Shown here: positions 1-64,000 of the stretch, in pieces
Layout of the letters: every line of letters starts with the position of its first letter
Position numbering within the stretch: the stretch's first letter is position 1
NCBI RefSeq assembly: GCF_022655595.1
Contig: NZ_CP093379.1
Span: 1,732,501 to 1,796,500, forward strand
Reading direction: 5' to 3'
Length of the DNA: 64,000 nt
DNA from: Ignatzschineria rhizosphaerae
GTDB taxonomy: Bacteria > Pseudomonadota > Gammaproteobacteria > Cardiobacteriales > Wohlfahrtiimonadaceae
Program-made: the position numbers and the translations under genes
Notes under the pieces: model-generated
What the model saw: the letters and a program-made list of their open reading frames with translations, nothing else
Databases searched by the model: none
Told to the model about the DNA's origin: nothing

Positions 1-1
1 C

Positions 2-523
2 TCAGATATTAATTTAATTACCGTAGCTCAAGCTGCCCACTGGTTAGATCTTCCAAAATTCTATCAAGAGATTAAAAAAGTGAGTGCTCCCAATGCGCTA
101 CTAGCACTTATTAGCTACGGTATTTTACAGTCTGACGCTCATATTAAGGCAAGATTTGATCAGTTTTATCATCAAGAAATTGGATCATATTGGCCCAGTG
201 AACGCAAAATGGTCGAAGAAGGCTATCAAAATATTCACTTTCCTTTCCCAGAAATTCCCGTGCAAGATGCTGAAATCAAGCTTGAATGGAATTTTGAAGC
301 CTTCATGGGCTATATCTCCACTTGGTCTGCTGTTAGAAAAGCCCAAGATGCCGGAAAAACAGCCCTACTTCTAAGGTTTCATCAAGATATCCTTGAGCTA
401 TGGGGAGATCCTAAGCAGTTAAGAATCATGACTTGGCCTATCAAAATGCGAGTAGGAAAAATTCATGAGAGTTTGAGAAAAGATTCAGAAATAGACTATA
501 TCAAAGGCGATAGATTTTTCTAA
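2..523 (+). CDS. Class I SAM-dependent methyltransferase, C-terminal part (5' end outside window)
   Basis: The frame is open from the left edge, so the gene begins before the window. The first visible residues (VAQAAHWLDLPKFYQEIKKV) match the segment after the SAM-binding core in methyltransferase type-11 proteins of the yeast Tmt1-like group, where an 'AxHWFD' motif is followed by a helix. The rest is the substrate-cap region usual for these ~250-residue cytosolic enzymes. A GTG at position 80 is internal and unlikely to be the start. The SAM-binding GxGxG motif is not in view and the substrate cannot be deduced. It ends 77 bases before pilT and may share its direction of transcription. Confidence 0.75.
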   Translation, partial: SDINLITVAQAAHWLDLPKFYQEIKKVSAPNALLALISYGILQSDAHIKARFDQFYHQEIGSYWPSERKMVEEGYQNIHFPFPEIPVQDAEIKLEWNFEAFMGYISTWSAVRKAQDAGKTALLLRFHQDILELWGDPKQLRIMTWPIKMRVGKIHESLRKDSEIDYIKGDRFF

Positions 524-600
524 ACCTCTATTTAATAACTCACCTAAGCATCAATATTTCTTCCTATATTTATCTATTATAAATATCAAAGGAAAAAATA

Positions 601-1650
601 ATGCTGGTGAATCTTCTGAAGCTTGCAAATCAAAAAGGGGCATCTGATCTTCATCTTTGCGTTAATCGCCCAGCATTTATTCGCCATAATGGAAACTTAC
701 AAGCCATTACCACCTCAAAACTACCAAAAGAGCCCCTTACTACCTGCTTACTCTCCCTCTTAACAGATAAGGAGCTAACGCATTTTCAGCAATCTCATGC
801 TATTGACTTTGCCTGCACCTTGAAAATTAATAATGATATTGCGATTCGTCTTCGGGCGCATTTCTTTCAAAGCATGCAAGGATTAACGGCTGTCTTTCGC
901 CTGATTCCCGAAACGATTAAAACTCTAGCGGCAATTCATGCGCCGCCCTTTTTAACAACACTCACTCAATCAAAAAGTGGATTAATACTGATCACCGGCG
1001 CAACTGGATCCGGTAAATCAACAACCCTCTCGGCGCTCATTCACGAGATCACTCAGCATCAAGAAAAACATATCATCACTATTGAAGACCCCATTGAAAG
1101 AATCTTTACATCAACAAAATCTCTGATAGAGCAGCGAGAACTCAACACTCATACAAATGCTTTTAATCATGCACTTAAAGACGCCTTACGAGCTGATCCT
1201 GACATTATTGTGATTGGCGAGCTAAGAGATAAGGCGACGGTGCATCTTGCGCTACAAGCTGCCGAAACGGGCCACTTAGTATTTGCGACACTTCATACAC
1301 AATCTGCCTCTAAAACTATTGATCGACTCTTAAGCTACTTCCCTCTTGAGAGGGCTCTAGAAATTCGCAGCCAGCTTGCCGAAACATTAAAGGCGGTTAT
1401 TGCGCAACAATTAATCACAATTGATGAACAACGTTATGCTTTATTTGAGATTATGACCGTCAATAGCGCAATTTCTAATCTAATAAGAGATAACCAAATC
1501 TCTCAAATAGCCAGTACTATTCAGACTAGTCGACAATTTGGCATGCAAACATTCTCACAACACCTAGAATTTTTACAAAAAAGTGGTATACTTTCCGACT
1601 TGTTAGCCGAAAAGGCACAAAATTTACTTAATCCCGAAATCTATTCGTAA
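601..1650 (+). CDS. pilT: Type IV pilus retraction ATPase, PilT-type
   Basis: A hexameric cytoplasmic ATPase that powers pilus retraction (twitching, DNA uptake). It has 349 residues, the normal PilT length. The N-terminal PAS-like half (residues 1-100, with 'GASDLHL') precedes a RecA-like domain with Walker A GATGSGKST (about 133-141), the Asp-box region 'IITIEDPIE', the Walker-B segment 'IIVIGELRD' and the His-box 'GHLVFATLHTQSA'. The C-terminal 'EIMTVNSAISNLIRDNQ' segment corresponds to the region required for retraction. An AAAGGA ribosome site lies about 10 bases before the ATG. No other pilus gene is in the window. PilU is the alternative, but the length and lack of a C-terminal extension favour PilT. 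Confidence 0.85.
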   Translation: MLVNLLKLANQKGASDLHLCVNRPAFIRHNGNLQAITTSKLPKEPLTTCLLSLLTDKELTHFQQSHAIDFACTLKINNDIAIRLRAHFFQSMQGLTAVFRLIPETIKTLAAIHAPPFLTTLTQSKSGLILITGATGSGKSTTLSALIHEITQHQEKHIITIEDPIERIFTSTKSLIEQRELNTHTNAFNHALKDALRADPDIIVIGELRDKATVHLALQAAETGHLVFATLHTQSASKTIDRLLSYFPLERALEIRSQLAETLKAVIAQQLITIDEQRYALFEIMTVNSAISNLIRDNQISQIASTIQTSRQFGMQTFSQHLEFLQKSGILSDLLAEKAQNLLNPEIYS

Positions 1651-1665
1651 TCGAGCGTCAAATTA

Positions 1666-1694
1666 TTGCAATAGGGAGAATTTTCCACTATAAT
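1666..1694 (+). promoter_or_regulatory. Sigma-70 promoter for rpmB-rpmG
   Basis: TTGCAA (1666-1671) and a perfect TATAAT (1689-1694) are separated by 17 bases, directly after the pilT stop and about 80 bases before rpmB. This leaves a 5' leader of roughly 70 nt with a GC-rich stretch (GGCGGCCGGGG) that may fold. No ribosomal-protein autoregulatory site could be recognised in it. Confidence 0.75.
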
Positions 1695-1774
1695 TCGTGG
1701 GTTCAGTCCGCACATAAAGATTTTCTAGCTGGCGGCCGGGGTTAATATTACAATTAAGATCAGGGTTATTAATC

Positions 1775-2011
1775 ATGAGTAAAGTATGTCAAGTAACTGG
1801 GAAAGGACCAATGACTGGTAACAACGTTTCCCACGCAAACAATAGAACACGTCGTCGTTTCCTTCCAAACCTTCAAGTTCATCGCTTATGGGTTGAGAGT
1901 GAGAATCGTTTCGTATCTCTTCGTATCTCTCCAGCTGGTCTTCGTACCATTGATAAAAAAGGTATCGACGCAGTTTTAGCAGATCTTCGCGCTAAGGGCG
2001 AAAAATTCTAA
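1775..2011 (+). CDS. rpmB: 50S ribosomal protein L28
   Basis: A 78-residue large-subunit protein, the same length as E. coli L28. It begins [20 protein letters not shown] and contains the typical '[13 protein letters not shown]' rRNA-binding segment. It is the first gene of a two-gene unit with rpmG, 10 bases downstream, which is the arrangement seen in many gammaproteobacteria. A strong promoter lies upstream and a rho-independent terminator follows rpmG. Confidence 0.97.
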
Positions 2012-2021
2012 GGAGTAGATC

Positions 2022-2177
2022 ATGAGAGAAAAAGTAAAATTAGTATCTTCAGCAGGTACAGGTCACTTCTACACGACCGATAAGAACAAACGTACAACAA
2101 CTGAAAAGTTAGAATTCAAAAAATACGATCCAGTTGTTCGTAAACACGTTCTTTACACTGAAGCCCGCTTAAAATAA
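2022..2177 (+). CDS. rpmG: 50S ribosomal protein L33
   Basis: A short 51-residue frame beginning [20 protein letters not shown] and ending [10 protein letters not shown], clearly L33. An AAGGAG ribosome site sits about 6 bases before the ATG and overlaps the end of rpmB. The paired cysteines of zinc-binding L33 forms are missing, so this is the zinc-independent type. It is co-transcribed with rpmB. Confidence 0.97.
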
Positions 2178-2200
2178 GATAGTATTAACCGGTCTCAGCA

Positions 2201-2229
2201 AAAAACTAGCTCTAGGGCTAGTTTTTTTT
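2201..2229 (+). terminator. Rho-independent terminator of rpmB-rpmG
   Basis: The CTAGC/GCTAG stem (2206-2210 with 2217-2221) is extended by A/T pairs and followed by eight T. It lies 28 bases after the rpmG stop. Confidence 0.85.
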
Positions 2230-2334
2230 GCTTTCAGAAAAGGTAACTCATGGACTATGAGGCGACTAAATTAGAAGTTAATGTTATACTTTTCAGTTAC
2301 ATTTTAATGCTTTTACACGACTTGGAATTAGTAG

Positions 2335-5091
2335 ATGAAACAGAGCTATCAACCAGAACAAATTGAAAAAAAGTGGTACCAATTTTGGGAACAAAATGAT
2401 CTCTTCAAAGCAAATGGAGATACCTCAAAAGAACCGTACTGCATCGTTATTCCCCCACCTAATATTACGGGAAGCCTCCACATGGGGCATGCGTTTCAAG
2501 ATACCATTATGGATCTTTTAATTCGCTATAACCGTATGCAAGGTAAAAATACTCTCTGGCAACCAGGTACGGACCATGCTGGTATTGCAACGCAGATGGT
2601 AGTTGAGAGACAACTCAATGCTAACGGACAAACTCGTCATGATTTAGGTCGTGATGCGTTTATCGAGCGTATTTGGGAGTGGAAAGAAGAATCTGGTGGT
2701 AATATCACGCAACAACTTCGCCGTATGGGTGCAAGCCCTGACTGGTCACGTGAACGCTTTACCATGGATCAAGGTCTCTCTGATGCAGTACAAAAAGTCT
2801 TTATCGAGCTCTATAAAGAGGGATTGATTTATCGTGGTAAACGCCTTGTAAACTGGGACCCTATCCTTAAAACTGCCGTTTCTGATATTGAAGTAGAATC
2901 TAAAGAAGAAGAGAGCTCAATGTGGCATCTTCGCTACCCGATTGCAGGAACTAATGAATACTTAGTCGTTGCCACAACTCGCCCTGAAACAATGCTTGGC
3001 GATACAGCTGTTGCTGTTCATCCTGAAGATGAACGCTACGCTAAATATATTGGGCAAATGATTGATCTTCCATTTTGTAATCGTCAAATCCCGATCATTG
3101 CAGATGATTATGTCGATCCTGAATTTGGAACAGGTTGCGTTAAAATTACGCCAGCTCATGACTTTAATGACTATGAGATGGGCGTTCGTCACAATTTACC
3201 CATGATCAACATCTTCACAGATGATGCGGCAATCAATGATGAAATGCCAGAAGCATATCGTGGACTTGATCGTTTTGATGCGCGTAAACAGCTTGTTGCA
3301 GATTTTGAAAAGATGGGCTTACTCGATAAAATCGAACCGCATAAACTTATGATCCCTCGTTGTGATCGCACCAATCAGATCGTTGAGCCTTACCTTACTG
3401 ACCAGTGGTTTGTAGATGCAAAGACGCTAGCAAAACCTGCGATTGAAGCAGTTAAAAACAAAGATATTAAATTTATCCCCCAAAACTGGGAAAATACCTA
3501 TTTTGAATGGATGAACAACATCCAAGATTGGTGTATCTCTCGTCAGCTTTGGTGGGGACATCGTATTCCTGCTTGGTATGATAATGAGGGTAATATCTAT
3601 GTGGGTAAAGATGAAGAGACTGTCCGCCGTGAAAATAATATCGATGCAAGCGCTCAGCTTTCACAAGATGAAGATGTACTAGATACATGGTTCTCATCAG
3701 CACTCTGGCCTTTCTCCACACTTGGCTGGCCGGAGAAAACAAAAGAGCTTGAGACTTACTACCCAACATCTGTACTTGTAACAGGTTTTGATATTATCTT
3801 CTTCTGGGTTGCAAGAATGATCATGTTTGGCCTTCACTTTATGGATGAAATTCCTTTTAAAGAGGTCTACTTCCACGGACTTGTTCGTGACCAAGATGGT
3901 CAGAAGATGAGTAAATCAAAAGGGAACGTTTTAGACCCAATCGATCTTATCGATGGAATTGATCTTGAATCACTTGTTGAAAAACGTACAACAGGATTGA
4001 TGCAACCACAAATGGCCGCTCGTATTGAAGCCGATACTCGTCGTCACTTCCCTGAAGGTATTAAAGCATTTGGAACAGACTCCCTTCGCTTTACCTTTAC
4101 ATCACTTGCGACAAATGGCCGCGATATTATCTTTGATGTCGGTCGTATTGAAGGGTACTCAAACTTCTGTAATAAGATCTGGAATGCATCACGCTTTGTC
4201 TTTATGAATACAGAAGAGAAAGATGTTCGGGAAAATGCCGCAAAACTTTCTCACATTGATCTATGGATTAACTCACGTTTAAGCCATATGCTCTCTGAAG
4301 TGAATCGTCACATTGAAGGCTATCGCTTTGACCTTGCGACAGCAGCGCTTTATGACTTTATCTGGCATGAGTTCTGTGACTGGTATCTTGAGCTAACAAA
4401 ACCGATCTTAAATGGCGATTATAGTGAAGATGAGAAAGCAGCGACTCGCTATAACCTTCTCTTTGTTTTAGATGCTATTTTAAAAGCACTTCATCCATTT
4501 ATGCCCTATATCACTGAAGAGATCTGGCAAAAACTCACTGAGATCGAATCTAGCCTTAAAACAAGCGTTAGTATCTCTGTTGCAAGCTTCCCGAAAGTAG
4601 AAGCTCGTGATACAGCGCTTGAAGCTGAAGTTGAGTGGTTACAAGATGTTCTATTAGCTGTTCGCCGCATTCGTGGTGAGATGAATATCTCTCCTGGAAA
4701 ACCGCTTGATGTGCTTTATGAAAATGCTTCAACACAAGATCTTGAGCGTATTGAGAAAAATATGAATTTCTTACAACGCATGGGACGCCTAGAGAGCTTT
4801 ACAAAAGTAGAAGGCACAGCCCCTGAATCTGCGGTTGTTGTCATTGGTAAAATGCGCCTCTTAATTCCACTTGCGGGGCTTATCGATAAAACACAAGAGC
4901 TTGCTCGATTAAATCGTGAAATCGGTAAAATTGAACCCATGATTAAAGCACTTACAGGAAAACTTTCAAATCCTGGCTTTACCGATAAAGCACCGGCAGC
5001 TGTGGTTGAAGGTGAACGTGCTAAACTTCAAGATGCTGAAAATCAGCTTCAAGAATTAAAACAACAACTTATCAAAATTGAAGCACTCTAA
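2335..5091 (+). CDS. valS: Valyl-tRNA synthetase
   Basis: Charges tRNA-Val with valine in the cytosol. It has 918 residues, within the usual bacterial range. Class I signatures are visible: HMGH at residues 49-52 (the HIGH motif, in '[15 protein letters not shown]') and KMSKS at about 524-528. The editing (CP1) domain lies between them with '[17 protein letters not shown]' and '[17 protein letters not shown]'. The C-terminal 60-70 residues form the Val-specific coiled-coil arm. It stands alone between two terminators. Codon use is like its neighbours. Confidence 0.98.
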
Positions 5092-5152
5092 AATAGATTT
5101 AGGGGTGCCCTTCCAAGTCCACCACTAACTATTTTATGTACAAATAACAATC

Positions 5153-5184
5153 AAAGAGCCACTAAATCTAGTTGCTCTTTTTTT
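5153..5184 (+). terminator. Rho-independent terminator of valS
   Basis: AAAGAGC (5153-5159) pairs with GCTCTTT (5174-5180). An inner ACTA/TAGT pair extends the stem after one mismatch. Seven T follow. It is about 60 bases after the valS stop. Confidence 0.8.
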
Positions 5185-5388
5185 ATGAGCAAGCTACCCT
5201 ATAAAACATTGAATACCCTCATAGATACAGAATTTCAAGGCGATTGTTATTTTTTTAAAGTGTTGTTTATCAGCCATTTATTTAAAAATTTCATGAAAAA
5301 GTCATAATTTTTTCTAGATTTCTCTTCTATAGAGAATTATCCTATGGGGTCTTTTGTTTTAATAATTGTAGAGCAATGAGGAGCAACC

Positions 5389-6780
5389 ATGAGCTTTATC
5401 ACTTGGCTAGTAGGCCCAATTAACGACTTTATTTGGACTTATATTCTAATCGCCTTCCTTCTAGCCTTAGGCGTCTACTTTACCATCAGAACTCGTTTTA
5501 TCCAGATTAGACTCTTTAAAGAGATGCTCAGAGTTACCATTGAAAAAAATCCTGGGAACGATGGCGTTTCAGCCTTCCAAGCATTTACCATTAGTGCCGC
5601 TAGCCGCGTAGGTACGGGAAATATTGCAGGAGTAGCACTTGCAATTGCAGTCGGTGGTCCTGGCGCTGTATTTTGGATGTGGATGATTGCACTCCTTGGA
5701 ATGTCTACTGCATTTATCGAAAGTACACTAGCTCAAGTCTATAAAGTAAAAGATGGTGAAAACTTTCGCGGTGGTCCTGCTTACTATATGAAAAAAGCAT
5801 TAGGCTGGGAAAAGCTCGGCGTTATCTTTGCGATCCTCCTAACGATTACTTTTGGCTTTATCTTTAACTCTGTACAATCTAATACAATCGCCCAATCTTT
5901 TAACTCTGTCTTTGGCTTTGACACCATCTATATTGGCGCAGCTTTAGTCGTTGCTACCGGCATTATCATCTTCGGAGGCGTTCGCCGCGTGGTAAGTTTT
6001 ACACAAGTTTGCGTACCTGTTATGGCTGTATTTTATGTGGGTATTGCCCTTTATGTTGTGGCAATCAATATCACAAAAGTCCCTGAGATGTTTCTACTCA
6101 TTGTTGAAAGCGCCTTTGGATTAAAAGAATTTGCTGGAGGCGGTTTAGGAATTGCTATTATGCAAGGTGCTCGCCGTGGGCTTTTTTCCAATGAAGCAGG
6201 AATGGGATCTGTTCCTAATGCCGCCGCTACAGCAAATGTAACGCATCCTGCAAAACAAGGCTTAGTACAGAGCTTAGGCGTATTTTTCGATACCATTATT
6301 GTCTGTTCTGCTACAGCCTTTATTATTCTCTTGTCAGGGCTTTACACAGGCGATGCCCATGGTGATGGCGTGATCTTAACCCAGCATTCTCTTGCGCTTC
6401 AAGTGGGCGAATGGGCAAAATACTTTATCTCAATTGCGATTCTCTTTTTTGCATTTAGCTCTATTATTGGAAACTATTACTATGGTGAAACCAATATTGA
6501 GTTTATTCAAAACAACTCCTCAGCACTACTTTTTTATCGCCTTTTAGTTCTAGCGATGGTGATGTTTGGGGCTATTATGAGTATGAAAACTGTTTGGAAC
6601 CTTGCCGATCTATTTATGGGATTGATGACCATTATTAACTTAGTCGTCATTGCGGTTCTCGGTAATGTTGCCTTTAAAGTGGCAGATGATTTTTACCGAC
6701 AATTGAAGATGGGGAAAGATCCTGTCTTTAAAGCTAAAAATATCAAAGGCTTAAAAAATACAGATTGTTGGGATGATTAA
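5389..6780 (+). CDS. Sodium:alanine/glycine symporter (AGCS family)
   Basis: An inner-membrane sodium-coupled amino-acid importer. The 463 residues contain about 10-11 hydrophobic segments. The family signature is visible near residues 55-95 ('FQAFTISAASRVGTGNIAGV' followed by 'AIAVGGPGAVFWMW') and again at 'GARRGLFSNEAGMGSVPNAAA', the conserved loop of AGCS transporters. Alanine or glycine is the usual substrate of the family, but the exact one cannot be read here. A GAGGAG ribosome site precedes the ATG by 6 bases. The 297-base gap upstream holds the valS terminator and an AT-rich leader. Its own terminator follows, so it looks monocistronic. Confidence 0.92.
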   Translation: MSFITWLVGPINDFIWTYILIAFLLALGVYFTIRTRFIQIRLFKEMLRVTIEKNPGNDGVSAFQAFTISAASRVGTGNIAGVALAIAVGGPGAVFWMWMIALLGMSTAFIESTLAQVYKVKDGENFRGGPAYYMKKALGWEKLGVIFAILLTITFGFIFNSVQSNTIAQSFNSVFGFDTIYIGAALVVATGIIIFGGVRRVVSFTQVCVPVMAVFYVGIALYVVAINITKVPEMFLLIVESAFGLKEFAGGGLGIAIMQGARRGLFSNEAGMGSVPNAAATANVTHPAKQGLVQSLGVFFDTIIVCSATAFIILLSGLYTGDAHGDGVILTQHSLALQVGEWAKYFISIAILFFAFSSIIGNYYYGETNIEFIQNNSSALLFYRLLVLAMVMFGAIMSMKTVWNLADLFMGLMTIINLVVIAVLGNVAFKVADDFYRQLKMGKDPVFKAKNIKGLKNTDCWDD

Positions 6781-6826
6781 AGCTGTAGCTTTTGTCCTAA
6801 AGACAAGAAGTGATCTATAAATAGTC

Positions 6827-6853
6827 AAAAGGATGCGATAAGCATCCTTTTTT
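6827..6853 (+). terminator. Rho-independent terminator of the AGCS symporter
   Basis: GGATGC (6831-6836) pairs with GCATCC (6842-6847) over a 5-base loop, flanked by AAAA and a run of T. Confidence 0.85.
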
Positions 6854-6930
6854 ATACCTTTTTACCTCAAATAGCGCTAAAATGCGCTCTCATTAATGTA
6901 ACGATTGCTCTCTTATTAAAGGATCTGTCC

Positions 6931-7386
6931 ATGCAATTTAAATTACTATCTATAGAGACCTTCCCTGAAGTGACGATGTCTGATTTTCCTATGACGCTTC
7001 AAAATACCCAATCATGGCTTACTGAAATGGATATGCTCTTAGATGGTTATCAAGACTTTGTCTTGGTCTACAATGCCACAGATCTTTGCCAAACTGAACA
7101 GCAAAATAAAGAGGAAATGAAGGCTTGTTGCCAACTTGTGACGCAATGGGTCCATGAAAAAAGAGCGCTATTAAAACAGAAATGCCGGGGGATTATCTTA
7201 CCTATTCAAGAGGGTACCAATGATCTTACGATCATCGAAGTCTATCGTGAAGAGATTGAGTCTTATTATAAAATTCCTACAGAAGTTCTCTATCACCCTC
7301 AAGATTTACCATTACTAGCACATGCCTTGATTCATGATTGTTGGGATGCGCATTCGATGCATCTTCATAAAGTGCCGGCATTATAA
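6931..7386 (+). CDS. Unrecognised protein, tandem paralogue 1 of 3
   Basis: 151 residues, with no family I can name. It shares with the next two genes a start of the form M-x-F-x-(I/L)-L-S-(I/L), then 'WLTEMD' near residue 30, a hydrophobic strand 'DFVLVY', and the block 'KCRGIILP' near residue 90, then 'IPTEVLYHPQDL'. No signal peptide or membrane segment is seen, so it is probably cytosolic. The alternating helix/strand pattern with a central 'FVLxY' strand is loosely like small SpoIIAA/STAS-type folds, but that is only an impression. AAAGGA lies 9 bases before the ATG. It has its own terminator, unlike copies 2 and 3, which sit together. It ends in an extra ~12 residues (MHLHKVPAL) also seen in copy 2. 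Confidence 0.8.
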   Translation: MQFKLLSIETFPEVTMSDFPMTLQNTQSWLTEMDMLLDGYQDFVLVYNATDLCQTEQQNKEEMKACCQLVTQWVHEKRALLKQKCRGIILPIQEGTNDLTIIEVYREEIESYYKIPTEVLYHPQDLPLLAHALIHDCWDAHSMHLHKVPAL

Positions 7387-7485
7387 AGATCAAAAAAGTG
7401 TGTGAAAATTCAAAAATAAAAGCCTTGATTTTTCATAAAATAGCGCTTTTATGGCAACTTTAAATAATGATTTAAATTAAATATT

Positions 7486-7512
7486 GGGATGAAGCAATCA
7501 TCCCTTTTTTTT
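7486..7512 (+). terminator. Rho-independent terminator after paralogue 1
   Basis: GGGATGA (7486-7492) pairs with TCATCCC (7498-7504) over an AGCAA loop and is followed by eight T. It separates paralogue 1 from paralogues 2 and 3. Confidence 0.85.
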
Positions 7513-7588
7513 AAGAAAAAGCTGTTTGATAACAAAACTCAAATGAGATAGATTGACAAATAACATCACATTTAAAGAGTTTTTATCT

Positions 7589-8041
7589 ATGCCATTCAAG
7601 CTACTGTCTCTTCAAAATTACCCAGAAGTCACCATCTCTAAATTTCCAATTACGCTGCCTGAAATGAATTTATGGCTCACAGAGATGAATGAGCTATTAG
7701 CACAATATCAAGACTTTGTCTTGATCTACCCGACCTTTGATCCTCTATATTTTGATCAAGCAGAACCTCAATCGCTCAAAGCTGCTCGTAAAATGGCTTT
7801 AGCTTGGTTTCAAGAAAATCGAGCATTATTAAAAATAAAATGCCGAGGCATTATCTTACCCATAAAAGAAGATGATAGTGATCTTCCTATTATCGAGATT
7901 CATCGTGACGAATTAGAGTCTTTCTACCGCATTCCCACAGAAATTCTCTATCATCCTAAAGATCTCACAACCCTCTCTAGCGCCCTTCTTTATGATTTTT
8001 GGGATATGCCTACAGCTGGCATCCATAAAATCTCTTCCTAA
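7589..8041 (+). CDS. Unrecognised protein, tandem paralogue 2 of 3
   Basis: 150 residues from the ATG at 7589. An in-frame TTG at 7553 would add 12 residues, but the ATG start (MPFKLLSLQ) aligns exactly with the starts of its two paralogues. It carries the same landmarks: 'WLTEMNELL', 'DFVLIYPTFDP', 'KCRGIILP' and 'RIPTEILYHP'. The 'YPTFDP' segment is shared with copy 3 but not copy 1. Function is unknown. It is separated from copy 3 by 36 bases, so the two are probably co-transcribed. Likely a soluble cytosolic protein. Confidence 0.8.
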   Translation: MPFKLLSLQNYPEVTISKFPITLPEMNLWLTEMNELLAQYQDFVLIYPTFDPLYFDQAEPQSLKAARKMALAWFQENRALLKIKCRGIILPIKEDDSDLPIIEIHRDELESFYRIPTEILYHPKDLTTLSSALLYDFWDMPTAGIHKISS

Positions 8042-8077
8042 CTTATAAAATCAGACTATTTATTAAAGGATTCTCCT

Positions 8078-8488
8078 ATGAACTTCCAAATCCTCTCTAT
8101 TGAGAACTTCCCACAAGTTAATATTACCAACTTTCCTAATAGCGTTGAAACAACAGATCAATGGTTAAAAGAGATGGAATATCTTTTTCATCACCATGAA
8201 AATTTTGTGCTCTTTTACCCCACCTTTGACCCTGAGGCCTTTGCCAATATCGACCCAGAAGTCTCGCAAGCTGCCCGCAAACAGATTATTTTATGGCTCA
8301 AGAAAAATCGCGATCTCTTTAAAGAAAAATGCAAAGGCATCATTCTCCCCACACAAGCCGATCAGAGCGATTTAGAGATCATCAAAGCCCAAGTATCCCA
8401 AGTAGAAACTGTCTACCGAGTGCCGGCTAGAGTCCTCTTAAATGAAGCGGATAAAACAAGCTTAATCCAAGAACTAATGGCCGCTTAA
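8078..8488 (+). CDS. Unrecognised protein, tandem paralogue 3 of 3
   Basis: 136 residues, the shortest of the trio. It lacks the C-terminal tail (the 'DFWDMPTAGIHKISS' end of copy 2). It keeps 'WLKEMEYLF', 'NFVLFYPTFDP', 'KCKGIILP' and 'RVPARVLLNEAD'. The ribosome site (TTAAAGGATTC before the ATG) closely resembles that of copy 1, as expected if the unit was duplicated with its leader. It is the most diverged copy. Function unknown. A repeat element and a two-way terminator follow, between it and the converging guaA. Confidence 0.8.
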   Translation: MNFQILSIENFPQVNITNFPNSVETTDQWLKEMEYLFHHHENFVLFYPTFDPEAFANIDPEVSQAARKQIILWLKKNRDLFKEKCKGIILPTQADQSDLEIIKAQVSQVETVYRVPARVLLNEADKTSLIQELMAA

Positions 8489-8518
8489 ATAAAGGTTATT
8501 GATTGAATATCTTATGGG

Positions 8519-8672
8519 GAAACCGGTTTAAAAGTGACTGAACAAGACTCCCGGCGCATCGGTTATCAGAAGTACAGAAGTCGTTCTATCCGGCATTGTG
8601 CAAACTAGTTTGATTCATACACTGTCCTGTTTTATTTTTAAGATAGTTTTTCTTAAACCGAATCGATTATAT
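8519..8672 (+). repeat. Dispersed ~150-bp repeat, copy A
   Basis: It begins around CCGGTTTAAAAG and ends around TTCTTAAACCGAATCG, giving imperfect inverted ends. The middle carries 'GGCGCATCGGTTAT', 'TCGTTCTATCCGGCAT' and 'GTTTGATTCATACACTGTCC', which recur at 15.9 kb (reverse), 50.9 kb and 56.4-56.8 kb. It contains no frame of note and sits between two converging genes. The size and ends suggest a miniature inverted-repeat element. The stretch 8489-8795 otherwise holds only the terminator. Confidence 0.75.
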
Positions 8673-8684
8673 TAGTAATAGCTC

Positions 8685-8722
8685 AAAAAAAAGAGAAGGC
8701 TTATAAAAGACCTTCTCTTTTT
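8685..8722. terminator. Two-way rho-independent terminator between paralogue 3 and guaA
   Basis: AAGAGAAGG (about 8691-8699) pairs with CCTTCTCTT (8711-8719). A runs on the left and T runs on the right let it work on both strands. Confidence 0.85.
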
Positions 8723-8795
8723 GCAACTTGATATATCATCGCCGGCGACCGCTCGGCGGGCTTTTAAGAAAAACTACTCTTCATCATCCATAATT

Positions 8796-10325
8796 TTACT
8801 CCCATTCTACAGTTGCAGGGGGTTTACTCGTAATGTCGTAAACCACGCGATTAATATGTTTCACTTCATTGACCATTCTTACAGAAACTTTCTGTAAAAT
8901 ATCCCATGGAATACGCGCAAAATCAGCTGTCATTCCATCAATTGAAGTAATGGCTCTAATGGCGATAGTGTAATCATAGGTACGGGAATCCCCCATCACA
9001 CCAACGCTTCTCAAGCCAGTTAATACCGTAAAGTATTGCCAGATGTCCCCTTCTAAGCCGGCAATCTTAATCTCTTCTCTTAAGATAGCATCACTTTCAC
9101 GAACAATCTCTAATTTTTCTTCGGTGATATCACCAAGCACACGAATCCCAAGACCAGGTCCTGGAAATGGTTGTCGCCATACTAAATCATGCGGCATTCC
9201 AAGCTCAATTCCAAGGGCCCGCACCTCATCTTTAAAGAGCGTCTTAAGTGGCTCAATAAGCTTAAACTTCATATCTTCCGGCAAGCCACCGACATTATGA
9301 TGGGATTTAATTGTTTCTGCCGTATCTGTGCCGCTTTCAATAATATCGGTATAGAGCGTTCCTTGCGCAAGGAAATCAATATCTTGAAGTTTTTTCGCTT
9401 CATCATCAAAAAGATAGATAAACTCATTACCGATAATTTTACGTTTTTGCTCAGGGTCACTTACCCCTTTAAGCTTTTCTAAGAAGCGATCCTTTGCATT
9501 GACCCGAATAATATTGAGCCCAAATTTACCGGCAAGACTCTCCATTACCTGATCCCCTTCCCCTTTACGAAGTAAGCCGTGATCCACAAAAACACAGGTT
9601 AACTGATCGCCAATGGCTTTTTGCAACAAAACACCCACAACACTGGAATCAACGCCGCCAGAAAGGGCTAAAAGGACCTTTTTATCTCCCACAAGATCAC
9701 GAATTTTTTGGATCTCTTGCTGAATAAAGGTATCCATATGCCAACTATCAGAGCAGCCGCAAATTTCATAAGCAAAGTTCTTTAGAAGGTCTAAACCATA
9801 CTCTGAATGTTTGACTTCTGGATGGAATTGAACACCATAAAAATTTCGCTCCACGCATTCCATCGCCGCAATCGGACAATCACTACTATAAGCTGTTACT
9901 TCAAAACCCTGAGGAACTTTTGTCACTAAATCCCCATGGCTCATCCAAACAGATTGCTTTTCTGGTAATTTTGCGAACATCGTCGTCTTTTTAGGGTCGA
10001 TATGCAAAAATGCTAATCCATATTCACGATTCGCCGCTTTCTCAACTTTACCGCCAAGTATATGCGTCATCAACTGCATTCCATAGCAGATTCCTAATAC
10101 CGGAATACCAAGATTAAAAATCTCAGGATCAATAGAAAATGCATTCTCTGCATAAACACTATTTGGGCCACCCGATAAAATAATGCCAGATGGCTTCAAC
10201 GCAGCTAACTCTTTTGCCGAGATTTTATGAGAAATCAATTCTGAAAAGACCCCGATTTCACGAATTCTTCGTGTGATTAATTGGTTATATTGGCTGCCGT
10301 AATCTAATACGATGATCTTTTCCAT
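8796..10325 (-). CDS. guaA: GMP synthase (glutamine-hydrolysing)
   Basis: Converts XMP to GMP using glutamine and ATP in de novo purine synthesis. It has 509 residues from the ATG; the TTG one codon earlier is less likely, since AAGGAG lies 8 bases before the ATG. The N-terminal class I amidotransferase has the catalytic triad visible: Cys in 'GICYGMQ' (about 80), His and Glu in 'QFHPEVKH' (about 168 and 170). The ATP-pyrophosphatase domain has the P-loop SGGVDS at about 222-227. The C-terminal dimerisation domain ends in the conserved '[10 protein letters not shown]'. guaB is not adjacent here. Confidence 0.98.
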
Positions 10326-10449
10326 CAAATGTGCTCCTTAAAGCATGGTTTACAAACACTTAACGTATTATATAAAATTCTCCCCAAAATACGATCTTTC
10401 TAAAGAAATTTTATAAAGAAGGCGCAATCTCCCTTACTTTATAAATTTT

Positions 10450-11070
10450 TTAAAAGAAGTCAGAAAAATGTGCCAATAACCCCATTGTTCCAGTTTTGAT
10501 ATATCCCTCACCCACTAATACCACAAAGATGTAGATCGATAGAGAGATCGTTACTAACGCTAAAAGTAATCCGAAAAGGCTGCCTTGCTTTGAAGGGCTA
10601 CCATAGCGATTATCCCCCTTACTTCCGGGGTAAAAGGATAAAGCGATTTCTAACGCCGCAATAAGTAGAGGCCCAACAATGGGGATAAACAATAATAATG
10701 CCAAAAGGCTCCACCAACCAGAGCAATTAAGATCATGTAAACGTAAAATCATTGCTCGAAGTGTTAACAAACCAAAAGGGAGCATCAAGCCTATCAAAAA
10801 AATCATCGCTTCTATAAAAGAGGGCGTTAAGGCACCTATAATTAATAACCCGCTCCATAGAAAAGGGAGTGCCAGCAATTGAATTTGCCACAGTGAATTT
10901 AAGTAATTTAATCGACCATAGCGCCCTTTTAAACTGATATGAAATACGTAAGGGGCTAACTTTTCTTGAGCTTTATATTCCTTTAACTCATTAGAAGCCC
11001 ATGACTTGATACTGACCTCAATATCAACATCTTCTTCCGCTTTCATTTCTCTGCTTTGAGATTCTTTCAT
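10450..11070 (-). CDS. DUF805 family inner-membrane protein
   Basis: 206 residues from the second ATG, which has AAAGGA 5 bases upstream. An ATG six codons earlier is also possible. After ~50 charged N-terminal residues come four hydrophobic segments. The family marks are 'GRYGRLNYL' at the start of the membrane part, 'RLHDLNCSGWW' between segments 2 and 3 and 'PGSKGDNRYG' after segment 3, as in YhaH/YhaI-type proteins. DUF805 proteins have no firm function. The charged N-terminal tail is longer than in the shortest members (about 120 residues). It lies 52 bases from the end of the broken GNAT gene. Confidence 0.85.
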   Translation of the reverse strand: MKESQSREMKAEEDVDIEVSIKSWASNELKEYKAQEKLAPYVFHISLKGRYGRLNYLNSLWQIQLLALPFLWSGLLIIGALTPSFIEAMIFLIGLMLPFGLLTLRAMILRLHDLNCSGWWSLLALLLFIPIVGPLLIAALEIALSFYPGSKGDNRYGSPSKQGSLFGLLLALVTISLSIYIFVVLVGEGYIKTGTMGLLAHFSDFF

Positions 11071-11122
11071 CTTTATCCTTTCAATCATGACGCCTTAAAA
11101 GTATCCTCAATTACTATCAAGA

Positions 11123-11555
11123 TTATTTTTCTAACATATATACATAATTCACAGATTCTGTTAACGGAGTAAACCCATTTTTTTGATAGAAGAACTCAGC
11201 ATCAGTCCCTTTTTCTGTATCAAGAAATATTGCCGGTACTCCCGATTCTTGTAGTAATGCCTTAATAGTAGTTAAAAAATATGAGCCTAATTTTTGATTT
11301 TGATACGCCACATCAATATAAAGAGAATCTAAATGATACTGCTCGCCACCATACCAAGGACGAATAAAGCCTAAAGATGCCCCTACAATTTTTTGCGTAA
11401 TGATATCAACCAAAACAAACCCTCTAAAGGTATTTAAAGCTTGTAAGCGCTGAAAAAATAGTGCTATCTCTTCTTCTACTAACACATCTCCCCAAGGGGG
11501 GGGCTGAGAAGACAGAGATATAAAGAGCTACCGCCTCATACTGATCTTTATCCAT
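11123..11555 (-). pseudogene. GNAT acetyltransferase broken by a C8 tract
   Basis: The uninterrupted part (11123-11485) encodes the C-terminal 120 residues of a GNAT N-acetyltransferase: a β4-type strand 'LDSLYID', an acetyl-CoA loop 'QNQKLGSYF' and the end 'FYQKNGFTPL'. The missing N-terminal part is upstream in another frame: ATG at 11555 followed by MDKDQYEAVALYISVFSAPP. The two are joined at a run of eight C on the coding strand (about 11496-11503). With seven C the frame would read through 'SAPPWGDVLVEEE', a normal GNAT sequence; with eight it stops after about 43 residues. The frame also stays open, without a start, from the ATG back to the end of the insertion sequence at 11627. So the gene is either dead, phase-variable or a sequencing error. 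Confidence 0.7.
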
Positions 11556-11626
11556 AAAAGCCCTTATCTCAAATTGCTCTGGTAAATGATCCGTTTTAAT
11601 TGTTAATTTGTTAGAAATCGGCGGGT

Positions 11627-12462
11627 TGTTTACACTTCAGTGTTAAAATAATTTTCTAAAACTTCATAAGGCGTTAAACCATTAATACCCTTATGAGGTT
11701 TTACTGTGTTGTAATAGTTCAAAAATCGTTTTAGCTTCTTTTTCCGATCATCTGAACTGATAAACTCCTCCTGATTATGCCACATTTCCATGAGTGTTCG
11801 AATGACTCTTTCTGCTTTTCCATTCGTTTGAGGGCAAGCTGGCTTTGTAAACTTTTGATTAATCTTATGTGTTAGACACATTTCGACAAAGGCATGTTCT
11901 GATGTACCTTTATACTCACGACCATTATCCGAATAGGTGCATTCTACAGTATAGGGACACTGTTCTAACAGATCCCATCGAAGAAATTCAGCAGCACTAA
12001 ACTGTGATTTATCAGGATAAATACCGGCATAAAGTTCTCTTGAAAAATCATCAATTCCTACAAATAAATACTCTCTAGTGCGATTTTTAAGATCTCCTTT
12101 TAAAAGAGGGAGCCGTTTAGTATCCACATGGACCATCTCGCCAGGATAGTTTTTGTTATAACGTTTAGCCCTCTTTTTAAGTTTCTCTTCAATAGATTTT
12201 TCAATCTTTGCAAGACGTTTAATGCCATACTTAATTGTTCTATAACGTTCATTTTTACTAGCTAATGGCACAAACAAGTTCAATCTACCTTGTTTTAGTA
12301 CTTTATAGATCGTAGGTCTGCTTACCATAAAACGCTCAGCTAGATAGGTTACGGTAAATTTTTCTTGATGATGTAATCGCCAAATCTCTTCTCGATGAAA
12401 CGGCGTTAATTTTGTTTTTCGATGGATATTCATAACAGTATTTTCTCCTAATACTGTAAACA
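11627..12462 (-). mobile_element. IS481-type insertion sequence, about 836 bp
   Basis: The ends read TGTTTACACTTCAG on the low side and TGTTTACAGTATTAG (reverse strand) on the high side: imperfect inverted repeats beginning TGT, as is usual for IS481-like elements. The transposase fills nearly the whole element and its stop codon lies inside the low-side repeat. I see no clear target-site duplication, which could mean an old insertion or a deletion next to it. The element separates a broken GNAT gene from a membrane-anchored protein gene. Confidence 0.8.
11630..12433 (-). CDS. IS481-family transposase (DDE, rve integrase core)
   Basis: 267 residues from the ATG; an in-frame TTG ten codons earlier lies inside the terminal repeat. 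The N-terminal helix-turn-helix (about 10-50, 'VTYLAERFMVSRPTIYKVLK') is followed by a catalytic core with the first Asp in 'MVHVDTKRLP', the second in 'TYSDNGREYKG' and the Glu in 'QTNGKAERVIRTL'. The end 'LNYYNTVKPHKGINGLTPYE' is typical of this family. All catalytic residues appear present and the frame is intact, so the element may still be active. A GGAG site lies 11 bases before the ATG. Confidence 0.92.
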   Translation of the reverse strand: MNIHRKTKLTPFHREEIWRLHHQEKFTVTYLAERFMVSRPTIYKVLKQGRLNLFVPLASKNERYRTIKYGIKRLAKIEKSIEEKLKKRAKRYNKNYPGEMVHVDTKRLPLLKGDLKNRTREYLFVGIDDFSRELYAGIYPDKSQFSAAEFLRWDLLEQCPYTVECTYSDNGREYKGTSEHAFVEMCLTHKINQKFTKPACPQTNGKAERVIRTLMEMWHNQEEFISSDDRKKKLKRFLNYYNTVKPHKGINGLTPYEVLENYFNTEV

Positions 12463-13143
12463 ACGCGATAAAATCCTACAGTTAATTGATCGGTCTTTAT
12501 TGTCATCAATTAGTCCCTTTTGTTTTCTCTTCGATTCTTGAAATGCCGCCCATTCCGGATCATGCGTATAATCTCTAAAGCGACATCTATTCTCCATCTG
12601 CGCATGACTTACTTTTGCCATTTGCTCTGTGATATAAGCCTCTATCTCTGCTTTTGTATAAGGGTTTTTAGTACAAAAATCCTCACCTGCCAACGTTGTT
12701 CTACACGTTTCACCACGCCATGTACTAAATGTCCCATTACGCATCGAATCACTCACATACCAATTATTTAAAAGATCTCTACGAGCGCAGATCGCAAGAC
12801 CTGCAATAGCATTGTCTTCATAATCAATATAAAAAAGAAAATGCTGATCTGGTGTTATCTCCACCTTTTTAACTTCAATATTTTCAGTAACTGGGTAATA
12901 ATCTTCTCCAAGCCGTGATCGCTCTTTAGAAACATACTCTAAAACACTCAATTCTGGCGTTGACTGATAACCATAAGTATCGCCTAAACTCATCAGTCTC
13001 ACATAGAGCGATTCATGAAATATTGTCCCTAAAAGTATCAAAAATACTATGATTCCCCACAAAAATCGCTTGATTCTTTTTGGAGGTTGTTTTCCTGAAC
13101 ATGCTTTTTCTGATCGTTTTAAATTAGACTCTAACTGACTCAT
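12448..13143 (-). CDS. Membrane-anchored protein of unknown function, 3' end altered by the IS
   Basis: 231 residues, not recognised. The N-terminal ~25 residues are basic, then one hydrophobic segment (about 28-43, 'FLWGIIVFLILLGTIF') probably anchors it in the inner membrane with the rest outside. The outer part has several cysteines ('CARRD', 'GETCRTTLAGEDFC', 'ENRCRFRDY') that could form disulphides. The last few codons (…CLQY) and the stop come from the insertion-sequence end, so the original C-terminus may have been lost. The distance to the transporter upstream is 114 bases. AGGAA precedes the ATG. Confidence 0.65.
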   Translation of the reverse strand: MSQLESNLKRSEKACSGKQPPKRIKRFLWGIIVFLILLGTIFHESLYVRLMSLGDTYGYQSTPELSVLEYVSKERSRLGEDYYPVTENIEVKKVEITPDQHFLFYIDYEDNAIAGLAICARRDLLNNWYVSDSMRNGTFSTWRGETCRTTLAGEDFCTKNPYTKAEIEAYITEQMAKVSHAQMENRCRFRDYTHDPEWAAFQESKRKQKGLIDDNKDRSINCRILSRCLQY

Positions 13144-13257
13144 TATATTCCTAACACTTTACCGAGACTATCGTTAATCAACGGCTTAATCATACCTCAA
13201 AATGCACATAATATCGTCAAGACTAAAAAGCCATTAGATCCCTATTTATCCAACCCT

Positions 13258-14130
13258 CTACCTATTTTTCTTGATAGGCTCTTTCTTGCTCGAAGAAAAG
13301 GCGATCGCAAAGAGAATTAACGCCGCGCCAATGAGCATTCGGATTGTGGGTGTACTACCAAATAACCACCAGGCAAAAGCAATGGCATAAACCGGTTCTA
13401 AGGCGATAATCATACCGGCTATGCGAGCATTTAACTGTTCTAAACTCTTCACAAAGAGATAATGTGATAATCCTGTACAGAAAATTCCAAGTAGCGCTAA
13501 ATAAAACCAATCTATTGTGGAGAGAAATCTCATATCAAAAAGTGCAAATGGCAGTAGCAGAATCATCACTACACCATTTTGCCAAAAGGCAACTTGCATC
13601 GCATCAATCCCCTGAACACCGCGCTTATTAACAACGGCTAAAAGTCCAAAAGAAAACCCTGACAAAATCCCCCATAAAAGCCCGATAGTGCCACTATCGC
13701 CAAAGCTAAATTGAGGCGTTACCAAGATCAACCCAAGAGAGACTAAAAGCAGTAAAATCCATTCTCTTTGCGTAATACGATCTTTAAAGACAATCCAATC
13801 TACCAATGTAATAAATGCCGGGAAACTAGCAAAACCTAATGTTGCAACGGCAACGCCCCCCACCTTTACACCAATAAAAAATGTCACCCAATGGATTGCT
13901 AATAAACTCCCCGAAAGAAGTAGCATAGCGCCTTTAAAAAGGGAAATGCCACGAATTAAGGGTTTCTTTTGCCACAATAGAATTAATAGTAATCCAACGA
14001 CTGCAAATACAGCTCGCCCAAAGGTAATCGTCTCTGCACTACCGCTAATCACCGCCCCAAAAATACCGGTTAAACCAAATAGTACTGCGGCGATATGCGC
14101 CATCCATAGTGCTTGCCGATGCGTCACCAT
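13258..14130 (-). CDS. DMT-superfamily transporter (EamA family)
   Basis: 290 residues with ten predicted membrane helices in two EamA repeats (about 5-135 and 145-280). It starts 'LWMAHIAAVLFGLTGIFGAV'; the second repeat shows 'IGLLWGILSGFSFGLLAVVNKRG', and the end is a lysine-rich cytoplasmic tail. The family exports metabolites and amino acids, and the substrate cannot be predicted. A GGGGGAGAG ribosome site precedes the ATG closely. It lies 55 bases behind the AEC-type gene and may be transcribed with it. Confidence 0.88.
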   Translation of the reverse strand: MVTHRQALWMAHIAAVLFGLTGIFGAVISGSAETITFGRAVFAVVGLLLILLWQKKPLIRGISLFKGAMLLLSGSLLAIHWVTFFIGVKVGGVAVATLGFASFPAFITLVDWIVFKDRITQREWILLLLVSLGLILVTPQFSFGDSGTIGLLWGILSGFSFGLLAVVNKRGVQGIDAMQVAFWQNGVVMILLLPFALFDMRFLSTIDWFYLALLGIFCTGLSHYLFVKSLEQLNARIAGMIIALEPVYAIAFAWWLFGSTPTIRMLIGAALILFAIAFSSSKKEPIKKNR

Positions 14131-14185
14131 CTCTCCCCCTTATTTATAGTCATAAGATGATCCTTAGATCTCTATTATTAATAAC

Positions 14186-15136
14186 CTAGTGTGGCACACT
14201 TACTCCTAATAACAACAAGACAATGGGCAAGGTTATTAAACTCACAATGGTACTGATAAATGTTGCACTTGAAACTAGCTCAGGCTCTGTATCAAAATGA
14301 ACAGCTAAAAGCGTTGTATTTGCGGCCGCCGGCATTGCCGCTAAAATAATTAAGATCTGCTTATAAACGGTGTCTATCGGCATCCATTGAACTAAAAACA
14401 GGGCCACTAATGGCGAGATAACCATCTTTATCATAAGATTGATAGAGAGCTTGCCATAAGCAATATGGGAAAGCTTAATATTCGCTAATTGCATCCCTAA
14501 AATGACCATAATGACAACAATAGAAGCATCCCCAACCATGGAGATAGAGTTATAAAGTGATTCACTTAAAGGAACCTGTAAGAGCTGTAGGAAAACTCCC
14601 AATATCGCCCCATGAACTGTCGGCATTCGTATAACCCTTGTTAAAGCAAATTTAACCGAGCTTCCCACAATCATCTTTGATGAGCCTTTTGCGGCATAAT
14701 ATGTACCAATAGTATTCATCACAACCTGCTGTAATACGAGCATAATAATGGCAATATCAAAACCAATTGCGCCGAAAAATGCGAGTATCACCGGTGTACC
14801 ATAATTACCATTATTCATAAAGCAAGATCCTAAAATCATGCCACATCGAGTTTTCTCATCAAACTTAAGCGCTTTAGAAATAAGAGAAACAAGTGCCACC
14901 AATATCAGACAAAGAGCAAACACATAACTTACATAATAGAGATAATCAAAAGAGACTTTATACGTATAGAAAGTCTTAAATGCTAAAAATGGCGATAATA
15001 CATAAAGCGACATTTTTGAGAGATTAGGAATATCAAAATGTAAGATTTTCTGGGCAATAAATCCCACGATAAAAATTGCAAAAATAGGCAATAGAATCCA
15101 AAAAAAGGTCAACACAATCCATCCTCTCAAATCCAT
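14186..15136 (-). CDS. AEC-family transporter (auxin efflux carrier type permease)
   Basis: 316 residues, about ten membrane helices in two halves with a less hydrophobic loop near residue 165. The fifth helix region shows 'GSCFMNNGNYGTPVILAFFG', the Asn-Gly-rich motif that marks this permease family. Bacterial members move malonate, malate or other organic anions. The substrate is not predictable here. No strong ribosome site is visible before the ATG. Upstream, 15137-15411 contains repeat elements rather than a clear promoter. Confidence 0.88.
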   Translation of the reverse strand: MDLRGWIVLTFFWILLPIFAIFIVGFIAQKILHFDIPNLSKMSLYVLSPFLAFKTFYTYKVSFDYLYYVSYVFALCLILVALVSLISKALKFDEKTRCGMILGSCFMNNGNYGTPVILAFFGAIGFDIAIIMLVLQQVVMNTIGTYYAAKGSSKMIVGSSVKFALTRVIRMPTVHGAILGVFLQLLQVPLSESLYNSISMVGDASIVVIMVILGMQLANIKLSHIAYGKLSINLMIKMVISPLVALFLVQWMPIDTVYKQILIILAAMPAAANTTLLAVHFDTEPELVSSATFISTIVSLITLPIVLLLLGVSVPH

Positions 15137-15192
15137 CTTAAAGGTTACTCTCCACTTTTTTGTAACCTTTAGGGAATATTATAATTTTTATC

Positions 15193-15290
15193 AATATAGC
15201 CGATTCGGTGTAAGAACCTATTTTATAGTGAAACAGGTTCAAAACAAGCTGATTTAAATGCCGGAGTACCGGCTATTAACAATAAGAAGT
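15193..15290 (-). repeat. Repeat element D with inverted ends
   Basis: The ends AATATAGCCG and CCGGCTATT are inverted repeats. The inner block (reverse strand: CCGGCATTTAAATCAGC, then TTGTTTTGAAC) recurs at about 56795-56850 with only a few differences. The low-coordinate end, CGATTCGGTGTAAGAA, resembles the end of the ~150-bp family (CGATTCGGTTTAAGAA), so the two are probably related. Confidence 0.65.
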
Positions 15291-15392
15291 ATTGTGATTT
15301 CCAAATAAAATCAGAGATCAAAACTTATTCATTAGTCATCCCCCTAAAATAGGTTGATGAGCAGCTAGGTTGAATGCTAGCACTCTTTCTAA
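15291..15392 (+). repeat. Second repeat family (R2), copy 1
   Basis: About 100 bases with landmarks AAATAAAATCAGAG, TTAGTCATCC, GGTTGATGAGCAGCT and GAATGCT. It matches, inverted, the stretch at 54580-54687 along its whole length with scattered differences. In both places it abuts an element of the ~150-bp family in the same relative order. No coding function is evident. Confidence 0.7.
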
Positions 15393-15411
15393 AATGAAAT
15401 AGCTCTTTAAC

Positions 15412-15843
15412 TTAAAAGCCAAACTGTGATCTTGTTACATCTAACAATAAAATAACCAGCAAATAGCGAATCGCCTTACCTATAAAAATGGTGATCAAAC
15501 AGTAAAAAATATTTAACCGTAACCATCCTGCTGCTGTTGGTAATAGATCTCCAATAATAGGTAGGCTTGAAAAAAGTAGAGACCACGCGCCATAGCGTTT
15601 AATAAACCGCTCTACTTTTGGTGATAAGATCTTCTTTTCTGGAAATATTCGCCCGATAATCAACATTAAAATAGAGCCTAATGTATTCCCCACAGTCGCA
15701 ACCCAAAAGGCTGATATCATATAGGGTGGATAATGATAAATAAAAGCAACGAGCGCTGCTTCAGAGCTTCCTGGCAATATTGTTGAAGAGGTAAAACTTG
15801 ATAGCAAAAGAAGCCATAATCCTTCATATACAGAAATAGACAT
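15412..15843 (-). CDS. yqaA: YqaA/DedA-like small membrane protein
   Basis: 143 residues from the ATG; an in-frame TTG three codons earlier is possible. It matches YqaA in length and pattern: 'LSSFTSSTILPGSSEAALVAF' near the start (E. coli has a similar 'ATLLPGNSE' segment), 'VATVGNTLGSILMLIIGRIF' and 'RYGAWSLLFSSLPIIGDLLPTAAGWLR', the SNARE-associated/VTT motif. DedA-type proteins take part in lipid carrier or phospholipid handling; YqaA itself is uncharacterised as far as I know. About four membrane segments. Repeats flank the gene on both sides. Confidence 0.85.
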   Translation of the reverse strand: MSISVYEGLWLLLLSSFTSSTILPGSSEAALVAFIYHYPPYMISAFWVATVGNTLGSILMLIIGRIFPEKKILSPKVERFIKRYGAWSLLFSSLPIIGDLLPTAAGWLRLNIFYCLITIFIGKAIRYLLVILLLDVTRSQFGF

Positions 15844-15887
15844 TAACAACAATAATCCTCTTTTCTAAAGCTTTTCTGATAGGTGCC

Positions 15888-16045
15888 CTGATAGAGTCGA
15901 TTCGGTTTAAGAAACGCTGCTTTAAAAATAAAAAATGCAGTATGAAAACCCGCTTGCAAGATACCAAATAGAAAGGCTATTGCGCTTCTCATAACCGATG
16001 CGCCCGCAATCTGATTCAGTGATCTTTAAACCAATTTTACGATAA
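15888..16045 (-). repeat. Dispersed ~150-bp repeat, copy E
   Basis: On the reverse strand it starts TTGGTTTAAAGATCACTGAA, carries GGCGCATCGGTTATGAGAAG and ends TTTCTTAAACCGAATCGAC, the same order as copies A, B and C. It fills most of the gap between the YqaA-like and YjbR-like genes. Confidence 0.75.
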
Positions 16046-16083
16046 ATAGCTAAAAATATTATTCAAGCTATTGCCTTTCAAGA

Positions 16084-16443
16084 TCATTTTATTAAATCAT
16101 AGCTATCATGAATTAAAGTGTATAGCTGAGCCTCCTCAAAATCCTCATCTAATACAATTGAAACCCAATGCTCTTTATTCATATGATATGCCGGATAAAC
16201 CCCTTTCTTTAACCTTAAAGAGCCCGAAATCTCAGGTAAAACCTTCAGATTTATAATATCTACAATCTTACTATTTTGAGAGTCTTGCGTGAGTTTGCTA
16301 AGCTCGACATCCATAATTACTGCAAACCATTTGGCTTTTTTAGGATGCCTAAAAACGGCATAATGAGGGTATTGCCGCCATGGATACTCAGGAAGAGCGC
16401 CACAGTGGTGTTCAATATATTCGATCACTTTTTGTCTACTCAT
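16084..16443 (-). CDS. MmcQ/YjbR family protein
   Basis: 119 residues, the usual length. It starts 'MSRQKVIEYIEHHCGALPEYPW' and contains 'YAVFRHPKKAKWFAVIMDV', 'INLKVLPE' and the C-terminal 'PAYHMNKEHWVSIVLD' with the HWxxI core typical of the family. YjbR-like proteins have a double-wing fold proposed to bind DNA; the biological role is not established. It is likely cytosolic and appears monocistronic. Confidence 0.88.
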   Translation of the reverse strand: MSRQKVIEYIEHHCGALPEYPWRQYPHYAVFRHPKKAKWFAVIMDVELSKLTQDSQNSKIVDIINLKVLPEISGSLRLKKGVYPAYHMNKEHWVSIVLDEDFEEAQLYTLIHDSYDLIK

Positions 16444-16494
16444 GAGTCATCCTCCAAATCTCGCTCAATAGACTTTATGAGCCGATAAATTATT

Positions 16495-16625
16495 TAAAAT
16501 AAGCGCAAGGCTTACACAGCACTTTTCAAAGTGTAGCCTCTTCGATTTAAAAAGCTCTCTCTTACCGCGACAAGAAATGCTTGCAGGCTTCTACTATCTC
16601 GCGCCGGCAATTTTCCTCAAAGACT
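16495..16625 (-). repeat. Possible decayed copy of the ~150-bp repeat
   Basis: On the reverse strand AATTGCCGGCGC is followed by a diverged 'AGTAGAAGC' and 'CTGCAAG', which resembles the start of the repeat unit. The match is partial and the boundaries are uncertain. No gene is seen in 16444-16671. Confidence 0.3.
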
Positions 16626-16671
16626 TTTTTAATCCTGCTTCACGACAATATTCCGATAATTGAGAGCCTTA

Positions 16672-17082
16672 TTATTGTCCTTGCTCTTTAGCTTTCTCTT
16701 GAGCTTGAAACAGACTCCAAGCTTGATATCCCTCTTTTAAGTCATAGATTTCACTAAATCCCATCTCAGCCATAATGGCAGCTGCTTTTTGACTACGATT
16801 ACCAGAGCGGCAAAAAAGATATACCGGTTTTGATTTATCTAAAACTTGAATTGACTCAGAAAAAGAAGGATCTAAATAATCAATATTCACCGCCTCTAAA
16901 ATCGTGCCATCAGAGTATTCAGCGGGTGTTCTCACATCTATCAATTGTAACTCACTCTTTGGCAAATCTTGAATGTGCGTGAGATACTCATCAATCTCCA
17001 TAATAGTGATATTTTGGGTAAAACCGATACCCCCAATCCCCATTAAGCCTACAATGAATCCTAAAACTTGCAATAATCGCAT
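16672..17082 (-). CDS. Rhodanese-domain protein, membrane-anchored or exported
   Basis: 136 residues. Residues 1-22 form a hydrophobic N-terminal signal or anchor, then a single rhodanese domain (about 25-125) with 'LQLIDVRTPAEYSDG' and the active loop 'LFCRSGNRS', where Cys91 would carry the persulphide. This places it in the periplasm or at its membrane face. The exact sulphur acceptor is unknown. AAGGAGAAGAG precedes the ATG. It follows coaBC by 43 bases and could share its transcript. Confidence 0.9.
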   Translation of the reverse strand: MRLLQVLGFIVGLMGIGGIGFTQNITIMEIDEYLTHIQDLPKSELQLIDVRTPAEYSDGTILEAVNIDYLDPSFSESIQVLDKSKPVYLFCRSGNRSQKAAAIMAEMGFSEIYDLKEGYQAWSLFQAQEKAKEQGQ

Positions 17083-17125
17083 CTCTTCTCCTTAGCGGTA
17101 TTGAATACCCCCTCGATAATATGCT

Positions 17126-18349
17126 TTAACAGATATCCATTTTTGGTAATAAGGGAATAATTTCAGCTAAAATTTTCTCGGCAACGACTAATTTATCAGC
17201 TCTTAAAATGGGTTTAGGCTCTCCACTACGTTTAAAGAGAATCATCTCATTATCAGACTCGCCAAATACCTTGCCCCCAGAGACATCATTTAAGCAGATC
17301 ATATCTACATTTTTACGTTGTAATTTCGATAATGCATTGGCCTCAATATCATGGGTTTCTGCAGCAAATCCAACGCAGATTGCCGGGCGACCTTCCCCTT
17401 TAGCAATCGTTGCTAAGATATCGGGATTCTTTTTAAAGGTTAGGGTTAAAAGATCTGAATCATCGGTTTTTTTAAGTTTTTCATCAGATCGATTAGCCAC
17501 CGCATAATCAGCAACTGCCGCCGCGGCAATAAAAACATCAGCATCTCTAGTAGCTTCAAAAGTGGCATCCATCATCTCTCTTGCACTTTTAACCTTTACT
17601 AAAGCCATATTTTTAGGAGCATCTAATGCCACAGGTCCTGAAATAAGCGTGACAATTGCCCCCATTTTTTGAGCTGCAATGGCTAAAGAATATCCCATTT
17701 TCCCGCTAGAATAATTACTGATATAACGTACAGGATCAATCTCTTCAACCGTTGGTCCTGCTGTAATGACGATTTTTTTACCAAGAAGAAGTTGATCATC
17801 TTGATGATCTTTTTGAAGCGCTTGAAAAAATGCTTCTACTGCATCACGAATTTGTAAAGGCTCCGGCATTCTTCCCTGCCCAATTTCACCACAGGCTTGA
17901 GAGCCACTTTCTGGGGCAAGTAAGATCATTCCCCGAGCTTCAAGTTTCGCCACATTTTCTTGCACGGCTTGATTTGCCCACATTAAGCGGTTCATTCCCG
18001 GCGCTAGCATTATCGGTTTTTCTGTCGCTAAACAGATCGCAGATAATAAATCATCGGCAAAGCCGCCAGCAAGCTTAGCGATCATATTGGCACTTGTTGG
18101 CGCAATTAAAATAAGATCTGCCCACCGTGCTAACTCAATATGCCCCATTCCCGCTTCATGTGCCGGATCTAATAGATCATAGACAACAGGATATCCTGAA
18201 ACTGCTTGTAGCGTTAAAGGCGTTACAAAACTTCGCCCCCCATCAGTCATGACAACGCGCACATCAAAGCCCACCTCTTTTAATCTTCTAACAAGATCTG
18301 GTGATTTATATGCAGCAATACTACCGCTCACGCCTAAGAGAATATTCAT
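17126..18349 (-). CDS. coaBC: Bifunctional phosphopantothenoylcysteine decarboxylase / phosphopantothenate-cysteine ligase
   Basis: Two consecutive steps of coenzyme A synthesis. 407 residues, near the E. coli length. The N-terminal flavodoxin-like CoaC domain (about 1-180) has 'GVSGSIAAYKSPDLVRRLK', 'GHIELARWADL' with the active His and the flavin-binding 'APGMNRLMW'. The C-terminal CoaB domain has 'ITAGPTVEEIDPVRYISNYSSGKMG' and the lysine-rich strip 'RSDEKLKK…FKKNPDIL' that binds the acyl-cytidylate intermediate. AGGAG lies before the ATG. Confidence 0.97.
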   Translation of the reverse strand: MNILLGVSGSIAAYKSPDLVRRLKEVGFDVRVVMTDGGRSFVTPLTLQAVSGYPVVYDLLDPAHEAGMGHIELARWADLILIAPTSANMIAKLAGGFADDLLSAICLATEKPIMLAPGMNRLMWANQAVQENVAKLEARGMILLAPESGSQACGEIGQGRMPEPLQIRDAVEAFFQALQKDHQDDQLLLGKKIVITAGPTVEEIDPVRYISNYSSGKMGYSLAIAAQKMGAIVTLISGPVALDAPKNMALVKVKSAREMMDATFEATRDADVFIAAAAVADYAVANRSDEKLKKTDDSDLLTLTFKKNPDILATIAKGEGRPAICVGFAAETHDIEANALSKLQRKNVDMICLNDVSGGKVFGESDNEMILFKRSGEPKPILRADKLVVAEKILAEIIPLLPKMDIC

Positions 18350-18452
18350 ATGATAGTGGCTCCTTTACCTAAGGTATTTTACACTTAACAACGCTTTTAA
18401 TATGGCACTATCATATCATTAATTATGGACTGAATTCTTTCGATCTCCCCAT

Positions 18453-18490
18453 AAAAAAACGCTTAACAAATTGCTAAGCGTTTTCATTTA
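18453..18490 (-). terminator. Rho-independent terminator of the flavin amine oxidase gene
   Basis: AAAACGCTTA pairs with TAAGCGTTTT (about 18456-18484). On the reverse strand it is followed by a run of T. It lies 60 bases after the oxidase stop. Confidence 0.85.
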
Positions 18491-18548
18491 AATGGCGATT
18501 ATTCTTGAACTTATCAAACAATAAGTCGCCTTAAAGTAGCCGATAAGA

Positions 18549-20144
18549 CTAAGATTTTGAGGTCGCCTTAGCATGAATACGACTAATTGCATCAAGCGAT
18601 GAAGTAATCGCCCCTTCTAACCAGCCATTCATGTAGGAAGTATGCTCACCTGCTAAAACAATCCGTCCATCAATTTCACAAAGATTACGGTAATGCTTTT
18701 CTCGTAACTCAGGCGACCATTTAGAATATCCGCCTAAAATCCACGGAACTTTATCCCACGCAACGCTATAACCTGTATCAAACTCATCGATGACTTGTGG
18801 GTGAATTTTCGATGCGTATTTTAAGCCCTCATCAATACGCTCTTTAAGCGCCATTGCGGTAAATTTACGGCTATTATCACCCGTGATATATCCCGTTAAA
18901 GTAATACCTTTACCATTACTTAAAAACTCATTTGGCGCAGATGGATAAGCAAAATGCGTAATTGGCTGACTTGTCAATGACATTCCCCCAAAGATCGCCT
19001 CATCTTCTTCCCAGAAGCGGCGCTTATACTGCACCCCAAGTTTTACCACAGATTCATAGGGGAGCGCATCAATCGCAGCTTTTAGTTTCTCACCCACATT
19101 CATTTTAATGTTACTTAAAACTCTCGTTGGAATAGTACATAAACACCAATCCCCTGTGACGGTTTCTGTTTTACCTGTACTCTTATCCACATAAGTAACG
19201 GTCACATTATCAGCACTTTGATGGATTTCTGTAACTTCTGAGTTATAACGGATCACCTCTGGTAACGCTTTTTCAAAAGCTTTACCAATCATTGACATGC
19301 CTCCACGAGGCTCAAACATTGTTTGTTGAAATTGCTGGGTTAAAAAGTAAGCAAAATTACTCCATAAGCGAGAATTTAAAATCTCTTTCATTTCGATAGG
19401 TTTTGTCGGGACATATCCTGCGGATAAACCTCCGCCTGGAAGTTTTTCAAATCCCCGGCGCATACTTACGGCAACGCTTTCACTATAGTTGTAATTATCA
19501 TCAAGTGCCCCAAATGATTTTAAAGCTTCTAAAAGAATCTTTTGATCCTCTTCGGTGACTAATTCATCCAGCGCTTTTTGATTTGTTGCTTTTGCTAAAA
19601 GAGAAGAGATTCCTCCATTAAAGTCTGTGAAAATCTCACGGAAACGTTTAGGCTTCCCATCAAATGCATCATTAGATTGTAAATACGCATTAAAATTCAG
19701 TTGTACAAAGGGATCGAGCTTAATATCAAGCTCGCGACAATAATGTAAGATGTTTTTATGGTAGTAAGGAATTCGCCAAGCGCCTAAGTTAAAAAATTGC
19801 CCTTTTTCAAACTCACAAACTTGCTCAACCCCATCGGTATCAGTATAGCGATCCCCACCTTCTACAGACCAAGCTCTACCGCCGGGTCGATTTTGGGTCT
19901 CTAAGATAACAGCTTCATACCCTGCTCGTTTAAACTCATAAGCAGCGACTAACCCTGCAACGCCGCCTCCTAAAATTAAAATCTTAGAGCCTTTAGGCAT
20001 TCCCTTTAAATCAACCGTTTTTAAGGCACTCATAGTTGTTGCATGCCCTAAGCTTCCCATAGCACTTAACATCACCGTAGCGCCAGCACTATAGCCGATC
20101 ATTTTTAACAAATCTCGTCGAGTCATTGCTTTATGACTATTCAT
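18549..20144 (-). CDS. Tat-exported flavin monoamine / L-amino-acid oxidase
   Basis: 531 residues. The N-terminus has a twin-arginine signal (TRRDLLKMIG, about 8-17, then a hydrophobic stretch ending GHA near 34), so the folded flavoprotein is probably exported. The FAD dinucleotide fold follows ('ILILGGGVAGLVAAYEF', about 53-70) with 'ILETQNRPGGRAW'. The C-terminal FAD motif is 'IVLAGEHTSYMNGWLEGAI'. This fits the flavin amine oxidase family (L-amino-acid or monoamine oxidases making oxoacid or aldehyde, ammonia and H2O2). The substrate cannot be told. A strong TAGGAGG precedes the ATG. It is flanked by terminators and appears monocistronic. Confidence 0.88.
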   Translation of the reverse strand: MNSHKAMTRRDLLKMIGYSAGATVMLSAMGSLGHATTMSALKTVDLKGMPKGSKILILGGGVAGLVAAYEFKRAGYEAVILETQNRPGGRAWSVEGGDRYTDTDGVEQVCEFEKGQFFNLGAWRIPYYHKNILHYCRELDIKLDPFVQLNFNAYLQSNDAFDGKPKRFREIFTDFNGGISSLLAKATNQKALDELVTEEDQKILLEALKSFGALDDNYNYSESVAVSMRRGFEKLPGGGLSAGYVPTKPIEMKEILNSRLWSNFAYFLTQQFQQTMFEPRGGMSMIGKAFEKALPEVIRYNSEVTEIHQSADNVTVTYVDKSTGKTETVTGDWCLCTIPTRVLSNIKMNVGEKLKAAIDALPYESVVKLGVQYKRRFWEEDEAIFGGMSLTSQPITHFAYPSAPNEFLSNGKGITLTGYITGDNSRKFTAMALKERIDEGLKYASKIHPQVIDEFDTGYSVAWDKVPWILGGYSKWSPELREKHYRNLCEIDGRIVLAGEHTSYMNGWLEGAITSSLDAISRIHAKATSKS

Positions 20145-20314
20145 TCTTGCCTCCTAAAATAATTAATACTCATGATAAATATGATGTAAAACTACTTATT
20201 TTGATCATCCAACAAATAATCTGGTCATAATGATTAAAGCAATTGTGATCTTTTTTTAATCACTATCTAGTCAATGTAACAAATTTCTTTAAAAAAAACA
20301 GAAATGTTAAGCAT

Positions 20315-20350
20315 AAAAAAACCTTGTAAAACAAATATTTCACAAGGTTT
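20315..20350 (-). terminator. Rho-independent terminator of pgk-rng
   Basis: AAACCTTGT (about 20319-20327) pairs with ACAAGGTTT (20342-20350). The reverse strand continues into a run of T. It lies about 70 bases after the rng stop. Confidence 0.8.
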
Positions 20351-20416
20351 ATAATATTTTTAATCCCACAAGCATAATAAATAGACTATAGAATCAGCTT
20401 TTTATTGCTTGTTATC

Positions 20417-21940
20417 TTACATTGGCACAATATCAAATTGCTCTATCGGGTAGAGTTCTTCAGGCTGAAGACGAATATTAGCATCAATTTGAATTTGTAG
20501 ATCAGCAACACTATGCGCTTCTTCATCGAGTAGTCGCTCAATCACTTCAGGCGCAGCTAAGACTAAAAACTCTTTTAACGTCGGGAAACGTTTACCATCA
20601 CGGATAAGTTCTCGTAAAATCTCAAAGCAAACTGTCGCACTTGTCTTGACATAACCTGTTCCCTGACATTTCGGGCAAGGCTCACAAAGAAGCTGAACAA
20701 GACTCTCCCGAGTTCTTTTACGTGTCATCTGCACAAGACCAAGAGAAGTTACCTCACTAATTGAAGTTCTCGCATAATCATGAGAAAGATGCTCTTGCAG
20801 TTCCTCTAAAACCCCTTGGCGATGCTCTTCGCTTTGCATATCAATAAAGTCGATAATGATAATCCCGCCAAGATTGCGCAGGCGCACTTGACGAGCAAGT
20901 GCTTGAGCGGCTTCAAGGTTTGTTTTATAAATCGTCTCTTCGAGGTTGCGAAAACCAACAAAACCACCGGTATTAATATCGATTGTCGTCATCGCTTCTG
21001 TCTGCTCGATCATTAAATAACCGCCAGACTTAAGATCCACACGCTTTTCTAAAGCAAGATTAATCTCTCTTTCTGTATTAAAGAGATCAAACATCGCGCG
21101 AGGCCCAACGTAATACTCAATACGCTCTGTCATTTCTGGTAAAAAGCGCGTGGTAAAATCCATCATGCTCTTGTAACCCTCCATTGAATCGATACGAACT
21201 CTTTGAATATCTTTTGAAATATAATCTCGTAAAATTCGCAGCTCTAAAGGAAAATTCCCATAAATCACCTCACCAACTTTTGCTTTAGCAATACGCTCTT
21301 TAAGATCGCTCCATAGACGATTTAAAAACTGCATATCAGAGCGAAGTACCCACGGATCAACGCCTTCAGCTGCTGTTCTTGCAATATAGGCGCCGGGAAT
21401 CTCCGCTTGATAGTTTTGTAGCGTATTTTTAAGGCGCTCTCTCTCTTCTTCCTCTTCGATACGAATCGAAACACCGATCACATCTGAATCTGCTAAATAG
21501 ACTAAATAGCAAGAGGGAATAGAGATTTGTGTAGTAATACGTGCACCTTTTGTCCCTAATGGATCACGTATGACTTGGACAATCAGCTCCTGACCTTGGG
21601 TTAGCAATTTGGTAATATCAATCGCTTCGGGATTACGCTTTGTGGGCGCTCTCTCAACTTCGCTCCCATCTTCACAGCTATCACACTCTTCTGGCGTAAA
21701 TTCACTACAACCTGTTTGAATGTCGCTGACATGAAGAAAGGCCGCACGATCAAGACCAATATCTACAAATGCCGCTTCAAGGCCCGGTAATACACGAATA
21801 ACGACACCTTTATAAATATTGCCGACTAGCCCGCGCTTCTCATCTCGTTCAATAAGCACCTCTTGGACGATCGCATTACTGATAACAGCAGCTCTCGTCT
21901 CATTCGGCGTAATATTAATTAAGATTTCGTTATTATTCAT
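20417..21940 (-). CDS. rng: Ribonuclease G
   Basis: An endoribonuclease that matures the 16S rRNA 5' end and turns over some mRNAs. 507 residues, close to E. coli RNase G (489) and far shorter than RNase E. The S1 RNA-binding domain starts about residue 38 ('GNIYKGVVIRVLPGLEAAFVDIG') and is interrupted by an acidic, cysteine-containing insertion near 80-95. The DNase I-like core has 'AMTTIDINTGGFVG' and 'GGIIIIDFIDM', supplying the two catalytic aspartates. The zinc link is 'CEPCPKCQGTGYV'. It starts 2 bases after the pgk stop, so translation is likely coupled. Confidence 0.95.
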   Translation of the reverse strand: MNNNEILINITPNETRAAVISNAIVQEVLIERDEKRGLVGNIYKGVVIRVLPGLEAAFVDIGLDRAAFLHVSDIQTGCSEFTPEECDSCEDGSEVERAPTKRNPEAIDITKLLTQGQELIVQVIRDPLGTKGARITTQISIPSCYLVYLADSDVIGVSIRIEEEEERERLKNTLQNYQAEIPGAYIARTAAEGVDPWVLRSDMQFLNRLWSDLKERIAKAKVGEVIYGNFPLELRILRDYISKDIQRVRIDSMEGYKSMMDFTTRFLPEMTERIEYYVGPRAMFDLFNTEREINLALEKRVDLKSGGYLMIEQTEAMTTIDINTGGFVGFRNLEETIYKTNLEAAQALARQVRLRNLGGIIIIDFIDMQSEEHRQGVLEELQEHLSHDYARTSISEVTSLGLVQMTRKRTRESLVQLLCEPCPKCQGTGYVKTSATVCFEILRELIRDGKRFPTLKEFLVLAAPEVIERLLDEEAHSVADLQIQIDANIRLQPEELYPIEQFDIVPM

Positions 21941-21942
21941 TT

Positions 21943-23118
21943 TTAATTAGCTCGCTTTTCTAACATCTCAACTGCGGGTAAGACTTTTCCTTCTAATAAT
22001 TCAAGGAATGCGCCGCCCCCTGTTGAGATATAAGAGATATCATCTTTTAAACCAAATTCTTCAACCGCAGCAACCGTATCACCGCCACCTGCAATTGAGA
22101 ATGCATCACTTTTTGCAATCGCTTCGCCGAGTAACTTCGTACCTGCAGCAAAGTTTGCAAACTCAAAAACACCCACAGGACCATTCCAGACGATTGTTTT
22201 CGCATTCGCCATGATTTGACTGTAAAGTTCACTTGTTTTAGGACCAATATCCATAATCATATCGTCCGCTTCGATCTCATCAATCGATTTAATTACCGCT
22301 TCTGTATCTGCTGAGAATTCTTTACCCACCACAACATCAATTGGAAGTGGGATCTCTTTCCCTTCTTCTGCTGCACGTTTAAGAAGCTTTTTCGCCTCTG
22401 GCACTAAATCTTTTTCCACTAGACTCTTACCAACGTTATAGCCTTTTGCAAGTAGTAAAGTATTGGTAATACCGCCACCAGTGATGAGCTGATCGACCTT
22501 ATCCATCAACGCATTTAATACCGTTAATTTAGTGGAAACCTTGGCTCCGCCAACGATTGCGACCATTGGGCTTGCTGGATTTTGAATCACTTTTGTTAAA
22601 GCATTGAGCTCTTTTTCAAGTAAAATTCCTGCGGCAACTTCTTTAGCCACCATTCCTACGCCATAAGTAGAGGCTGCTTTTCTATGCGCTGTTGCAAAAG
22701 CATCCATGACATAAACATCACAAAGATTGGCCATTTTTTTAGAAAGGGCTTCATCATTAGCTTTTTCACCAGCAAGGAAACGCACGTTTTCTAGTAATTT
22801 AACTTCTCCTGGTTGAATCTCAACCCCATTAATCCAATTTTTTACTAAAGAGACCGGCTTACCTAAGCGATTAGATAACCAAACAGCCGCCGGGGCTAAA
22901 GTAAACTCATCACTCTCTTCCCCTTCAGTTGGGCGACCTAAATGGGACATTAACATTACCGCACCACCTTTTTCAAGGATCTTTTCAATCGTCGGTAAAG
23001 CAGCTTCTAAACGTGCATCTGATGTAATTTGTCCATCATGAATAGGAACGTTTAAATCTTCACGAACTAAAACACGTTTACCTTCTAAATTAAGGTCATC
23101 TAAAGTATTAAATTTCAT
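21943..23118 (-). CDS. pgk: Phosphoglycerate kinase
   Basis: A glycolytic enzyme that makes ATP from 1,3-bisphosphoglycerate. 391 residues from the ATG, which has GAGGA about 7 bases upstream; an in-frame TTG five codons earlier is less likely. The N-domain has '[13 protein letters not shown]' and 'MLMSHLGRP'; the C-domain has '[13 protein letters not shown]', '[13 protein letters not shown]' and '[16 protein letters not shown]' for nucleotide binding. No gap, tkt or fba gene is adjacent, unlike E. coli epd-pgk-fba. Here it is coupled to rng. Confidence 0.97.
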
Positions 23119-23249
23119 TTGCAATCCTCGCAACTAAGCTACTTTCAATATCAATAAAAAATATCTAAAACATCAATTTTTAAATCAAAAGTGTGATGTC
23201 ATTTCATTTGCCCACACTCTTCATCATCTTCTTGTAAAGTGGATTTAAA

Positions 23250-24203
<954 letters not shown>

Positions 24204-24407
24204 TTAAATCCTTTTTTGATCCGCTATCCTTCTAAACGCAATATAAAGCGTTGATAAAACACTTGAATATCGACAATAACACTAAGAGATTTCCTTGTTA
24301 TAGCGTGAGAAAAATAGACCATTTAACTTTATAATTCTTAACCTTTGATTATACATTAAAAAATGAAGTTCCTCCTTGCGAGAGAAAAGATTCCCTATTT
24401 TTTCATC

Positions 24408-24437
24408 AAAAAAAACGCCTATCAAAAAGATAGGCGC
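24408..24437 (-). terminator. Rho-independent terminator of the polyamine-binding protein gene
   Basis: CGCCTATC (24416-24423) pairs with GATAGGCG (24429-24436). The reverse strand then has eight T. The rest of 24201-24504 shows no gene. Confidence 0.88.
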
Positions 24438-24504
24438 TTGTTCTCATTCCTTTTATTGTCTATTACTTCTTTCTATTATTTAAGAAATAACAGAAACTTT
24501 TCAC

Positions 24505-25593
24505 TTATCGTTGAGCTTTAATCTTAAGCCAATGGCGCATCAATTTTTTCTGCTCTGCTTGAGTATAAGGCTGCTTCACATTTAAGAGCGATAACTCCTC
24601 TTTAGAAGGGTAGAGCGTAGGATCATTTAACAGATCTTGATTCACAAACTCAAATGCCGCCTCATTAGAAGTGGCATACTCAACATAATCAGCGGCTCTA
24701 GCATTTACTTTTGCATCTAATAGAAAATCAATAAAAGCGTAAGCTTCATCAACATTTTTTGCATTTTTCACAATCGCAAGCTGATCAAACCAGAGTAAAC
24801 CACCCTCTTTGGGTATAAAATACTCAATTTCAACACCAGCGTCTGCTTCTTGTGCTCTTGATTTTGCTAAATAGAGATCTCCTGACCAACCTAATGTTAA
24901 ACAAGCATCCCCGTTTGCCATCGCATTAATATATTCTGATGAATGAAATTTTGTAATATAAGGACGAATCGCTTCTAAAACTTCATTAGCTTTTGCTAAA
25001 TCCTCATTAGAAGTACTCTCTGCAGATAAACCTAAGTAACGCATAACCATCGGGTAAAATTCGCTTGGCGTATCCACGACATAAATTCCACAACTGGCAA
25101 GCTTAGAAGCATACTCAGGGTTAAAGAGTAACTCCATAGAATCAAGTGGCGCATCGGGTACAAGCTCTTTCACCTTGCCGACATTATAAGCAATACCGGT
25201 TGTTCCCCACATATAAGGCACGGAATAATCTGTCGCCCCAGGAAGCTCATCTAAGCGCTCTTCGACAAAGGGCCAGATATTATCAATATTTTTTAATTTA
25301 CTACGATCAATCTTCTGTACTGCATCAGCTTGCACCATATAGATCAACGTATAATCTGAAGGTACAACGATATCGTAACCTGAATTTCCCGTTAAGGTTT
25401 TTGCCAATAAGACCTCATTACTATCAAACGTATCATAAACCACCTTGATACCCGTTTTTTCTGTAAATTCGGTAATTAGTTCAGGATCAATATAGTCTGT
25501 CCAGTTATAAACGCGTACTTCCTGTGCGCTTACTGTATGACTACCAATTAAGAACCCTAGGGATAAGAGAGCTGTTAACTTTAGTTTTTTCAT
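24505..25593 (-). CDS. Periplasmic polyamine-binding protein, PotD/PotF type
   Basis: 362 residues from the ATG; a GTG one codon before is also possible. It has a Sec signal with cleavage after VSA (about residue 23), then the mature start 'QEVRVYNWTDYIDPELITEFTEKTGI', typical of spermidine/putrescine-binding proteins. 'GYDIVVPSDYTLIYMVQADAVQKID', 'YMWGTTGIAYN' and 'GLLWFDQLAIVKNAKN' are the ligand-cleft segments of the family. PotF-like and PotD-like members cannot be separated safely by eye. No permease or ATPase gene of the system is adjacent, so it must work with a transporter encoded elsewhere or act as an orphan receptor. Confidence 0.88.
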   Translation of the reverse strand: MKKLKLTALLSLGFLIGSHTVSAQEVRVYNWTDYIDPELITEFTEKTGIKVVYDTFDSNEVLLAKTLTGNSGYDIVVPSDYTLIYMVQADAVQKIDRSKLKNIDNIWPFVEERLDELPGATDYSVPYMWGTTGIAYNVGKVKELVPDAPLDSMELLFNPEYASKLASCGIYVVDTPSEFYPMVMRYLGLSAESTSNEDLAKANEVLEAIRPYITKFHSSEYINAMANGDACLTLGWSGDLYLAKSRAQEADAGVEIEYFIPKEGGLLWFDQLAIVKNAKNVDEAYAFIDFLLDAKVNARAADYVEYATSNEAAFEFVNQDLLNDPTLYPSKEELSLLNVKQPYTQAEQKKLMRHWLKIKAQR

Positions 25594-25627
25594 CACTTTA
25601 TTTTTCTCCTATAAAGTGGGTAGACAT

Positions 25628-25660
25628 AAAATAAGCGGTTGATTATTATCAACCGCTTTG
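25628..25660 (-). terminator. Rho-independent terminator of the cytochrome c' gene
   Basis: AAGCGGTTGAT (25633-25643) pairs with ATCAACCGCTT (25647-25657) around a three-base loop. The T tract on the reverse strand is interrupted (TTATTTTA). The loop region also happens to spell TTGATTATTATCAA, an FNR-like palindrome. Confidence 0.75.
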
Positions 25661-25749
25661 ATCTTATATCACACTTTAGTCAAAGATCTAACCTAAACTA
25701 TTTTAAAAATAATTTTAGAAAATCTTATCCCAAATATATTAACGATATA

Positions 25750-26184
25750 CTAGTCAAGCTTGTATGCATCGTGGCATGATTTACAAGTGCCACCTAATTT
25801 ACCCATTTGTGCGCCCATAGTGCCTTTTGCAGAAGTCGCACCAATCATTGCGTCACTTTCTGTAATAAGGTTTGCAAGTTTCGCATCAAAATCAGCACGC
25901 TCTGTTACGATTTTTGGATCTACATTAGAGTTTTCATAAGTACCATCGATAAAGGTTAAATGTACGCCTTTAGCAACTTCATTGATACGAACAGCTGCAG
26001 CTTTTGCTTCATCTGCATCAAATTCAGTTTCACCTTTAAGCATTCCACCAATAATACCCATGTTCCAGCTAATTACACCAAATGCTGCTTGACGGTTATA
26101 AGTGACTGCATCAGCATCAACTTCTGCCATTGATACACCAGTTACGCCAACAGCTAACATTGCTGCAAGTGCTAATTTTTTCAT
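25750..26184 (-). CDS. Cytochrome c' (periplasmic, class II)
   Basis: 144 residues. It has a Sec signal with cleavage after SMA (about residue 20), then a four-helix bundle and a C-terminal haem-binding CKSCH (Cys134, Cys137, His138), the class II arrangement. The early mature stretch 'AVTYNRQAAFGVISWNMG' contains the family-typical RQAxF segment. Cytochromes c' bind NO and protect against nitrosative stress; that is family knowledge, not shown here. TAGGAG lies 6 bases before the ATG. It has its own terminator. The AT-rich upstream gap may hold a regulated promoter, but I see no clear FNR box there. Confidence 0.93.
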   Translation of the reverse strand: MKKLALAAMLAVGVTGVSMAEVDADAVTYNRQAAFGVISWNMGIIGGMLKGETEFDADEAKAAAVRINEVAKGVHLTFIDGTYENSNVDPKIVTERADFDAKLANLITESDAMIGATSAKGTMGAQMGKLGGTCKSCHDAYKLD

Positions 26185-26359
26185 TGACTTTCTCCTATTT
26201 AAATAAAGTGTTCAAACATCACAATAAATATTTCCTAAACAATATTTAGCAATGCAACCACACATTATAAATGAAATTATACAAAATACATTGTTATTGA
26301 TTAAGTTTTAATTTAAATCAAAGGATTAGCGATTAATAATCAGACAATGTTCACCTTAA

Positions 26360-28000
26360 TTATTTTCGTTTTCGTAAAGAGAGATAGAAGAAAAGTAAGG
26401 AGATAACGCCCATTGAGGCAGGTATTAAAAGTTGCCCCTCTTCAAATCCTTCAAACTTTAAAAGAAGCGCTAATAAAAAGACCGCGCCAATAACTCCAAA
26501 GATTCTCCGGCGTCCCTCTTCTCTTTGAATGCTTGCTAAACGATCCCACTCTTTGTGGTTTAAATTGACCTTTAAGCTACCTTTAACCGCCTGTCTTAAA
26601 GTTAAGTTAGCGTTTTGCATTACATCAGGTAGCTGTTCCACCCAAACAGGAAACTCCCTGCGATAACGTTTAAAAAGCGCTTTAGGACCTCTTTTTTCTT
26701 TTACAAACTCAACAAGATAAGGTTTAGCCGTTGCCCAAAGATCTAACTCAGGATAGAGCTCTCGTCCTAATCCTTCAATGGCAAATAATGTTTTTTGTAA
26801 CAACATTAACTGAGGTTGCATCTCCATCTTAAAGCGGCGAGCCGTCTGAAAGAGGGATAAAAGAAAAGCCCCAAAAGAGATATCTTTTAAAGGTTTATTA
26901 AAAATTGGCTCACAAAGAGAACGAATCACCGCTTCAAAATCCCCCACCGAAGTATCGGGAGGAACCCAGCCGGATTCGACGTGTAACTGCGCCACTTTTA
27001 AGTAATCACGATTAAAAAACGCTAAAAAGTTACTCGCTAAATAGTGCTGATCATCTTCATTTAAAGTACCAATTATCCCAAAATCAAGGGCGATATAGGT
27101 AGGATCTGATGGATCTGTGACATCCACAAAAATATTGCCAGGATGCATATCGGCATGGAAAAAACTATGTTCAAATACTTGCTTAAAAAAGATATCCACA
27201 CTTCTTTTTGCAAGTAGAGGGATATTGACCCCAAGCTCTTTAAGCTTCGCAATATCGCCAACAGGTACTCCTGAAATCCGCTCCATCACAAGCACATTTT
27301 TACGAACATACTCTAAATAGATCTCCGGAACATAGAGCTCTTTAGAACCTTTAAAGTTCTCTCTTAACTGCGCACCATTTGCCGCTTCAATCGTTAAATC
27401 AAGCTCATTTAAGATCGTTCGTGCATATTCTTCTACGATCTCAACGGGACGAAGGCGCTTCCCATCTGGATAATAACGCTCTACCATCTGCGCTAAGATC
27501 TGCATTAAGCCAATATCACGTTTAATTACTTTATGGATATTAGGACGAACGACTTTCACCACAACTTCTTGCCCATTAGGTAATTTCGCACCATGAACCT
27601 GAGCAATCGATGCCGCAGCTATAGGAGTTGTCTCAAACTCGATAAATAACGCATCAAGTTTTTGATCAAAAGAGCGTTCAATAATGTTAATGGCGATCTC
27701 TGATGGAAATGCCGGCACCTGATCTTGAAGCTTAATAAGCTCATCAACAATCTCTTTATCAAGCAGATCATAACGAGTTGACAGCGCTTGACCTAACTTA
27801 ATAAAAGTGGGACCTAAATTCTCTAAAGCAAGACGAATACGTACCGGAAGAGGTGTTTTTTTATGTCCGTTAAAGATCGCAAGGATTGGCTTTAAGAAGC
27901 GTAAATGTCGAAGCCCTGGGACCATAAATGCAAGATCATAAAGACCATAGCGCAATAATACCCACCATATTTTTACCATTCTCAAGCTACGAGAAACCAT
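26360..28000 (-). CDS. ubiB: Ubiquinone biosynthesis atypical kinase/ATPase UbiB
   Basis: A membrane-bound ADCK-type protein needed for ubiquinone synthesis. 546 residues, E. coli length. The KxGQ motif (KLGQ at 68-71, in 'GPTFIKLGQALSTRYDLL') replaces the normal kinase glycine loop. 'PIAAASIAQVHGAKL' is the A-rich loop, followed by 'HSFFHADMHPGNIFVD' and 'IALDFGIIG'. Two C-terminal hydrophobic segments (about 497-515 and 522-540) anchor it. AAGGA lies 8 bases before the ATG. It follows ubiE by 103 bases; I see no ubiJ between them. Confidence 0.96.
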   Translation of the reverse strand: MVSRSLRMVKIWWVLLRYGLYDLAFMVPGLRHLRFLKPILAIFNGHKKTPLPVRIRLALENLGPTFIKLGQALSTRYDLLDKEIVDELIKLQDQVPAFPSEIAINIIERSFDQKLDALFIEFETTPIAAASIAQVHGAKLPNGQEVVVKVVRPNIHKVIKRDIGLMQILAQMVERYYPDGKRLRPVEIVEEYARTILNELDLTIEAANGAQLRENFKGSKELYVPEIYLEYVRKNVLVMERISGVPVGDIAKLKELGVNIPLLAKRSVDIFFKQVFEHSFFHADMHPGNIFVDVTDPSDPTYIALDFGIIGTLNEDDQHYLASNFLAFFNRDYLKVAQLHVESGWVPPDTSVGDFEAVIRSLCEPIFNKPLKDISFGAFLLSLFQTARRFKMEMQPQLMLLQKTLFAIEGLGRELYPELDLWATAKPYLVEFVKEKRGPKALFKRYRREFPVWVEQLPDVMQNANLTLRQAVKGSLKVNLNHKEWDRLASIQREEGRRRIFGVIGAVFLLALLLKFEGFEEGQLLIPASMGVISLLFFYLSLRKRK

Positions 28001-28103
28001 TTATGAATCCTTTGCAAAATATTGAAAACAAGCGTATTTTCTAACTCTAACGCACAATATCAACGCCGAATCATTAACTTAAAGATCCGGCATTAAACTG
28101 CTT

Positions 28104-28850
28104 TTAATAAACAAAACCTCGGTGAATCGCCACGATCCCCCCCGTTAAGTTTTTATAATCCACCTCATCAAATCCAGCTTCTAACATCATGTCACGAAGC
28201 TCTTCTTGAGGAGGATGCATGCGAATAGATTCAGAGAGGTAACGATAACTATCTCCATCTTTAGCGATTAATTCGCCCATTCTTGGAATCACTTGGAATG
28301 AGTAAAAATCATAAAGCGTCCCAAGCCCCGGAACCACTGGCTTAGAGAATTCTAAAACAAGTAGTCGGCCACCTGGTTTTAAGACTCGCTTCATCTCTTT
28401 CAATGCTTTAAGCTTATCGGTTACGTTGCGTAAACCAAAACCAATCGTCACTAAATCAAATGTCGCATCTTCAAAAGGAATATGCTCAGCATTAATCTGC
28501 TTAAATTCTACATTCCCAACAATGCCTTCATTAATTAGACGTTTACGCCCCTCTTCTAACATCGACTCATTAATATCAGAAAGAACGACTAATCCTTCAG
28601 CGCCCACACGTTTACTCAAACGCTTTGTTAAATCCCCTGTACCGCCGGCAAGATCAAGAACTTTTTGTCCCCGTCTTGCGCCCGATAAGGTCATTGCCGT
28701 ATTTTTCCATAGACGATGAATCCCAAAGCTCATCACATCATTCATGACATCATAACGGCTTGCTACTGAGTGAAAAACTTCCGCAACACGCGCTTCTTTA
28801 TCATCACGATCAACAGTTTGGTAACCAAAATGGGTTTTTTCTTCAGACAT
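28104..28850 (-). CDS. ubiE: Ubiquinone/menaquinone C-methyltransferase UbiE
   Basis: A SAM-dependent methyltransferase acting on the quinone ring. 248 residues from the ATG at 28850, which has AAGGA upstream and aligns '[24 protein letters not shown]' with the E. coli start; earlier in-frame codons give a non-conserved extension. Motifs: '[17 protein letters not shown]', the SAM loop '[16 protein letters not shown]', and '[25 protein letters not shown]'. It is followed by ubiB, which supports the assignment. Confidence 0.97.
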
Positions 28851-28966
28851 ATCTCTTATCCTTATGTAATCATCATGGAATGATAACAAAATCCGCCTTT
28901 CAATGTCTGATTAAAGGCAGACTTTTATCCCATTCCCTGCAACTTAAAAATTTACTTTAAACTTGA

Positions 28967-29791
28967 TCATTGACGTCCAAAAATCTCTAAAACGCCATCT
29001 ATAGCTGGTTTTTTCCCAAACCAAAACTCAAATGCATAAACGCCTTGCTCAATGAGCATTCCTAGACCATCAAAAACTTCCCCACCCCCATTTTCTTGAA
29101 AATAGTGCATAAATGAGGTCGGCTCACTGCCGTAGACAAGATCATAACCGACACTTTCACGACTGATAACACCTTTAGGTAATACTGGAAAAGTCGCTTG
29201 TAACGAGGCACTTGTCGCATTAATAATAAGATCGAAAGATCCTTTCAATTCATCCCAAGCCATTGCCTTAATCGCACCAAATACTGAAAACTCATTGGCT
29301 AATCCTTCTGCTCTTGAAAGCGTTCGATTGGTAATCACAACCTCAGTGGGCTGACAATCTAATAAAGGCTTTAAAATTCCACGAACAGCGCCACCAGCGC
29401 CTAAAATGAGTACACGTTTCCCATAAAGGTCATACCCTTTTACTTGAGTGATATCCCGAAGTAAACCGATCCCATCGGTATTGTGACCAAATATTTTGCC
29501 ATCTTTTGAGACTCTGATTGTATTGACTGCCTTTGCAAGGGATGCTTCCTCGGTAAGTTCATCACAAAGCCTCATCACATCTTCTTTAAAGGGAATTGTA
29601 ATATTAGCGCCTATAATCCCTTTTTGAGTCCACTCATAAAGAGATCCGGAAAAATCATCTAATGGGGCTAAGACTTTTAAATACTCAAGCTCAATACCAC
29701 TATTTTTTGCAAACTGCATCTGCATCTCTGGCGATTTTGATTGCGCCACAGGATTACCAAAAATTACACAGATATTTTTCTTCAATGTCAT
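28967..29791 (-). CDS. aroE: Shikimate dehydrogenase (NADP+)
   Basis: Reduces 3-dehydroshikimate in aromatic amino-acid synthesis. 274 residues. Substrate site 'FGNPVAQSKSPEMQMQFA' and 'GIIGANITIPFKED' with the catalytic Lys, then 'NTDGIGLLRDI' with the catalytic Asp; the NADP site is 'VLILGAGGAVRGIL' (about 128-141) with 'ITNRTLSRAEGLA'. It begins 2 bases after the mutL stop, so it is probably coupled to mutL. Confidence 0.96.
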   Translation of the reverse strand: MTLKKNICVIFGNPVAQSKSPEMQMQFAKNSGIELEYLKVLAPLDDFSGSLYEWTQKGIIGANITIPFKEDVMRLCDELTEEASLAKAVNTIRVSKDGKIFGHNTDGIGLLRDITQVKGYDLYGKRVLILGAGGAVRGILKPLLDCQPTEVVITNRTLSRAEGLANEFSVFGAIKAMAWDELKGSFDLIINATSASLQATFPVLPKGVISRESVGYDLVYGSEPTSFMHYFQENGGGEVFDGLGMLIEQGVYAFEFWFGKKPAIDGVLEIFGRQ

Positions 29792-29793
29792 CT

Positions 29794-31710
29794 CTATTCT
29801 CCACGATAAAAGAGCTTATCTAAATCGGTTAAGGCTAATGATCGCCATGTAGGCCGTCCATGGTTACATTGCCCTGAGCGCTCTGTGCGCTCCATATCCC
29901 TTAAGAGTGCATTCATTTCTGGCAGCGTTAACCGACGATGGTGACGAATAGCGCTATGGCACGCCATTGTCGATAAAATATCATTCATGTGCTCTGTAAT
30001 TTTCGAACTAGAACCATAACGATCAAAATCTTTTAAGACTTCCAAAACTAACTTATCAATATTGGCGCGAATCAAACTTGCCGGCACTTCCCGTATCACA
30101 ATACTGGTGTGACTTAATACCTCAATCACTAATCCTAAAGATTGCAGCTCACTTTGAAACTCCTCAACTAATGCAATCTCCTTAGATGAAACATCCATTG
30201 ATTTAGGAATTAATAGCGCCTGACGAATGATTCCCTCTTGTGAACCTACTGCATTTTTAAAACGCTCATAAATAATTCGTTCGTGTGCGGCATGCATATC
30301 CACCATCACTAAACCATCACGATTTTCTGCCAAGATATATGCTTCATGTAATTGCCCTAAAGCATATCCTAACGGCGCTTCATCCGGGTTAAACTGATCA
30401 TCGTGATTAAGCGAGTGATCTCTTATTTCACTCGTCACTTTATCTGCCGTGGCTAATGACGGACTCTCCTTCTCAAATAGAGAACCTCGATCACTTCCCG
30501 CACCAATAGCTTCATAAAGATTGACAGGTTTATATGGGCGATGGGGAATCTGCCCACCAAAGCTAAACCCTCCTTGCCTTGCAATTGAGACAGGTTCACT
30601 ATTAGTCACGGCTTCTAAAGTCTCATTGCCATCTAATGAAGCAACTACCGGCATTTTTTCATGCCCAGCCATCACTTCTGGTTGTGAAATCACATGATTT
30701 AAGGTGCTAAATAAAAAATTATGCACCATTCGGGACTCTCTAAAACGGACCTCATGCTTTTGAGGGTGCGCATTGACATCAACCGCTGCTGCATCTAGGG
30801 TTAAATAGATCACAAAGGCAGGATGCTTATCGCTATACATCACATCACGATAAGCTTGACGAATTGCGTGCGCCACTAAACGATCTTTGACCATTCGCCC
30901 ATTAACATAGACATATTGCCAATCATTGTTATTACGAAAAAATGTTGGTTTTGCCACCCAACCTTCTAAAGTTAATGTTCTCGTTGTATCGTAATCATCA
31001 ACAGGAACCTCTTTTGTGTGCGTAAAGTGAAAACTCTCTGTTAAAAATTCAGTGCTAAAGACCGAGCCGATACGCATCTGCTTCTCATCCATCGCCATCG
31101 CAATGGGCGCTGAAAAAACCTCGCGACCATTATGGATTAAGGTAAAACCAATATCATAACGAATAAGTGCTAAGCGCTTTACTAATGTCTCAATATGGCT
31201 AAATTCTGTGCGCTCTGTACGCAAAAATTTACGTCTTGCTGGCACATTAAAAAAGAGATCTAAAACTTCAATACGCGTTCCTTCAGGTAAAGAAGCTGGC
31301 ATAGGTTCATTAATCTCATCAAATCCCTTTCCTTGAACTTTGTAAGCATATTCTGCGCCCTTAGCTCGGGAAGTTAGGGTTAATCTAGAAACAGCGGCAA
31401 TACTTGGTAGCGCTTCCCCCCTAAAGCCTAGCGTTGAGACTTCTACAAGATCATCAGCACTCTTAATTTTACTTGTTGAATGGCTTGAAAGTGCAAGATT
31501 AAGATCATCTTTCTCAATCCCATGGCCATTATCTTGAATGATAATATGATCCATGCCACCGCTTTTAATATCAATAATGATATTTGTAGATCCCGCATCA
31601 ATACTATTTTCCACTAACTCTTTGACAATTGATGCAGGGCGCTCAACCACTTCACCTGCCGCAATTTGGTTAATGACATGGGGATCTAATTTTGCGATAC
31701 GACGACTCAT
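29794..31710 (-). CDS. mutL: DNA mismatch repair protein MutL
   Basis: An ATP-driven matchmaker between MutS and downstream repair factors. 638 residues. The N-terminal GHKL ATPase has 'VKELVENSIDAGST', 'IQDNGHGIE' and 'GFRGEALPSIAAVS' (all within the first 100 residues). The linker (about 340-440) is poorly conserved. The C-terminal dimer domain has 'LGQLHEAYILAEN' and 'MVDMHAAHERI'. I do not see the DQHAxxERIxYE endonuclease motif of MutL from bacteria without MutH; the sequence here is 'MHAAHERIIYE'. AGGAG lies before the ATG. Confidence 0.97.
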   Translation of the reverse strand: MSRRIAKLDPHVINQIAAGEVVERPASIVKELVENSIDAGSTNIIIDIKSGGMDHIIIQDNGHGIEKDDLNLALSSHSTSKIKSADDLVEVSTLGFRGEALPSIAAVSRLTLTSRAKGAEYAYKVQGKGFDEINEPMPASLPEGTRIEVLDLFFNVPARRKFLRTERTEFSHIETLVKRLALIRYDIGFTLIHNGREVFSAPIAMAMDEKQMRIGSVFSTEFLTESFHFTHTKEVPVDDYDTTRTLTLEGWVAKPTFFRNNNDWQYVYVNGRMVKDRLVAHAIRQAYRDVMYSDKHPAFVIYLTLDAAAVDVNAHPQKHEVRFRESRMVHNFLFSTLNHVISQPEVMAGHEKMPVVASLDGNETLEAVTNSEPVSIARQGGFSFGGQIPHRPYKPVNLYEAIGAGSDRGSLFEKESPSLATADKVTSEIRDHSLNHDDQFNPDEAPLGYALGQLHEAYILAENRDGLVMVDMHAAHERIIYERFKNAVGSQEGIIRQALLIPKSMDVSSKEIALVEEFQSELQSLGLVIEVLSHTSIVIREVPASLIRANIDKLVLEVLKDFDRYGSSSKITEHMNDILSTMACHSAIRHHRRLTLPEMNALLRDMERTERSGQCNHGRPTWRSLALTDLDKLFYRGE

Positions 31711-31741
31711 ATCATCTCCTCTTTTTTAGCCCAGATATAAG

Positions 31742-31770
31742 AAACGCCCGAGAATCTTCCCGAGCGTTAG
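31742..31770 (-). terminator. Rho-independent terminator of bamC
   Basis: On the reverse strand AACGCTCGGG pairs with CTCGGGCGTT (two G-T pairs) around a short loop. The following T tract is weak. It lies between bamC and mutL. Confidence 0.65.
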
Positions 31771-31793
31771 CTATTTTATCAAATTTTATGGAA

Positions 31794-32825
31794 CTATTTT
31801 AACTGTGTTGCCATACGATCCATCATCTCTTCGAGGTAATTCAATGTTAACACCGGAAGAACATCAACTTGCGTTTCATTCTCTCCGATTGAGTTCACAC
31901 GAATATAATAAACCTCTCCCTCACGATCATATTTTGTAAAGAACCAGAAACGGCGTTTCTTCACGGTTCTTCCCACACGAATCGTATTGATATCACTATA
32001 TTGCTCCAGCACATTATACTCAGCGCCATCGTCTAAAATATTACCTAATTGCTTCCAAACCTCATCCTGAGATCTGTTTGTAATGGTCATACGGGTTCCT
32101 TCCCGATCAGTCACGGGAAGCCCCGACTTTCCCAAGGCACCCTGGCCATCACCTCCTAACCTTGCAGCTAGGCGAGCAATAAATTCAGCTTCCAGTTCCG
32201 GATCACTCGGTGCATTTACCCAGCGATGGAATTGATCATCATTACCCGTTGCTTCGTCTTTCATTGCATAATGCGTTACAAATACCAATACGCGATCATC
32301 ACCACTACGCTCTAAACGAACTTTGAACTTATCTCTTGATGAGGAGCCAAATAAATTGCCTGCAACACGTTTAATAAGCCCACGGATAAATCCATCGGGA
32401 ATATCTGCTTGATTTTCAGCCCACTTCGTCTCAATTAAACCCGCTTCAGGACTTGAAGTATCTATTTCAAGACCTAACTGACGTAATAACTGATTGACTT
32501 GTAGCCAAACAAAATCTGTTGAATGTCCGGTATTAATCCAGCGTCGGCCATTTTCAGACTCGATAATCGTAATACCTTCTGATGTATTCATCGGTAGCAC
32601 TTTTTGTGCAACCTGTTTTTGATGCTGACGATATTCTCTTAATGTCGTCGTTGCCTGTACATCAGTCTCAGTCTTTTTCACTAAGCTAGGCGGATACTCA
32701 AGCGGATTCACTTGCGATGATTTTAAATAACGCAAGCTATCTCTCGATTGCACATTTTGAGTAGAGCAACCGCTAATTATTAAGCCAGATAGCAATACCG
32801 CAAACGCTATTTTTTTTGTATACAT
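31794..32825 (-). CDS. bamC: Outer-membrane assembly lipoprotein BamC
   Basis: A lipoprotein of the Bam complex that inserts β-barrel proteins. 343 residues, E. coli length. It has a lipoprotein signal with lipobox 'LIISGC' (Cys20), then an unstructured stretch with 'LRYLKSSQVNPLEYPPSL' (the region that wraps BamD), and two helix-grip domains (about 100-215 and 235-340). The last domain shows 'REGEVYYIRVNS'. AAAGG lies 8 bases before the ATG. It follows dapA as in E. coli (dapA-bamC), 140 bases apart. Confidence 0.92.
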   Translation of the reverse strand: MYTKKIAFAVLLSGLIISGCSTQNVQSRDSLRYLKSSQVNPLEYPPSLVKKTETDVQATTTLREYRQHQKQVAQKVLPMNTSEGITIIESENGRRWINTGHSTDFVWLQVNQLLRQLGLEIDTSSPEAGLIETKWAENQADIPDGFIRGLIKRVAGNLFGSSSRDKFKVRLERSGDDRVLVFVTHYAMKDEATGNDDQFHRWVNAPSDPELEAEFIARLAARLGGDGQGALGKSGLPVTDREGTRMTITNRSQDEVWKQLGNILDDGAEYNVLEQYSDINTIRVGRTVKKRRFWFFTKYDREGEVYYIRVNSIGENETQVDVLPVLTLNYLEEMMDRMATQLK

Positions 32826-32965
32826 GGACTAACCTTTACTGAATAAAATTCTTGTCATTGTACGAGCGATTCAAGCAATCACCAAATTCTTTCAACGTGA
32901 ATTATAACTGAAAAATCATTTAATTGCTTTTTTTCTACTCGTTTTTACTTTGCAGAAATAATTAT

Positions 32966-33838
32966 TTAAAGCAGGCCCGCGTTCTTCATAGCTTCACGAA
33001 CGGTTAAATGATACTGCTTATCGAGTGGAACCAAAGGTAAACGAATCCCTGCATGAATTTTTTTCAATTCCTGCAATACCCATTTTACAGGGATAGGATT
33101 TGCCTCTAAGAATAAAACATGGTGAAGTTCTTTAATCTTTTCATTAATTTCATAAGCACGTGCTTCATCACCATTAAGAGCTGCTTGAATCATCTCATGC
33201 ATCTGAAGTGGCACAATATTAGCAGTTACCGAAATAACCCCTTTTGCTCCTGCAAGCACACATTTTGCAGCGATCCCATCTTCTCCGGTGAGAACATCTA
33301 TTTTATCGCCAACTCTGCGTACTAATTGCTCTACACGTTCAAAGGTACTCGCTTCTTTAATCGCAACAATATTTTTAAAATCAGCCAATCTCTCAACCGT
33401 ATCTGGCAAGATATCGGATGCCGTTCTTCCTGGTACATTGTAGAGAATTTGGGGAATATCAACCGTTTCAGCAATTAATTTAAAATGCTGATAAAGACCT
33501 TCTTGCGGGGGTTTATTATAATAAGGTGCAACCAATAGGCAAGCATCGGCCCCATCTTCAGCAGCCCAATGCGTTAATCTTACAGCTTCTTCTGTAGAAT
33601 TACCGCCAGTTCCTGCAATCACAGGAACACGACCACCGACGTATTGCACGACCTTCTTCACAACCTCACGATGCTCGTCAAAATTCACAGTAGCAGACTC
33701 ACCAGTTGTACCCATCGCAACGATGGCATCTGTCTTATTTTCAATATGAAATTCTACTAACTTTTCAAACGTATCAAAATCAATACGTCCATCGGGAAAC
33801 ATCGGGGTTACGATCGCTACAATACTACCACCAAACAT
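32966..33838 (-). CDS. dapA: 4-hydroxy-tetrahydrodipicolinate synthase
   Basis: First committed step of lysine and diaminopimelate synthesis, condensing pyruvate with aspartate semialdehyde. 290 residues, a TIM barrel. 'VAMGTTGESATV' near residue 45 binds the pyruvate, 'LYNVPGRTASDI' holds the catalytic Tyr and 'IVAIKEAST' the Schiff-base Lys. AAGGAGAG lies before the ATG. It is followed by bamC. Confidence 0.98.
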   Translation of the reverse strand: MFGGSIVAIVTPMFPDGRIDFDTFEKLVEFHIENKTDAIVAMGTTGESATVNFDEHREVVKKVVQYVGGRVPVIAGTGGNSTEEAVRLTHWAAEDGADACLLVAPYYNKPPQEGLYQHFKLIAETVDIPQILYNVPGRTASDILPDTVERLADFKNIVAIKEASTFERVEQLVRRVGDKIDVLTGEDGIAAKCVLAGAKGVISVTANIVPLQMHEMIQAALNGDEARAYEINEKIKELHHVLFLEANPIPVKWVLQELKKIHAGIRLPLVPLDKQYHLTVREAMKNAGLL

Positions 33839-33890
33839 AAATCTCTCCTTATGTAATTCTTTAATGTAGTGTCCTTAAGAACATTCCATC

Positions 33891-34655
33891 TTATTTCAGT
33901 ATCACAGATACTGGAGCATGATCTGAGGGACGCTCCATTACCCTATAATTTAAATGAACAGCAGATGATAGAAAACGGCGGCTCAATACTCTTGATAATA
34001 ATAGATGATCAATGCGAATACCACTGTTTTTCTCAAATCCGCCTTGACGGTAATCCCACCAAGTAAACAATCCTTTAGGTTGCGCTTCTATTCTAAGCCC
34101 GTCTAATAGCCCTAATGCTAAAAGTTCTAAAAAGGCTTCTCGCTCCTTATCAGTGCAAAGAATCTTGCCCTGCCAAGTTTCTGGGTGATGGACATCATCA
34201 TCTGTAGGAGCAATATTGTAATCGCCGATCACAATGACCTGCGAATAATTTTTCAACACTTCTTCAATATACTTTGTAAAAGCAGCTAGCCAATTTAATT
34301 TATATTGATATTTATCAGATTCAGGACTCTGCCCATTAGGAACATAAGCATTAATTACACGGACACCTTCAATTGTTCCGGCAATTACCCTCTTCTCTTC
34401 ACATTTATATCCTGGAATATCAAAAACAACATCCTCAATCTCTGTTTTTGATAAAAGCGCTACGCCATTATAAGTTGGTTGCCCATTAATTTCGCAGTGA
34501 TAACCTAACTCTTCAATCTCTTTTAAAGGAAATTTATCATTACTACACTTTAGCTCTTGTAGCCCTATGACAGATGGCACCTCTTCCTTTAAAAATTCTG
34601 CAAGATGTGACAATCGTACATTAATAGAATTTACATTCCAAGTTGTTATTTTCAT
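33891..34655 (-). CDS. xthA: Exodeoxyribonuclease III
   Basis: An AP endonuclease and 3'-repair exonuclease of base excision repair. 254 residues. Endonuclease/exonuclease/phosphatase fold motifs: 'TTWNVNSINVR' at the start, 'IGLQELKC' with the metal-binding Glu, 'VINAYVPNGQ', 'IVIGDYNIAPTDDDV', and the end 'RIDHLLLS…ERPSDHAPVSVIL' with the catalytic Asp-His. The ribosome site is weak. It lies 52 bases before dapA in the same direction. Confidence 0.95.
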   Translation of the reverse strand: MKITTWNVNSINVRLSHLAEFLKEEVPSVIGLQELKCSNDKFPLKEIEELGYHCEINGQPTYNGVALLSKTEIEDVVFDIPGYKCEEKRVIAGTIEGVRVINAYVPNGQSPESDKYQYKLNWLAAFTKYIEEVLKNYSQVIVIGDYNIAPTDDDVHHPETWQGKILCTDKEREAFLELLALGLLDGLRIEAQPKGLFTWWDYRQGGFEKNSGIRIDHLLLSRVLSRRFLSSAVHLNYRVMERPSDHAPVSVILK

Positions 34656-34849
34656 TATATTATCTAACTATTCCACTAAAATTTCTTATGACCAATTCCC
34701 TATTCTACGTAACTCTTAGCTAAATCAAAAGCTCCTCTGCTAATTCACCTATTCCCATAATTAAAAGATCGATACCATTTATTAGGCTATGTTCTTAAAA
34801 ATTAGTGTAGAATATCCGATTTACGATACGAAAATTTTAAGGAGTGAGC

Positions 34850-36262
34850 ATGCCTGCTGATAGTATTCGTTCCATCTTAAATCTCATTGAAGAAAATGGA
34901 ATTTTATTTATCGATCTTCGTCTTACAGACATGATCGGACAAGAACACCACTTTACTATCCCAGCACGACAGGCAAACGAGCAACTTTTCACTCAAGGAA
35001 AATTTTTCGATGGATCTAGCTTTAAAGGTTGGAAACAGACTGAATGTTCTGACATGGTATTAATTCCTAATCCAGAAAGTGCGTTTATTGATCCGCTAGC
35101 TAAATATCCAACATTAGTTTTAGTATGTGATGTTGTTGAGCCTGACACTATGGATTACTACGTCCGTGATCCGCGCGCATTGGCAAAAAGAGCAGAAGAA
35201 TATCTCAAACAGAGTCAAATTGCAGATCACGCATTTTTTGGTCCTGAAAATGAGTTCTTTATCTTTGATAAAGTCCGCTATAGTAATGATCCATATCATA
35301 TGGGTTACGAATTAAACTCTAGCACTTGCTATTGGGACTCTCAAAACCCAGAGAGTTACTCTGGTCATTTTGCAGAAAAACAAGAGGGTTATTCTCCCCT
35401 TCAACCTGTTGATAAACTTCACGATATCCGCAATGAAATTGTATTAAATGTAGAGAAAACGGGACTTGATGTTGAAATTCATCACCGAGAAGTTGCCTCT
35501 GCTGGACAATGCGAAATCGGCGTTAAATTTAATACCTTATTAAAGAAATCTGATGAAGTGCAACGCTTAAAGTACCTCATCAAAAATACGGTCGATCAAC
35601 TCGGGAAAAGCGCAACTTTTCTCCCAAAACCTTATTTTGGAGAAAGTGGATCAGGGATGCACGTTCATATCTCTCTCTTTAAAGATGGTAAAAACATCTT
35701 TTGTGGAGAAGAATATAGCAACCTTTCTGAAACAGCGCTTTACTTCATTGGCGGAATTATTAAGCACGCTAGAGCATTAAATGCCTTTACAAACGCATCG
35801 ACAAATAGCTATAAACGTTTAATTCCTCACTACGAAGCGCCTGTTCTTTTAGCCTATTCAGCTAAAAATAGAACAGCATCTATTCGAATTCCTTATATTG
35901 TCAACGAAAATGCCCGCAGAATTGAGATTCGATTCCCAGATGCAACCGCAAATCCTTATTTTGCTTTTTCAGCATTGTTAATGGCGGGACTTGATGGGAT
36001 TGAAAATAAGATCCACCCAGGACCTGCTTTTGATGAAAATCTATATGAACTCTCTAACGATCTTTTAAAATCTATTCCAAAAGTTTGTAGAACGTTAGAT
36101 GAAGCATTAGAAGCTTTAGATAAAGACCGTGCGTTTCTCTTAAAAGGTGGCGTATTTAACGATAGCGTCATTGATGCTTATATCAAATTAAAGCAAAATG
36201 AGATCAATCAAGTTGCGGAAACACCACACCCTATGGAATATAAACTTTACTATTCTATATAA
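34850..36262 (+). CDS. glnA: Glutamine synthetase, type I
   Basis: Assimilates ammonia onto glutamate. 470 residues from the ATG at 34850; the GTG at 34844 overlaps the AAGGAG ribosome site, so the ATG is preferred. Motifs: 'FDGSSFKGWKQTECSDMVLIP', 'FFGPENEFFIFD', 'GSGMHVHISLFKDGKNIF', 'NAFTNASTNSYKRLIPHYEAP' and 'RIEIRFPDATANPYFAFSA'. Tyr399 in 'ENLYELS' sits at the adenylylation site, so activity is probably controlled by GlnE. I see no glnL/glnG behind it and no clear sigma-54 promoter in the leader. Confidence 0.98.
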   Translation: MPADSIRSILNLIEENGILFIDLRLTDMIGQEHHFTIPARQANEQLFTQGKFFDGSSFKGWKQTECSDMVLIPNPESAFIDPLAKYPTLVLVCDVVEPDTMDYYVRDPRALAKRAEEYLKQSQIADHAFFGPENEFFIFDKVRYSNDPYHMGYELNSSTCYWDSQNPESYSGHFAEKQEGYSPLQPVDKLHDIRNEIVLNVEKTGLDVEIHHREVASAGQCEIGVKFNTLLKKSDEVQRLKYLIKNTVDQLGKSATFLPKPYFGESGSGMHVHISLFKDGKNIFCGEEYSNLSETALYFIGGIIKHARALNAFTNASTNSYKRLIPHYEAPVLLAYSAKNRTASIRIPYIVNENARRIEIRFPDATANPYFAFSALLMAGLDGIENKIHPGPAFDENLYELSNDLLKSIPKVCRTLDEALEALDKDRAFLLKGGVFNDSVIDAYIKLKQNEINQVAETPHPMEYKLYYSI

Positions 36263-36310
36263 AAACCGGCATTTTATATCTATATAGAAATTAAAATATT
36301 ATCGCCTAAA

Positions 36311-36346
36311 ACAAAAACCCCAAAGTTAACTCTTGGGGTTTTTAAA
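36311..36346. terminator. Two-way terminator between glnA and csrA
   Basis: AAAACCCCAA (about 36313-36322) pairs with TTGGGGTTTT (about 36332-36341) over a 9-base loop, with A and T runs on either side. The two genes converge on it. Confidence 0.85.
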
Positions 36347-36348
36347 TA

Positions 36349-36528
36349 TTAGGCTTTATTATCTTCTTTTTTGACAATATTTTGATAAACCTCTTCTCTA
36401 AAGACGGCAACATCACTAGGAGCATCAATACCAACCCTCACCTGATTACCTTTAAATTCCAATATTGTAATAGTAATATTATCATTAATAATAAGCCTTT
36501 CTCCAGGCTTTCTGGTTAATATTAACAA
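36349..36528 (-). CDS. csrA: Carbon storage regulator CsrA (TTG start)
   Basis: A 59-residue frame that begins [20 protein letters not shown] if TTG is read literally, ending [18 protein letters not shown]. It matches CsrA throughout: 'ILTRKPGE', '[25 protein letters not shown]', including the conserved Arg of the RNA-binding face. The start is a TTG with a very strong AGGGGAG six bases upstream; no ATG fits. CsrA is a dimeric translational repressor binding GGA sites in leaders. A rare start codon would limit its level. It stands alone between trmD and glnA. Confidence 0.93.
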
Positions 36529-36707
36529 GTCCGACTCCCCTTATCCTTTTATAAAATACAATAACATTCTGATATAACACGAGAACAGAATACGATCATA
36601 ATCTCAAGCAATCAAACAGTCAACACAATCATTAATAGTAAATAAAAAATAAACACCTTTTTTGAGCTGTATTAATTATTTAATATTAATAGATATATTA
36701 AATTAAC

Positions 36708-37394
36708 CTACGATCTCTTTTTTCTCAATATCGTTTTTTGATGCGCCTGCTCTTGACGCCACATAGCAATTTTTTGATGGTCGCCCGAAAATAACACCTC
36801 CGGCACTTTTAATCCATTAATCTCTCTAGGTCTAGTATAATGTGGGTGATCAAGCAGGTCTCCCTCACTAAATGAATCATTAAGATGAGAAGCCTCATTA
36901 GACATCGCATCAGGAATTAACCGAACAATCGCATCAATCACAACAGCGGCTGCCAATTCACCGCCTGATAACACATAATCCCCAATCGATAACTCTAAAT
37001 CGATCTCATGATCAATAATACGCTGATCAACCCCTTCATAACGACCACAAAGAATTACCAAATGAGTCTCTTCCACTAAACTTCGAGCCATAGACTGCCG
37101 AAACAGCCCACCTTGAGGCGACATATAGATTCTATAACCACGACTTCCCCGAAACGCTTCAATCGCATCAAAGGCTTTTTTGAGCGGTTCATACATCATC
37201 ACCATACCAGGACCACCACCAAACGGGCGAGCATCAACCGTATGATGATTATCTAACGAATAATCTCGAGGGTTCCAAAAGCGCAACTCAAATAATGATC
37301 GATCATGCGCCCTGCTAACTACCCCATCTTCAATTATGGGTAAGATAATTTCCGGAATCAAGGCAATGACATCAATAACGATCTTACTCTTCAT
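36708..37394 (-). CDS. trmD: tRNA (guanine-37-N1)-methyltransferase
   Basis: Makes m1G37 in tRNAs reading CNN codons and prevents frameshifts. 228 residues from the ATG at 37394, which overlaps the last codons of rimM; a TTG three codons earlier is less likely. SPOUT-fold marks: 'VDARPFGGGPGMVMMYEPLKKA', 'LCGRYEGVDQRIIDHEIDLELSIGDYVLSGGELAAAVVIDAIVRLIP', the knot region. The tail 'PHYTRPREINGLKVPEVLFSGDH' is typical. The ribosome site is poor, consistent with translational coupling to rimM. No rplS follows. Confidence 0.97.
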   Translation of the reverse strand: MKSKIVIDVIALIPEIILPIIEDGVVSRAHDRSLFELRFWNPRDYSLDNHHTVDARPFGGGPGMVMMYEPLKKAFDAIEAFRGSRGYRIYMSPQGGLFRQSMARSLVEETHLVILCGRYEGVDQRIIDHEIDLELSIGDYVLSGGELAAAVVIDAIVRLIPDAMSNEASHLNDSFSEGDLLDHPHYTRPREINGLKVPEVLFSGDHQKIAMWRQEQAHQKTILRKKRS

Positions 37395-37887
37395 CCCAAT
37401 CAACCTGTATATAACCCTCTTCTAAGTTAATTTCCATAATGATGTATTCCAATGAATATGGAATTAAGATCTCTTCTTTACCCTTTTTAACCGCCATCAC
37501 ATCATTAGCGCCCGTTTCAAAGATATCATCAATAACTCCTAACTCAACGCCATCATGGTTAATCACTTTAAGCCCGTAAAGATCAACCCAATACACCTCA
37601 TCTTCTGAGGGCTCTGGCATATCTTCGCGTTCAATAAAGAGCTCTGTACCTAAAAGAGGCTCTACCGCATCTCGAGAATCATAACCTTTAAATTTCAAAA
37701 GAATATGCTTACTATGTTTTTGACCCGCTTCTACTTCCAATTCTTGCCAAGCGCCATTTTTTTGAATAAAAAAACGCGAGTACTGCAAAATTCCCTCTCG
37801 AGGTCTTGTCTCTGAAAAAACCTTAATTAACCCCTTTACACCATGAAATCCATTTACTTTACCAATAATGATCTTATCATCGCTCAT
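37384..37887 (-). CDS. rimM: 16S rRNA processing protein RimM
   Basis: A late 30S assembly factor that binds S19. 167 residues from the ATG at 37887, which has AAGGAG 7 bases upstream; an upstream in-frame ATG at 37917 lies inside the hairpin region. The N-terminal RimM domain ('IIGKVNGFHGVKGLIKVFSETRP') is followed by a PRC-barrel-like C-domain ('EDEVYWVDLYGLKVINHDG' to 'LIPYSLEYIIMEINLEEGYIQVDW'). It overlaps trmD by 11 bases. Confidence 0.95.
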   Translation of the reverse strand: MSDDKIIIGKVNGFHGVKGLIKVFSETRPREGILQYSRFFIQKNGAWQELEVEAGQKHSKHILLKFKGYDSRDAVEPLLGTELFIEREDMPEPSEDEVYWVDLYGLKVINHDGVELGVIDDIFETGANDVMAVKKGKEEILIPYSLEYIIMEINLEEGYIQVDWDEE

Positions 37888-37904
37888 TACGCAACTCCTT
37901 CTCA

Positions 37905-37940
37905 ATAAAAAAGCCACCTTACAATTTGTAAGATGGCTCT
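37905..37940 (-). terminator. Hairpin with T run between rpsP and rimM (attenuator or partial terminator)
   Basis: On the reverse strand AGCCATCTTAC pairs with GTAAGGTGGCT (37928-37938 with 37912-37922) over a 5-base loop, followed by six T. It lies 22 bases after the rpsP stop and ends about 20 bases before the rimM start. It would let S16 be made in excess over RimM and TrmD. Confidence 0.75.
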
Positions 37941-37959
37941 AAATTAACTACTAGAACGA

Positions 37960-38223
37960 TTAAGCTTCAGCTTTTGCTGCTGCTCTTTTTGCTTCTCTTA
38001 ATAAAGATGCAACACGCTCTGAAGGCTGAGCCCCAACTCCTACCCAATAATCTACGCGATCTTGAGCAAGCTCTAAACGTTTCTCACCACCTTTTGCGAT
38101 GGGATTAAAAAAGCCAAGACGCTCAATGTATTTACCAGTTACAGAATTTCTTTGATCTGCAACAACGATTTGGTAGAAAGGACGCTTTTTAGAGCCCCCA
38201 CGAGCTAGACGAATTGTAACCAT
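37960..38223 (-). CDS. rpsP: 30S ribosomal protein S16
   Basis: 87 residues, a small-subunit assembly protein. It begins [20 protein letters not shown] and continues '[20 protein letters not shown]', a clear S16. First gene of rpsP-rimM-trmD. The alanine/lysine-rich tail is usual. Confidence 0.98.
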
Positions 38224-38356
38224 AAAAATTTATATCCTATATTCAACTATAATCTTAAAAACTTTTTTATATTACATAGAGACACGTTATTCAATATAAA
38301 ATCGTAAACCACAAATAATACTCTAATTTCAAAGAAATTAAAAGCCTAAAAACAAA

Positions 38357-39271
38357 TTAATTCCAAGCAGGCACTGTGAATGTCACAGGGGATGTCTCTG
38401 CTTCTTCATAAGTCACAATTTCGTAAGCTGATGGATCTTTAACAAGCTCTCTAATAAGCATGTTATTCATCATATGTCCTGCCTTGTAACCCACAAATTC
38501 ACCAATAATTGGATGACCTAAAACATATAGATCTCCAACAGCATCTAAAACTTTATGACGCACAAACTCATCTTCATATCGAAGTCCGTCACTATTTAAA
38601 ACTCTAAAATCATCAACAACGATCGCATTATCCATGCTTCCGCCGAGTGCTAAATTCAGCTCACGCATCATTTCAAGGTCTTTCATAAAACCAAAAGTAC
38701 GCGCTCTTGCGATCTCTTCAATATAGTATTGACTTGAGAACTCACAACGATGTTGAGGATTTGTCTTATCTAAAACAGCATGATCAAATTTAATTGTAAA
38801 ATCTAATCTAAAGCCATTATAGGGAAGCAATTTTGCAATCTTATCTTCTTGCTTATAAGTAACGGGCTTTTTAATTTTGATGAATTTCTTCGCAGCATTT
38901 TGCTCTTGAATGCCTGCTGATTGAATCAAGTAGACAAAAGGAGCCGAGCTTCCATCCATTATTGGAATTTCAGGCGCACTCACCTCTACAACAATATTAT
39001 CAATCCCAAGCCCACAAAGCGCTGACATCAGATGCTCTATTGTCGAAATAGTCACTTCAGGCGCTTCAGGTGAAGCAATCATTGTCGCAAGCTGCGTACT
39101 AATGACAGAGTCTGCTTGTATTTTAATATCTGGCGAAGGAACATCTGTACGGCGAAAAACGATCCCTTCATCAATTCCCGCAGGTCTTAATGTGAGATAA
39201 ACTTTTTTACCTGAGTGAAGTCCAACACCTGTTGTTTGAACTAAACTTTTTATCGTTCTCTGTTTTAGCAT
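38357..39271 (-). CDS. lpxC: UDP-3-O-acyl-N-acetylglucosamine deacetylase
   Basis: Committed zinc-dependent step of lipid A synthesis. 304 residues from the ATG, which aligns '[23 protein letters not shown]' with the E. coli protein. A TTG four codons upstream (39283) lies closer to the AAGGA and cannot be excluded. Zinc ligands: His in '[16 protein letters not shown]' and His/Asp in '[14 protein letters not shown]'. The ending '[11 protein letters not shown]' resembles gammaproteobacterial LpxC, where the tail affects FtsH turnover. It follows ftsZ as in E. coli. Confidence 0.97.
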
Positions 39272-39298
39272 AACTTTTATCAAAGCGTCCTTATAAAT

Positions 39299-40432
39299 TT
39301 AAGAATTCTTTCTTAAAAAAGCTGGAATATCTAAATATCCCGTTGACTGACTCTCAGATGATTTTGCAGGCTCTCGATGCCCTGAATCACCTTGAGCTTG
39401 TGCCGTTGGTTTTGCCACACGACCTAAAAGCTGATCTGCAATACTGCCACGCTCGATCGGTGCTTGATACTCACCTAATCCGGTTGCAACAAGCGTCACA
39501 CGGATATCATCGCCCATCTCTTCATCAATGACCGCACCAAATACAACCGTTGTATCTTCATTCGCATAATCACTAATAATAGCGCCAATTTCATGAAGAT
39601 CACCAATGCTGAGTTTTATACCACCAGAAATATTAACCAGTAAGCCTTTTGCTCCTGCTAAGCTCACCTCTTCCAATAACGGAGAAGAGATTGCTTGCTG
39701 AATGGCTTCTCTAGCAGCATTATCGCCTGAAGAGAGTCCAACCCCCATCATTGCTAATCCTTGCTGCTTCATGACTGTTTTAACGTCATTAAAGTCAAGA
39801 TTAATCATTCCTGGCTTAATAATACTATCGGTAATTCCTTGAACAGCATTAAAGAGGACATTATTTGCCGCACTAAAAGCATCATAAAGACTAATACCTT
39901 TGCCAAGCACACTCATTAAACGATCGTTAGGGATCGTAATTAATGAATCTACATGCTGTGCCAACTGCTTTAATCCTTGGCTTGCCGCTTGATCACGCTT
40001 ACGCCCTTCCATCGAGAAAGGTCTAGATACTACCGCTACCGTTAAAATACCCAATTCTTTTGCGACTTCTGCAACAATAGGCGCCGCACCTGTTCCTGTA
40101 CCGCCACCCATTCCTGCTGCAATAAAGACCATATCAGCGCCATTAAGCTCTGCCTTGATATGCTCTTTAGTCTCTTCTGCGGCTTGGCGTCCGATCTCAG
40201 GGTTTGCACCCGCGCCAAGTCCACGAGTCAATTCTTCACCTAATTGAATGCGAACGTCTGCTTTTGCTTCACGAAGGTCTTGCGCATCTGTATTCGCCGC
40301 AATAAAAGTTACCCCAGTAAGACCGGAATTAACCATGTGCGTGATCGCATTACCGCCCGCTCCACCGACACCGATGACTTTGATGATCGGCCCATCTTCG
40401 TTATGATCTTGCTGCAGTTCAAATATGGACAT
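39299..40432 (-). CDS. ftsZ: Cell division GTPase FtsZ
   Basis: A tubulin homologue that forms the Z ring. 377 residues. The N-terminal Rossmann part has 'VIGVGGAGGNAI' and the tubulin signature GGGTGTG (about 109-115), followed by the T7 loop segment 'GMINLDFNDVKTVM' with the catalytic Asp. The linker is short (about 320-360). The C-terminal peptide 'LDIPAFLRKNS' binds FtsA and ZipA. GAGGA precedes the ATG by about 6 bases. It begins 34 bases after ftsA. Confidence 0.99.
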   Translation of the reverse strand: MSIFELQQDHNEDGPIIKVIGVGGAGGNAITHMVNSGLTGVTFIAANTDAQDLREAKADVRIQLGEELTRGLGAGANPEIGRQAAEETKEHIKAELNGADMVFIAAGMGGGTGTGAAPIVAEVAKELGILTVAVVSRPFSMEGRKRDQAASQGLKQLAQHVDSLITIPNDRLMSVLGKGISLYDAFSAANNVLFNAVQGITDSIIKPGMINLDFNDVKTVMKQQGLAMMGVGLSSGDNAAREAIQQAISSPLLEEVSLAGAKGLLVNISGGIKLSIGDLHEIGAIISDYANEDTTVVFGAVIDEEMGDDIRVTLVATGLGEYQAPIERGSIADQLLGRVAKPTAQAQGDSGHREPAKSSESQSTGYLDIPAFLRKNS

Positions 40433-40466
40433 TATTAATCCTCAATTTATTCGTATTCTCAATATA

Positions 40467-41711
40467 CTAGAAATAGTTTCGACACATTCCAGTGATTTTC
40501 TTATATATGTTACTAAAAAAGTTGCCACTTGGCATTGTTTTTTGCAACTCTTTTTGCCAAATGTTGTCATGCTTATGCGATGCAAGGAGCCCTACCACCG
40601 CTGCATATTCTGGAGACAATTGTTTTCCATCTTCAAAATTAGTATTCATTGGCATACCAATTCGACATGGTTTTTCCATAATCTCCTGCACTAACTCAAC
40701 ACAGCCAGGAACAAGGCTCCCACCGCCTGTTAGGACAACGCCGGCATCATGCATTTGATAAGCATCCGCCTCTTCAATTTTACCTCGAACAAAGTCCAAT
40801 ATCTCGCGATATCTTGCTTCAATAATTGATGATAATTCACGCTTAGACATCGTTCTACTTTCACTTTGATTAGTAATAACAGGCAACGTAAAAATATCAT
40901 CATAACTTGAAAAGCCGACAAAAGTACCATAATCAATCTTAATACTTTCAGCAACTTGCGTAGAGAATCGTTTAACTTTTGCAATATCAGAAGTCACATC
41001 ATCACCCCCTAACGGGATAGATGCATGATAGATAATTACGCCACCTTTATAAACCACAATATCAGTTACACCCGCACCAATATCAATAAGTGTGACACCT
41101 CTTTGCATCTCATCTTCACTTAAAACACTAATTGCCGATGAAATCCCTTCATAGATGATGTTATCAATTTCAACACCACTTTCTGTAATACAGTTTGTAA
41201 TATTCGTGATCTCATTAGTAGCCGCCGTTACAAGATGCGCAATTAATGAGAACTTTACCCCAGATAAACCGATGGCATTTTCAACAGGCTGACCACCATC
41301 AATGACATATTTTTGGGGGAGCACATGCAAAACACTCTCGCCCACATCTAATTTAATTTTACCTGCCTCTAGCAAAATTCGATCATGGTCTTTATCGGTA
41401 AAACGCTCACCTGAAATTGTGACAACACCATTATTGCTACGCCCACGAATATGCGCTCCCGTAATAGAGGTCGATACCGAGCGAACTTCAACTTCAAATT
41501 CTCGCTCAAACTCATCAATAATATCGTTCACAATATTGGAGATGGGGACAATATTTGTAATCACCCCTCGCTTAATGCCACGAGACGGCTTAGAAATCAT
41601 CTTCTTGATCTCTATTGTTCCATTATCACGAACATTTGCCATCATTCCGACAACTTTGTGAGTTCCAATATCTATGCAAACTCCCATCGATTCCATTGAA
41701 GTTTCCGTCAT
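40467..41711 (-). CDS. ftsA: Cell division protein FtsA
   Basis: An actin-like membrane tether for FtsZ. 414 residues. ATPase motifs 'GVCIDIGTHKVVGMMA' (phosphate 1), 'GVTLIDIGAGVTDIVVY' (phosphate 2) and 'VVLTGGGSLVPG' (adenosine). The SHS2 (1C) domain lies at about 85-165. The C-terminal 'FFSNIYKKITGMCRNYF' is the amphipathic membrane-targeting helix. It lies 34 bases behind ftsQ and before ftsZ, the standard order. Confidence 0.97.
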   Translation of the reverse strand: MTETSMESMGVCIDIGTHKVVGMMANVRDNGTIEIKKMISKPSRGIKRGVITNIVPISNIVNDIIDEFEREFEVEVRSVSTSITGAHIRGRSNNGVVTISGERFTDKDHDRILLEAGKIKLDVGESVLHVLPQKYVIDGGQPVENAIGLSGVKFSLIAHLVTAATNEITNITNCITESGVEIDNIIYEGISSAISVLSEDEMQRGVTLIDIGAGVTDIVVYKGGVIIYHASIPLGGDDVTSDIAKVKRFSTQVAESIKIDYGTFVGFSSYDDIFTLPVITNQSESRTMSKRELSSIIEARYREILDFVRGKIEEADAYQMHDAGVVLTGGGSLVPGCVELVQEIMEKPCRIGMPMNTNFEDGKQLSPEYAAVVGLLASHKHDNIWQKELQKTMPSGNFFSNIYKKITGMCRNYF

Positions 41712-41745
41712 CTCTTTCGCGCCCTATCTCTTTCTCTCAATCTCA

Positions 41746-42561
41746 TCACTGATGATCCTCTTTCCACTTTACCGAGAATCCATTTTTATACCTAAAATCA
41801 ATATGCTGTATTACATCTAAAACATTTCGATCAGGAAACTGCCTTAAAAACCGCGACAATCGCTGCGAATAATCTTCTGAGCCCATAATCAACAACAAAT
41901 CATTATCGAGCAGTATAGTCCAGGATTCATTTTCATCCAAAACTATCTCCTTTAGCTGAAATCCAGCATTTGTTAGCCTTCTTTGAGTCTCCTCATAAAC
42001 CACTAGAATATCCGAAACCTTCTCTTTAGGTCCCGACAGATAGACCCAAGGCTGATCAGGAATAAAAGAGGGGGTAAATATCTCGCCATCTGCATCTACC
42101 ATCTGCGTTTCATTCCAAATTGCAATGGGATCTTGCTCCACAAGATAGACCTCTAATTCGTGTAACCACTGCCTTTTTAAAGAAACAGATTTAATCCATG
42201 ATTCAGACAAAATATTATCTTGATACTGCTGCATATCAAGCCCTATTAAATTTTGCCCAACGGCATCTTTCACCAATTCATTAATTCTCTCTTGAGAAAG
42301 ATGATCGACTTCACCATATACAGATACCGTCTCTATCTTGAAAAAAAGATTATTCTCTTTTAAGTACTGCCACCCATAATAAGGCCCGGCAACAATCCCC
42401 ACTAGTAATAGTACTAAAAAAACAAATCGAAAAAAACGATAAAGAACATACCCAAACCGCCCCCAATCAAAAGGCTTCTTTTGGACTACTCCTAATTGAT
42501 TTCGCCCTTTTTTCCGAGCTTTTCGATAACGAGTTTGTGAGGGGGATTGTAATCTCTTCAA
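41746..42561 (-). CDS. ftsQ: Cell division protein FtsQ
   Basis: A bitopic divisome protein linking FtsB/FtsL to the early ring. 271 residues with a TTG start (MKRLQSPSQ), since no ATG or GTG fits upstream; AGGT lies 6 bases before. The cytoplasmic tail (1-33) is very basic, a membrane segment spans about 40-58, the POTRA domain about 68-140 ('FFKIETVSVYGEVDHLSQERINELV') and the FtsQ/DivIB domain follows ('WLHELEVYLVEQDPIAIWNETQMVDADGEIF'). Confidence 0.95.
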   Translation of the reverse strand: MKRLQSPSQTRYRKARKKGRNQLGVVQKKPFDWGRFGYVLYRFFRFVFLVLLLVGIVAGPYYGWQYLKENNLFFKIETVSVYGEVDHLSQERINELVKDAVGQNLIGLDMQQYQDNILSESWIKSVSLKRQWLHELEVYLVEQDPIAIWNETQMVDADGEIFTPSFIPDQPWVYLSGPKEKVSDILVVYEETQRRLTNAGFQLKEIVLDENESWTILLDNDLLLIMGSEDYSQRLSRFLRQFPDRNVLDVIQHIDFRYKNGFSVKWKEDHQ

Positions 42562-42610
42562 GATAAACCTAAACCTATATTACAGTAAAGTAGATGATTA
42601 TATAAAACCT

Positions 42611-43552
42611 TTAAGCATCTAGCGAATCTTCCAAGATCAGCCAACAAAGATCTTCAAAAGAGAGTCCTTCTGTTTTTGCCGCCATCGGCACTAATGAATG
42701 GTTTGTCATTCCCGGCACCATATTGATCTCTAGTAACCACGGATTATTATCGCGATCTACCACAAAATCAACACGCGCCCAACCTTTTGCGCCAATTGAT
42801 TTAAACGCAGCCTCACAAAGCTCTCTAAAACGAGCCTCATCAGCATCACTTAATCCTGATGGGCAAAAATAACGCGTATCATCACGAAGATACTTTGCCT
42901 CATAATCATAAAAAGCAAGATCTGTCTCCATACGAATAATTGGTAATGCTTCCCCATTTAAAATCGCACAGGTATATTCACCATTCCCAATAATCCAATT
43001 TTCTGCAAAAACAGGAGAATTATATCCACCAGCAGCTTCCCATGCTTTGACTAAATCCTCAGCATGATCTACGCGGCTCACACCGATGCTTGACCCTTCC
43101 TCAGAAGGCTTCACCGCAACAGGATAGGTCAATTGTGATTGTAAAGCCTTTGCGGCATCTGCATCTTCAATAATATAAGATTCAAGTACCGGCAATCCTA
43201 CCGCTTTCCATAGTTGCTTTGTTCGGATCTTATCCATTGCTAAACTAGAAGCTAAAACACCACTTCCTGTATAGGGAATATTAAGATGCTCTAATGCCCC
43301 TTGAAGCACCCCATCTTCTCCACCACGACCATGAACAATAATAAACACCCGATCAAATTTCTCAGCCTCAAGGGTTCTTAAAAGACCGTCATCTTTAGCA
43401 TCAATGCCATGAGCATCAATTCCTTTAGCCTGAAGTGCCTTTAATACAGCCTCCCCGGACCAAAGAGAGACCTCTCTTTCCATAGAGTTGCCACCATAAA
43501 CAACCGCAACTTTACCAAATACCTTAGGATCTTGATTTTTTGCAACTCTCAT
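42611..43552 (-). CDS. ddlB: D-alanine-D-alanine ligase B
   Basis: Makes the D-Ala-D-Ala dipeptide for peptidoglycan. 313 residues, ATP-grasp fold. Motifs: 'VAVVYGGNSMEREVSLWSG', 'VHGRGGEDGVLQGALEHLNIPYTGSGVLASSLAMDK' with the substrate loop, 'VKPSEEGSSIGVSRV' and 'ARVDFVVDRDNNPWLLEINMVPGMTNHSLVP'. The start overlaps the murC stop by one base (TAATG), implying coupled translation. Confidence 0.97.
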   Translation of the reverse strand: MRVAKNQDPKVFGKVAVVYGGNSMEREVSLWSGEAVLKALQAKGIDAHGIDAKDDGLLRTLEAEKFDRVFIIVHGRGGEDGVLQGALEHLNIPYTGSGVLASSLAMDKIRTKQLWKAVGLPVLESYIIEDADAAKALQSQLTYPVAVKPSEEGSSIGVSRVDHAEDLVKAWEAAGGYNSPVFAENWIIGNGEYTCAILNGEALPIIRMETDLAFYDYEAKYLRDDTRYFCPSGLSDADEARFRELCEAAFKSIGAKGWARVDFVVDRDNNPWLLEINMVPGMTNHSLVPMAAKTEGLSFEDLCWLILEDSLDA

Positions 43553-44970
43553 TATAACGCTCCCTCTTTATAGAAATTTGCCGCAATAGAGCCGATATTA
43601 CCAGCGCCCATCATGACAATTAAATCCCCATCTTTCGCAATAGAGGCATAATGTTCACGGATCTCTTCAATCTCGCCGACAAAAAGGGCTGTTTTACCAC
43701 CTTTTTCCGCCACATCTTTTGCTAATCCTTGACCACTAACCCCTTCAACCGCAGGTTCTCTCACAGAATAGATCTCTGTGATTAAAACGGTATCAATTTT
43801 TGATAAAACATCGACAAACTCCGTATAAAGCTCTGCTGTTCTTGAGTTTCGATGCGGCTGAAAAGCAACCACAATACGCTTATCAGGATATGCTGCCGTT
43901 AATGCTTCATAAACCGCGCTAATTTCCGTAGGATGATGCCCATAATCTTCCATAACCACCACTTCTCCGCCCGATTTAAGCGATACAGAAGGGTGTAATT
44001 GAAAACGGCGACCAATCCCCTTAAAACGGCGAAGTGCACGGCGAATTGCAGGATGTGGAACCCCTAAATCACTTGCAATTGCAATGGCAGCCAAGCTATT
44101 TAATACACTATATTTCCCCGGAAGCGCCACCATAAACTCACTCACACCATGAGGCATCTTCACTTCGAAATAGGTCTCCATCCCCCGAGATTCATAGTTT
44201 AATAACTGATAATCTGCATCAGGATGCTCCCCATACGTTAAAATTGGACGATGAATTCTTGGGATTAAATTTTCAACTTCCTTATTATCAATACAGAGCA
44301 CCGCTAAACCGTAAAATGGCAATAGATGCAAGAAATCCACGAAAGTTTGGCGAAGGTTCTCAATATCTCCACCATAAGTACTCATATGATCTTGGTCGAT
44401 ATTAGTGATAATTGCCGACATTGGGTGAAGATTTAAAAAGGAAGCATCTGATTCATCGGCTTCTGCCACTAAATATTGCCCAAGCCCTAGCTTTGCATTG
44501 ACATTAGAGCTATTTAAACGCCCACCAATCACATAGGTAGGATCTAAACCTGCTTCATCTAAAATTGAGGCTAAAAGACTTGTCGTCGTCGTCTTACCGT
44601 GAGTTCCCGCAACAGCAATCCCGTAGCGAAAACGCATGAGCTCTCCAAGCATTTGGGCACGCTGAATAATCGGAATACGTTCCTCTTTTGCACTAACCAC
44701 CTCTGGATTATCTTCTTTTACCGCAGTAGAAGTTACCACCACATCAGCGCCTAATACATGCTCTTTGGCATGTCCAATCCAAACCAAAGCCCCAAGATCA
44801 ATAAGATGATCTACCACCGAGGATTCAGCAATATCTGAACCTGTCACTTCATAACCTAAATTGAGTAATACTTCAGCAATACCACACATTCCTGAGCCGC
44901 CAATTCCTACAAAATGGATTCGTTCAATACGGCGCATGTCCGATGGACAGATATAACTTTTTTGATTCAT
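43552..44970 (-). CDS. murC: UDP-N-acetylmuramate-L-alanine ligase
   Basis: Adds the first peptide residue of the peptidoglycan stem. 472 residues, Mur ligase fold: N-domain 'IHFVGIGGSGMCGIAEVLLNLG', P-loop GTHGKTT at about 122-128, 'EADESDASFLNLHP' and 'YGHHPTEISAVYEA'. It overlaps murG by four bases (ATGA) and ddlB by one. Confidence 0.98.
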   Translation of the reverse strand: MNQKSYICPSDMRRIERIHFVGIGGSGMCGIAEVLLNLGYEVTGSDIAESSVVDHLIDLGALVWIGHAKEHVLGADVVVTSTAVKEDNPEVVSAKEERIPIIQRAQMLGELMRFRYGIAVAGTHGKTTTTSLLASILDEAGLDPTYVIGGRLNSSNVNAKLGLGQYLVAEADESDASFLNLHPMSAIITNIDQDHMSTYGGDIENLRQTFVDFLHLLPFYGLAVLCIDNKEVENLIPRIHRPILTYGEHPDADYQLLNYESRGMETYFEVKMPHGVSEFMVALPGKYSVLNSLAAIAIASDLGVPHPAIRRALRRFKGIGRRFQLHPSVSLKSGGEVVVMEDYGHHPTEISAVYEALTAAYPDKRIVVAFQPHRNSRTAELYTEFVDVLSKIDTVLITEIYSVREPAVEGVSGQGLAKDVAEKGGKTALFVGEIEEIREHYASIAKDGDLIVMMGAGNIGSIAANFYKEGAL

Positions 44971-46034
44971 GATTGTATGACCTTTTCTACTGCTGAAACA
45001 ATTAATTGCGTTGCTTCAGGTTTTGCTAAAATTTCTGTTTTTTCTGCCATTGAAATGGCTTTTTCTCGTGTAAAATCACGTAGTAATGCCTCTAAAACGG
45101 AAAGAGAAATTTCCTCTTCACCATAGAGATAAGCAGCACCAATATCTTTAAGTGCCTTTGCATTTTTTGTTTGATGATCATCAACGGCTTTTGCAAACGG
45201 GATAAAACAACTTGCAACATTGACTGCTAAGATTTCCGATACCGTTAATGCCCCAGCCCTACAAATAACTAAATCAGCCCAAGCATAAGCACTTACCATA
45301 TCATCAATAAAGGGCATTAAGCGATAGTTTTCATGCGAAAAACACGCATCATCCTTATGCGCTTCATAAAATGCCTTCCCTGTTTGATGCCAAACCTCAA
45401 ATTCTGTAACCATCTGTGTTGCGGCAAAACTTTGCATCAGCTGATTTAAAATCCGCGCGCCTTGAGATCCTCCCACCACTAAAATCCTTATCGGAGAATC
45501 TCCTCGCGCTCGATAGCGTTCTTGGAAGGGAGGAATATTTAAGAGATCTTCTCGTATTGGATTTCCAACAACTTCAGCATTAGGCAATAATGCATTAAAG
45601 GCGGCTAAATTTTTCTTACTTAATCTTGATAGAACTTTGTTTACAAGCCCCGGCACGGCATTTTGTTCGTGAATAATCACAGGAATACCGAGCATCTTAG
45701 CTGCAACACCGCCAGGCGCTGCTGCAAAACCACCAAATCCTATCACACATTCTGGTTTCACTTTTTTAAGAAATTGCCGCGCATCTCGTACAGCACTACT
45801 TAATTTAAACGGTAAAGAGAGCCACCCCTTAAGGCCATTTCCTCTTAACCCTTTAATGGAAAGTGAATAGAGCGGAAAATTATATTTAGGAACAAGATCA
45901 AGCTCTAAGCCATTTGCCCCTAACCAATAGATCGAATAGCCCTTTTTCTCTAACGCCTTCCCCACAGCAAGGCCTGGAAATATATGACCTCCCGTGCCTC
46001 CTGCCATAATGACAATACTCTTTTTTTGCTCCAT
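44967..46034 (-). CDS. murG: Lipid II synthase MurG (GlcNAc transferase)
   Basis: Transfers GlcNAc onto lipid I at the inner face of the membrane. 355 residues from the ATG at 46034, with AAGGA inside the end of ftsW; earlier in-frame codons overlap ftsW. Motifs: 'MAGGTGGHIFPGLAVGKAL' near residues 10-28, 'GFGGFAAAPGGVAAKMLGIPVIIHEQNAVPG', 'VGGSQGARILNQ' and 'ICRAGALTVSEILAV'. One base separates it from the ftsW stop. Confidence 0.97.
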   Translation of the reverse strand: MEQKKSIVIMAGGTGGHIFPGLAVGKALEKKGYSIYWLGANGLELDLVPKYNFPLYSLSIKGLRGNGLKGWLSLPFKLSSAVRDARQFLKKVKPECVIGFGGFAAAPGGVAAKMLGIPVIIHEQNAVPGLVNKVLSRLSKKNLAAFNALLPNAEVVGNPIREDLLNIPPFQERYRARGDSPIRILVVGGSQGARILNQLMQSFAATQMVTEFEVWHQTGKAFYEAHKDDACFSHENYRLMPFIDDMVSAYAWADLVICRAGALTVSEILAVNVASCFIPFAKAVDDHQTKNAKALKDIGAAYLYGEEEISLSVLEALLRDFTREKAISMAEKTEILAKPEATQLIVSAVEKVIQS

Positions 46035-46035
46035 T

Positions 46036-47238
46036 TTATGCCGTTCCTTTAATATTTGAACGAGCAAGCTCATTCTCAGCTCTTTTCATCTGCTGCTCTT
46101 GATAGTCTTGATAACCTGTGATCTTTACAACTTTATTAACCTTAAATAAGATCCCAAGTCCGATCATCATCGTAATCATACTCGATCCACCATAACTCAT
46201 TAAGGGTAAGGTTAAACCTTTTGTTGGTAAGATCCCAGAGGCAACGCCCATATGAATTAATGCCTGCGTCCCAAACCATAGCCCCATTCCATAAGAGACA
46301 TACGCCGCAAAGTAGAGTTTTAATCTCTCAGCTTCAGCTCCTAAGGTAAATGTACGGTAAAGAAATGCCATATAGAGAAAAAGCAGTAAAATTACCCCAA
46401 AAAAGCCAAATTCCTCAGCAAAAATAGCAAAGATAAAGTCTGTGTGCGCCTCAGGCAGATAGCCAAGCTTCGACATACTTTCCCCAATCCCGACACCTGA
46501 AAGCTTGCCTCTACCAATTGCAATCAATGAATTTACAAGCTGATATCCTTGGTTATAAGCATCATCCCAAGGATTTAAAAATCCTGATAAACGCGCCCTA
46601 CGATAAGGGGAGGTATATAAAACTAATACCATTGCTAAAATCGTTGGTACCAAAACAATCGCAAAACGCCAAAGACAGACGCCGGCAATAAAGAGCAATC
46701 CCAACCCCACCACAAATATAATCGCCGTTGAACCAAAGTCTGGCTCTAAAAGTAGTAAAATCCCTAAAACACCCATTACAACTAAAGGAATAATGAGTGC
46801 AGAAATTCGTTTACCGATCGATTCTTTATGACGATGTAGATAGGATGCGACGTAAACTAATGCTGAAAACTTCGCAAGCTCTGCGGGCTGAAAGTTAAAA
46901 AAGAGAACCGGAATCCAACGAAGCGCACCATTTACTTCTCGTCCAATTCCGGGAATGAGAACCAATACAAGGCACAAAATAGTTATCAACATTAATGCCG
47001 GCGTCAATTTATACCAACCTTCAAGATTGATAGAGTACGCAATCCAAGCTAAAAATCCCCCGATAGCCACATAAAATATCTGCCTTAATCCATAGTGAAA
47101 AGGCGAGAGACCGTAATACTCGGCAACATATCCTGATGCTGTTGTCACCATCAAAAGCCCAATCAATAGAAAGAGCGCAGAGGTAACTAATAGCCAAGGA
47201 TCAGCTTTGACTTTTGTCGCTAAAAATGAATTTTTCAA
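46036..47238 (-). CDS. ftsW: Lipid II polymerase FtsW (SEDS family)
   Basis: A septal peptidoglycan glycosyltransferase with ten membrane helices. 400 residues from a TTG with AGGTG 5 bases upstream. SEDS marks: 'GREVNGALRWIPVLFFNFQPAELAKFSALVY', 'LLEPDFGSTAIIF' (with the catalytic Asp), 'GYQLVNSLIAIGRGKLSGVGIGESMSKLGYLPEAHTDFIFAIFAEEFGF', and 'LPTKGLTLPLMSYGGSSM'. It lies 89 bases downstream of murD. Confidence 0.96.
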   Translation of the reverse strand: MKNSFLATKVKADPWLLVTSALFLLIGLLMVTTASGYVAEYYGLSPFHYGLRQIFYVAIGGFLAWIAYSINLEGWYKLTPALMLITILCLVLVLIPGIGREVNGALRWIPVLFFNFQPAELAKFSALVYVASYLHRHKESIGKRISALIIPLVVMGVLGILLLLEPDFGSTAIIFVVGLGLLFIAGVCLWRFAIVLVPTILAMVLVLYTSPYRRARLSGFLNPWDDAYNQGYQLVNSLIAIGRGKLSGVGIGESMSKLGYLPEAHTDFIFAIFAEEFGFFGVILLLFLYMAFLYRTFTLGAEAERLKLYFAAYVSYGMGLWFGTQALIHMGVASGILPTKGLTLPLMSYGGSSMITMMIGLGILFKVNKVVKITGYQDYQEQQMKRAENELARSNIKGTA

Positions 47239-47327
47239 AATGCACCTAAAATTTTGTCAATACGTTGAAAATTGTACCACACCCTTGCAGCTTATCGGAA
47301 TGTCTTAAATAAGCCCATATGCAGTTT

Positions 47328-48689
47328 TTAAAGTGCCTTTACAAGTGACTCAAAAACATCTCCCCGATGTTCAAACCCCTTAAACTGATCAAAGCTCGCA
47401 CAGGCAGGTGAAAATAGAATGATATCCCCAACCTCTGCCTGTTCTTTTAGAGTACTTAATGCCATCTCAAGCGTCTGACTTTCATACACAGGAATGCTAT
47501 TGGGAATATGCGGTAAAATCGTCGAGTAATCGAGCCCAATCAAGGCAACGCCTGCAACATTATTTAAGAGTAAAGTTTGTAGTGAGGCAAAATCCTGCCC
47601 CTTAGTGACGCCCCCTAAAATAAGCCATTTACGTTCTGAAAATCCTAAAATAGCCGCTTTTGTGGATGAGAGATTAGTTGCTTTAGAATCGTTAAAATAC
47701 GCAACCCCATCAATCTCCCTTACAAAGACTGAACGATGCGCTAAAGGCTTGTAACTTTCAATACCCGCTTTAATTGCAGGAGCTGTTACACCAAAAGTTT
47801 CCGCAATAGCAACAGCTGAGACAATATTCAAAATATTATGCGTTCCCCCTAACTTGGTTCCCCCATAATAAATTGCTTCCTTTTCCGTACTTTCAATCGT
47901 TTTATCGGCTAAATTCGCCCAATATTGTGATTGATCATCTTTAGTTAATGAAAACCTCACTGTTTTAGAGAAACCTTGAAAATCTGATTTTAAAAGCGCT
48001 TTATCGATCTCTGGCTCATCACTTGGGATAATAATCGTCTGAGACTGAGCTAATAATCTAAATTTAGAGTCAATATAATGTTGATAATCCCGATAACGAT
48101 CAAGATGATCGGGCGATAAATTTAAGATCACCCCGATATCAGCCTTTAAAGAAGCCGTTGTTTCTAACTGAAAACTAGATAATTCCAACAAAAATAGCGG
48201 TGTTTTATCATGATTTTCTCGATCACAATATTGAAGCCACAGATCTAATGCCGGAGTACCTAAATTCCCCCCCATATAAAGATCATAGCCAGCGGCTTCA
48301 AAAATTGAGCCTACTAACGTTGTCACCGTACTTTTACCATTTGTGCCGGTAATAGCGATAAGATTCTCTCTGACAACTCTTGCAAAAAGTTCAATATCTC
48401 CGCCAACATTTTCTGCAGGTAATCTTGCAATCGTCTTTGCAAGCTCTGGGGTTGCAATAGCAATTCCGGGACTGACCCAAAGATAATCACATTCATCTAA
48501 TAAAGTAGACTCAAAAGAGCCCGTATGAAGCTTCTCACAAAAAGGGGAAATCTCCGCCTCATTAGGAGGATTTTCTCTCGAATCGATGGCAAAAACATGT
48601 TCAACACCTAACCTATTTAACGCCTTAACAACGGAAAGCCCTGTAATTCCAAATCCAACAACTAAATGCTTTGAGCCCACTGCAAACAT
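47328..48689 (-). CDS. murD: UDP-N-acetylmuramoyl-L-alanine-D-glutamate ligase
   Basis: Adds D-glutamate to the stem peptide. 453 residues. Mur ligase motifs: P-loop 'ITGTNGKSTVTTLVG' (GTNGKST at about 115-121), 'LELSSFQLETT', 'LNLSPDHLDRYRDYQHYIDSK' and 'YFNDSKATNLSSTKAAI'. AAAGGA precedes the ATG. It is the first gene of this dcw segment; mraY, which normally precedes murD, is absent, and the next gene upstream is hpf. Confidence 0.97.
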   Translation of the reverse strand: MFAVGSKHLVVGFGITGLSVVKALNRLGVEHVFAIDSRENPPNEAEISPFCEKLHTGSFESTLLDECDYLWVSPGIAIATPELAKTIARLPAENVGGDIELFARVVRENLIAITGTNGKSTVTTLVGSIFEAAGYDLYMGGNLGTPALDLWLQYCDRENHDKTPLFLLELSSFQLETTASLKADIGVILNLSPDHLDRYRDYQHYIDSKFRLLAQSQTIIIPSDEPEIDKALLKSDFQGFSKTVRFSLTKDDQSQYWANLADKTIESTEKEAIYYGGTKLGGTHNILNIVSAVAIAETFGVTAPAIKAGIESYKPLAHRSVFVREIDGVAYFNDSKATNLSSTKAAILGFSERKWLILGGVTKGQDFASLQTLLLNNVAGVALIGLDYSTILPHIPNSIPVYESQTLEMALSTLKEQAEVGDIILFSPACASFDQFKGFEHRGDVFESLVKAL

Positions 48690-48774
48690 GATTGATCCTT
48701 TGAGAGTTCGGAGTATAAATCAAAATAACTTTTATAACGCTCTATCATACGCTTTATTTACGTTTGAAAAAAGC

Positions 48775-48800
48775 AAAACCCCGTTAAAAAACGGGGCTTC
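48775..48800 (-). terminator. Rho-independent terminator of hpf
   Basis: On the reverse strand GCCCCGTT pairs with AACGGGGT, followed by TTTTGCTTTTTT. It lies about 100 bases after the hpf stop and separates hpf from murD. Confidence 0.75.
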
Positions 48801-48901
48801 AATATAATATCCTTATCAAAAAAAGTACTTTATCTTCAATCAACTGCTTAATATTGATGAATAATCACTCATAAAACAATTATCCAATATCATATTACGT
48901 T

Positions 48902-49246
48902 TTATAAAGTCGCTTCTTTCTCTTCTTCGTGACGAATTTCTTGTCCTTGTTTGCGCTCTGCGGTTAATCCTTTCTCACGCTGTTTCACCAATTGACGCTC
49001 GATTTTTCCGGCAAGATCATCAATGGAAAGATACATATCTTCCGTCGTTGATTCTGCATGTAAATCTTTACTCTTGGCAATCTTCAGCGTAATTTCTGCA
49101 ATTTGCCGCTTATCTTTAATTGTGAGAACAACATGAGCTGCGGTAATTTGATCACTATAACGATCTAAACGAGAGAATTTCTCCTCTACTCTATTACGAA
49201 GCCCATCCGTTAATTCCAAACCATGTCCAGTTAAATTAACATTCAT
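48902..49246 (-). CDS. hpf: Ribosome hibernation promoting factor (short HPF type)
   Basis: Binds the 30S decoding region in stationary phase. 114 residues from the ATG at 49246, with AAGGAG 6 bases upstream. It starts MNVNLTGHGLELTDGLRNRV and has the S30AE fold with 'KFSRLDRYSDQITAAHVVL' and 'DDLAGKIERQLVKQREKG'. The acidic/basic tail is slightly longer than E. coli HPF (95) but far too short for long HPF. Usually beside rpoN; not so here. Confidence 0.93.
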   Translation of the reverse strand: MNVNLTGHGLELTDGLRNRVEEKFSRLDRYSDQITAAHVVLTIKDKRQIAEITLKIAKSKDLHAESTTEDMYLSIDDLAGKIERQLVKQREKGLTAERKQGQEIRHEEEKEATL

Positions 49247-49480
49247 ACAAGTCTCCTTCACGAATTATGAATTTTTTATATAAAAAAAGACTGCAAAAAA
49301 ATGATCATTAAATTGTAAAATTCCGTCTAAAACCTGCCATCAAACTCTCTTTTTGATATTGGTAACAGTGGCTTTTGACGCTTTACAATTTATTTTTTCA
49401 TTAAATTCACCCTAACATCTTTCCCTAAAAAGAGATAGTCTTTTTTTAAAAGAGATCCTATAAATCCCCACCTTTTTGAC

Positions 49481-50290
49481 CTACTTTTGACATTGTGAAC
49501 AAAAATAGGTTGCCCGATTAGCTAATACAATTCTTTCAATTGGTGTTTGACAGATAACACAAGGCTGATCTTTTTGCCCATACACCATTAATTCTTGCGC
49601 AAAATACCCAGGGCTCCCATCTGGCGTGGTGAAGTCTTTTAAGGTTGTTCCTCCTTGAATAATCGCTCGCTGAAGGACTTTTTTCACCTCTTCTACCAAT
49701 CTTGCAACTTCTTCTGGATTAAGGTTATTTGCAGGGCGCTCTGGATGAATTCCTGCCATAAAAAGAGATTCATTGGCATAAATGTTACCAGCCCCGACAA
49801 CAAACTCTTGATCCATTAAGAGGGATTTAATAGGTCGAGTTCGAGTTCTTAACTTAGGATAAAGATACTCTGCATTAAACTCATCACTTAAGGGCTCTGG
49901 CGCCAGTTTCTCTAAAAAGGGGATCAATTCATCTACTCCATAGATTAAGATAAAACCAAAACGCCTTGGGTCGTTATAAATTAAGACCTTGTCCCCTTCT
50001 ATTTGTAAAATAAAGTGATCATGCTTTTTAAGTTCAAAATCATCCTCTAAAACACGAATCGCCCCCGACATTCCAAGATGAATAAGGACTTTATACTGCG
50101 CAGTATAGAGTAATAGATATTTTGCTCGCCGCTCAATACGCTCAATCACCTGACCATAGAGCTTCTCTATCTCTTTAGGAATAGGGTAACGCAGCCGATC
50201 ATTGCGCACCTCAATTCCTTTCACTTTTTTTCCGATAATATGGGGCGCTATCCCAGCTCTTACGGTTTCAACTTCTGGCAACTCTGGCAT
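49481..50290 (-). CDS. mutM: Formamidopyrimidine-DNA glycosylase
   Basis: Removes 8-oxoguanine and related lesions. 269 residues from the ATG at 50290, which gives the required N-terminal MPELPEVET with catalytic Pro2 and Glu3; the six-residue upstream extension would bury Pro2 and must be wrong. 'LLMDQEFVVGAGNIYANESLF' is the H2TH region. The C-terminal zinc finger is 'CVICQTPIERIVLANRATYFCSQC'. 'KHDHFILQIEGD' and 'YNDPRRFG' are also typical. Confidence 0.97.
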   Translation of the reverse strand: MPELPEVETVRAGIAPHIIGKKVKGIEVRNDRLRYPIPKEIEKLYGQVIERIERRAKYLLLYTAQYKVLIHLGMSGAIRVLEDDFELKKHDHFILQIEGDKVLIYNDPRRFGFILIYGVDELIPFLEKLAPEPLSDEFNAEYLYPKLRTRTRPIKSLLMDQEFVVGAGNIYANESLFMAGIHPERPANNLNPEEVARLVEEVKKVLQRAIIQGGTTLKDFTTPDGSPGYFAQELMVYGQKDQPCVICQTPIERIVLANRATYFCSQCQK

Positions 50291-50367
50291 ACACTTCCAA
50301 CTCCTCACTTTCGTGATAACATACTACTTTCCAAAATCCACTTTATGCTTAAGGATCTTACTCTAAT

Positions 50368-50736
50368 ATGCGACCGATTGTTTCTATTTCAAGAATTAGT
50401 GCGCTCGGGGCTTATTTTGCCCTCTTTTTCTTCACGATTTTCTGTATCGTGGCAAATAAAATTTATCCAGAACAGCCCAGAATTTTCCTCATTATTGGTC
50501 TTTTAATGCCGCTTGTATTTCCTGCAAGAGGTTTACTTCGTGCAAGACGATTTACGCACGCTTGGACAAGCTTCCTATCTCTCTTTTATTTAGTCGCAGC
50601 AACAGATATTTGGGCATCAGGTCATCCTGCTATTGGAAGTGTCTATTTCCTTTTAACCATCTTACTCTTCTTAAGTTGCATTCTTTATGCTCGTTATAGC
50701 CCACTGCCTTTTAGAGAAGAAAAAACAGAAAAATAA
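50368..50736 (+). CDS. DUF2069 family inner-membrane protein
   Basis: 122 residues with four hydrophobic segments (about 12-30, 40-55, 65-82 and 88-107). 'MPLVFPARGLLRARRFTHAWTSFLSLFYLV' matches the central part of DUF2069 proteins, which are small gammaproteobacterial membrane proteins of unknown function. AAGGA lies 13 bases before the ATG, rather far. It is transcribed divergently from mutM with 77 bases between the two starts. Confidence 0.82.
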   Translation: MRPIVSISRISALGAYFALFFFTIFCIVANKIYPEQPRIFLIIGLLMPLVFPARGLLRARRFTHAWTSFLSLFYLVAATDIWASGHPAIGSVYFLLTILLFLSCILYARYSPLPFREEKTEK

Positions 50737-50799
50737 AAGAAGATCAGCGTTTAATCAATGAACTTCTTTTTCATTCATATATTTTCTCCCCCTTTACCT

Positions 50800-50837
50800 C
50801 AAAAGCCCTTTCACCATCAGTGCAAGGGCTTTTTTAT
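50800..50837 (+). terminator. Rho-independent terminator of the DUF2069 gene
   Basis: AAAGCCCTT (about 50802-50810) pairs with AAGGGCTTT (about 50824-50832), followed by further T. Confidence 0.85.
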
Positions 50838-50844
50838 ACTAGAG

Positions 50845-51000
50845 TAAAATCGATTTAAAAGAGACTGAATTAGATTGCCGGTGCATCGGTTATGAGAAGC
50901 GCAAAAATCGTTCTATCAAGCATTCTGCAAACTCATTTGATTCAGGTTGCACTATTTTACTTTTAAAACAGTGTTTCTTAAACCACATCGGCTATAACAG
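50845..51000 (+). repeat. Dispersed ~150-bp repeat, copy B
   Basis: It starts ATCGATTTAAAAGAGACTGA, contains TTGCCGGTGCATCGGTTATG and ends TTTCTTAAACCACATCGGC. It matches copies A, E and C in order and length and fills the space between two converging genes. Confidence 0.75.
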
Positions 51001-51030
51001 TAAGTATTTAATAGCTCTAAGTCTTTCAAA

Positions 51031-52587
51031 TCATTTTTTATATTGATAACGATGCCAGAAAAACCCTAGAACCAATCCTATAAATGCTAAAACAGCCCAA
51101 AAAAGATCGCCTAACTTCGCATAAGCTGTGACACCTTGATAAGAGGTGACATCTACCGATAAAACCCCCTCCTTAAATTGGGGCAAAATTGCCATCGAGC
51201 GTCCCTCTTTACTAATCAAAGCCGTAATCCCATTATTGGTGGCTCTAACCATCTCTCGCTGTAACTCAATCGCTCTAGCACGAGATATTTGAAAATGCTG
51301 CCAAGGCCCTATTGAATCACCAAACCAAGCATCGTTACTTACATTAACTAAAAAGTTAGCCGTTTTAGCCTGATAGCGAAGCTCATTACCAAAAACAGCT
51401 TCATAACAGATCGAGGCTGCTGCAAAGAGCGCCGCTCCATCCTCTTTTTGAATTTTAAAGGGTGCTTGCTCTAATTTCCCTTGCGTTAAATCAGAGTAAG
51501 GAATCTCTATCATGCCGCTAAAAAGGCTTAAAATAGAGCGAAAAGGAATATACTCACCAAAAGGAACTAGATGAGTTTTATCATAACGCTGATCATACAT
51601 TCGCATCTCATCACTGTAAGTCACTATTGAATTTCTAACTGTTTTTCCGCCTCCTGTGAAAATGCCGGTCATGACTTTTGTTTGTTGATCACGAGAAAGC
51701 TTACGCAGATGCTCCCCTAAGTTGCTCTCCATCTCATATAGCGAAGGGATCGCTGTTTCAGGCCAAATAATAAGATCACTACTTTCTGCAACTTCGTCTG
51801 TTAACCTCAGATAAGTTGCCAAAATTTCATAGTACTGCGCTTCATTAAATTTAAGTTCTTGCGCAATATTTCCTTGTAGTAATGCCACCTTAAGCTGCTC
51901 ATCTATTTTTTCAATTTTTTGAGATATGAAGTTCACAGAGATCAACAGCGTAATGCCCATTAACATCATTGAAAAAAAAGCGGGAATTAACTGCCCTATA
52001 AACACTAAAAAGCCTTCTTTTCTCCTCTTCATCAGCGCATTGATCATCAAAAACAAAATCCCCGATAGCCAATAGACCCAAAAACTCGCCATCAGCGCGC
52101 CCATCGATGGAAATAAGAAAGTTGAAACCGGTAGATCCGTTAAAGTGTAACCTAAAGCTAACCATGGGAATCCTGTAAAAAGCTCCGCTCGAAGCCATTC
52201 AAGCAATACCGCTAATAGTGGAAATAATATTCCAACCTTAAAAGCTAAAGACCATCGCACTTTTGTAACGACGTAACACAATATTCCATAGTAGAGCGCT
52301 AAATAGAACGCTAATAGAAAGGTCAGTAATATCCCTAAGATTATCGGCGCACCGCCAAACTCAATAAGGCTAATTCTAATCCACCAAATTCCCCACGCAA
52401 ACATGCCAAATCCAAACAACAAACCTAATAAACCTGAAAACTTAGGAGATCGCCCCTGAATTAAAAAAAGCAGTCCAAGCAAAGCAAAAGGCGCCAATAT
52501 CGCCAAACCAAAGGGTGCAAAGCTAAAGGGCATTAGTACGCCCAAAATAAGCGCAAAAACCATAGGAAAAATCCGAGATTGCAACAT
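51031..52587 (-). CDS. lnt: Apolipoprotein N-acyltransferase
   Basis: Final step of lipoprotein maturation, transferring an acyl chain to the N-terminal Cys in the inner membrane. 518 residues. About six to seven membrane helices (1-215) are followed by a periplasmic nitrilase-like domain with the triad Glu ('IIWPETAIP', about 277), Lys ('RYDKTHLVPFGEYIP', about 336) and Cys ('SICYEAVFG', about 392), and a last membrane helix at the end. It follows the serine hydrolase gene by 6 bases. Confidence 0.96.
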   Translation of the reverse strand: MLQSRIFPMVFALILGVLMPFSFAPFGLAILAPFALLGLLFLIQGRSPKFSGLLGLLFGFGMFAWGIWWIRISLIEFGGAPIILGILLTFLLAFYLALYYGILCYVVTKVRWSLAFKVGILFPLLAVLLEWLRAELFTGFPWLALGYTLTDLPVSTFLFPSMGALMASFWVYWLSGILFLMINALMKRRKEGFLVFIGQLIPAFFSMMLMGITLLISVNFISQKIEKIDEQLKVALLQGNIAQELKFNEAQYYEILATYLRLTDEVAESSDLIIWPETAIPSLYEMESNLGEHLRKLSRDQQTKVMTGIFTGGGKTVRNSIVTYSDEMRMYDQRYDKTHLVPFGEYIPFRSILSLFSGMIEIPYSDLTQGKLEQAPFKIQKEDGAALFAAASICYEAVFGNELRYQAKTANFLVNVSNDAWFGDSIGPWQHFQISRARAIELQREMVRATNNGITALISKEGRSMAILPQFKEGVLSVDVTSYQGVTAYAKLGDLFWAVLAFIGLVLGFFWHRYQYKK

Positions 52588-52593
52588 AAGTTA

Positions 52594-53787
52594 TTAAATT
52601 CCTAAATCTTGATAGATAGCATGAATGATATTGAGATATTTCCCCGCTGGCAATTGATCCCCATAAAATAGGCGCGGATTTTCCAAAGGATTGACTACTG
52701 GCGTATTTTTACGATTCGTTAAATAGATAATCGTTAGCTCATAAAGTGGGTCATGCGTGATTAAGCACCCTGTCCAACCAGTATGCCCAAAAGCATAACG
52801 ACTAGCATAATCCCCAAACATATAACGCATATCTTCACCATTTAAACGCCACCCTAGCCCAAAAGTTTGATCTAAATAATGAGGCGTTAAAAATTGATCC
52901 AAAACCTGTTGATTAAAGAACAAGTTAGGCTGATACATCAAACGAAATAGTGATAATAACGTTTGAGCATTACTAAACAACCCTGCATGCCCAGAAATTC
53001 CCTCTAAGCAGTAAAATGCTTTTTCATCCTGTACTTCACCATGAATCATCTTGGATCTAATATTGGGATAATGATAAAGACCATCACGGGTATTTCCTTG
53101 CCTTTCTGTTGCTGCTATTTGCGATAAAGGGATACCTTTCTCCAATGGCTGATACATGATTTTTGTTAAACCAAGAGGAGCCCAAAAAATCTCTTGCAGT
53201 AATTGCTCAAGCGATTTCCCTCCGATAGCCTCTAAAATGAATGTTAATAACATAAAATCAACATCTGAATAGAGCCCAATAGTTTGTGGTGAGTGAATTA
53301 AGGGTGCTTTCACAAGATACCGCGCAAACTGCTCTCGGCTTTGGCAATAGAGCTCTTTAGAGTAAGCAGGATCATAAAATAGAGGATTAGGCTCAAACCC
53401 TGCATGATGAGAAAGAAGCGCTTTAATAGGGATATTGGCAACCTCCTCAGGAATGACCATTCCTTTAAATTGCGTAGTTTCTTGCAATAGCTCCCCTACA
53501 CGCTTCTCAACAATTGCCGGCATTTTTGCCGCATAAACCTGAAATAGATAAGTTACTGCAAAAATTTTGGTCAAAGAAGCAATATCAAATAACGTATCAG
53601 ATGTAATCGCCTCCCCTCGATCAACCTTTAATACCCCGTCCTCTTTTGAACATTTTGTCAGCACAGTAGAGCCAAAACTATGATCAAAAAGAACTTCACC
53701 AGATTTTTCGACTAATAATTGGCCGCCAGGAAATCCCTGTACTAAGGAGTTACTGATCAATTCTTGTACTAAAGTCCACTTAACCAC
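52594..53787 (-). CDS. Serine hydrolase of the beta-lactamase / class C family
   Basis: 397 residues from a GTG. It has the penicillin-binding fold: SxxK as SLTK at 71-74 ('LFDIASLTKIFAVTYLF'), a Tyr motif in 'GLYSDVDFMLLTFILEAIGGKSLEQLL' and the KTG equivalent as 'HTGWTGC'. There is no signal peptide, so it is probably cytosolic and more likely an esterase or peptidase than a secreted beta-lactamase. A cellular substrate is unknown. It lies directly upstream of lnt (6 bases), so the two are likely co-transcribed; whether they are linked in function is unclear. Confidence 0.87.
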   Translation of the reverse strand: MVKWTLVQELISNSLVQGFPGGQLLVEKSGEVLFDHSFGSTVLTKCSKEDGVLKVDRGEAITSDTLFDIASLTKIFAVTYLFQVYAAKMPAIVEKRVGELLQETTQFKGMVIPEEVANIPIKALLSHHAGFEPNPLFYDPAYSKELYCQSREQFARYLVKAPLIHSPQTIGLYSDVDFMLLTFILEAIGGKSLEQLLQEIFWAPLGLTKIMYQPLEKGIPLSQIAATERQGNTRDGLYHYPNIRSKMIHGEVQDEKAFYCLEGISGHAGLFSNAQTLLSLFRLMYQPNLFFNQQVLDQFLTPHYLDQTFGLGWRLNGEDMRYMFGDYASRYAFGHTGWTGCLITHDPLYELTIIYLTNRKNTPVVNPLENPRLFYGDQLPAGKYLNIIHAIYQDLGI

Positions 53788-53884
53788 CGTTTCATTCTCT
53801 CTCTTTTAAATCTCAAGATGATTAGTTTAGCTTGCTATATCAATACCTAGCTACAATTGATCAATAATACACCAGCAATCATTC

Positions 53885-53913
53885 TTGACGAAAGCTCGAT
53901 AACAGTGTTTAAT
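53885..53913 (+). promoter_or_regulatory. Promoter of tRNA-Phe copy 1
   Basis: TTGACG (53885-53890), a 17-base spacer, then TTTAAT (53908-53913), ending 17 bases before the tRNA. The second tRNA-Phe has the same boxes and spacing. Confidence 0.75.
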
Positions 53914-53930
53914 ACACCTCATCAAGACAT

Positions 53931-54006
<76 letters not shown>

Positions 54007-54014
54007 CTTTGATT

Positions 54015-54046
54015 AAAACCCAGTAATAAAGATTACTGGGTTTTTT
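54015..54046 (+). terminator. Terminator of tRNA-Phe copy 1
   Basis: AAAACCCAGTAAT (54015-54027) pairs with ATTACTGGGTTTT (54032-54044) with further T, 8 bases after the tRNA. Confidence 0.88.
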
Positions 54047-54266
54047 CTTGCCTGCTATTTATTGCCTACTAATTTATCTTCATTAAAAGAATAATTTTAT
54101 TCATGATCACATCTATAAGGGCTTTTCTCCTCTTCAAAAAATAGCGCGCTCTTTAAATGAGAGGAAACCGCTTCAATGTTAAAAGGCAAAACAGAGCAGG
54201 AAATGAGCCAAAACAAGCATTATTTGCATAGATTGTTACCAAAGCTCACTATTTTTCGAAATTGGC

Positions 54267-54295
54267 TTGACGAATAAATCTAAAAAGTGTTTAAT
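54267..54295 (+). promoter_or_regulatory. Promoter of tRNA-Phe copy 2
   Basis: TTGACG (54267-54272), a 17-base spacer and TTTAAT (54290-54295), identical in boxes and spacing to copy 1. The stretch 54047-54266 between the units shows no gene. Confidence 0.75.
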
Positions 54296-54309
54296 ACCTT
54301 TCTCAGCAC

Positions 54310-54385
<76 letters not shown>

Positions 54386-54391
54386 TTTGAT

Positions 54392-54423
54392 AAAACCCAG
54401 TAATCATTGTTACTGGGTTTTTT
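54392..54423 (+). terminator. Terminator of tRNA-Phe copy 2
   Basis: AAAACCCAGTAA (54392-54403) pairs with TTACTGGGTTTT (54410-54421), followed by T. Confidence 0.88.
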
Positions 54424-54579
54424 ATTGCCTTTTTTATTACCTTTAAAAAAAGATCCCTTCTCCACTCTTTTTAAACACCGCTTTACTGAGTATCCTTTTA
54501 AGAATCTTATAGTATAGCTATTACGTAATAAATTCCGATACAAACCGAAAAAGGCTTAAAACTGCTGATACGTAATTTC

Positions 54580-54687
54580 AAAAAAGATGCAAGCATTCGA
54601 CCCAGCTGCTCATCAACCCATTTTAGAAGGATGACTAACTAATAAATTTGGGCCTCTGATTTTATTTTAAAATCACTATAAAATTAG
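54580..54687 (-). repeat. Second repeat family (R2), copy 2
   Basis: On the reverse strand it carries AAATAAAATCAGAG, TTAGTCATCC, GGTTGATGAGCAGCT and GAATGCTTGCA in the same order as 15291-15392. It abuts copy F of the ~150-bp family. Confidence 0.7.
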
Positions 54688-54812
54688 TTACAGGCGCATC
54701 TGCATGAAAAGTACAATAATGACCCTTCCTAACATCATCTAAGCTAGCTTGATTCACGCCCTTCAGCTTTATCTTTAAAATAATACGGCTTAAACCAAAT
54801 TAGTGATATTAA
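54688..54812 (+). repeat. Dispersed ~150-bp repeat, copy F (diverged)
   Basis: 'GGCGCATCTGCATGAAAAG', then 'AGCTAGCTTGATTCACGCCC' and the end 'CGGCTTAAACCAAAT' follow the order of the family with more changes than the other copies. The remainder of 54386-55172 holds R2 copy 2 and an AT-rich leader with one FNR-type site; no other gene is seen. Confidence 0.55.
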
Positions 54813-55039
54813 ATCCCTTACTGCAAAATCACTGCCTATATTTAAAAGATTCTCTTAATAAAAAATTCACTCAAAAAAGCAGATCAAATCCCTTTTAGTT
54901 TTAAATTTAAAATCTTAATAAAGGGCTTATACACGTTACTTTGCCCCCTGAAACATCTATTTTTATCAGATCTAATACTTTATAAAAATTAACGCTTAAA
55001 TAAGCTCAAAATAAACGTAAAATACGAGATTATTAAAAC

Positions 55040-55053
55040 TTGATGCGCATCAA
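55040..55053 (+). promoter_or_regulatory. Perfect FNR-type palindrome
   Basis: TTGATGCGCATCAA matches the FNR consensus TTGAT-N4-ATCAA exactly. It lies 120 bases before the start of a 49-residue membrane protein. No well-placed -10 box at the classic spacing is obvious, so activity is inferred. A CRP-family protein of other specificity could also use it. Confidence 0.5.
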
Positions 55054-55172
55054 ACAAAACTAATACTTAATCCAACCTCGTGGATTATTTGCCTTTTTTA
55101 TGGGATAGTAAATCCATAGAATAATATTTTAGACTTTCATAGCTCTACTATTTTTATAAAGGAAAAGATTCT

Positions 55173-55322
55173 ATGATGAAATTAATTGGCGCAGACCCAT
55201 ATTTTGTTGGAATTGTTGCTTTCGGCGTCGTTTTTATGATTATCATGCTCGGCTGGTTAACATGGTTTTTCATGAAAAAGAGTAAAGAAGAGAGAGCTCA
55301 AGCAGAAAAAGCTAGCAAATAA
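55173..55322 (+). CDS. 49-residue membrane protein, DUF3149-like
   Basis: A short frame, MMKLIGADPYFVGIVAFGVV and on, with one strong hydrophobic segment (about 11-33) ending 'WLTWFFMKK', followed by a charged tail (SKEERAQAEKASK). AAGGAAAAG lies about 9 bases before the ATG. The layout (short N-terminus, one helix, basic-charged tail) recalls DUF3149 proteins and small subunits of respiratory oxidases. Neither is certain. An FNR-type palindrome upstream suggests control by oxygen. No respiratory gene is adjacent. Confidence 0.65.
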   Translation: MMKLIGADPYFVGIVAFGVVFMIIMLGWLTWFFMKKSKEERAQAEKASK

Positions 55323-55544
55323 GTTGCCTAAAGTTAACTCTGTTGGGATTTATTAATAATCTCTACCGGCATTTATTTCTAGAATCGACAAAAATAAAAA
55401 TGTTAACTAGATATAATCTAAAAATTAATCTAGAAACTGATTATATTGGATAAAAAAATTATTAGAGAATCTCTCTCCTCTCTTTTAATGATTTAATTTC
55501 CAAGAACAGCAGACAAAAATTGGAACACACAATCTCGTTAGGAT

Positions 55545-55580
55545 ATAAAAAAGCGCTTCTTTGAGGCGCTTTTGCTTTTT
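55545..55580 (-). terminator. Terminator of the DUF2058 gene
   Basis: AAAAGCGC pairs with GCGCTTTT (about 55549-55573) with further pairing in the loop; the reverse strand continues into six T. The stretch 55323-55645 otherwise shows nothing I can name. Confidence 0.8.
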
Positions 55581-55645
55581 GACGATCTTATCATTATCAA
55601 TCAACGTCCTACCATCTTCATTCAAGCGTTAATTGAAATAGTCGT

Positions 55646-56245
55646 TTATGATCGATTATTCTTAGGATCTTCCTTCAAAGATGCTTCATAGGCATCCCAA
55701 GCAGCCCACTCATCTTCAGCATCCCCTTCTGTCATTGCTGAGGAGAGGAAGTAAAAAATCTTCTCCCCCAACAACTCTTCTAAATGATGAATTCGCTCTT
55801 TAAAAGAGACCGGCAATACAGGGTAATCAAAACCATCCCGATCATTACGGCAAATCATTAACTTTCCATCGCCTAGCTCTTGATGTTGCTTATCTGTTAC
55901 AAATACGGAACGAATTTTTTTCCCATCATGGCTAAAGTTAAAACGCGCCTCGCCTTTCTCTTTATTTACTCTCTCACGATCAATAAGGTCGCGCATCTCA
56001 CTTCTTGCCCGGTTCTTCTCTTGCTGCGCTTGAATCTCTTGATTTTTCTCACGATCCATCGCTTTTTTAGCCTCATCAAACGCCTTAAGTTCTGCTTGTT
56101 TTTGCGCCTTTTCAGCATTAATCTCTGCTTTTAAACTCTTATCTCTGTGCGCTTGATGTTGACGTTTTGCACTCTCTTTTTGCACAGCTTTAGCCTTCTC
56201 TTTAGAAACTAAGCCTGCCTTTAATAACTGGTCTCTTAATGACAT
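55646..56245 (-). CDS. DUF2058 family protein (YaiL-like)
   Basis: 199 residues. It starts 'MSLRDQLLKAGLVSKEKAKAVQKE', the family opening, followed by a long charged helix rich in Lys, Glu, Gln and Ala (about 18-100, probably coiled coil). The C-terminal globular part has 'ARFNFSHDGKKIRSVFVTDKQHQEL' and 'YPVLPVSFKERIHHL'. YaiL-type proteins are described only as putative nucleic-acid-associated proteins. It has its own terminator. Confidence 0.88.
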   Translation of the reverse strand: MSLRDQLLKAGLVSKEKAKAVQKESAKRQHQAHRDKSLKAEINAEKAQKQAELKAFDEAKKAMDREKNQEIQAQQEKNRARSEMRDLIDRERVNKEKGEARFNFSHDGKKIRSVFVTDKQHQELGDGKLMICRNDRDGFDYPVLPVSFKERIHHLEELLGEKIFYFLSSAMTEGDAEDEWAAWDAYEASLKEDPKNNRS

Positions 56246-56389
56246 CGTTTTCTCTCTTTCTCTTTTTAAGGGTTATAGAGGTAGATTAATGCTGTTATTT
56301 TAAATCAATCTGTAAAAAATGCACCTTTGATATTGGGATTCCCCACAAAAGCACTCTCTTTACGCTTTATTGATTAGATATATAATACC

Positions 56390-56790
56390 TTTGGTTTAAA
56401 ATCTACTGAACCAGATTACGTTACATCGGTTACGAAACATAAGAATCGTTCTGCCCGGCATCATGTAAGCTGATGTTGATTCACACACTGCACTGTTTTA
56501 CTTTTATAGTAAAAATAGTTTAAAAGTTCCTAAGCTCAATTGCCGGCGCATCGGTTATAAGAAGCGCAAGAATCGCTCTATCCGGCATCGTGCAAGCTGA
56601 TTTTAATTCACACTGTACTATTTTACTTTTATAGTAAAAATAGTTTAAAAGCTCCTAAACTCAATTGCCGCGCATCGGCTATAAGAAGCGCAAGAATCGT
56701 TCTATCCGGCATCGTGCAAGCTGATTTGATTCATACACTGTCCTATTTTACTTTTAAGGGAGTTTTTCTTAAACCGAATCGACTATATTT
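56390..56790 (+). repeat. Tandem array of the ~150-bp repeat (units C1-C3)
   Basis: Three units in a row. C2 and C3 repeat with a period of 125 bases, shown by ATAGTAAAAATAGTTTAAAA at 56506 and 56631. Each unit has the 'GCATCGGYTATAAGAAGCGC' and 'GTTCTATCCGGCATCGTGCA' type core; the last ends with the full terminal sequence TTTCTTAAACCGAATCGAC. C1 is the most diverged. It fills most of 56246-56965, a gene-free stretch. Confidence 0.8.
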
Positions 56791-56794
56791 CTTA

Positions 56795-56850
56795 TTACTA
56801 ATAGCCGATGTGCCGGCATTTAAATCAGCCTGTTTTGAATCTATTTCATA
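56795..56850 (+). repeat. Partial copy of repeat element D
   Basis: 'AATAGCCGATGTGCCGGCAT', then TTAAATCAGC and TGTTTTGAA closely match the reverse strand of 15225-15288. It directly follows the tandem array. Confidence 0.65.
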
Positions 56851-56865
56851 TAATACTATTGACTA

Positions 56866-56902
56866 TAAAAAAGCGCTTAAGGCAGATCCCCTAAGCGCTT
56901 GT
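56866..56902 (-). terminator. Rho-independent terminator of thrC-serA
   Basis: AAGCGCTTA pairs with TAAGCGCTT around the loop; the reverse strand continues into six T. About 65 bases after the serA stop. Confidence 0.85.
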
Positions 56903-56965
56903 TAAGATCTTAAGCTATTGAAAATTTATCAGTCGCTTTTAATCATTAAATATTACGTTCCAAAA

Positions 56966-58201
56966 TTAATAAAGAATACGGCATTTCAATGTGCCTTTGA
57001 TATCCTTCATTCCATTTTGTAATTTAATCGCGTTCTCTTCTTGTCCTGACACATCTAAGACAACATAACCAATATCCCCTGATGTTTGGAGATATTGCGC
57101 ATTAATATTAAGGTCAAGATTAGTCACAAGCTCATTCACCGCACGTAAAATTCCCGGCGTATTTTCATGAATATGCAATACGCGGTGACTTCCTGGTTGT
57201 TTTGGAAGCGTCACTTCAGGGAAGTTAACAGCCGATACTGTTGAACCATTATCTGAATACAGCACAAGTTTAGATGCAACTTCAATCCCAATATTTTGCT
57301 GCGCTTCTAATGTTGATCCACCAATATGTGGTGTTAAAATCACATTTTGAAGCTCACGAAGCGGAGATTGAAACTCTTCTTTATTCGATTTTGGCTCCAC
57401 AGGAAATACATCAATCGCAGCCCCTAAAAGGTGCTCATTTTTGATATTATCAGCAAGCGCATCGAGATCTACAATTGTTCCACGTGCAGCATTAATGAGC
57501 ACTGAACCCTGCTTCATCTTCTCAATACGTGAACGATTCATCATATTCTTCGTACTATCATCTTCTGGTACATGAAGTGTCACGATATCTGCTTGTGCTA
57601 AAAGATCATCGAGCGTCTCAACCTGATGAGCATTACCGAGCACAAGTTTTGATTCAATATCATAGAAAATGACATTCATTCCCATGCTTTCTGCCATAAT
57701 CCCAACTTGAGTTCCGATATGACCATATCCTACAATCCCTAAAGTTTTACCACGTACCTCATAAGATCCTGCTGCTGATTTTACCCAGCCGCCAGTATGG
57801 CAAACATAGTTCTTATAGGCGATACCACGCTTGAGCATGATCATCTCGGCAATGACAAGCTCTGCTACTGAACGCGTATTAGAATATGGTGCGTTAAATA
57901 CCGGAATTGCACGATGTTTTGCTGCTTCTAAATTTACTTGGTTTGTGCCAATACAAAAACACCCGATCGACATCAAACGTGGCGCTTTGCTTAACACTTC
58001 TTCTGTAAGTTGTGTACGCGAGCGGATCCCAACGATATGCGCATCTTGAAGTGCTTCAATCAATGCATCGCCTTCAAGCGCTGTCGAATGAATTTCAAGA
58101 TTGTTATAGCCCGCACGTTTGAAGTAATCAATCGCATCTTGATGGATGCCTTCTAAGAGAACAACTTTCATCTCATCTTTTGGAAATGATGTTTTTTTCA
58201 T
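56966..58201 (-). CDS. serA: D-3-phosphoglycerate dehydrogenase
   Basis: First step of serine synthesis. 411 residues, the length of E. coli SerA. Catalytic Arg and Glu-His motifs: 'GIRSRTQLTEEVL', 'VLINAARGTIVDLDAL', 'NVILTPHIGGSTLEAQ'. NAD fold: 'LGIVGYGHIGTQVGIMAESMGMNVIFYD'. The C-terminal ACT domain (about 335-411, 'HRVLHIHENTPGILRAVNELV') gives serine feedback. It begins 15 bases after thrC, so the two form an operon. Confidence 0.97.
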   Translation of the reverse strand: MKKTSFPKDEMKVVLLEGIHQDAIDYFKRAGYNNLEIHSTALEGDALIEALQDAHIVGIRSRTQLTEEVLSKAPRLMSIGCFCIGTNQVNLEAAKHRAIPVFNAPYSNTRSVAELVIAEMIMLKRGIAYKNYVCHTGGWVKSAAGSYEVRGKTLGIVGYGHIGTQVGIMAESMGMNVIFYDIESKLVLGNAHQVETLDDLLAQADIVTLHVPEDDSTKNMMNRSRIEKMKQGSVLINAARGTIVDLDALADNIKNEHLLGAAIDVFPVEPKSNKEEFQSPLRELQNVILTPHIGGSTLEAQQNIGIEVASKLVLYSDNGSTVSAVNFPEVTLPKQPGSHRVLHIHENTPGILRAVNELVTNLDLNINAQYLQTSGDIGYVVLDVSGQEENAIKLQNGMKDIKGTLKCRILY

Positions 58202-58216
58202 GGTATTTCGTATTCC

Positions 58217-59620
58217 TTAATTTAAAGCGGATTCGATAAATTGACGTAAAAGTGCAGCATCATTGGCCATCACCTCTTTTTTCTGAGGAAGAGCCTCAAT
58301 TTTCTCTACCTCAGCTAGATCAAACGGCGCGTCATTCACCGCTTGCTTAATTGTCTCGTAAAATTTAATGGGCTTTGCAGTCTCTAAACAGACCTGTGTT
58401 GTTCCGTCTAAATAGTGGCTTCCCACAAATACACCATCTGCCGTATGAGGATCTATCAACTCATTCGACTCTTTATAAATACGTTGAATCGTCTCGATTC
58501 TATTTTGATGTGAGCTTTCACCGGACTCAATATTCCACTCAGCGCGATCCGCCCATAATTCACCTTTTGTTAAATCAAAGTAACCTTGCGTATCAATTTG
58601 CTCCCAAAGCGCTTTTGTTGCCTCACTACCAGCAATAAGATAGATAAAACGCTCAAAGTTACTTGCTTTAGCGATATCCATTGAAGGACTTGAGGTCAAA
58701 TGAACATCTTTTGAAGCACGTGGTTTATAGACACCTGTTTTAAAGAACTCATCTAAAACATTGTTTTCATTTGTTGCCAAAATTAACTTACGAATCGGTA
58801 ATCCCATTTGACGCGCCATAATCCCGGCAAAGATATTTCCAAAATTCCCAGAAGGAATCACCACATCAATGACTTCGTCATTTGACGTGGCGGTCATGAA
58901 GTAACCTTTAAAGTAGTAGATAATCTGCGCTAAGATTCTTGCGAAGTTAATGGAGTTGACTGCTCCTAAATTAAATTTCTCTTTAAAAGCAATATCATTA
59001 TTGAGGGCTTTGACTAAATCTTGGCAATCATCAAACACCCCTTCAACCGCGATATTGTAGATGTTTTTATCTTGCACAGAATACATTTGCGCCGTTTGAA
59101 AAGCGCTCATACGATTGTGAGGACTTAGCATCACTACATTGATACGCGGCTTTCCTTTCATCGCATGAATCGCACTTGATCCTGTATCACCTGAGGTTGC
59201 CCCTACTATATTGAGCGTACGATCCATCTTCTCTAAGACGTAAGGAAAAAGCTGCCCCAAAAATTGCATCGCCATATCTTTAAAGGCAAAGGTTGGGCCT
59301 TCTGAAAGCCCCAATACTTTGATATTTTCACCAATAGAACGCTCTGAAATAATAGACTCTACACCAAAGTTTTGGGTGTTATATGCATTTTCTACGAGTT
59401 TTTGCAGATCTTCACGAGGAATATCTGTTGCGTAGAGCGATGCAACTTCAAGTGCAAGCTCACTATAAGAAGTGAGGTTTCGCCACTTTGTTAAGGTTTC
59501 TTTAGAAATTTGCGGAATTGACTCCGGCATTGACAGTCCACCATCACGGCAAAGACCTTCTAACACAACTTCACAAAATGACTTGGGCGTATCGCCCCCA
59601 CGAGTACTTACATATTTCAT
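58217..59620 (-). CDS. thrC: Threonine synthase
   Basis: A PLP enzyme that turns phosphohomoserine into threonine. 467 residues, the longer threonine synthase type. 'FAFKDMAMQFLGQLFPYVL' supplies the PLP-binding Lys, then 'VGATSGDTGSSAIHAMKG' binds the phosphate, and 'VIPSGNFGNIFAGIMA' the ring. thrA and thrB are not adjacent; instead serA follows. Confidence 0.96.
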   Translation of the reverse strand: MKYVSTRGGDTPKSFCEVVLEGLCRDGGLSMPESIPQISKETLTKWRNLTSYSELALEVASLYATDIPREDLQKLVENAYNTQNFGVESIISERSIGENIKVLGLSEGPTFAFKDMAMQFLGQLFPYVLEKMDRTLNIVGATSGDTGSSAIHAMKGKPRINVVMLSPHNRMSAFQTAQMYSVQDKNIYNIAVEGVFDDCQDLVKALNNDIAFKEKFNLGAVNSINFARILAQIIYYFKGYFMTATSNDEVIDVVIPSGNFGNIFAGIMARQMGLPIRKLILATNENNVLDEFFKTGVYKPRASKDVHLTSSPSMDIAKASNFERFIYLIAGSEATKALWEQIDTQGYFDLTKGELWADRAEWNIESGESSHQNRIETIQRIYKESNELIDPHTADGVFVGSHYLDGTTQVCLETAKPIKFYETIKQAVNDAPFDLAEVEKIEALPQKKEVMANDAALLRQFIESALN

Positions 59621-59726
59621 TATCTATCAAGCCTACGAAAAAAGTTATGAATCCGAGCTATTAATCATACCTGAACCTTATAACTTTTTCTCCTGAAATT
59701 GTCGATGTTTAAAAATTTCTTGTGAT

Positions 59727-60104
59727 TTATTGAAAACGTCCCGATTCCTCACCTTCCTCCATCTTCCCGCAAGCATCTAAATTTTTTAAGAGACAGCTTT
59801 CTCGGTACCAATGATAAGCAAGATCATCCCGATTCTGCGCATCAAAATACTGGGCTATTTGATAAAAGCCTTTAACTCCCGATTTGATATATAAACTCTC
59901 TGCTTTTTCCCAATTTTCATCAACACCCCATCCAAACTCATACATCCCAGCAAGATAGTAATTTCCCTCAATCTCACCGTGATCCACCGCTTTTTTAAAC
60001 CAATTAAATGCTAACTGATAATCTTTTTGAGTCCCCATTCCCATTTGGTACATTAATCCCACTTCAATCATAGCGGGTATATACTCTAATTCAGCAGATT
60101 TCAA
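59727..60104 (-). CDS. Sel1-repeat protein, probably truncated or lacking a normal start
   Basis: At least two Sel1-like repeats of about 36 residues ('YIPAMIEVGLMYQMGMGTQKDYQLAFNWFKKA', 'EGNYYLAGMYEFGWGVDENWEKAESLY') and a partial third. The frame stays open upstream to 60197 ('YELSQKVSLRGENDPEKFSLALKSAE'), and that part already looks like the end of an earlier Sel1 repeat, yet it has no ATG, GTG or TTG before the TTG at 60104. The only stop upstream is the stop codon of the 199-residue gene, in the same frame. No signal peptide is visible. Sel1 repeats mediate protein contacts. Confidence 0.55.
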   Translation of the reverse strand: MKSAELEYIPAMIEVGLMYQMGMGTQKDYQLAFNWFKKAVDHGEIEGNYYLAGMYEFGWGVDENWEKAESLYIKSGVKGFYQIAQYFDAQNRDDLAYHWYRESCLLKNLDACGKMEEGEESGRFQ

Positions 60105-60194
60105 AGCCAGTGAGAATTTTTCAGGATCATTTTCACCTCTTAGAGAAACTTTTTGAGAAAGCTCATACTCTCTTTTCCCGGGGATTTCTCTCCG

Positions 60195-60794
60195 TTAAAA
60201 ATCATGCGCTTTATCTACCAATGTTTTAGGCTTTTTTTCATCCGCGCTCACTTGCAGATAGGGCTCATTTCCTCCCTCTTTATCACAGTTACTAAAACTG
60301 TAAGACGCAAAGTATTGATCGAGTAAAATTATCAACCTAAACTCATAAGTTGATGGCGAAAATGACTGCACAATACGGTCTGAATAGTAAAGAAGATCAC
60401 CCTTTTTTAACTTAATTGTACTCCCTGAGCCATTTCTTAAAAATTCTCTATTTGCATCTCTTATTCTCGGAATTGCAAGACCGCCTTTCACGCCACGATC
60501 TCCGGCATTGATAAAGTTCATCCGTCTATTTTTAATAATGATGGTCACAGGAGCATCCATTTGAGCTTCTGTTAAAAGATAACGACTTCGATCTTTATCT
60601 AAAATCCTAGAACCTCCTGCCGCCATATTATGACTTTCACAATGATAAATGCCGTCATAGGAATCATAACCAATCTCCTTAGGGACAGGAGGGACTCTTT
60701 GAAAATTAAAATACCAGATCAATATCAATGCCAATAGCGTCACTAACAGAGCAACTAATAGCACTACAAGGCGTTTAAAACGAGTAATCTTCAT
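60195..60794 (-). CDS. Membrane-anchored protein of unknown function
   Basis: 199 residues, not recognised. A basic N-terminus is followed by one strong hydrophobic segment (about 9-30, 'LVVLLVALLVTLLALILIWYF'), so it is probably anchored in the inner membrane with ~165 residues outside. The outer part is β-rich, with two cysteines ('YHCESHN' and 'SNCDKEGG') that could pair. Its stop codon is followed in the same frame by the Sel1-like sequence. Confidence 0.65.
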   Translation of the reverse strand: MKITRFKRLVVLLVALLVTLLALILIWYFNFQRVPPVPKEIGYDSYDGIYHCESHNMAAGGSRILDKDRSRYLLTEAQMDAPVTIIIKNRRMNFINAGDRGVKGGLAIPRIRDANREFLRNGSGSTIKLKKGDLLYYSDRIVQSFSPSTYEFRLIILLDQYFASYSFSNCDKEGGNEPYLQVSADEKKPKTLVDKAHDF

Positions 60795-60972
60795 AAATAA
60801 AATCGTGAGCCCAAAAGTTAAAGAGTGCCTTAATTCTACAAAATAAGGAAGGTAATACCAAACTCTTAAAAATAAAGAAGTTTCCCGCGAGATTAAAATC
60901 CACTACATGCCTTGAAACAGAAAAATGATACACTGAACATTGTGTAATTTTATAAAGATAGAGGACAACACT

Positions 60973-62793
60973 ATGTCACAATCATCCATTATCAATTCTC
61001 GTATCGCTGCTTTACAAAAAACCATGGCAAAAGACCGCTTACAAGCATGGTTAATTTTAAGCGCTGACTCCCACCTTTCAGAATACCTTCCTGAATATTG
61101 GAAACTTAGAGAGTGGTTCTCTGGCTTTACAGGATCAGCTGGGACTTTAGTTGTTTTAACAGATAAAGCTTATCTCTGGGCCGATAGCCGCTATTGGGTT
61201 CAAGCAGAAGCTGAGCTCAAAGGAAGCAATGTCAAGCTCATGAAAATGGGCGATGGCCAAACGCCCTCTTATTCAGAGTTTTTACAAACAACCCTCCCAG
61301 AAAAAAGTAATGTCGCAGTGCTTGGTGATACAATTGCCATTGAGAATTTTGTAGAGCTCTATGAAAACCTCGATGATCACGGCATTACGCTTACCACGGA
61401 ATGTGATCCTTTTGATAAAGTGATGAAAGATCGTGCGCCGCTTCCTACCGAAGCCCTCTACCTGCATGATCCGCAGTTTGTCTCTGAAACAATCGCAAGC
61501 AAAATTGCGAAAATTCGCCAAACAATGGAGGATGTAGAAGCCGATGTCCATATTGTTTCAACATTAGATGATATTGCATGGATCACAAACCTTCGCGGCA
61601 AAGATGTCACTTACAACCCTGTCTTTTTAGCATACTTGATGATTACTAAGTCTTCAGTCACGCTCTTTATTGATGAGACAAAACTCAATCAGGAAGTGAA
61701 GAAATACCTTACCGATAATAAAGTGACTGTTTTCCCGTATGATGCTTTTTATGATGAGTTAGAAAATATTCCCACTAATAAAGTGATCATGCTTGATGAG
61801 AAACGCAATACTTATGCAGCCTTAGAAGCGATTGATGAAGAGTGCGATATTCTCTATATGCCCAATCCCAGTACGCTTTTAAAAGCACAAAAAAGTGATG
61901 CGGATCTACAAAATATCCAAGAAGCCATGCGCGAAGATGGCGTAGCAATGGCACACTTTTATACAGAATTTGAAGCGAAACTTGCTAAAGGTGAGAAGCT
62001 AACAGAACTAGATGTTGCGGATATGCTTCAAAAAGAGCGTTCAGCTAGAGCAAACTTTATTGATTTAAGCTTTGATACGATTGCCGGCTACAACCCAAAT
62101 GGTGCTTTGCCGCACTACCGCGCTACTGAAGATGCACATTCTGAAATTAAAGGCGATGGATTACTACTTATTGATTCAGGTGCACAATACCAAAATGGCA
62201 CCACCGACATTACGCGTGTGATTCCTATTGGTAGCCCAACAGATGCACAAAAAAGAGATTTTACCCTTGTTTTAAAATCTCTTATTGTCATGAGTGAAAC
62301 TATTTTTCCTGCTGATATTCCAATGCCACTCTTAGATGCCATCGCTCGTCGCCCACTTTGGGAGAATCATTTAGATTATGGCCATGGCACAGGTCATGGT
62401 GTTGGCTACTTTATGAATGTTCATGAAGGCCCTCAAGTGCTCTCATTTAGAGCCCCCGTATCCGATCAAACAAAAGTAAAAAAAGGGATGATTACCTCCA
62501 TCGAACCAGGTCTTTATCGTGAAGGACAATGGGGAATTCGTATCGAAAACTTAGTAGCATCTATGCCCGTTAAAACTCAAAAAGAGCAAGACTTTGGGCA
62601 ATACATGTATTTTGAAACGTTAACCCTCTTCCCTATTGATACGCGCCTTATGGATCTTACTCTTTTAGAGGCCAAAGAGATCTCATGGATCAATCAGTAT
62701 CATGAGCGTGTTTATCGTGAACTTTCGCCAAAAATCACCGATGATAAAGTACTCACATGGTTAAAAGCGCGTACAGAGGCAATTAAACCTTAG
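60973..62793 (+). CDS. Xaa-Pro aminopeptidase, M24B (aminopeptidase P family)
   Basis: 606 residues from the ATG at 60973, with GAGG 8 bases upstream; earlier in-frame codons give no conserved sequence. It has the three-domain form of aminopeptidase P: two creatinase-like N-domains (about 1-300, 'WFSGFTGSAGTLVVLTDKAYLWADSRYWVQAE') and the pita-bread catalytic domain. Metal ligands: 'LLIDSGAQYQNGTTDITRV' (two Asp), 'GHGTGHGVG' (His), 'TSIEPGLY' and 'IRIENLV' (two Glu). It removes N-terminal residues before proline, in the cytosol. It matches the large aminopeptidase P type (about 600 residues), not the 440-residue E. coli PepP. Confidence 0.93.
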   Translation: MSQSSIINSRIAALQKTMAKDRLQAWLILSADSHLSEYLPEYWKLREWFSGFTGSAGTLVVLTDKAYLWADSRYWVQAEAELKGSNVKLMKMGDGQTPSYSEFLQTTLPEKSNVAVLGDTIAIENFVELYENLDDHGITLTTECDPFDKVMKDRAPLPTEALYLHDPQFVSETIASKIAKIRQTMEDVEADVHIVSTLDDIAWITNLRGKDVTYNPVFLAYLMITKSSVTLFIDETKLNQEVKKYLTDNKVTVFPYDAFYDELENIPTNKVIMLDEKRNTYAALEAIDEECDILYMPNPSTLLKAQKSDADLQNIQEAMREDGVAMAHFYTEFEAKLAKGEKLTELDVADMLQKERSARANFIDLSFDTIAGYNPNGALPHYRATEDAHSEIKGDGLLLIDSGAQYQNGTTDITRVIPIGSPTDAQKRDFTLVLKSLIVMSETIFPADIPMPLLDAIARRPLWENHLDYGHGTGHGVGYFMNVHEGPQVLSFRAPVSDQTKVKKGMITSIEPGLYREGQWGIRIENLVASMPVKTQKEQDFGQYMYFETLTLFPIDTRLMDLTLLEAKEISWINQYHERVYRELSPKITDDKVLTWLKARTEAIKP

Positions 62794-62827
62794 TAAAAAA
62801 TAACCTCTCAAAAATATACTAAAAATG

Positions 62828-62882
62828 GTAAAAGCCCTTATGAAGCTCTGGAAATAGAAGAGCTTTGTAAGGGTTTATTTAT
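62828..62882 (+). terminator. Likely terminator of the aminopeptidase gene
   Basis: AAGCCCTTA pairs with TAAGGGTTT, with an inner GAAGCTCT/AGAGCTTT stem. The T tract after it is broken (TATTTATAA). The remainder of 62883-63183 is very AT-rich without a visible gene. Confidence 0.55.
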
Positions 62883-63183
62883 AAAATCACAAAAAATCAG
62901 TCTTTCCTCTCATAGAATGAGTATCTTTAAAAATAACAAAATGCCCCAAACATAAACAATACTCAAAATATCAATAACTTGAATATCAAAAATTCTCACT
63001 ATATAAAATCATAGAGCTATTCTTGCTTTATTTATAAATATCCTAAAAAAGTTAAAAATAATAAAATATTATTATATTTAATAAAATAAAACCTTTAACT
63101 TGAAATAAAGATTTAAACAGGTATATTGCTCACCGATAAAAGAAAATATATCAATTAATATTTATTAAGGATAGTAATTAACT

Positions 63184-63477
63184 ATGACAACAACGACAAC
63201 AACAACTAGCGTTTCTCTTACTAAAAAAAGTGGCTTAATTCCTGCAATCATTGGTTGTATTTCTGGTGTACTAGCTGTTATTACAGTAGGTATAGTCTTT
63301 TTCCCAATTGCGTTAGTTTGCACAATCGCAGGATTTGTTTTAAGCATTAAGACCAAATATGGATTAGCAATTGGTCTTAGTTGCCTTTCGCTCATCTTAA
63401 CTATCGCGGGATTCGCATTTTCACCAACACTCTGGGCTATGCTTGGCTTAGCAACTGGTGCTGGGACGATTGAATAA
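63184..63477 (+). CDS. Small membrane protein with a polythreonine start
   Basis: 97 residues, not recognised. It starts with eight residues MTTTTTTT encoded by ACA/ACG/ACT codons, then 'SVSLTKKSG' and about four hydrophobic segments to the end. It is followed by a strong terminator. AAGGA lies 13 bases before the ATG, so translation may be modest. A second frame on the other strand overlaps it but lacks these supports. Function unknown. Confidence 0.6.
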   Translation: MTTTTTTTSVSLTKKSGLIPAIIGCISGVLAVITVGIVFFPIALVCTIAGFVLSIKTKYGLAIGLSCLSLILTIAGFAFSPTLWAMLGLATGAGTIE

Positions 63478-63496
63478 ATCTCTCGTAACATATTCG

Positions 63497-63537
63497 CTAA
63501 AAAGCCGGCTTATTGATAAATGAGCCGGCTTTTTACT
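63497..63537. terminator. Two-way terminator
   Basis: AAAAGCCGGCT (about 63499-63510) pairs with AGCCGGCTTTT (about 63523-63533), with T runs on both strands. It ends both the small + strand gene and the - strand gene at the right edge. Confidence 0.85.
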
Positions 63538-63568
63538 TTAAAGCTACTAGCAATAATTGATCAACAAT

Positions 63569-64000
63569 CTATAGCTTCGCTTTTCTCGCTTCAATTTCAG
63601 CAAACATCTGGTCCACATCTTCTTTAGGAAAATAACCATTAACCGCTAAAACTAATCTTTTCGCGCCTTTTTTCTGAAAGAAAATCATCTTTGCAGTGCC
63701 TTTACCGGTTGCCACGAAAGCTGCCATACCGCTAAGCTCTCTCGTTTCAAACTCTCCATCAGCATAAGCATAACGCTTTTTTCTACCAATCATTGATTTC
63801 ACAACAACCTCTGTTGCCGTTAAAGTCACAGTTGTAATCGAAGCTAAAAAGAAAAATACCCCAAATGCCACAGGAACTATAAGAGGGACTCTAGAGCCGA
63901 TTAAGGCAAAGATAAAAATAATTAAGAAAGTAACAACCAACATAATCACCGCCATGCTTACTTTCACTTTTGCCGGCACTTTATAAACTTTTGTTTGATC
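63569..64000 (-). CDS. Membrane protein with a possible bacterial PH-like domain (5' end outside window)
   Basis: The frame is open to the right edge (DQTKVYKVPAKVKVSMAVIM before two hydrophobic segments), so the true start is probably just beyond the window; the GTG at 63979 would be internal. After the membrane part comes a soluble domain ('TLTATEVVVKSMIGRKKRYAYADGEFETRELSG') that resembles the bacterial PH-like domain of small membrane proteins. I could not assign a function. The C-terminus is a short charged helix (EIEARKAKL). Confidence 0.6.
   Translation of the reverse strand, partial: DQTKVYKVPAKVKVSMAVIMLVVTFLIIFIFALIGSRVPLIVPVAFGVFFFLASITTVTLTATEVVVKSMIGRKKRYAYADGEFETRELSGMAAFVATGKGTAKMIFFQKKGAKRLVLAVNGYFPKEDVDQMFAEIEARKAKL

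Follow-up and report, generated by a model that had tools for sequence, protein, structure and literature searches.

Three tandem genes of Ignatzschineria rhizosphaerae are paralogues of a sparse Pseudomonadota family that, by sequence, includes PA3720 and has a predicted STAS-type fold

Three adjacent genes in a 64,000-nt stretch of the Ignatzschineria rhizosphaerae genome (3.07 Mb, single contig), which we analysed as a whole and call the window, are paralogues related by common descent and tandem duplication. Sequence comparison places this trio in a sparse, so far undefined family of Pseudomonadota proteins that includes PA3720 of Pseudomonas aeruginosa, and structure models predict a SpoIIAA/STAS-type alpha/beta fold for its proteins. 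Relatives of the trio adjoin AraC regulators and TonB siderophore receptors far more often than control loci do, and several of them also adjoin export pumps.

The trio is flanked by a sodium:alanine symporter gene (5389-6780) and by guaA on the minus strand (8796-10328); the features of the locus are collected in Table 1. All three frames are intact and align over their full length, in agreement with the initial annotation, which had read them as one family from features that included three sequence blocks. Each block is found in every copy: WLxEM (WLTEM in copies 1 and 2, WLKEM in copy 3), FVLxY (FVLVY, FVLIY and FVLFY in copies 1, 2 and 3, respectively) and KC(R/K)GIILP (KCRGIILP in copies 1 and 2, KCKGIILP in copy 3). 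The mechanical ORF of copy 2 begins upstream of its ATG, at a TTG at 7553. The terminator attributed to copy 1 was recovered, and the distance of 36 nt between copies 2 and 3 was confirmed by measurement (8042-8077); the terminator scan found none inside this gap. The AAAGGA leader described as common to the trio proved to be shared by copies 1 and 3, whereas copy 2 carries AAAGAG at 7574-7579. As a regulatory element this leader was rejected, being an ordinary ribosome-binding site found in just two of the three copies. The promoter consensus scan returned 6 sites against 6.0 expected from shuffles, that is, no excess. By eye, positions 7462-7480 resemble a putative Fur box. Close downstream of the trio lies a transposase-like frame (window positions 11630-12463, integrase core recognised by eye), which may bear on gene traffic in this region.

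Table 1. Positions of genes and sequence elements at the trio locus, in window coordinates
Feature	Position	Strand	Length	Description
Copy 1	6931-7386	+	151 aa	PA3720-like protein with a predicted STAS fold and a C-terminal tail
Copy 2	7589-8041	+	150 aa from ATG	Closest paralogue of copy 1; model mcf8172e94369
Copy 3	8078-8488	+	136 aa	Form shared with Wohlfahrtiimonas; model mad33483080c4
Intrinsic terminator of copy 1	7486-7512	+		7-pair stem (7486-7504) followed by 8 T
Possible sigma-70 promoter of the copy 2-copy 3 unit	7526-7554	+		TTGATA-17-TAGATT, 9/12; suggestion only
Ribosome-binding leader TTATTAAAGGA of copy 1	6913-6923	+		Read from sequence; 7 nt 5' of ATG
Same leader TTATTAAAGGA at copy 3	8060-8070	+		Read from sequence; 7 nt 5' of ATG

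Over whole-length alignments, copies 1 and 2 are 52% identical, copies 2 and 3 are 42% identical, and copies 1 and 3 are 36% identical. Copy 2 used as a query against its own genome matched copies 1 and 3 (E 4.7e-50 and 3.6e-34, respectively), and no fourth copy was found there by this search; a match at position 1405697 (G000, E 0.22) falls in a long unrelated frame and was taken as chance. Copies 1 and 2 end in a tail of 14-15 residues (D-x-W-D...HK), and both copy 3 and the Wohlfahrtiimonas proteins are without it.

To place the trio among its relatives, copy 2 was searched against 57 genomes, its own included, with a match cut-off of E 0.01. Five genomes matched, and one of these matches (G023, E 0.0045) lies inside a long unrelated frame and was treated as chance. 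The set held nine Ignatzschineria genomes, own included: three copies each were found in the own genome and in its sister species, Ca. I. merdigallinarum (G008), and the copy 2 search revealed no copy in the seven others. Outside the genus, Wohlfahrtiimonas populi and W. larvae each carry a single gene resembling copy 3, and seven further genomes of the same family (Wohlfahrtiimonadaceae level) gave no copy.

In Ca. I. merdigallinarum the trio occupies the same site, between the symporter gene and guaA, and in a tree of 47 rows each copy branches with its counterpart from that species. Copies 1 and 2 are sisters in this tree (support 100/98), while copy 3 groups with the Wohlfahrtiimonas gene (92/78). 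Because the two Ignatzschineria species share the trio copy by copy and at the same site, the duplications predate their split and are not very recent. Compared copy by copy, the orthologues of the two species are 67-71% identical with dN of 0.22-0.24, and dS is 1.4 or beyond calculation, meaning that synonymous sites are at or near saturation; for the adjacent symporter dN is 0.05. The trio proteins look to be under purifying selection, yet they evolve faster than this neighbour. The initial annotation had proposed recent family growth in one place. Growth in one place is evident from three paralogues lying side by side, but 'recent' is at odds with a trio common to Ca. I. merdigallinarum, with dS near saturation and with the grouping of copy 3 with Wohlfahrtiimonas.

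The interval between symporter and guaA itself seems to be a place of gene turnover, because in a trio-free congener (G001) it is occupied by a different frame of 422 aa (L098 3378-4646), which has no Pfam match. In G002, a 943-aa autotransporter-like frame lies beside the symporter, and no guaA frame is listed adjacent to it.

Scans of the window copies and their relatives against Pfam, NCBIfam, PHROG and PADLOC gave chance-level matches only; among 18 members, a single one matched an NCBIfam model derived from metalloproteases (E 0.00025). The family was unrecognised in the initial annotation and is so in these four collections, none of which has a family covering the trio. A sequence search of the PDB gave a best E of 0.3, and the match was rejected. 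A scan of genome contigs with the three window copies alone detected no relative, while one with eight rows detected three loci. With a profile of eight close proteins, distant gammaproteobacterial frames were found, with 4 of 369 genomes matching, own included; its match in G161, in a long unrelated frame, was taken as chance. When two distant members were added, matches appeared in 16 of 398 Pseudomonadota genomes, again including the own one, and one of them (G559), also in a long unrelated frame, was judged chance. Relatives were more numerous in plasmid records: tblastn with family members found them in 134 and in 97 of 72,556 records in separate runs, and copy 3 as a query gave 34 plasmid records at E <=1. 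Phage records contributed one relative, in the unverified entry OQ572403.1. Near-constant positions of the 47-row alignment (copy 3 numbering) are Trp73 (0.96), Pro12 (0.94), Phe43 (0.91), Lys75 (0.87) and, at 0.85 each, Val14, Val44 and Pro116.

The relative in OQ572403.1 proved by its sequence to be PA3720 itself, lying in the part of the P. aeruginosa genome that carries PA3720 and armR. Published primer sites for PA3720 are present in its frame, and those for armR in the next one (primer sequences as given in PMC6173428 and PMC3290565). This next frame has 53 aa, the last 25 of which match the ArmR peptide of PDB 3ech, and the relative is flanked by a divergent TetR-family gene upstream and by an MFS gene. 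The last 9.5 kb of the record (L063; OQ572403.1, 86333-95804; 'UNVERIFIED: Pseudomonas phage Y1, complete genome') resemble P. aeruginosa chromosome and hold PA3720, armR, the TetR gene, the MFS gene and a metalloprotease frame, which we take to be LasB. The record is probably contaminated or misassembled.

As queries against the frames of the window, PA3720 and the Proteus protein both retrieve copies 1, 2 and 3 (E 1.6e-12 to 1.3e-21). A whole-length profile match and mutual BLAST matches with PA3720 place the trio in a PA3720-like family, and the 47-row tree contains a branch common to both, in which the Ignatzschineria-Wohlfahrtiimonas clade (100/98) joins PA3720 and the Proteus mirabilis protein as sister (98/93). 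Judged by these comparisons, PA3720 is the trio's nearest relative at a studied locus. It shows 30% identity to copy 2 over 142 columns, belongs to the same length class and has the WLxE, FxLVYP and C-R/K-G blocks. It differs in its setting, being located upstream of armR under the TetR-type repressor NalC, whereas the trio is without such neighbours.

In PMC3290565 and PMC6173428, PA3720 is described as opening the PA3720-armR operon, which NalC represses and pentachlorophenol induces, and its function is given as unknown. Its place at the head of this antirepressor operon has been known since 2004, and the 2018 paper still assigns it neither a known function nor a characterised homologue (PMC6173428). 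According to PMC3290565, deletion of PA3720 does not abolish the induction of mexAB-oprM by pentachlorophenol, and a table in PMC12132448 has PA3720 as a hypothetical protein. Pentachlorophenol and paromomycin are reported in PMC3290565 and PMC6173428 to induce PA3720, and it is by analogy with this one relative, not through the trio, that the stress role guessed at in the initial annotation may find some footing. Among the matches listed, drawn mostly from literature outside subscription journals, no paper links PA3720 to STAS/SpoIIAA, siderophore, TonB or AraC.

AlphaFold2 models of copies 2 and 3 were built from shallow eight-row alignments and reached a mean pLDDT of 79.9 and 79.0, respectively. 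The order of strands and helices is near-identical in the two models, each with a low-confidence first strand (residues 7-10 of copy 2 and 1-11 of copy 3). Structural alignment returned 2q3l as the best entry for both: Z 11.4, rmsd 2.4 and 112 aligned residues for copy 2 (next entry Z 7.4), and Z 9.4, rmsd 2.8 and 112 aligned residues for copy 3 (next entry Z 6.1), a lead of 3 to 4 Z units. With Foldseek by comparison nothing reached E <=0.001, and 2q3l stood at rank 15 (E 0.16). For the copy 2 model, STAS proteins, SiaC and SpoIIAA follow at Z 5.5-6.9 (1h4y, 1vc1, 7e6g and others), mixed with unrelated alpha/beta folds; the copy 3 model aligns with 4xs5 at Z 6.1. All of these are middling values that a common arrangement could explain. 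The loose STAS/SpoIIAA-type resemblance suspected in the initial annotation accords with these predicted models, since the SpoIIAA-like 2q3l tops the matches of both.

The entry 2q3l, titled as DUF3478 with a SpoIIAA-like fold, is presumably a member of PF11964. The trio resembles PF11964 in predicted fold, by the structural comparisons above, and differs in sequence, with about 10% identity and no Pfam match: the PF11964 profile gave nothing over its curated cut-off in the window copies, in their relatives or in the rest of the own genome. The likeness of fold is not backed by sequence, because the profile-profile comparison of 30 PF11964 members with the 47 family rows yields 0.6% probability. 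The STAS Pfam model PF01740 gave no match either. STAS-only anti-anti-sigma factors and SiaC may share the order of strands and helices with the predicted trio models. In anti-anti-sigma factors, the helix that follows the third strand carries a phosphorylatable Ser/Thr at its N-terminal end. Unlike these factors with their conserved phospho-serine, the trio's family has no conserved Ser/Thr at this site, either in the 47-row alignment or in alignment A4.

Members from Ignatzschineria and Wohlfahrtiimonas neighbour valS, the sodium:alanine symporter gene, guaA, a DUF805 gene, or YceI and short-chain dehydrogenase genes, and no siderophore, receptor, pump or regulator gene adjoins the trio or the Wohlfahrtiimonas copies. 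We also inspected the surroundings of relatives in plasmid and phage records, in all 21 stretches, 18 of them annotated and three read from frames (Proteus, B. stagnalis and P. aeruginosa). By our own tally of this uncontrolled set, a TonB receptor or an export pump is located near the family gene in 17 of 21 stretches: Sphingomonas, two Sphingobium, two Pantoea, K. variicola, Agrobacterium, Shinella, Serratia symbiotica and Acinetobacter; four pump modules from K. pneumoniae (two), Citrobacter and Enterobacter; and a K. pneumoniae stretch with a LysE-type gene, B. stagnalis and P. aeruginosa. Some modules in the set are near-identical (the pair L048/L049 and the group L051/L052/L054). An ABC pair lies beside the member in Pantoea At-9b and Serratia symbiotica, an RND operon accompanies it in Acinetobacter and an MFS gene in K. 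variicola; in B. stagnalis the neighbouring pump genes form an operon assigned by eye to the FUSC-HlyD-outer membrane factor type. Outside the 17 are Proteus, with an adjoining ThrE-type exporter gene, Cereibacter and B. glumae, each with an AraC-type regulator, and C. braakii, where no TonB receptor, pump or AraC-type regulator was seen near the member. The AraC gene and the member are separated in Cereibacter and Shinella by the gene for another small protein (132 aa, no Pfam match; L057 4573-4971, L062 4572-4970).

A controlled comparison used 18 members in whole genomes, 16 from the extended profile search and two from other searches. For each member, 17-18 kb of surrounding sequence (9.4 kb in one case) was screened with 26 query proteins from the record loci; as controls we used 18 stretches from these genomes, of which 14 were shifted by 100 kb. 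A TonB receptor or AraC gene was found within 2 kb at 12/18 loci and at 1/18 controls (Fisher p 0.0003, a generous value, as the queries were themselves encoded next to plasmid members of the family and the loci are in part congeneric). Taken separately, TonB receptors were found within 2 kb at six loci and no controls, and AraC genes at eight loci and one control, in 8/18 loci within 1 kb; Pfam confirms AraC in L082, L083, L084 and L085 and the TonB receptor of L093. Pump genes showed no clear excess at this distance (4/18 vs 2/18). At L080 and L090, none of the searched classes was represented among the neighbours.

Combining paralogy, predicted fold and context, we tentatively read the family protein as a cytosolic or soluble protein of STAS-type fold that assists or senses the transport of siderophores and xenobiotics. 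This is the simplest reading because a protein of this predicted fold recurs with siderophore uptake, less firmly with efflux, and with ligand-binding regulators. For the trio itself, a transport role would be carried over from relatives at about 30% identity, and by homology only, because the Ignatzschineria and Wohlfahrtiimonas copies are without transport neighbours. The STAS-type surface or pocket would most likely bind an aromatic or lipophilic transport substrate (siderophore, phenol) or else another protein as partner (regulator, transporter), and this binding would tune uptake or export. As two putative expression units (copy 1; copies 2 and 3), the Ignatzschineria genes could supply differently tuned versions, copies 1 and 2 being further set apart by their conserved tail. 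Once PA3720 is grouped with a family found beside siderophore receptors and efflux pumps, for which a fold is predicted, testable ideas on its ligand and partner follow; the trio, as three naturally diverged copies in one cell, is useful for comparing conserved surfaces. A wider generalisation is possible though doubtful: the unnamed, widespread stand-alone family of predicted STAS fold may serve siderophore uptake and xenobiotic export in Pseudomonadota as a common module that senses or carries ligands, set beside AraC, TetR and ECF/FecR regulators and several pump superfamilies, with PA3720 as its P. aeruginosa version and the trio as a lineage where it multiplied, freed from a linked transporter.

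MlaB, the STAS partner of an ABC importer, is the precedent for a different reading, in which the protein docks on a transporter like a subunit and controls its assembly or activity. The predicted fold would suit such a partner, and in several loci a member overlaps or directly adjoins a pump gene (ABC, RND, MFS, FUSC-HlyD); however, the neighbouring transporters span many unrelated superfamilies and several loci (e.g. L083, L084 and L089) have an AraC gene only, which makes docking unlikely. We give still less credence to partner switching of the SpoIIAA/RsbV type, controlling a sigma factor or the adjacent AraC/TetR regulator. Its fold class may be the same, a regulator gene (AraC) is the commonest neighbour, and ECF sigma/FecR pairs occur near L088, L094 and L095, but the alignments show no serine conserved close to where the second long helix begins, and no kinase-type anti-sigma gene is named beside any member in the annotated stretches. 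That the protein is a small enzyme with a siderophore or phenol as its substrate is very improbable: conserved Trp, Lys, Cys and Pro positions might suggest activity, but the near-constant residues form no obvious catalytic set and the Pfam/NCBIfam scans gave no enzyme-family match. Least credible of all is an immunity, defence or toxin-antitoxin family growing by tandem duplication, as the initial annotation had guessed for immunity or toxin resistance, since its tandem multiplication and protein change faster than the neighbour's are set against the lack of any match in PADLOC or PHROG, the absence of toxin and mobile genes from the trio, and a lone phage-record relative in a stretch resembling bacterial chromosome.

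The plasmid members include some irregular entries. Two of about 130 aa (L044 4995-5405 and L049 4977-5360) are annotated 'GntR family transcriptional regulator', probably a carried-over misannotation. On plasmid pVIR1078 of K. pneumoniae, the member that closes an MFS efflux operon (L043 5995-6437) is split in two frames and is a probable broken gene; the same two-piece match is also listed for several other Klebsiella plasmids.
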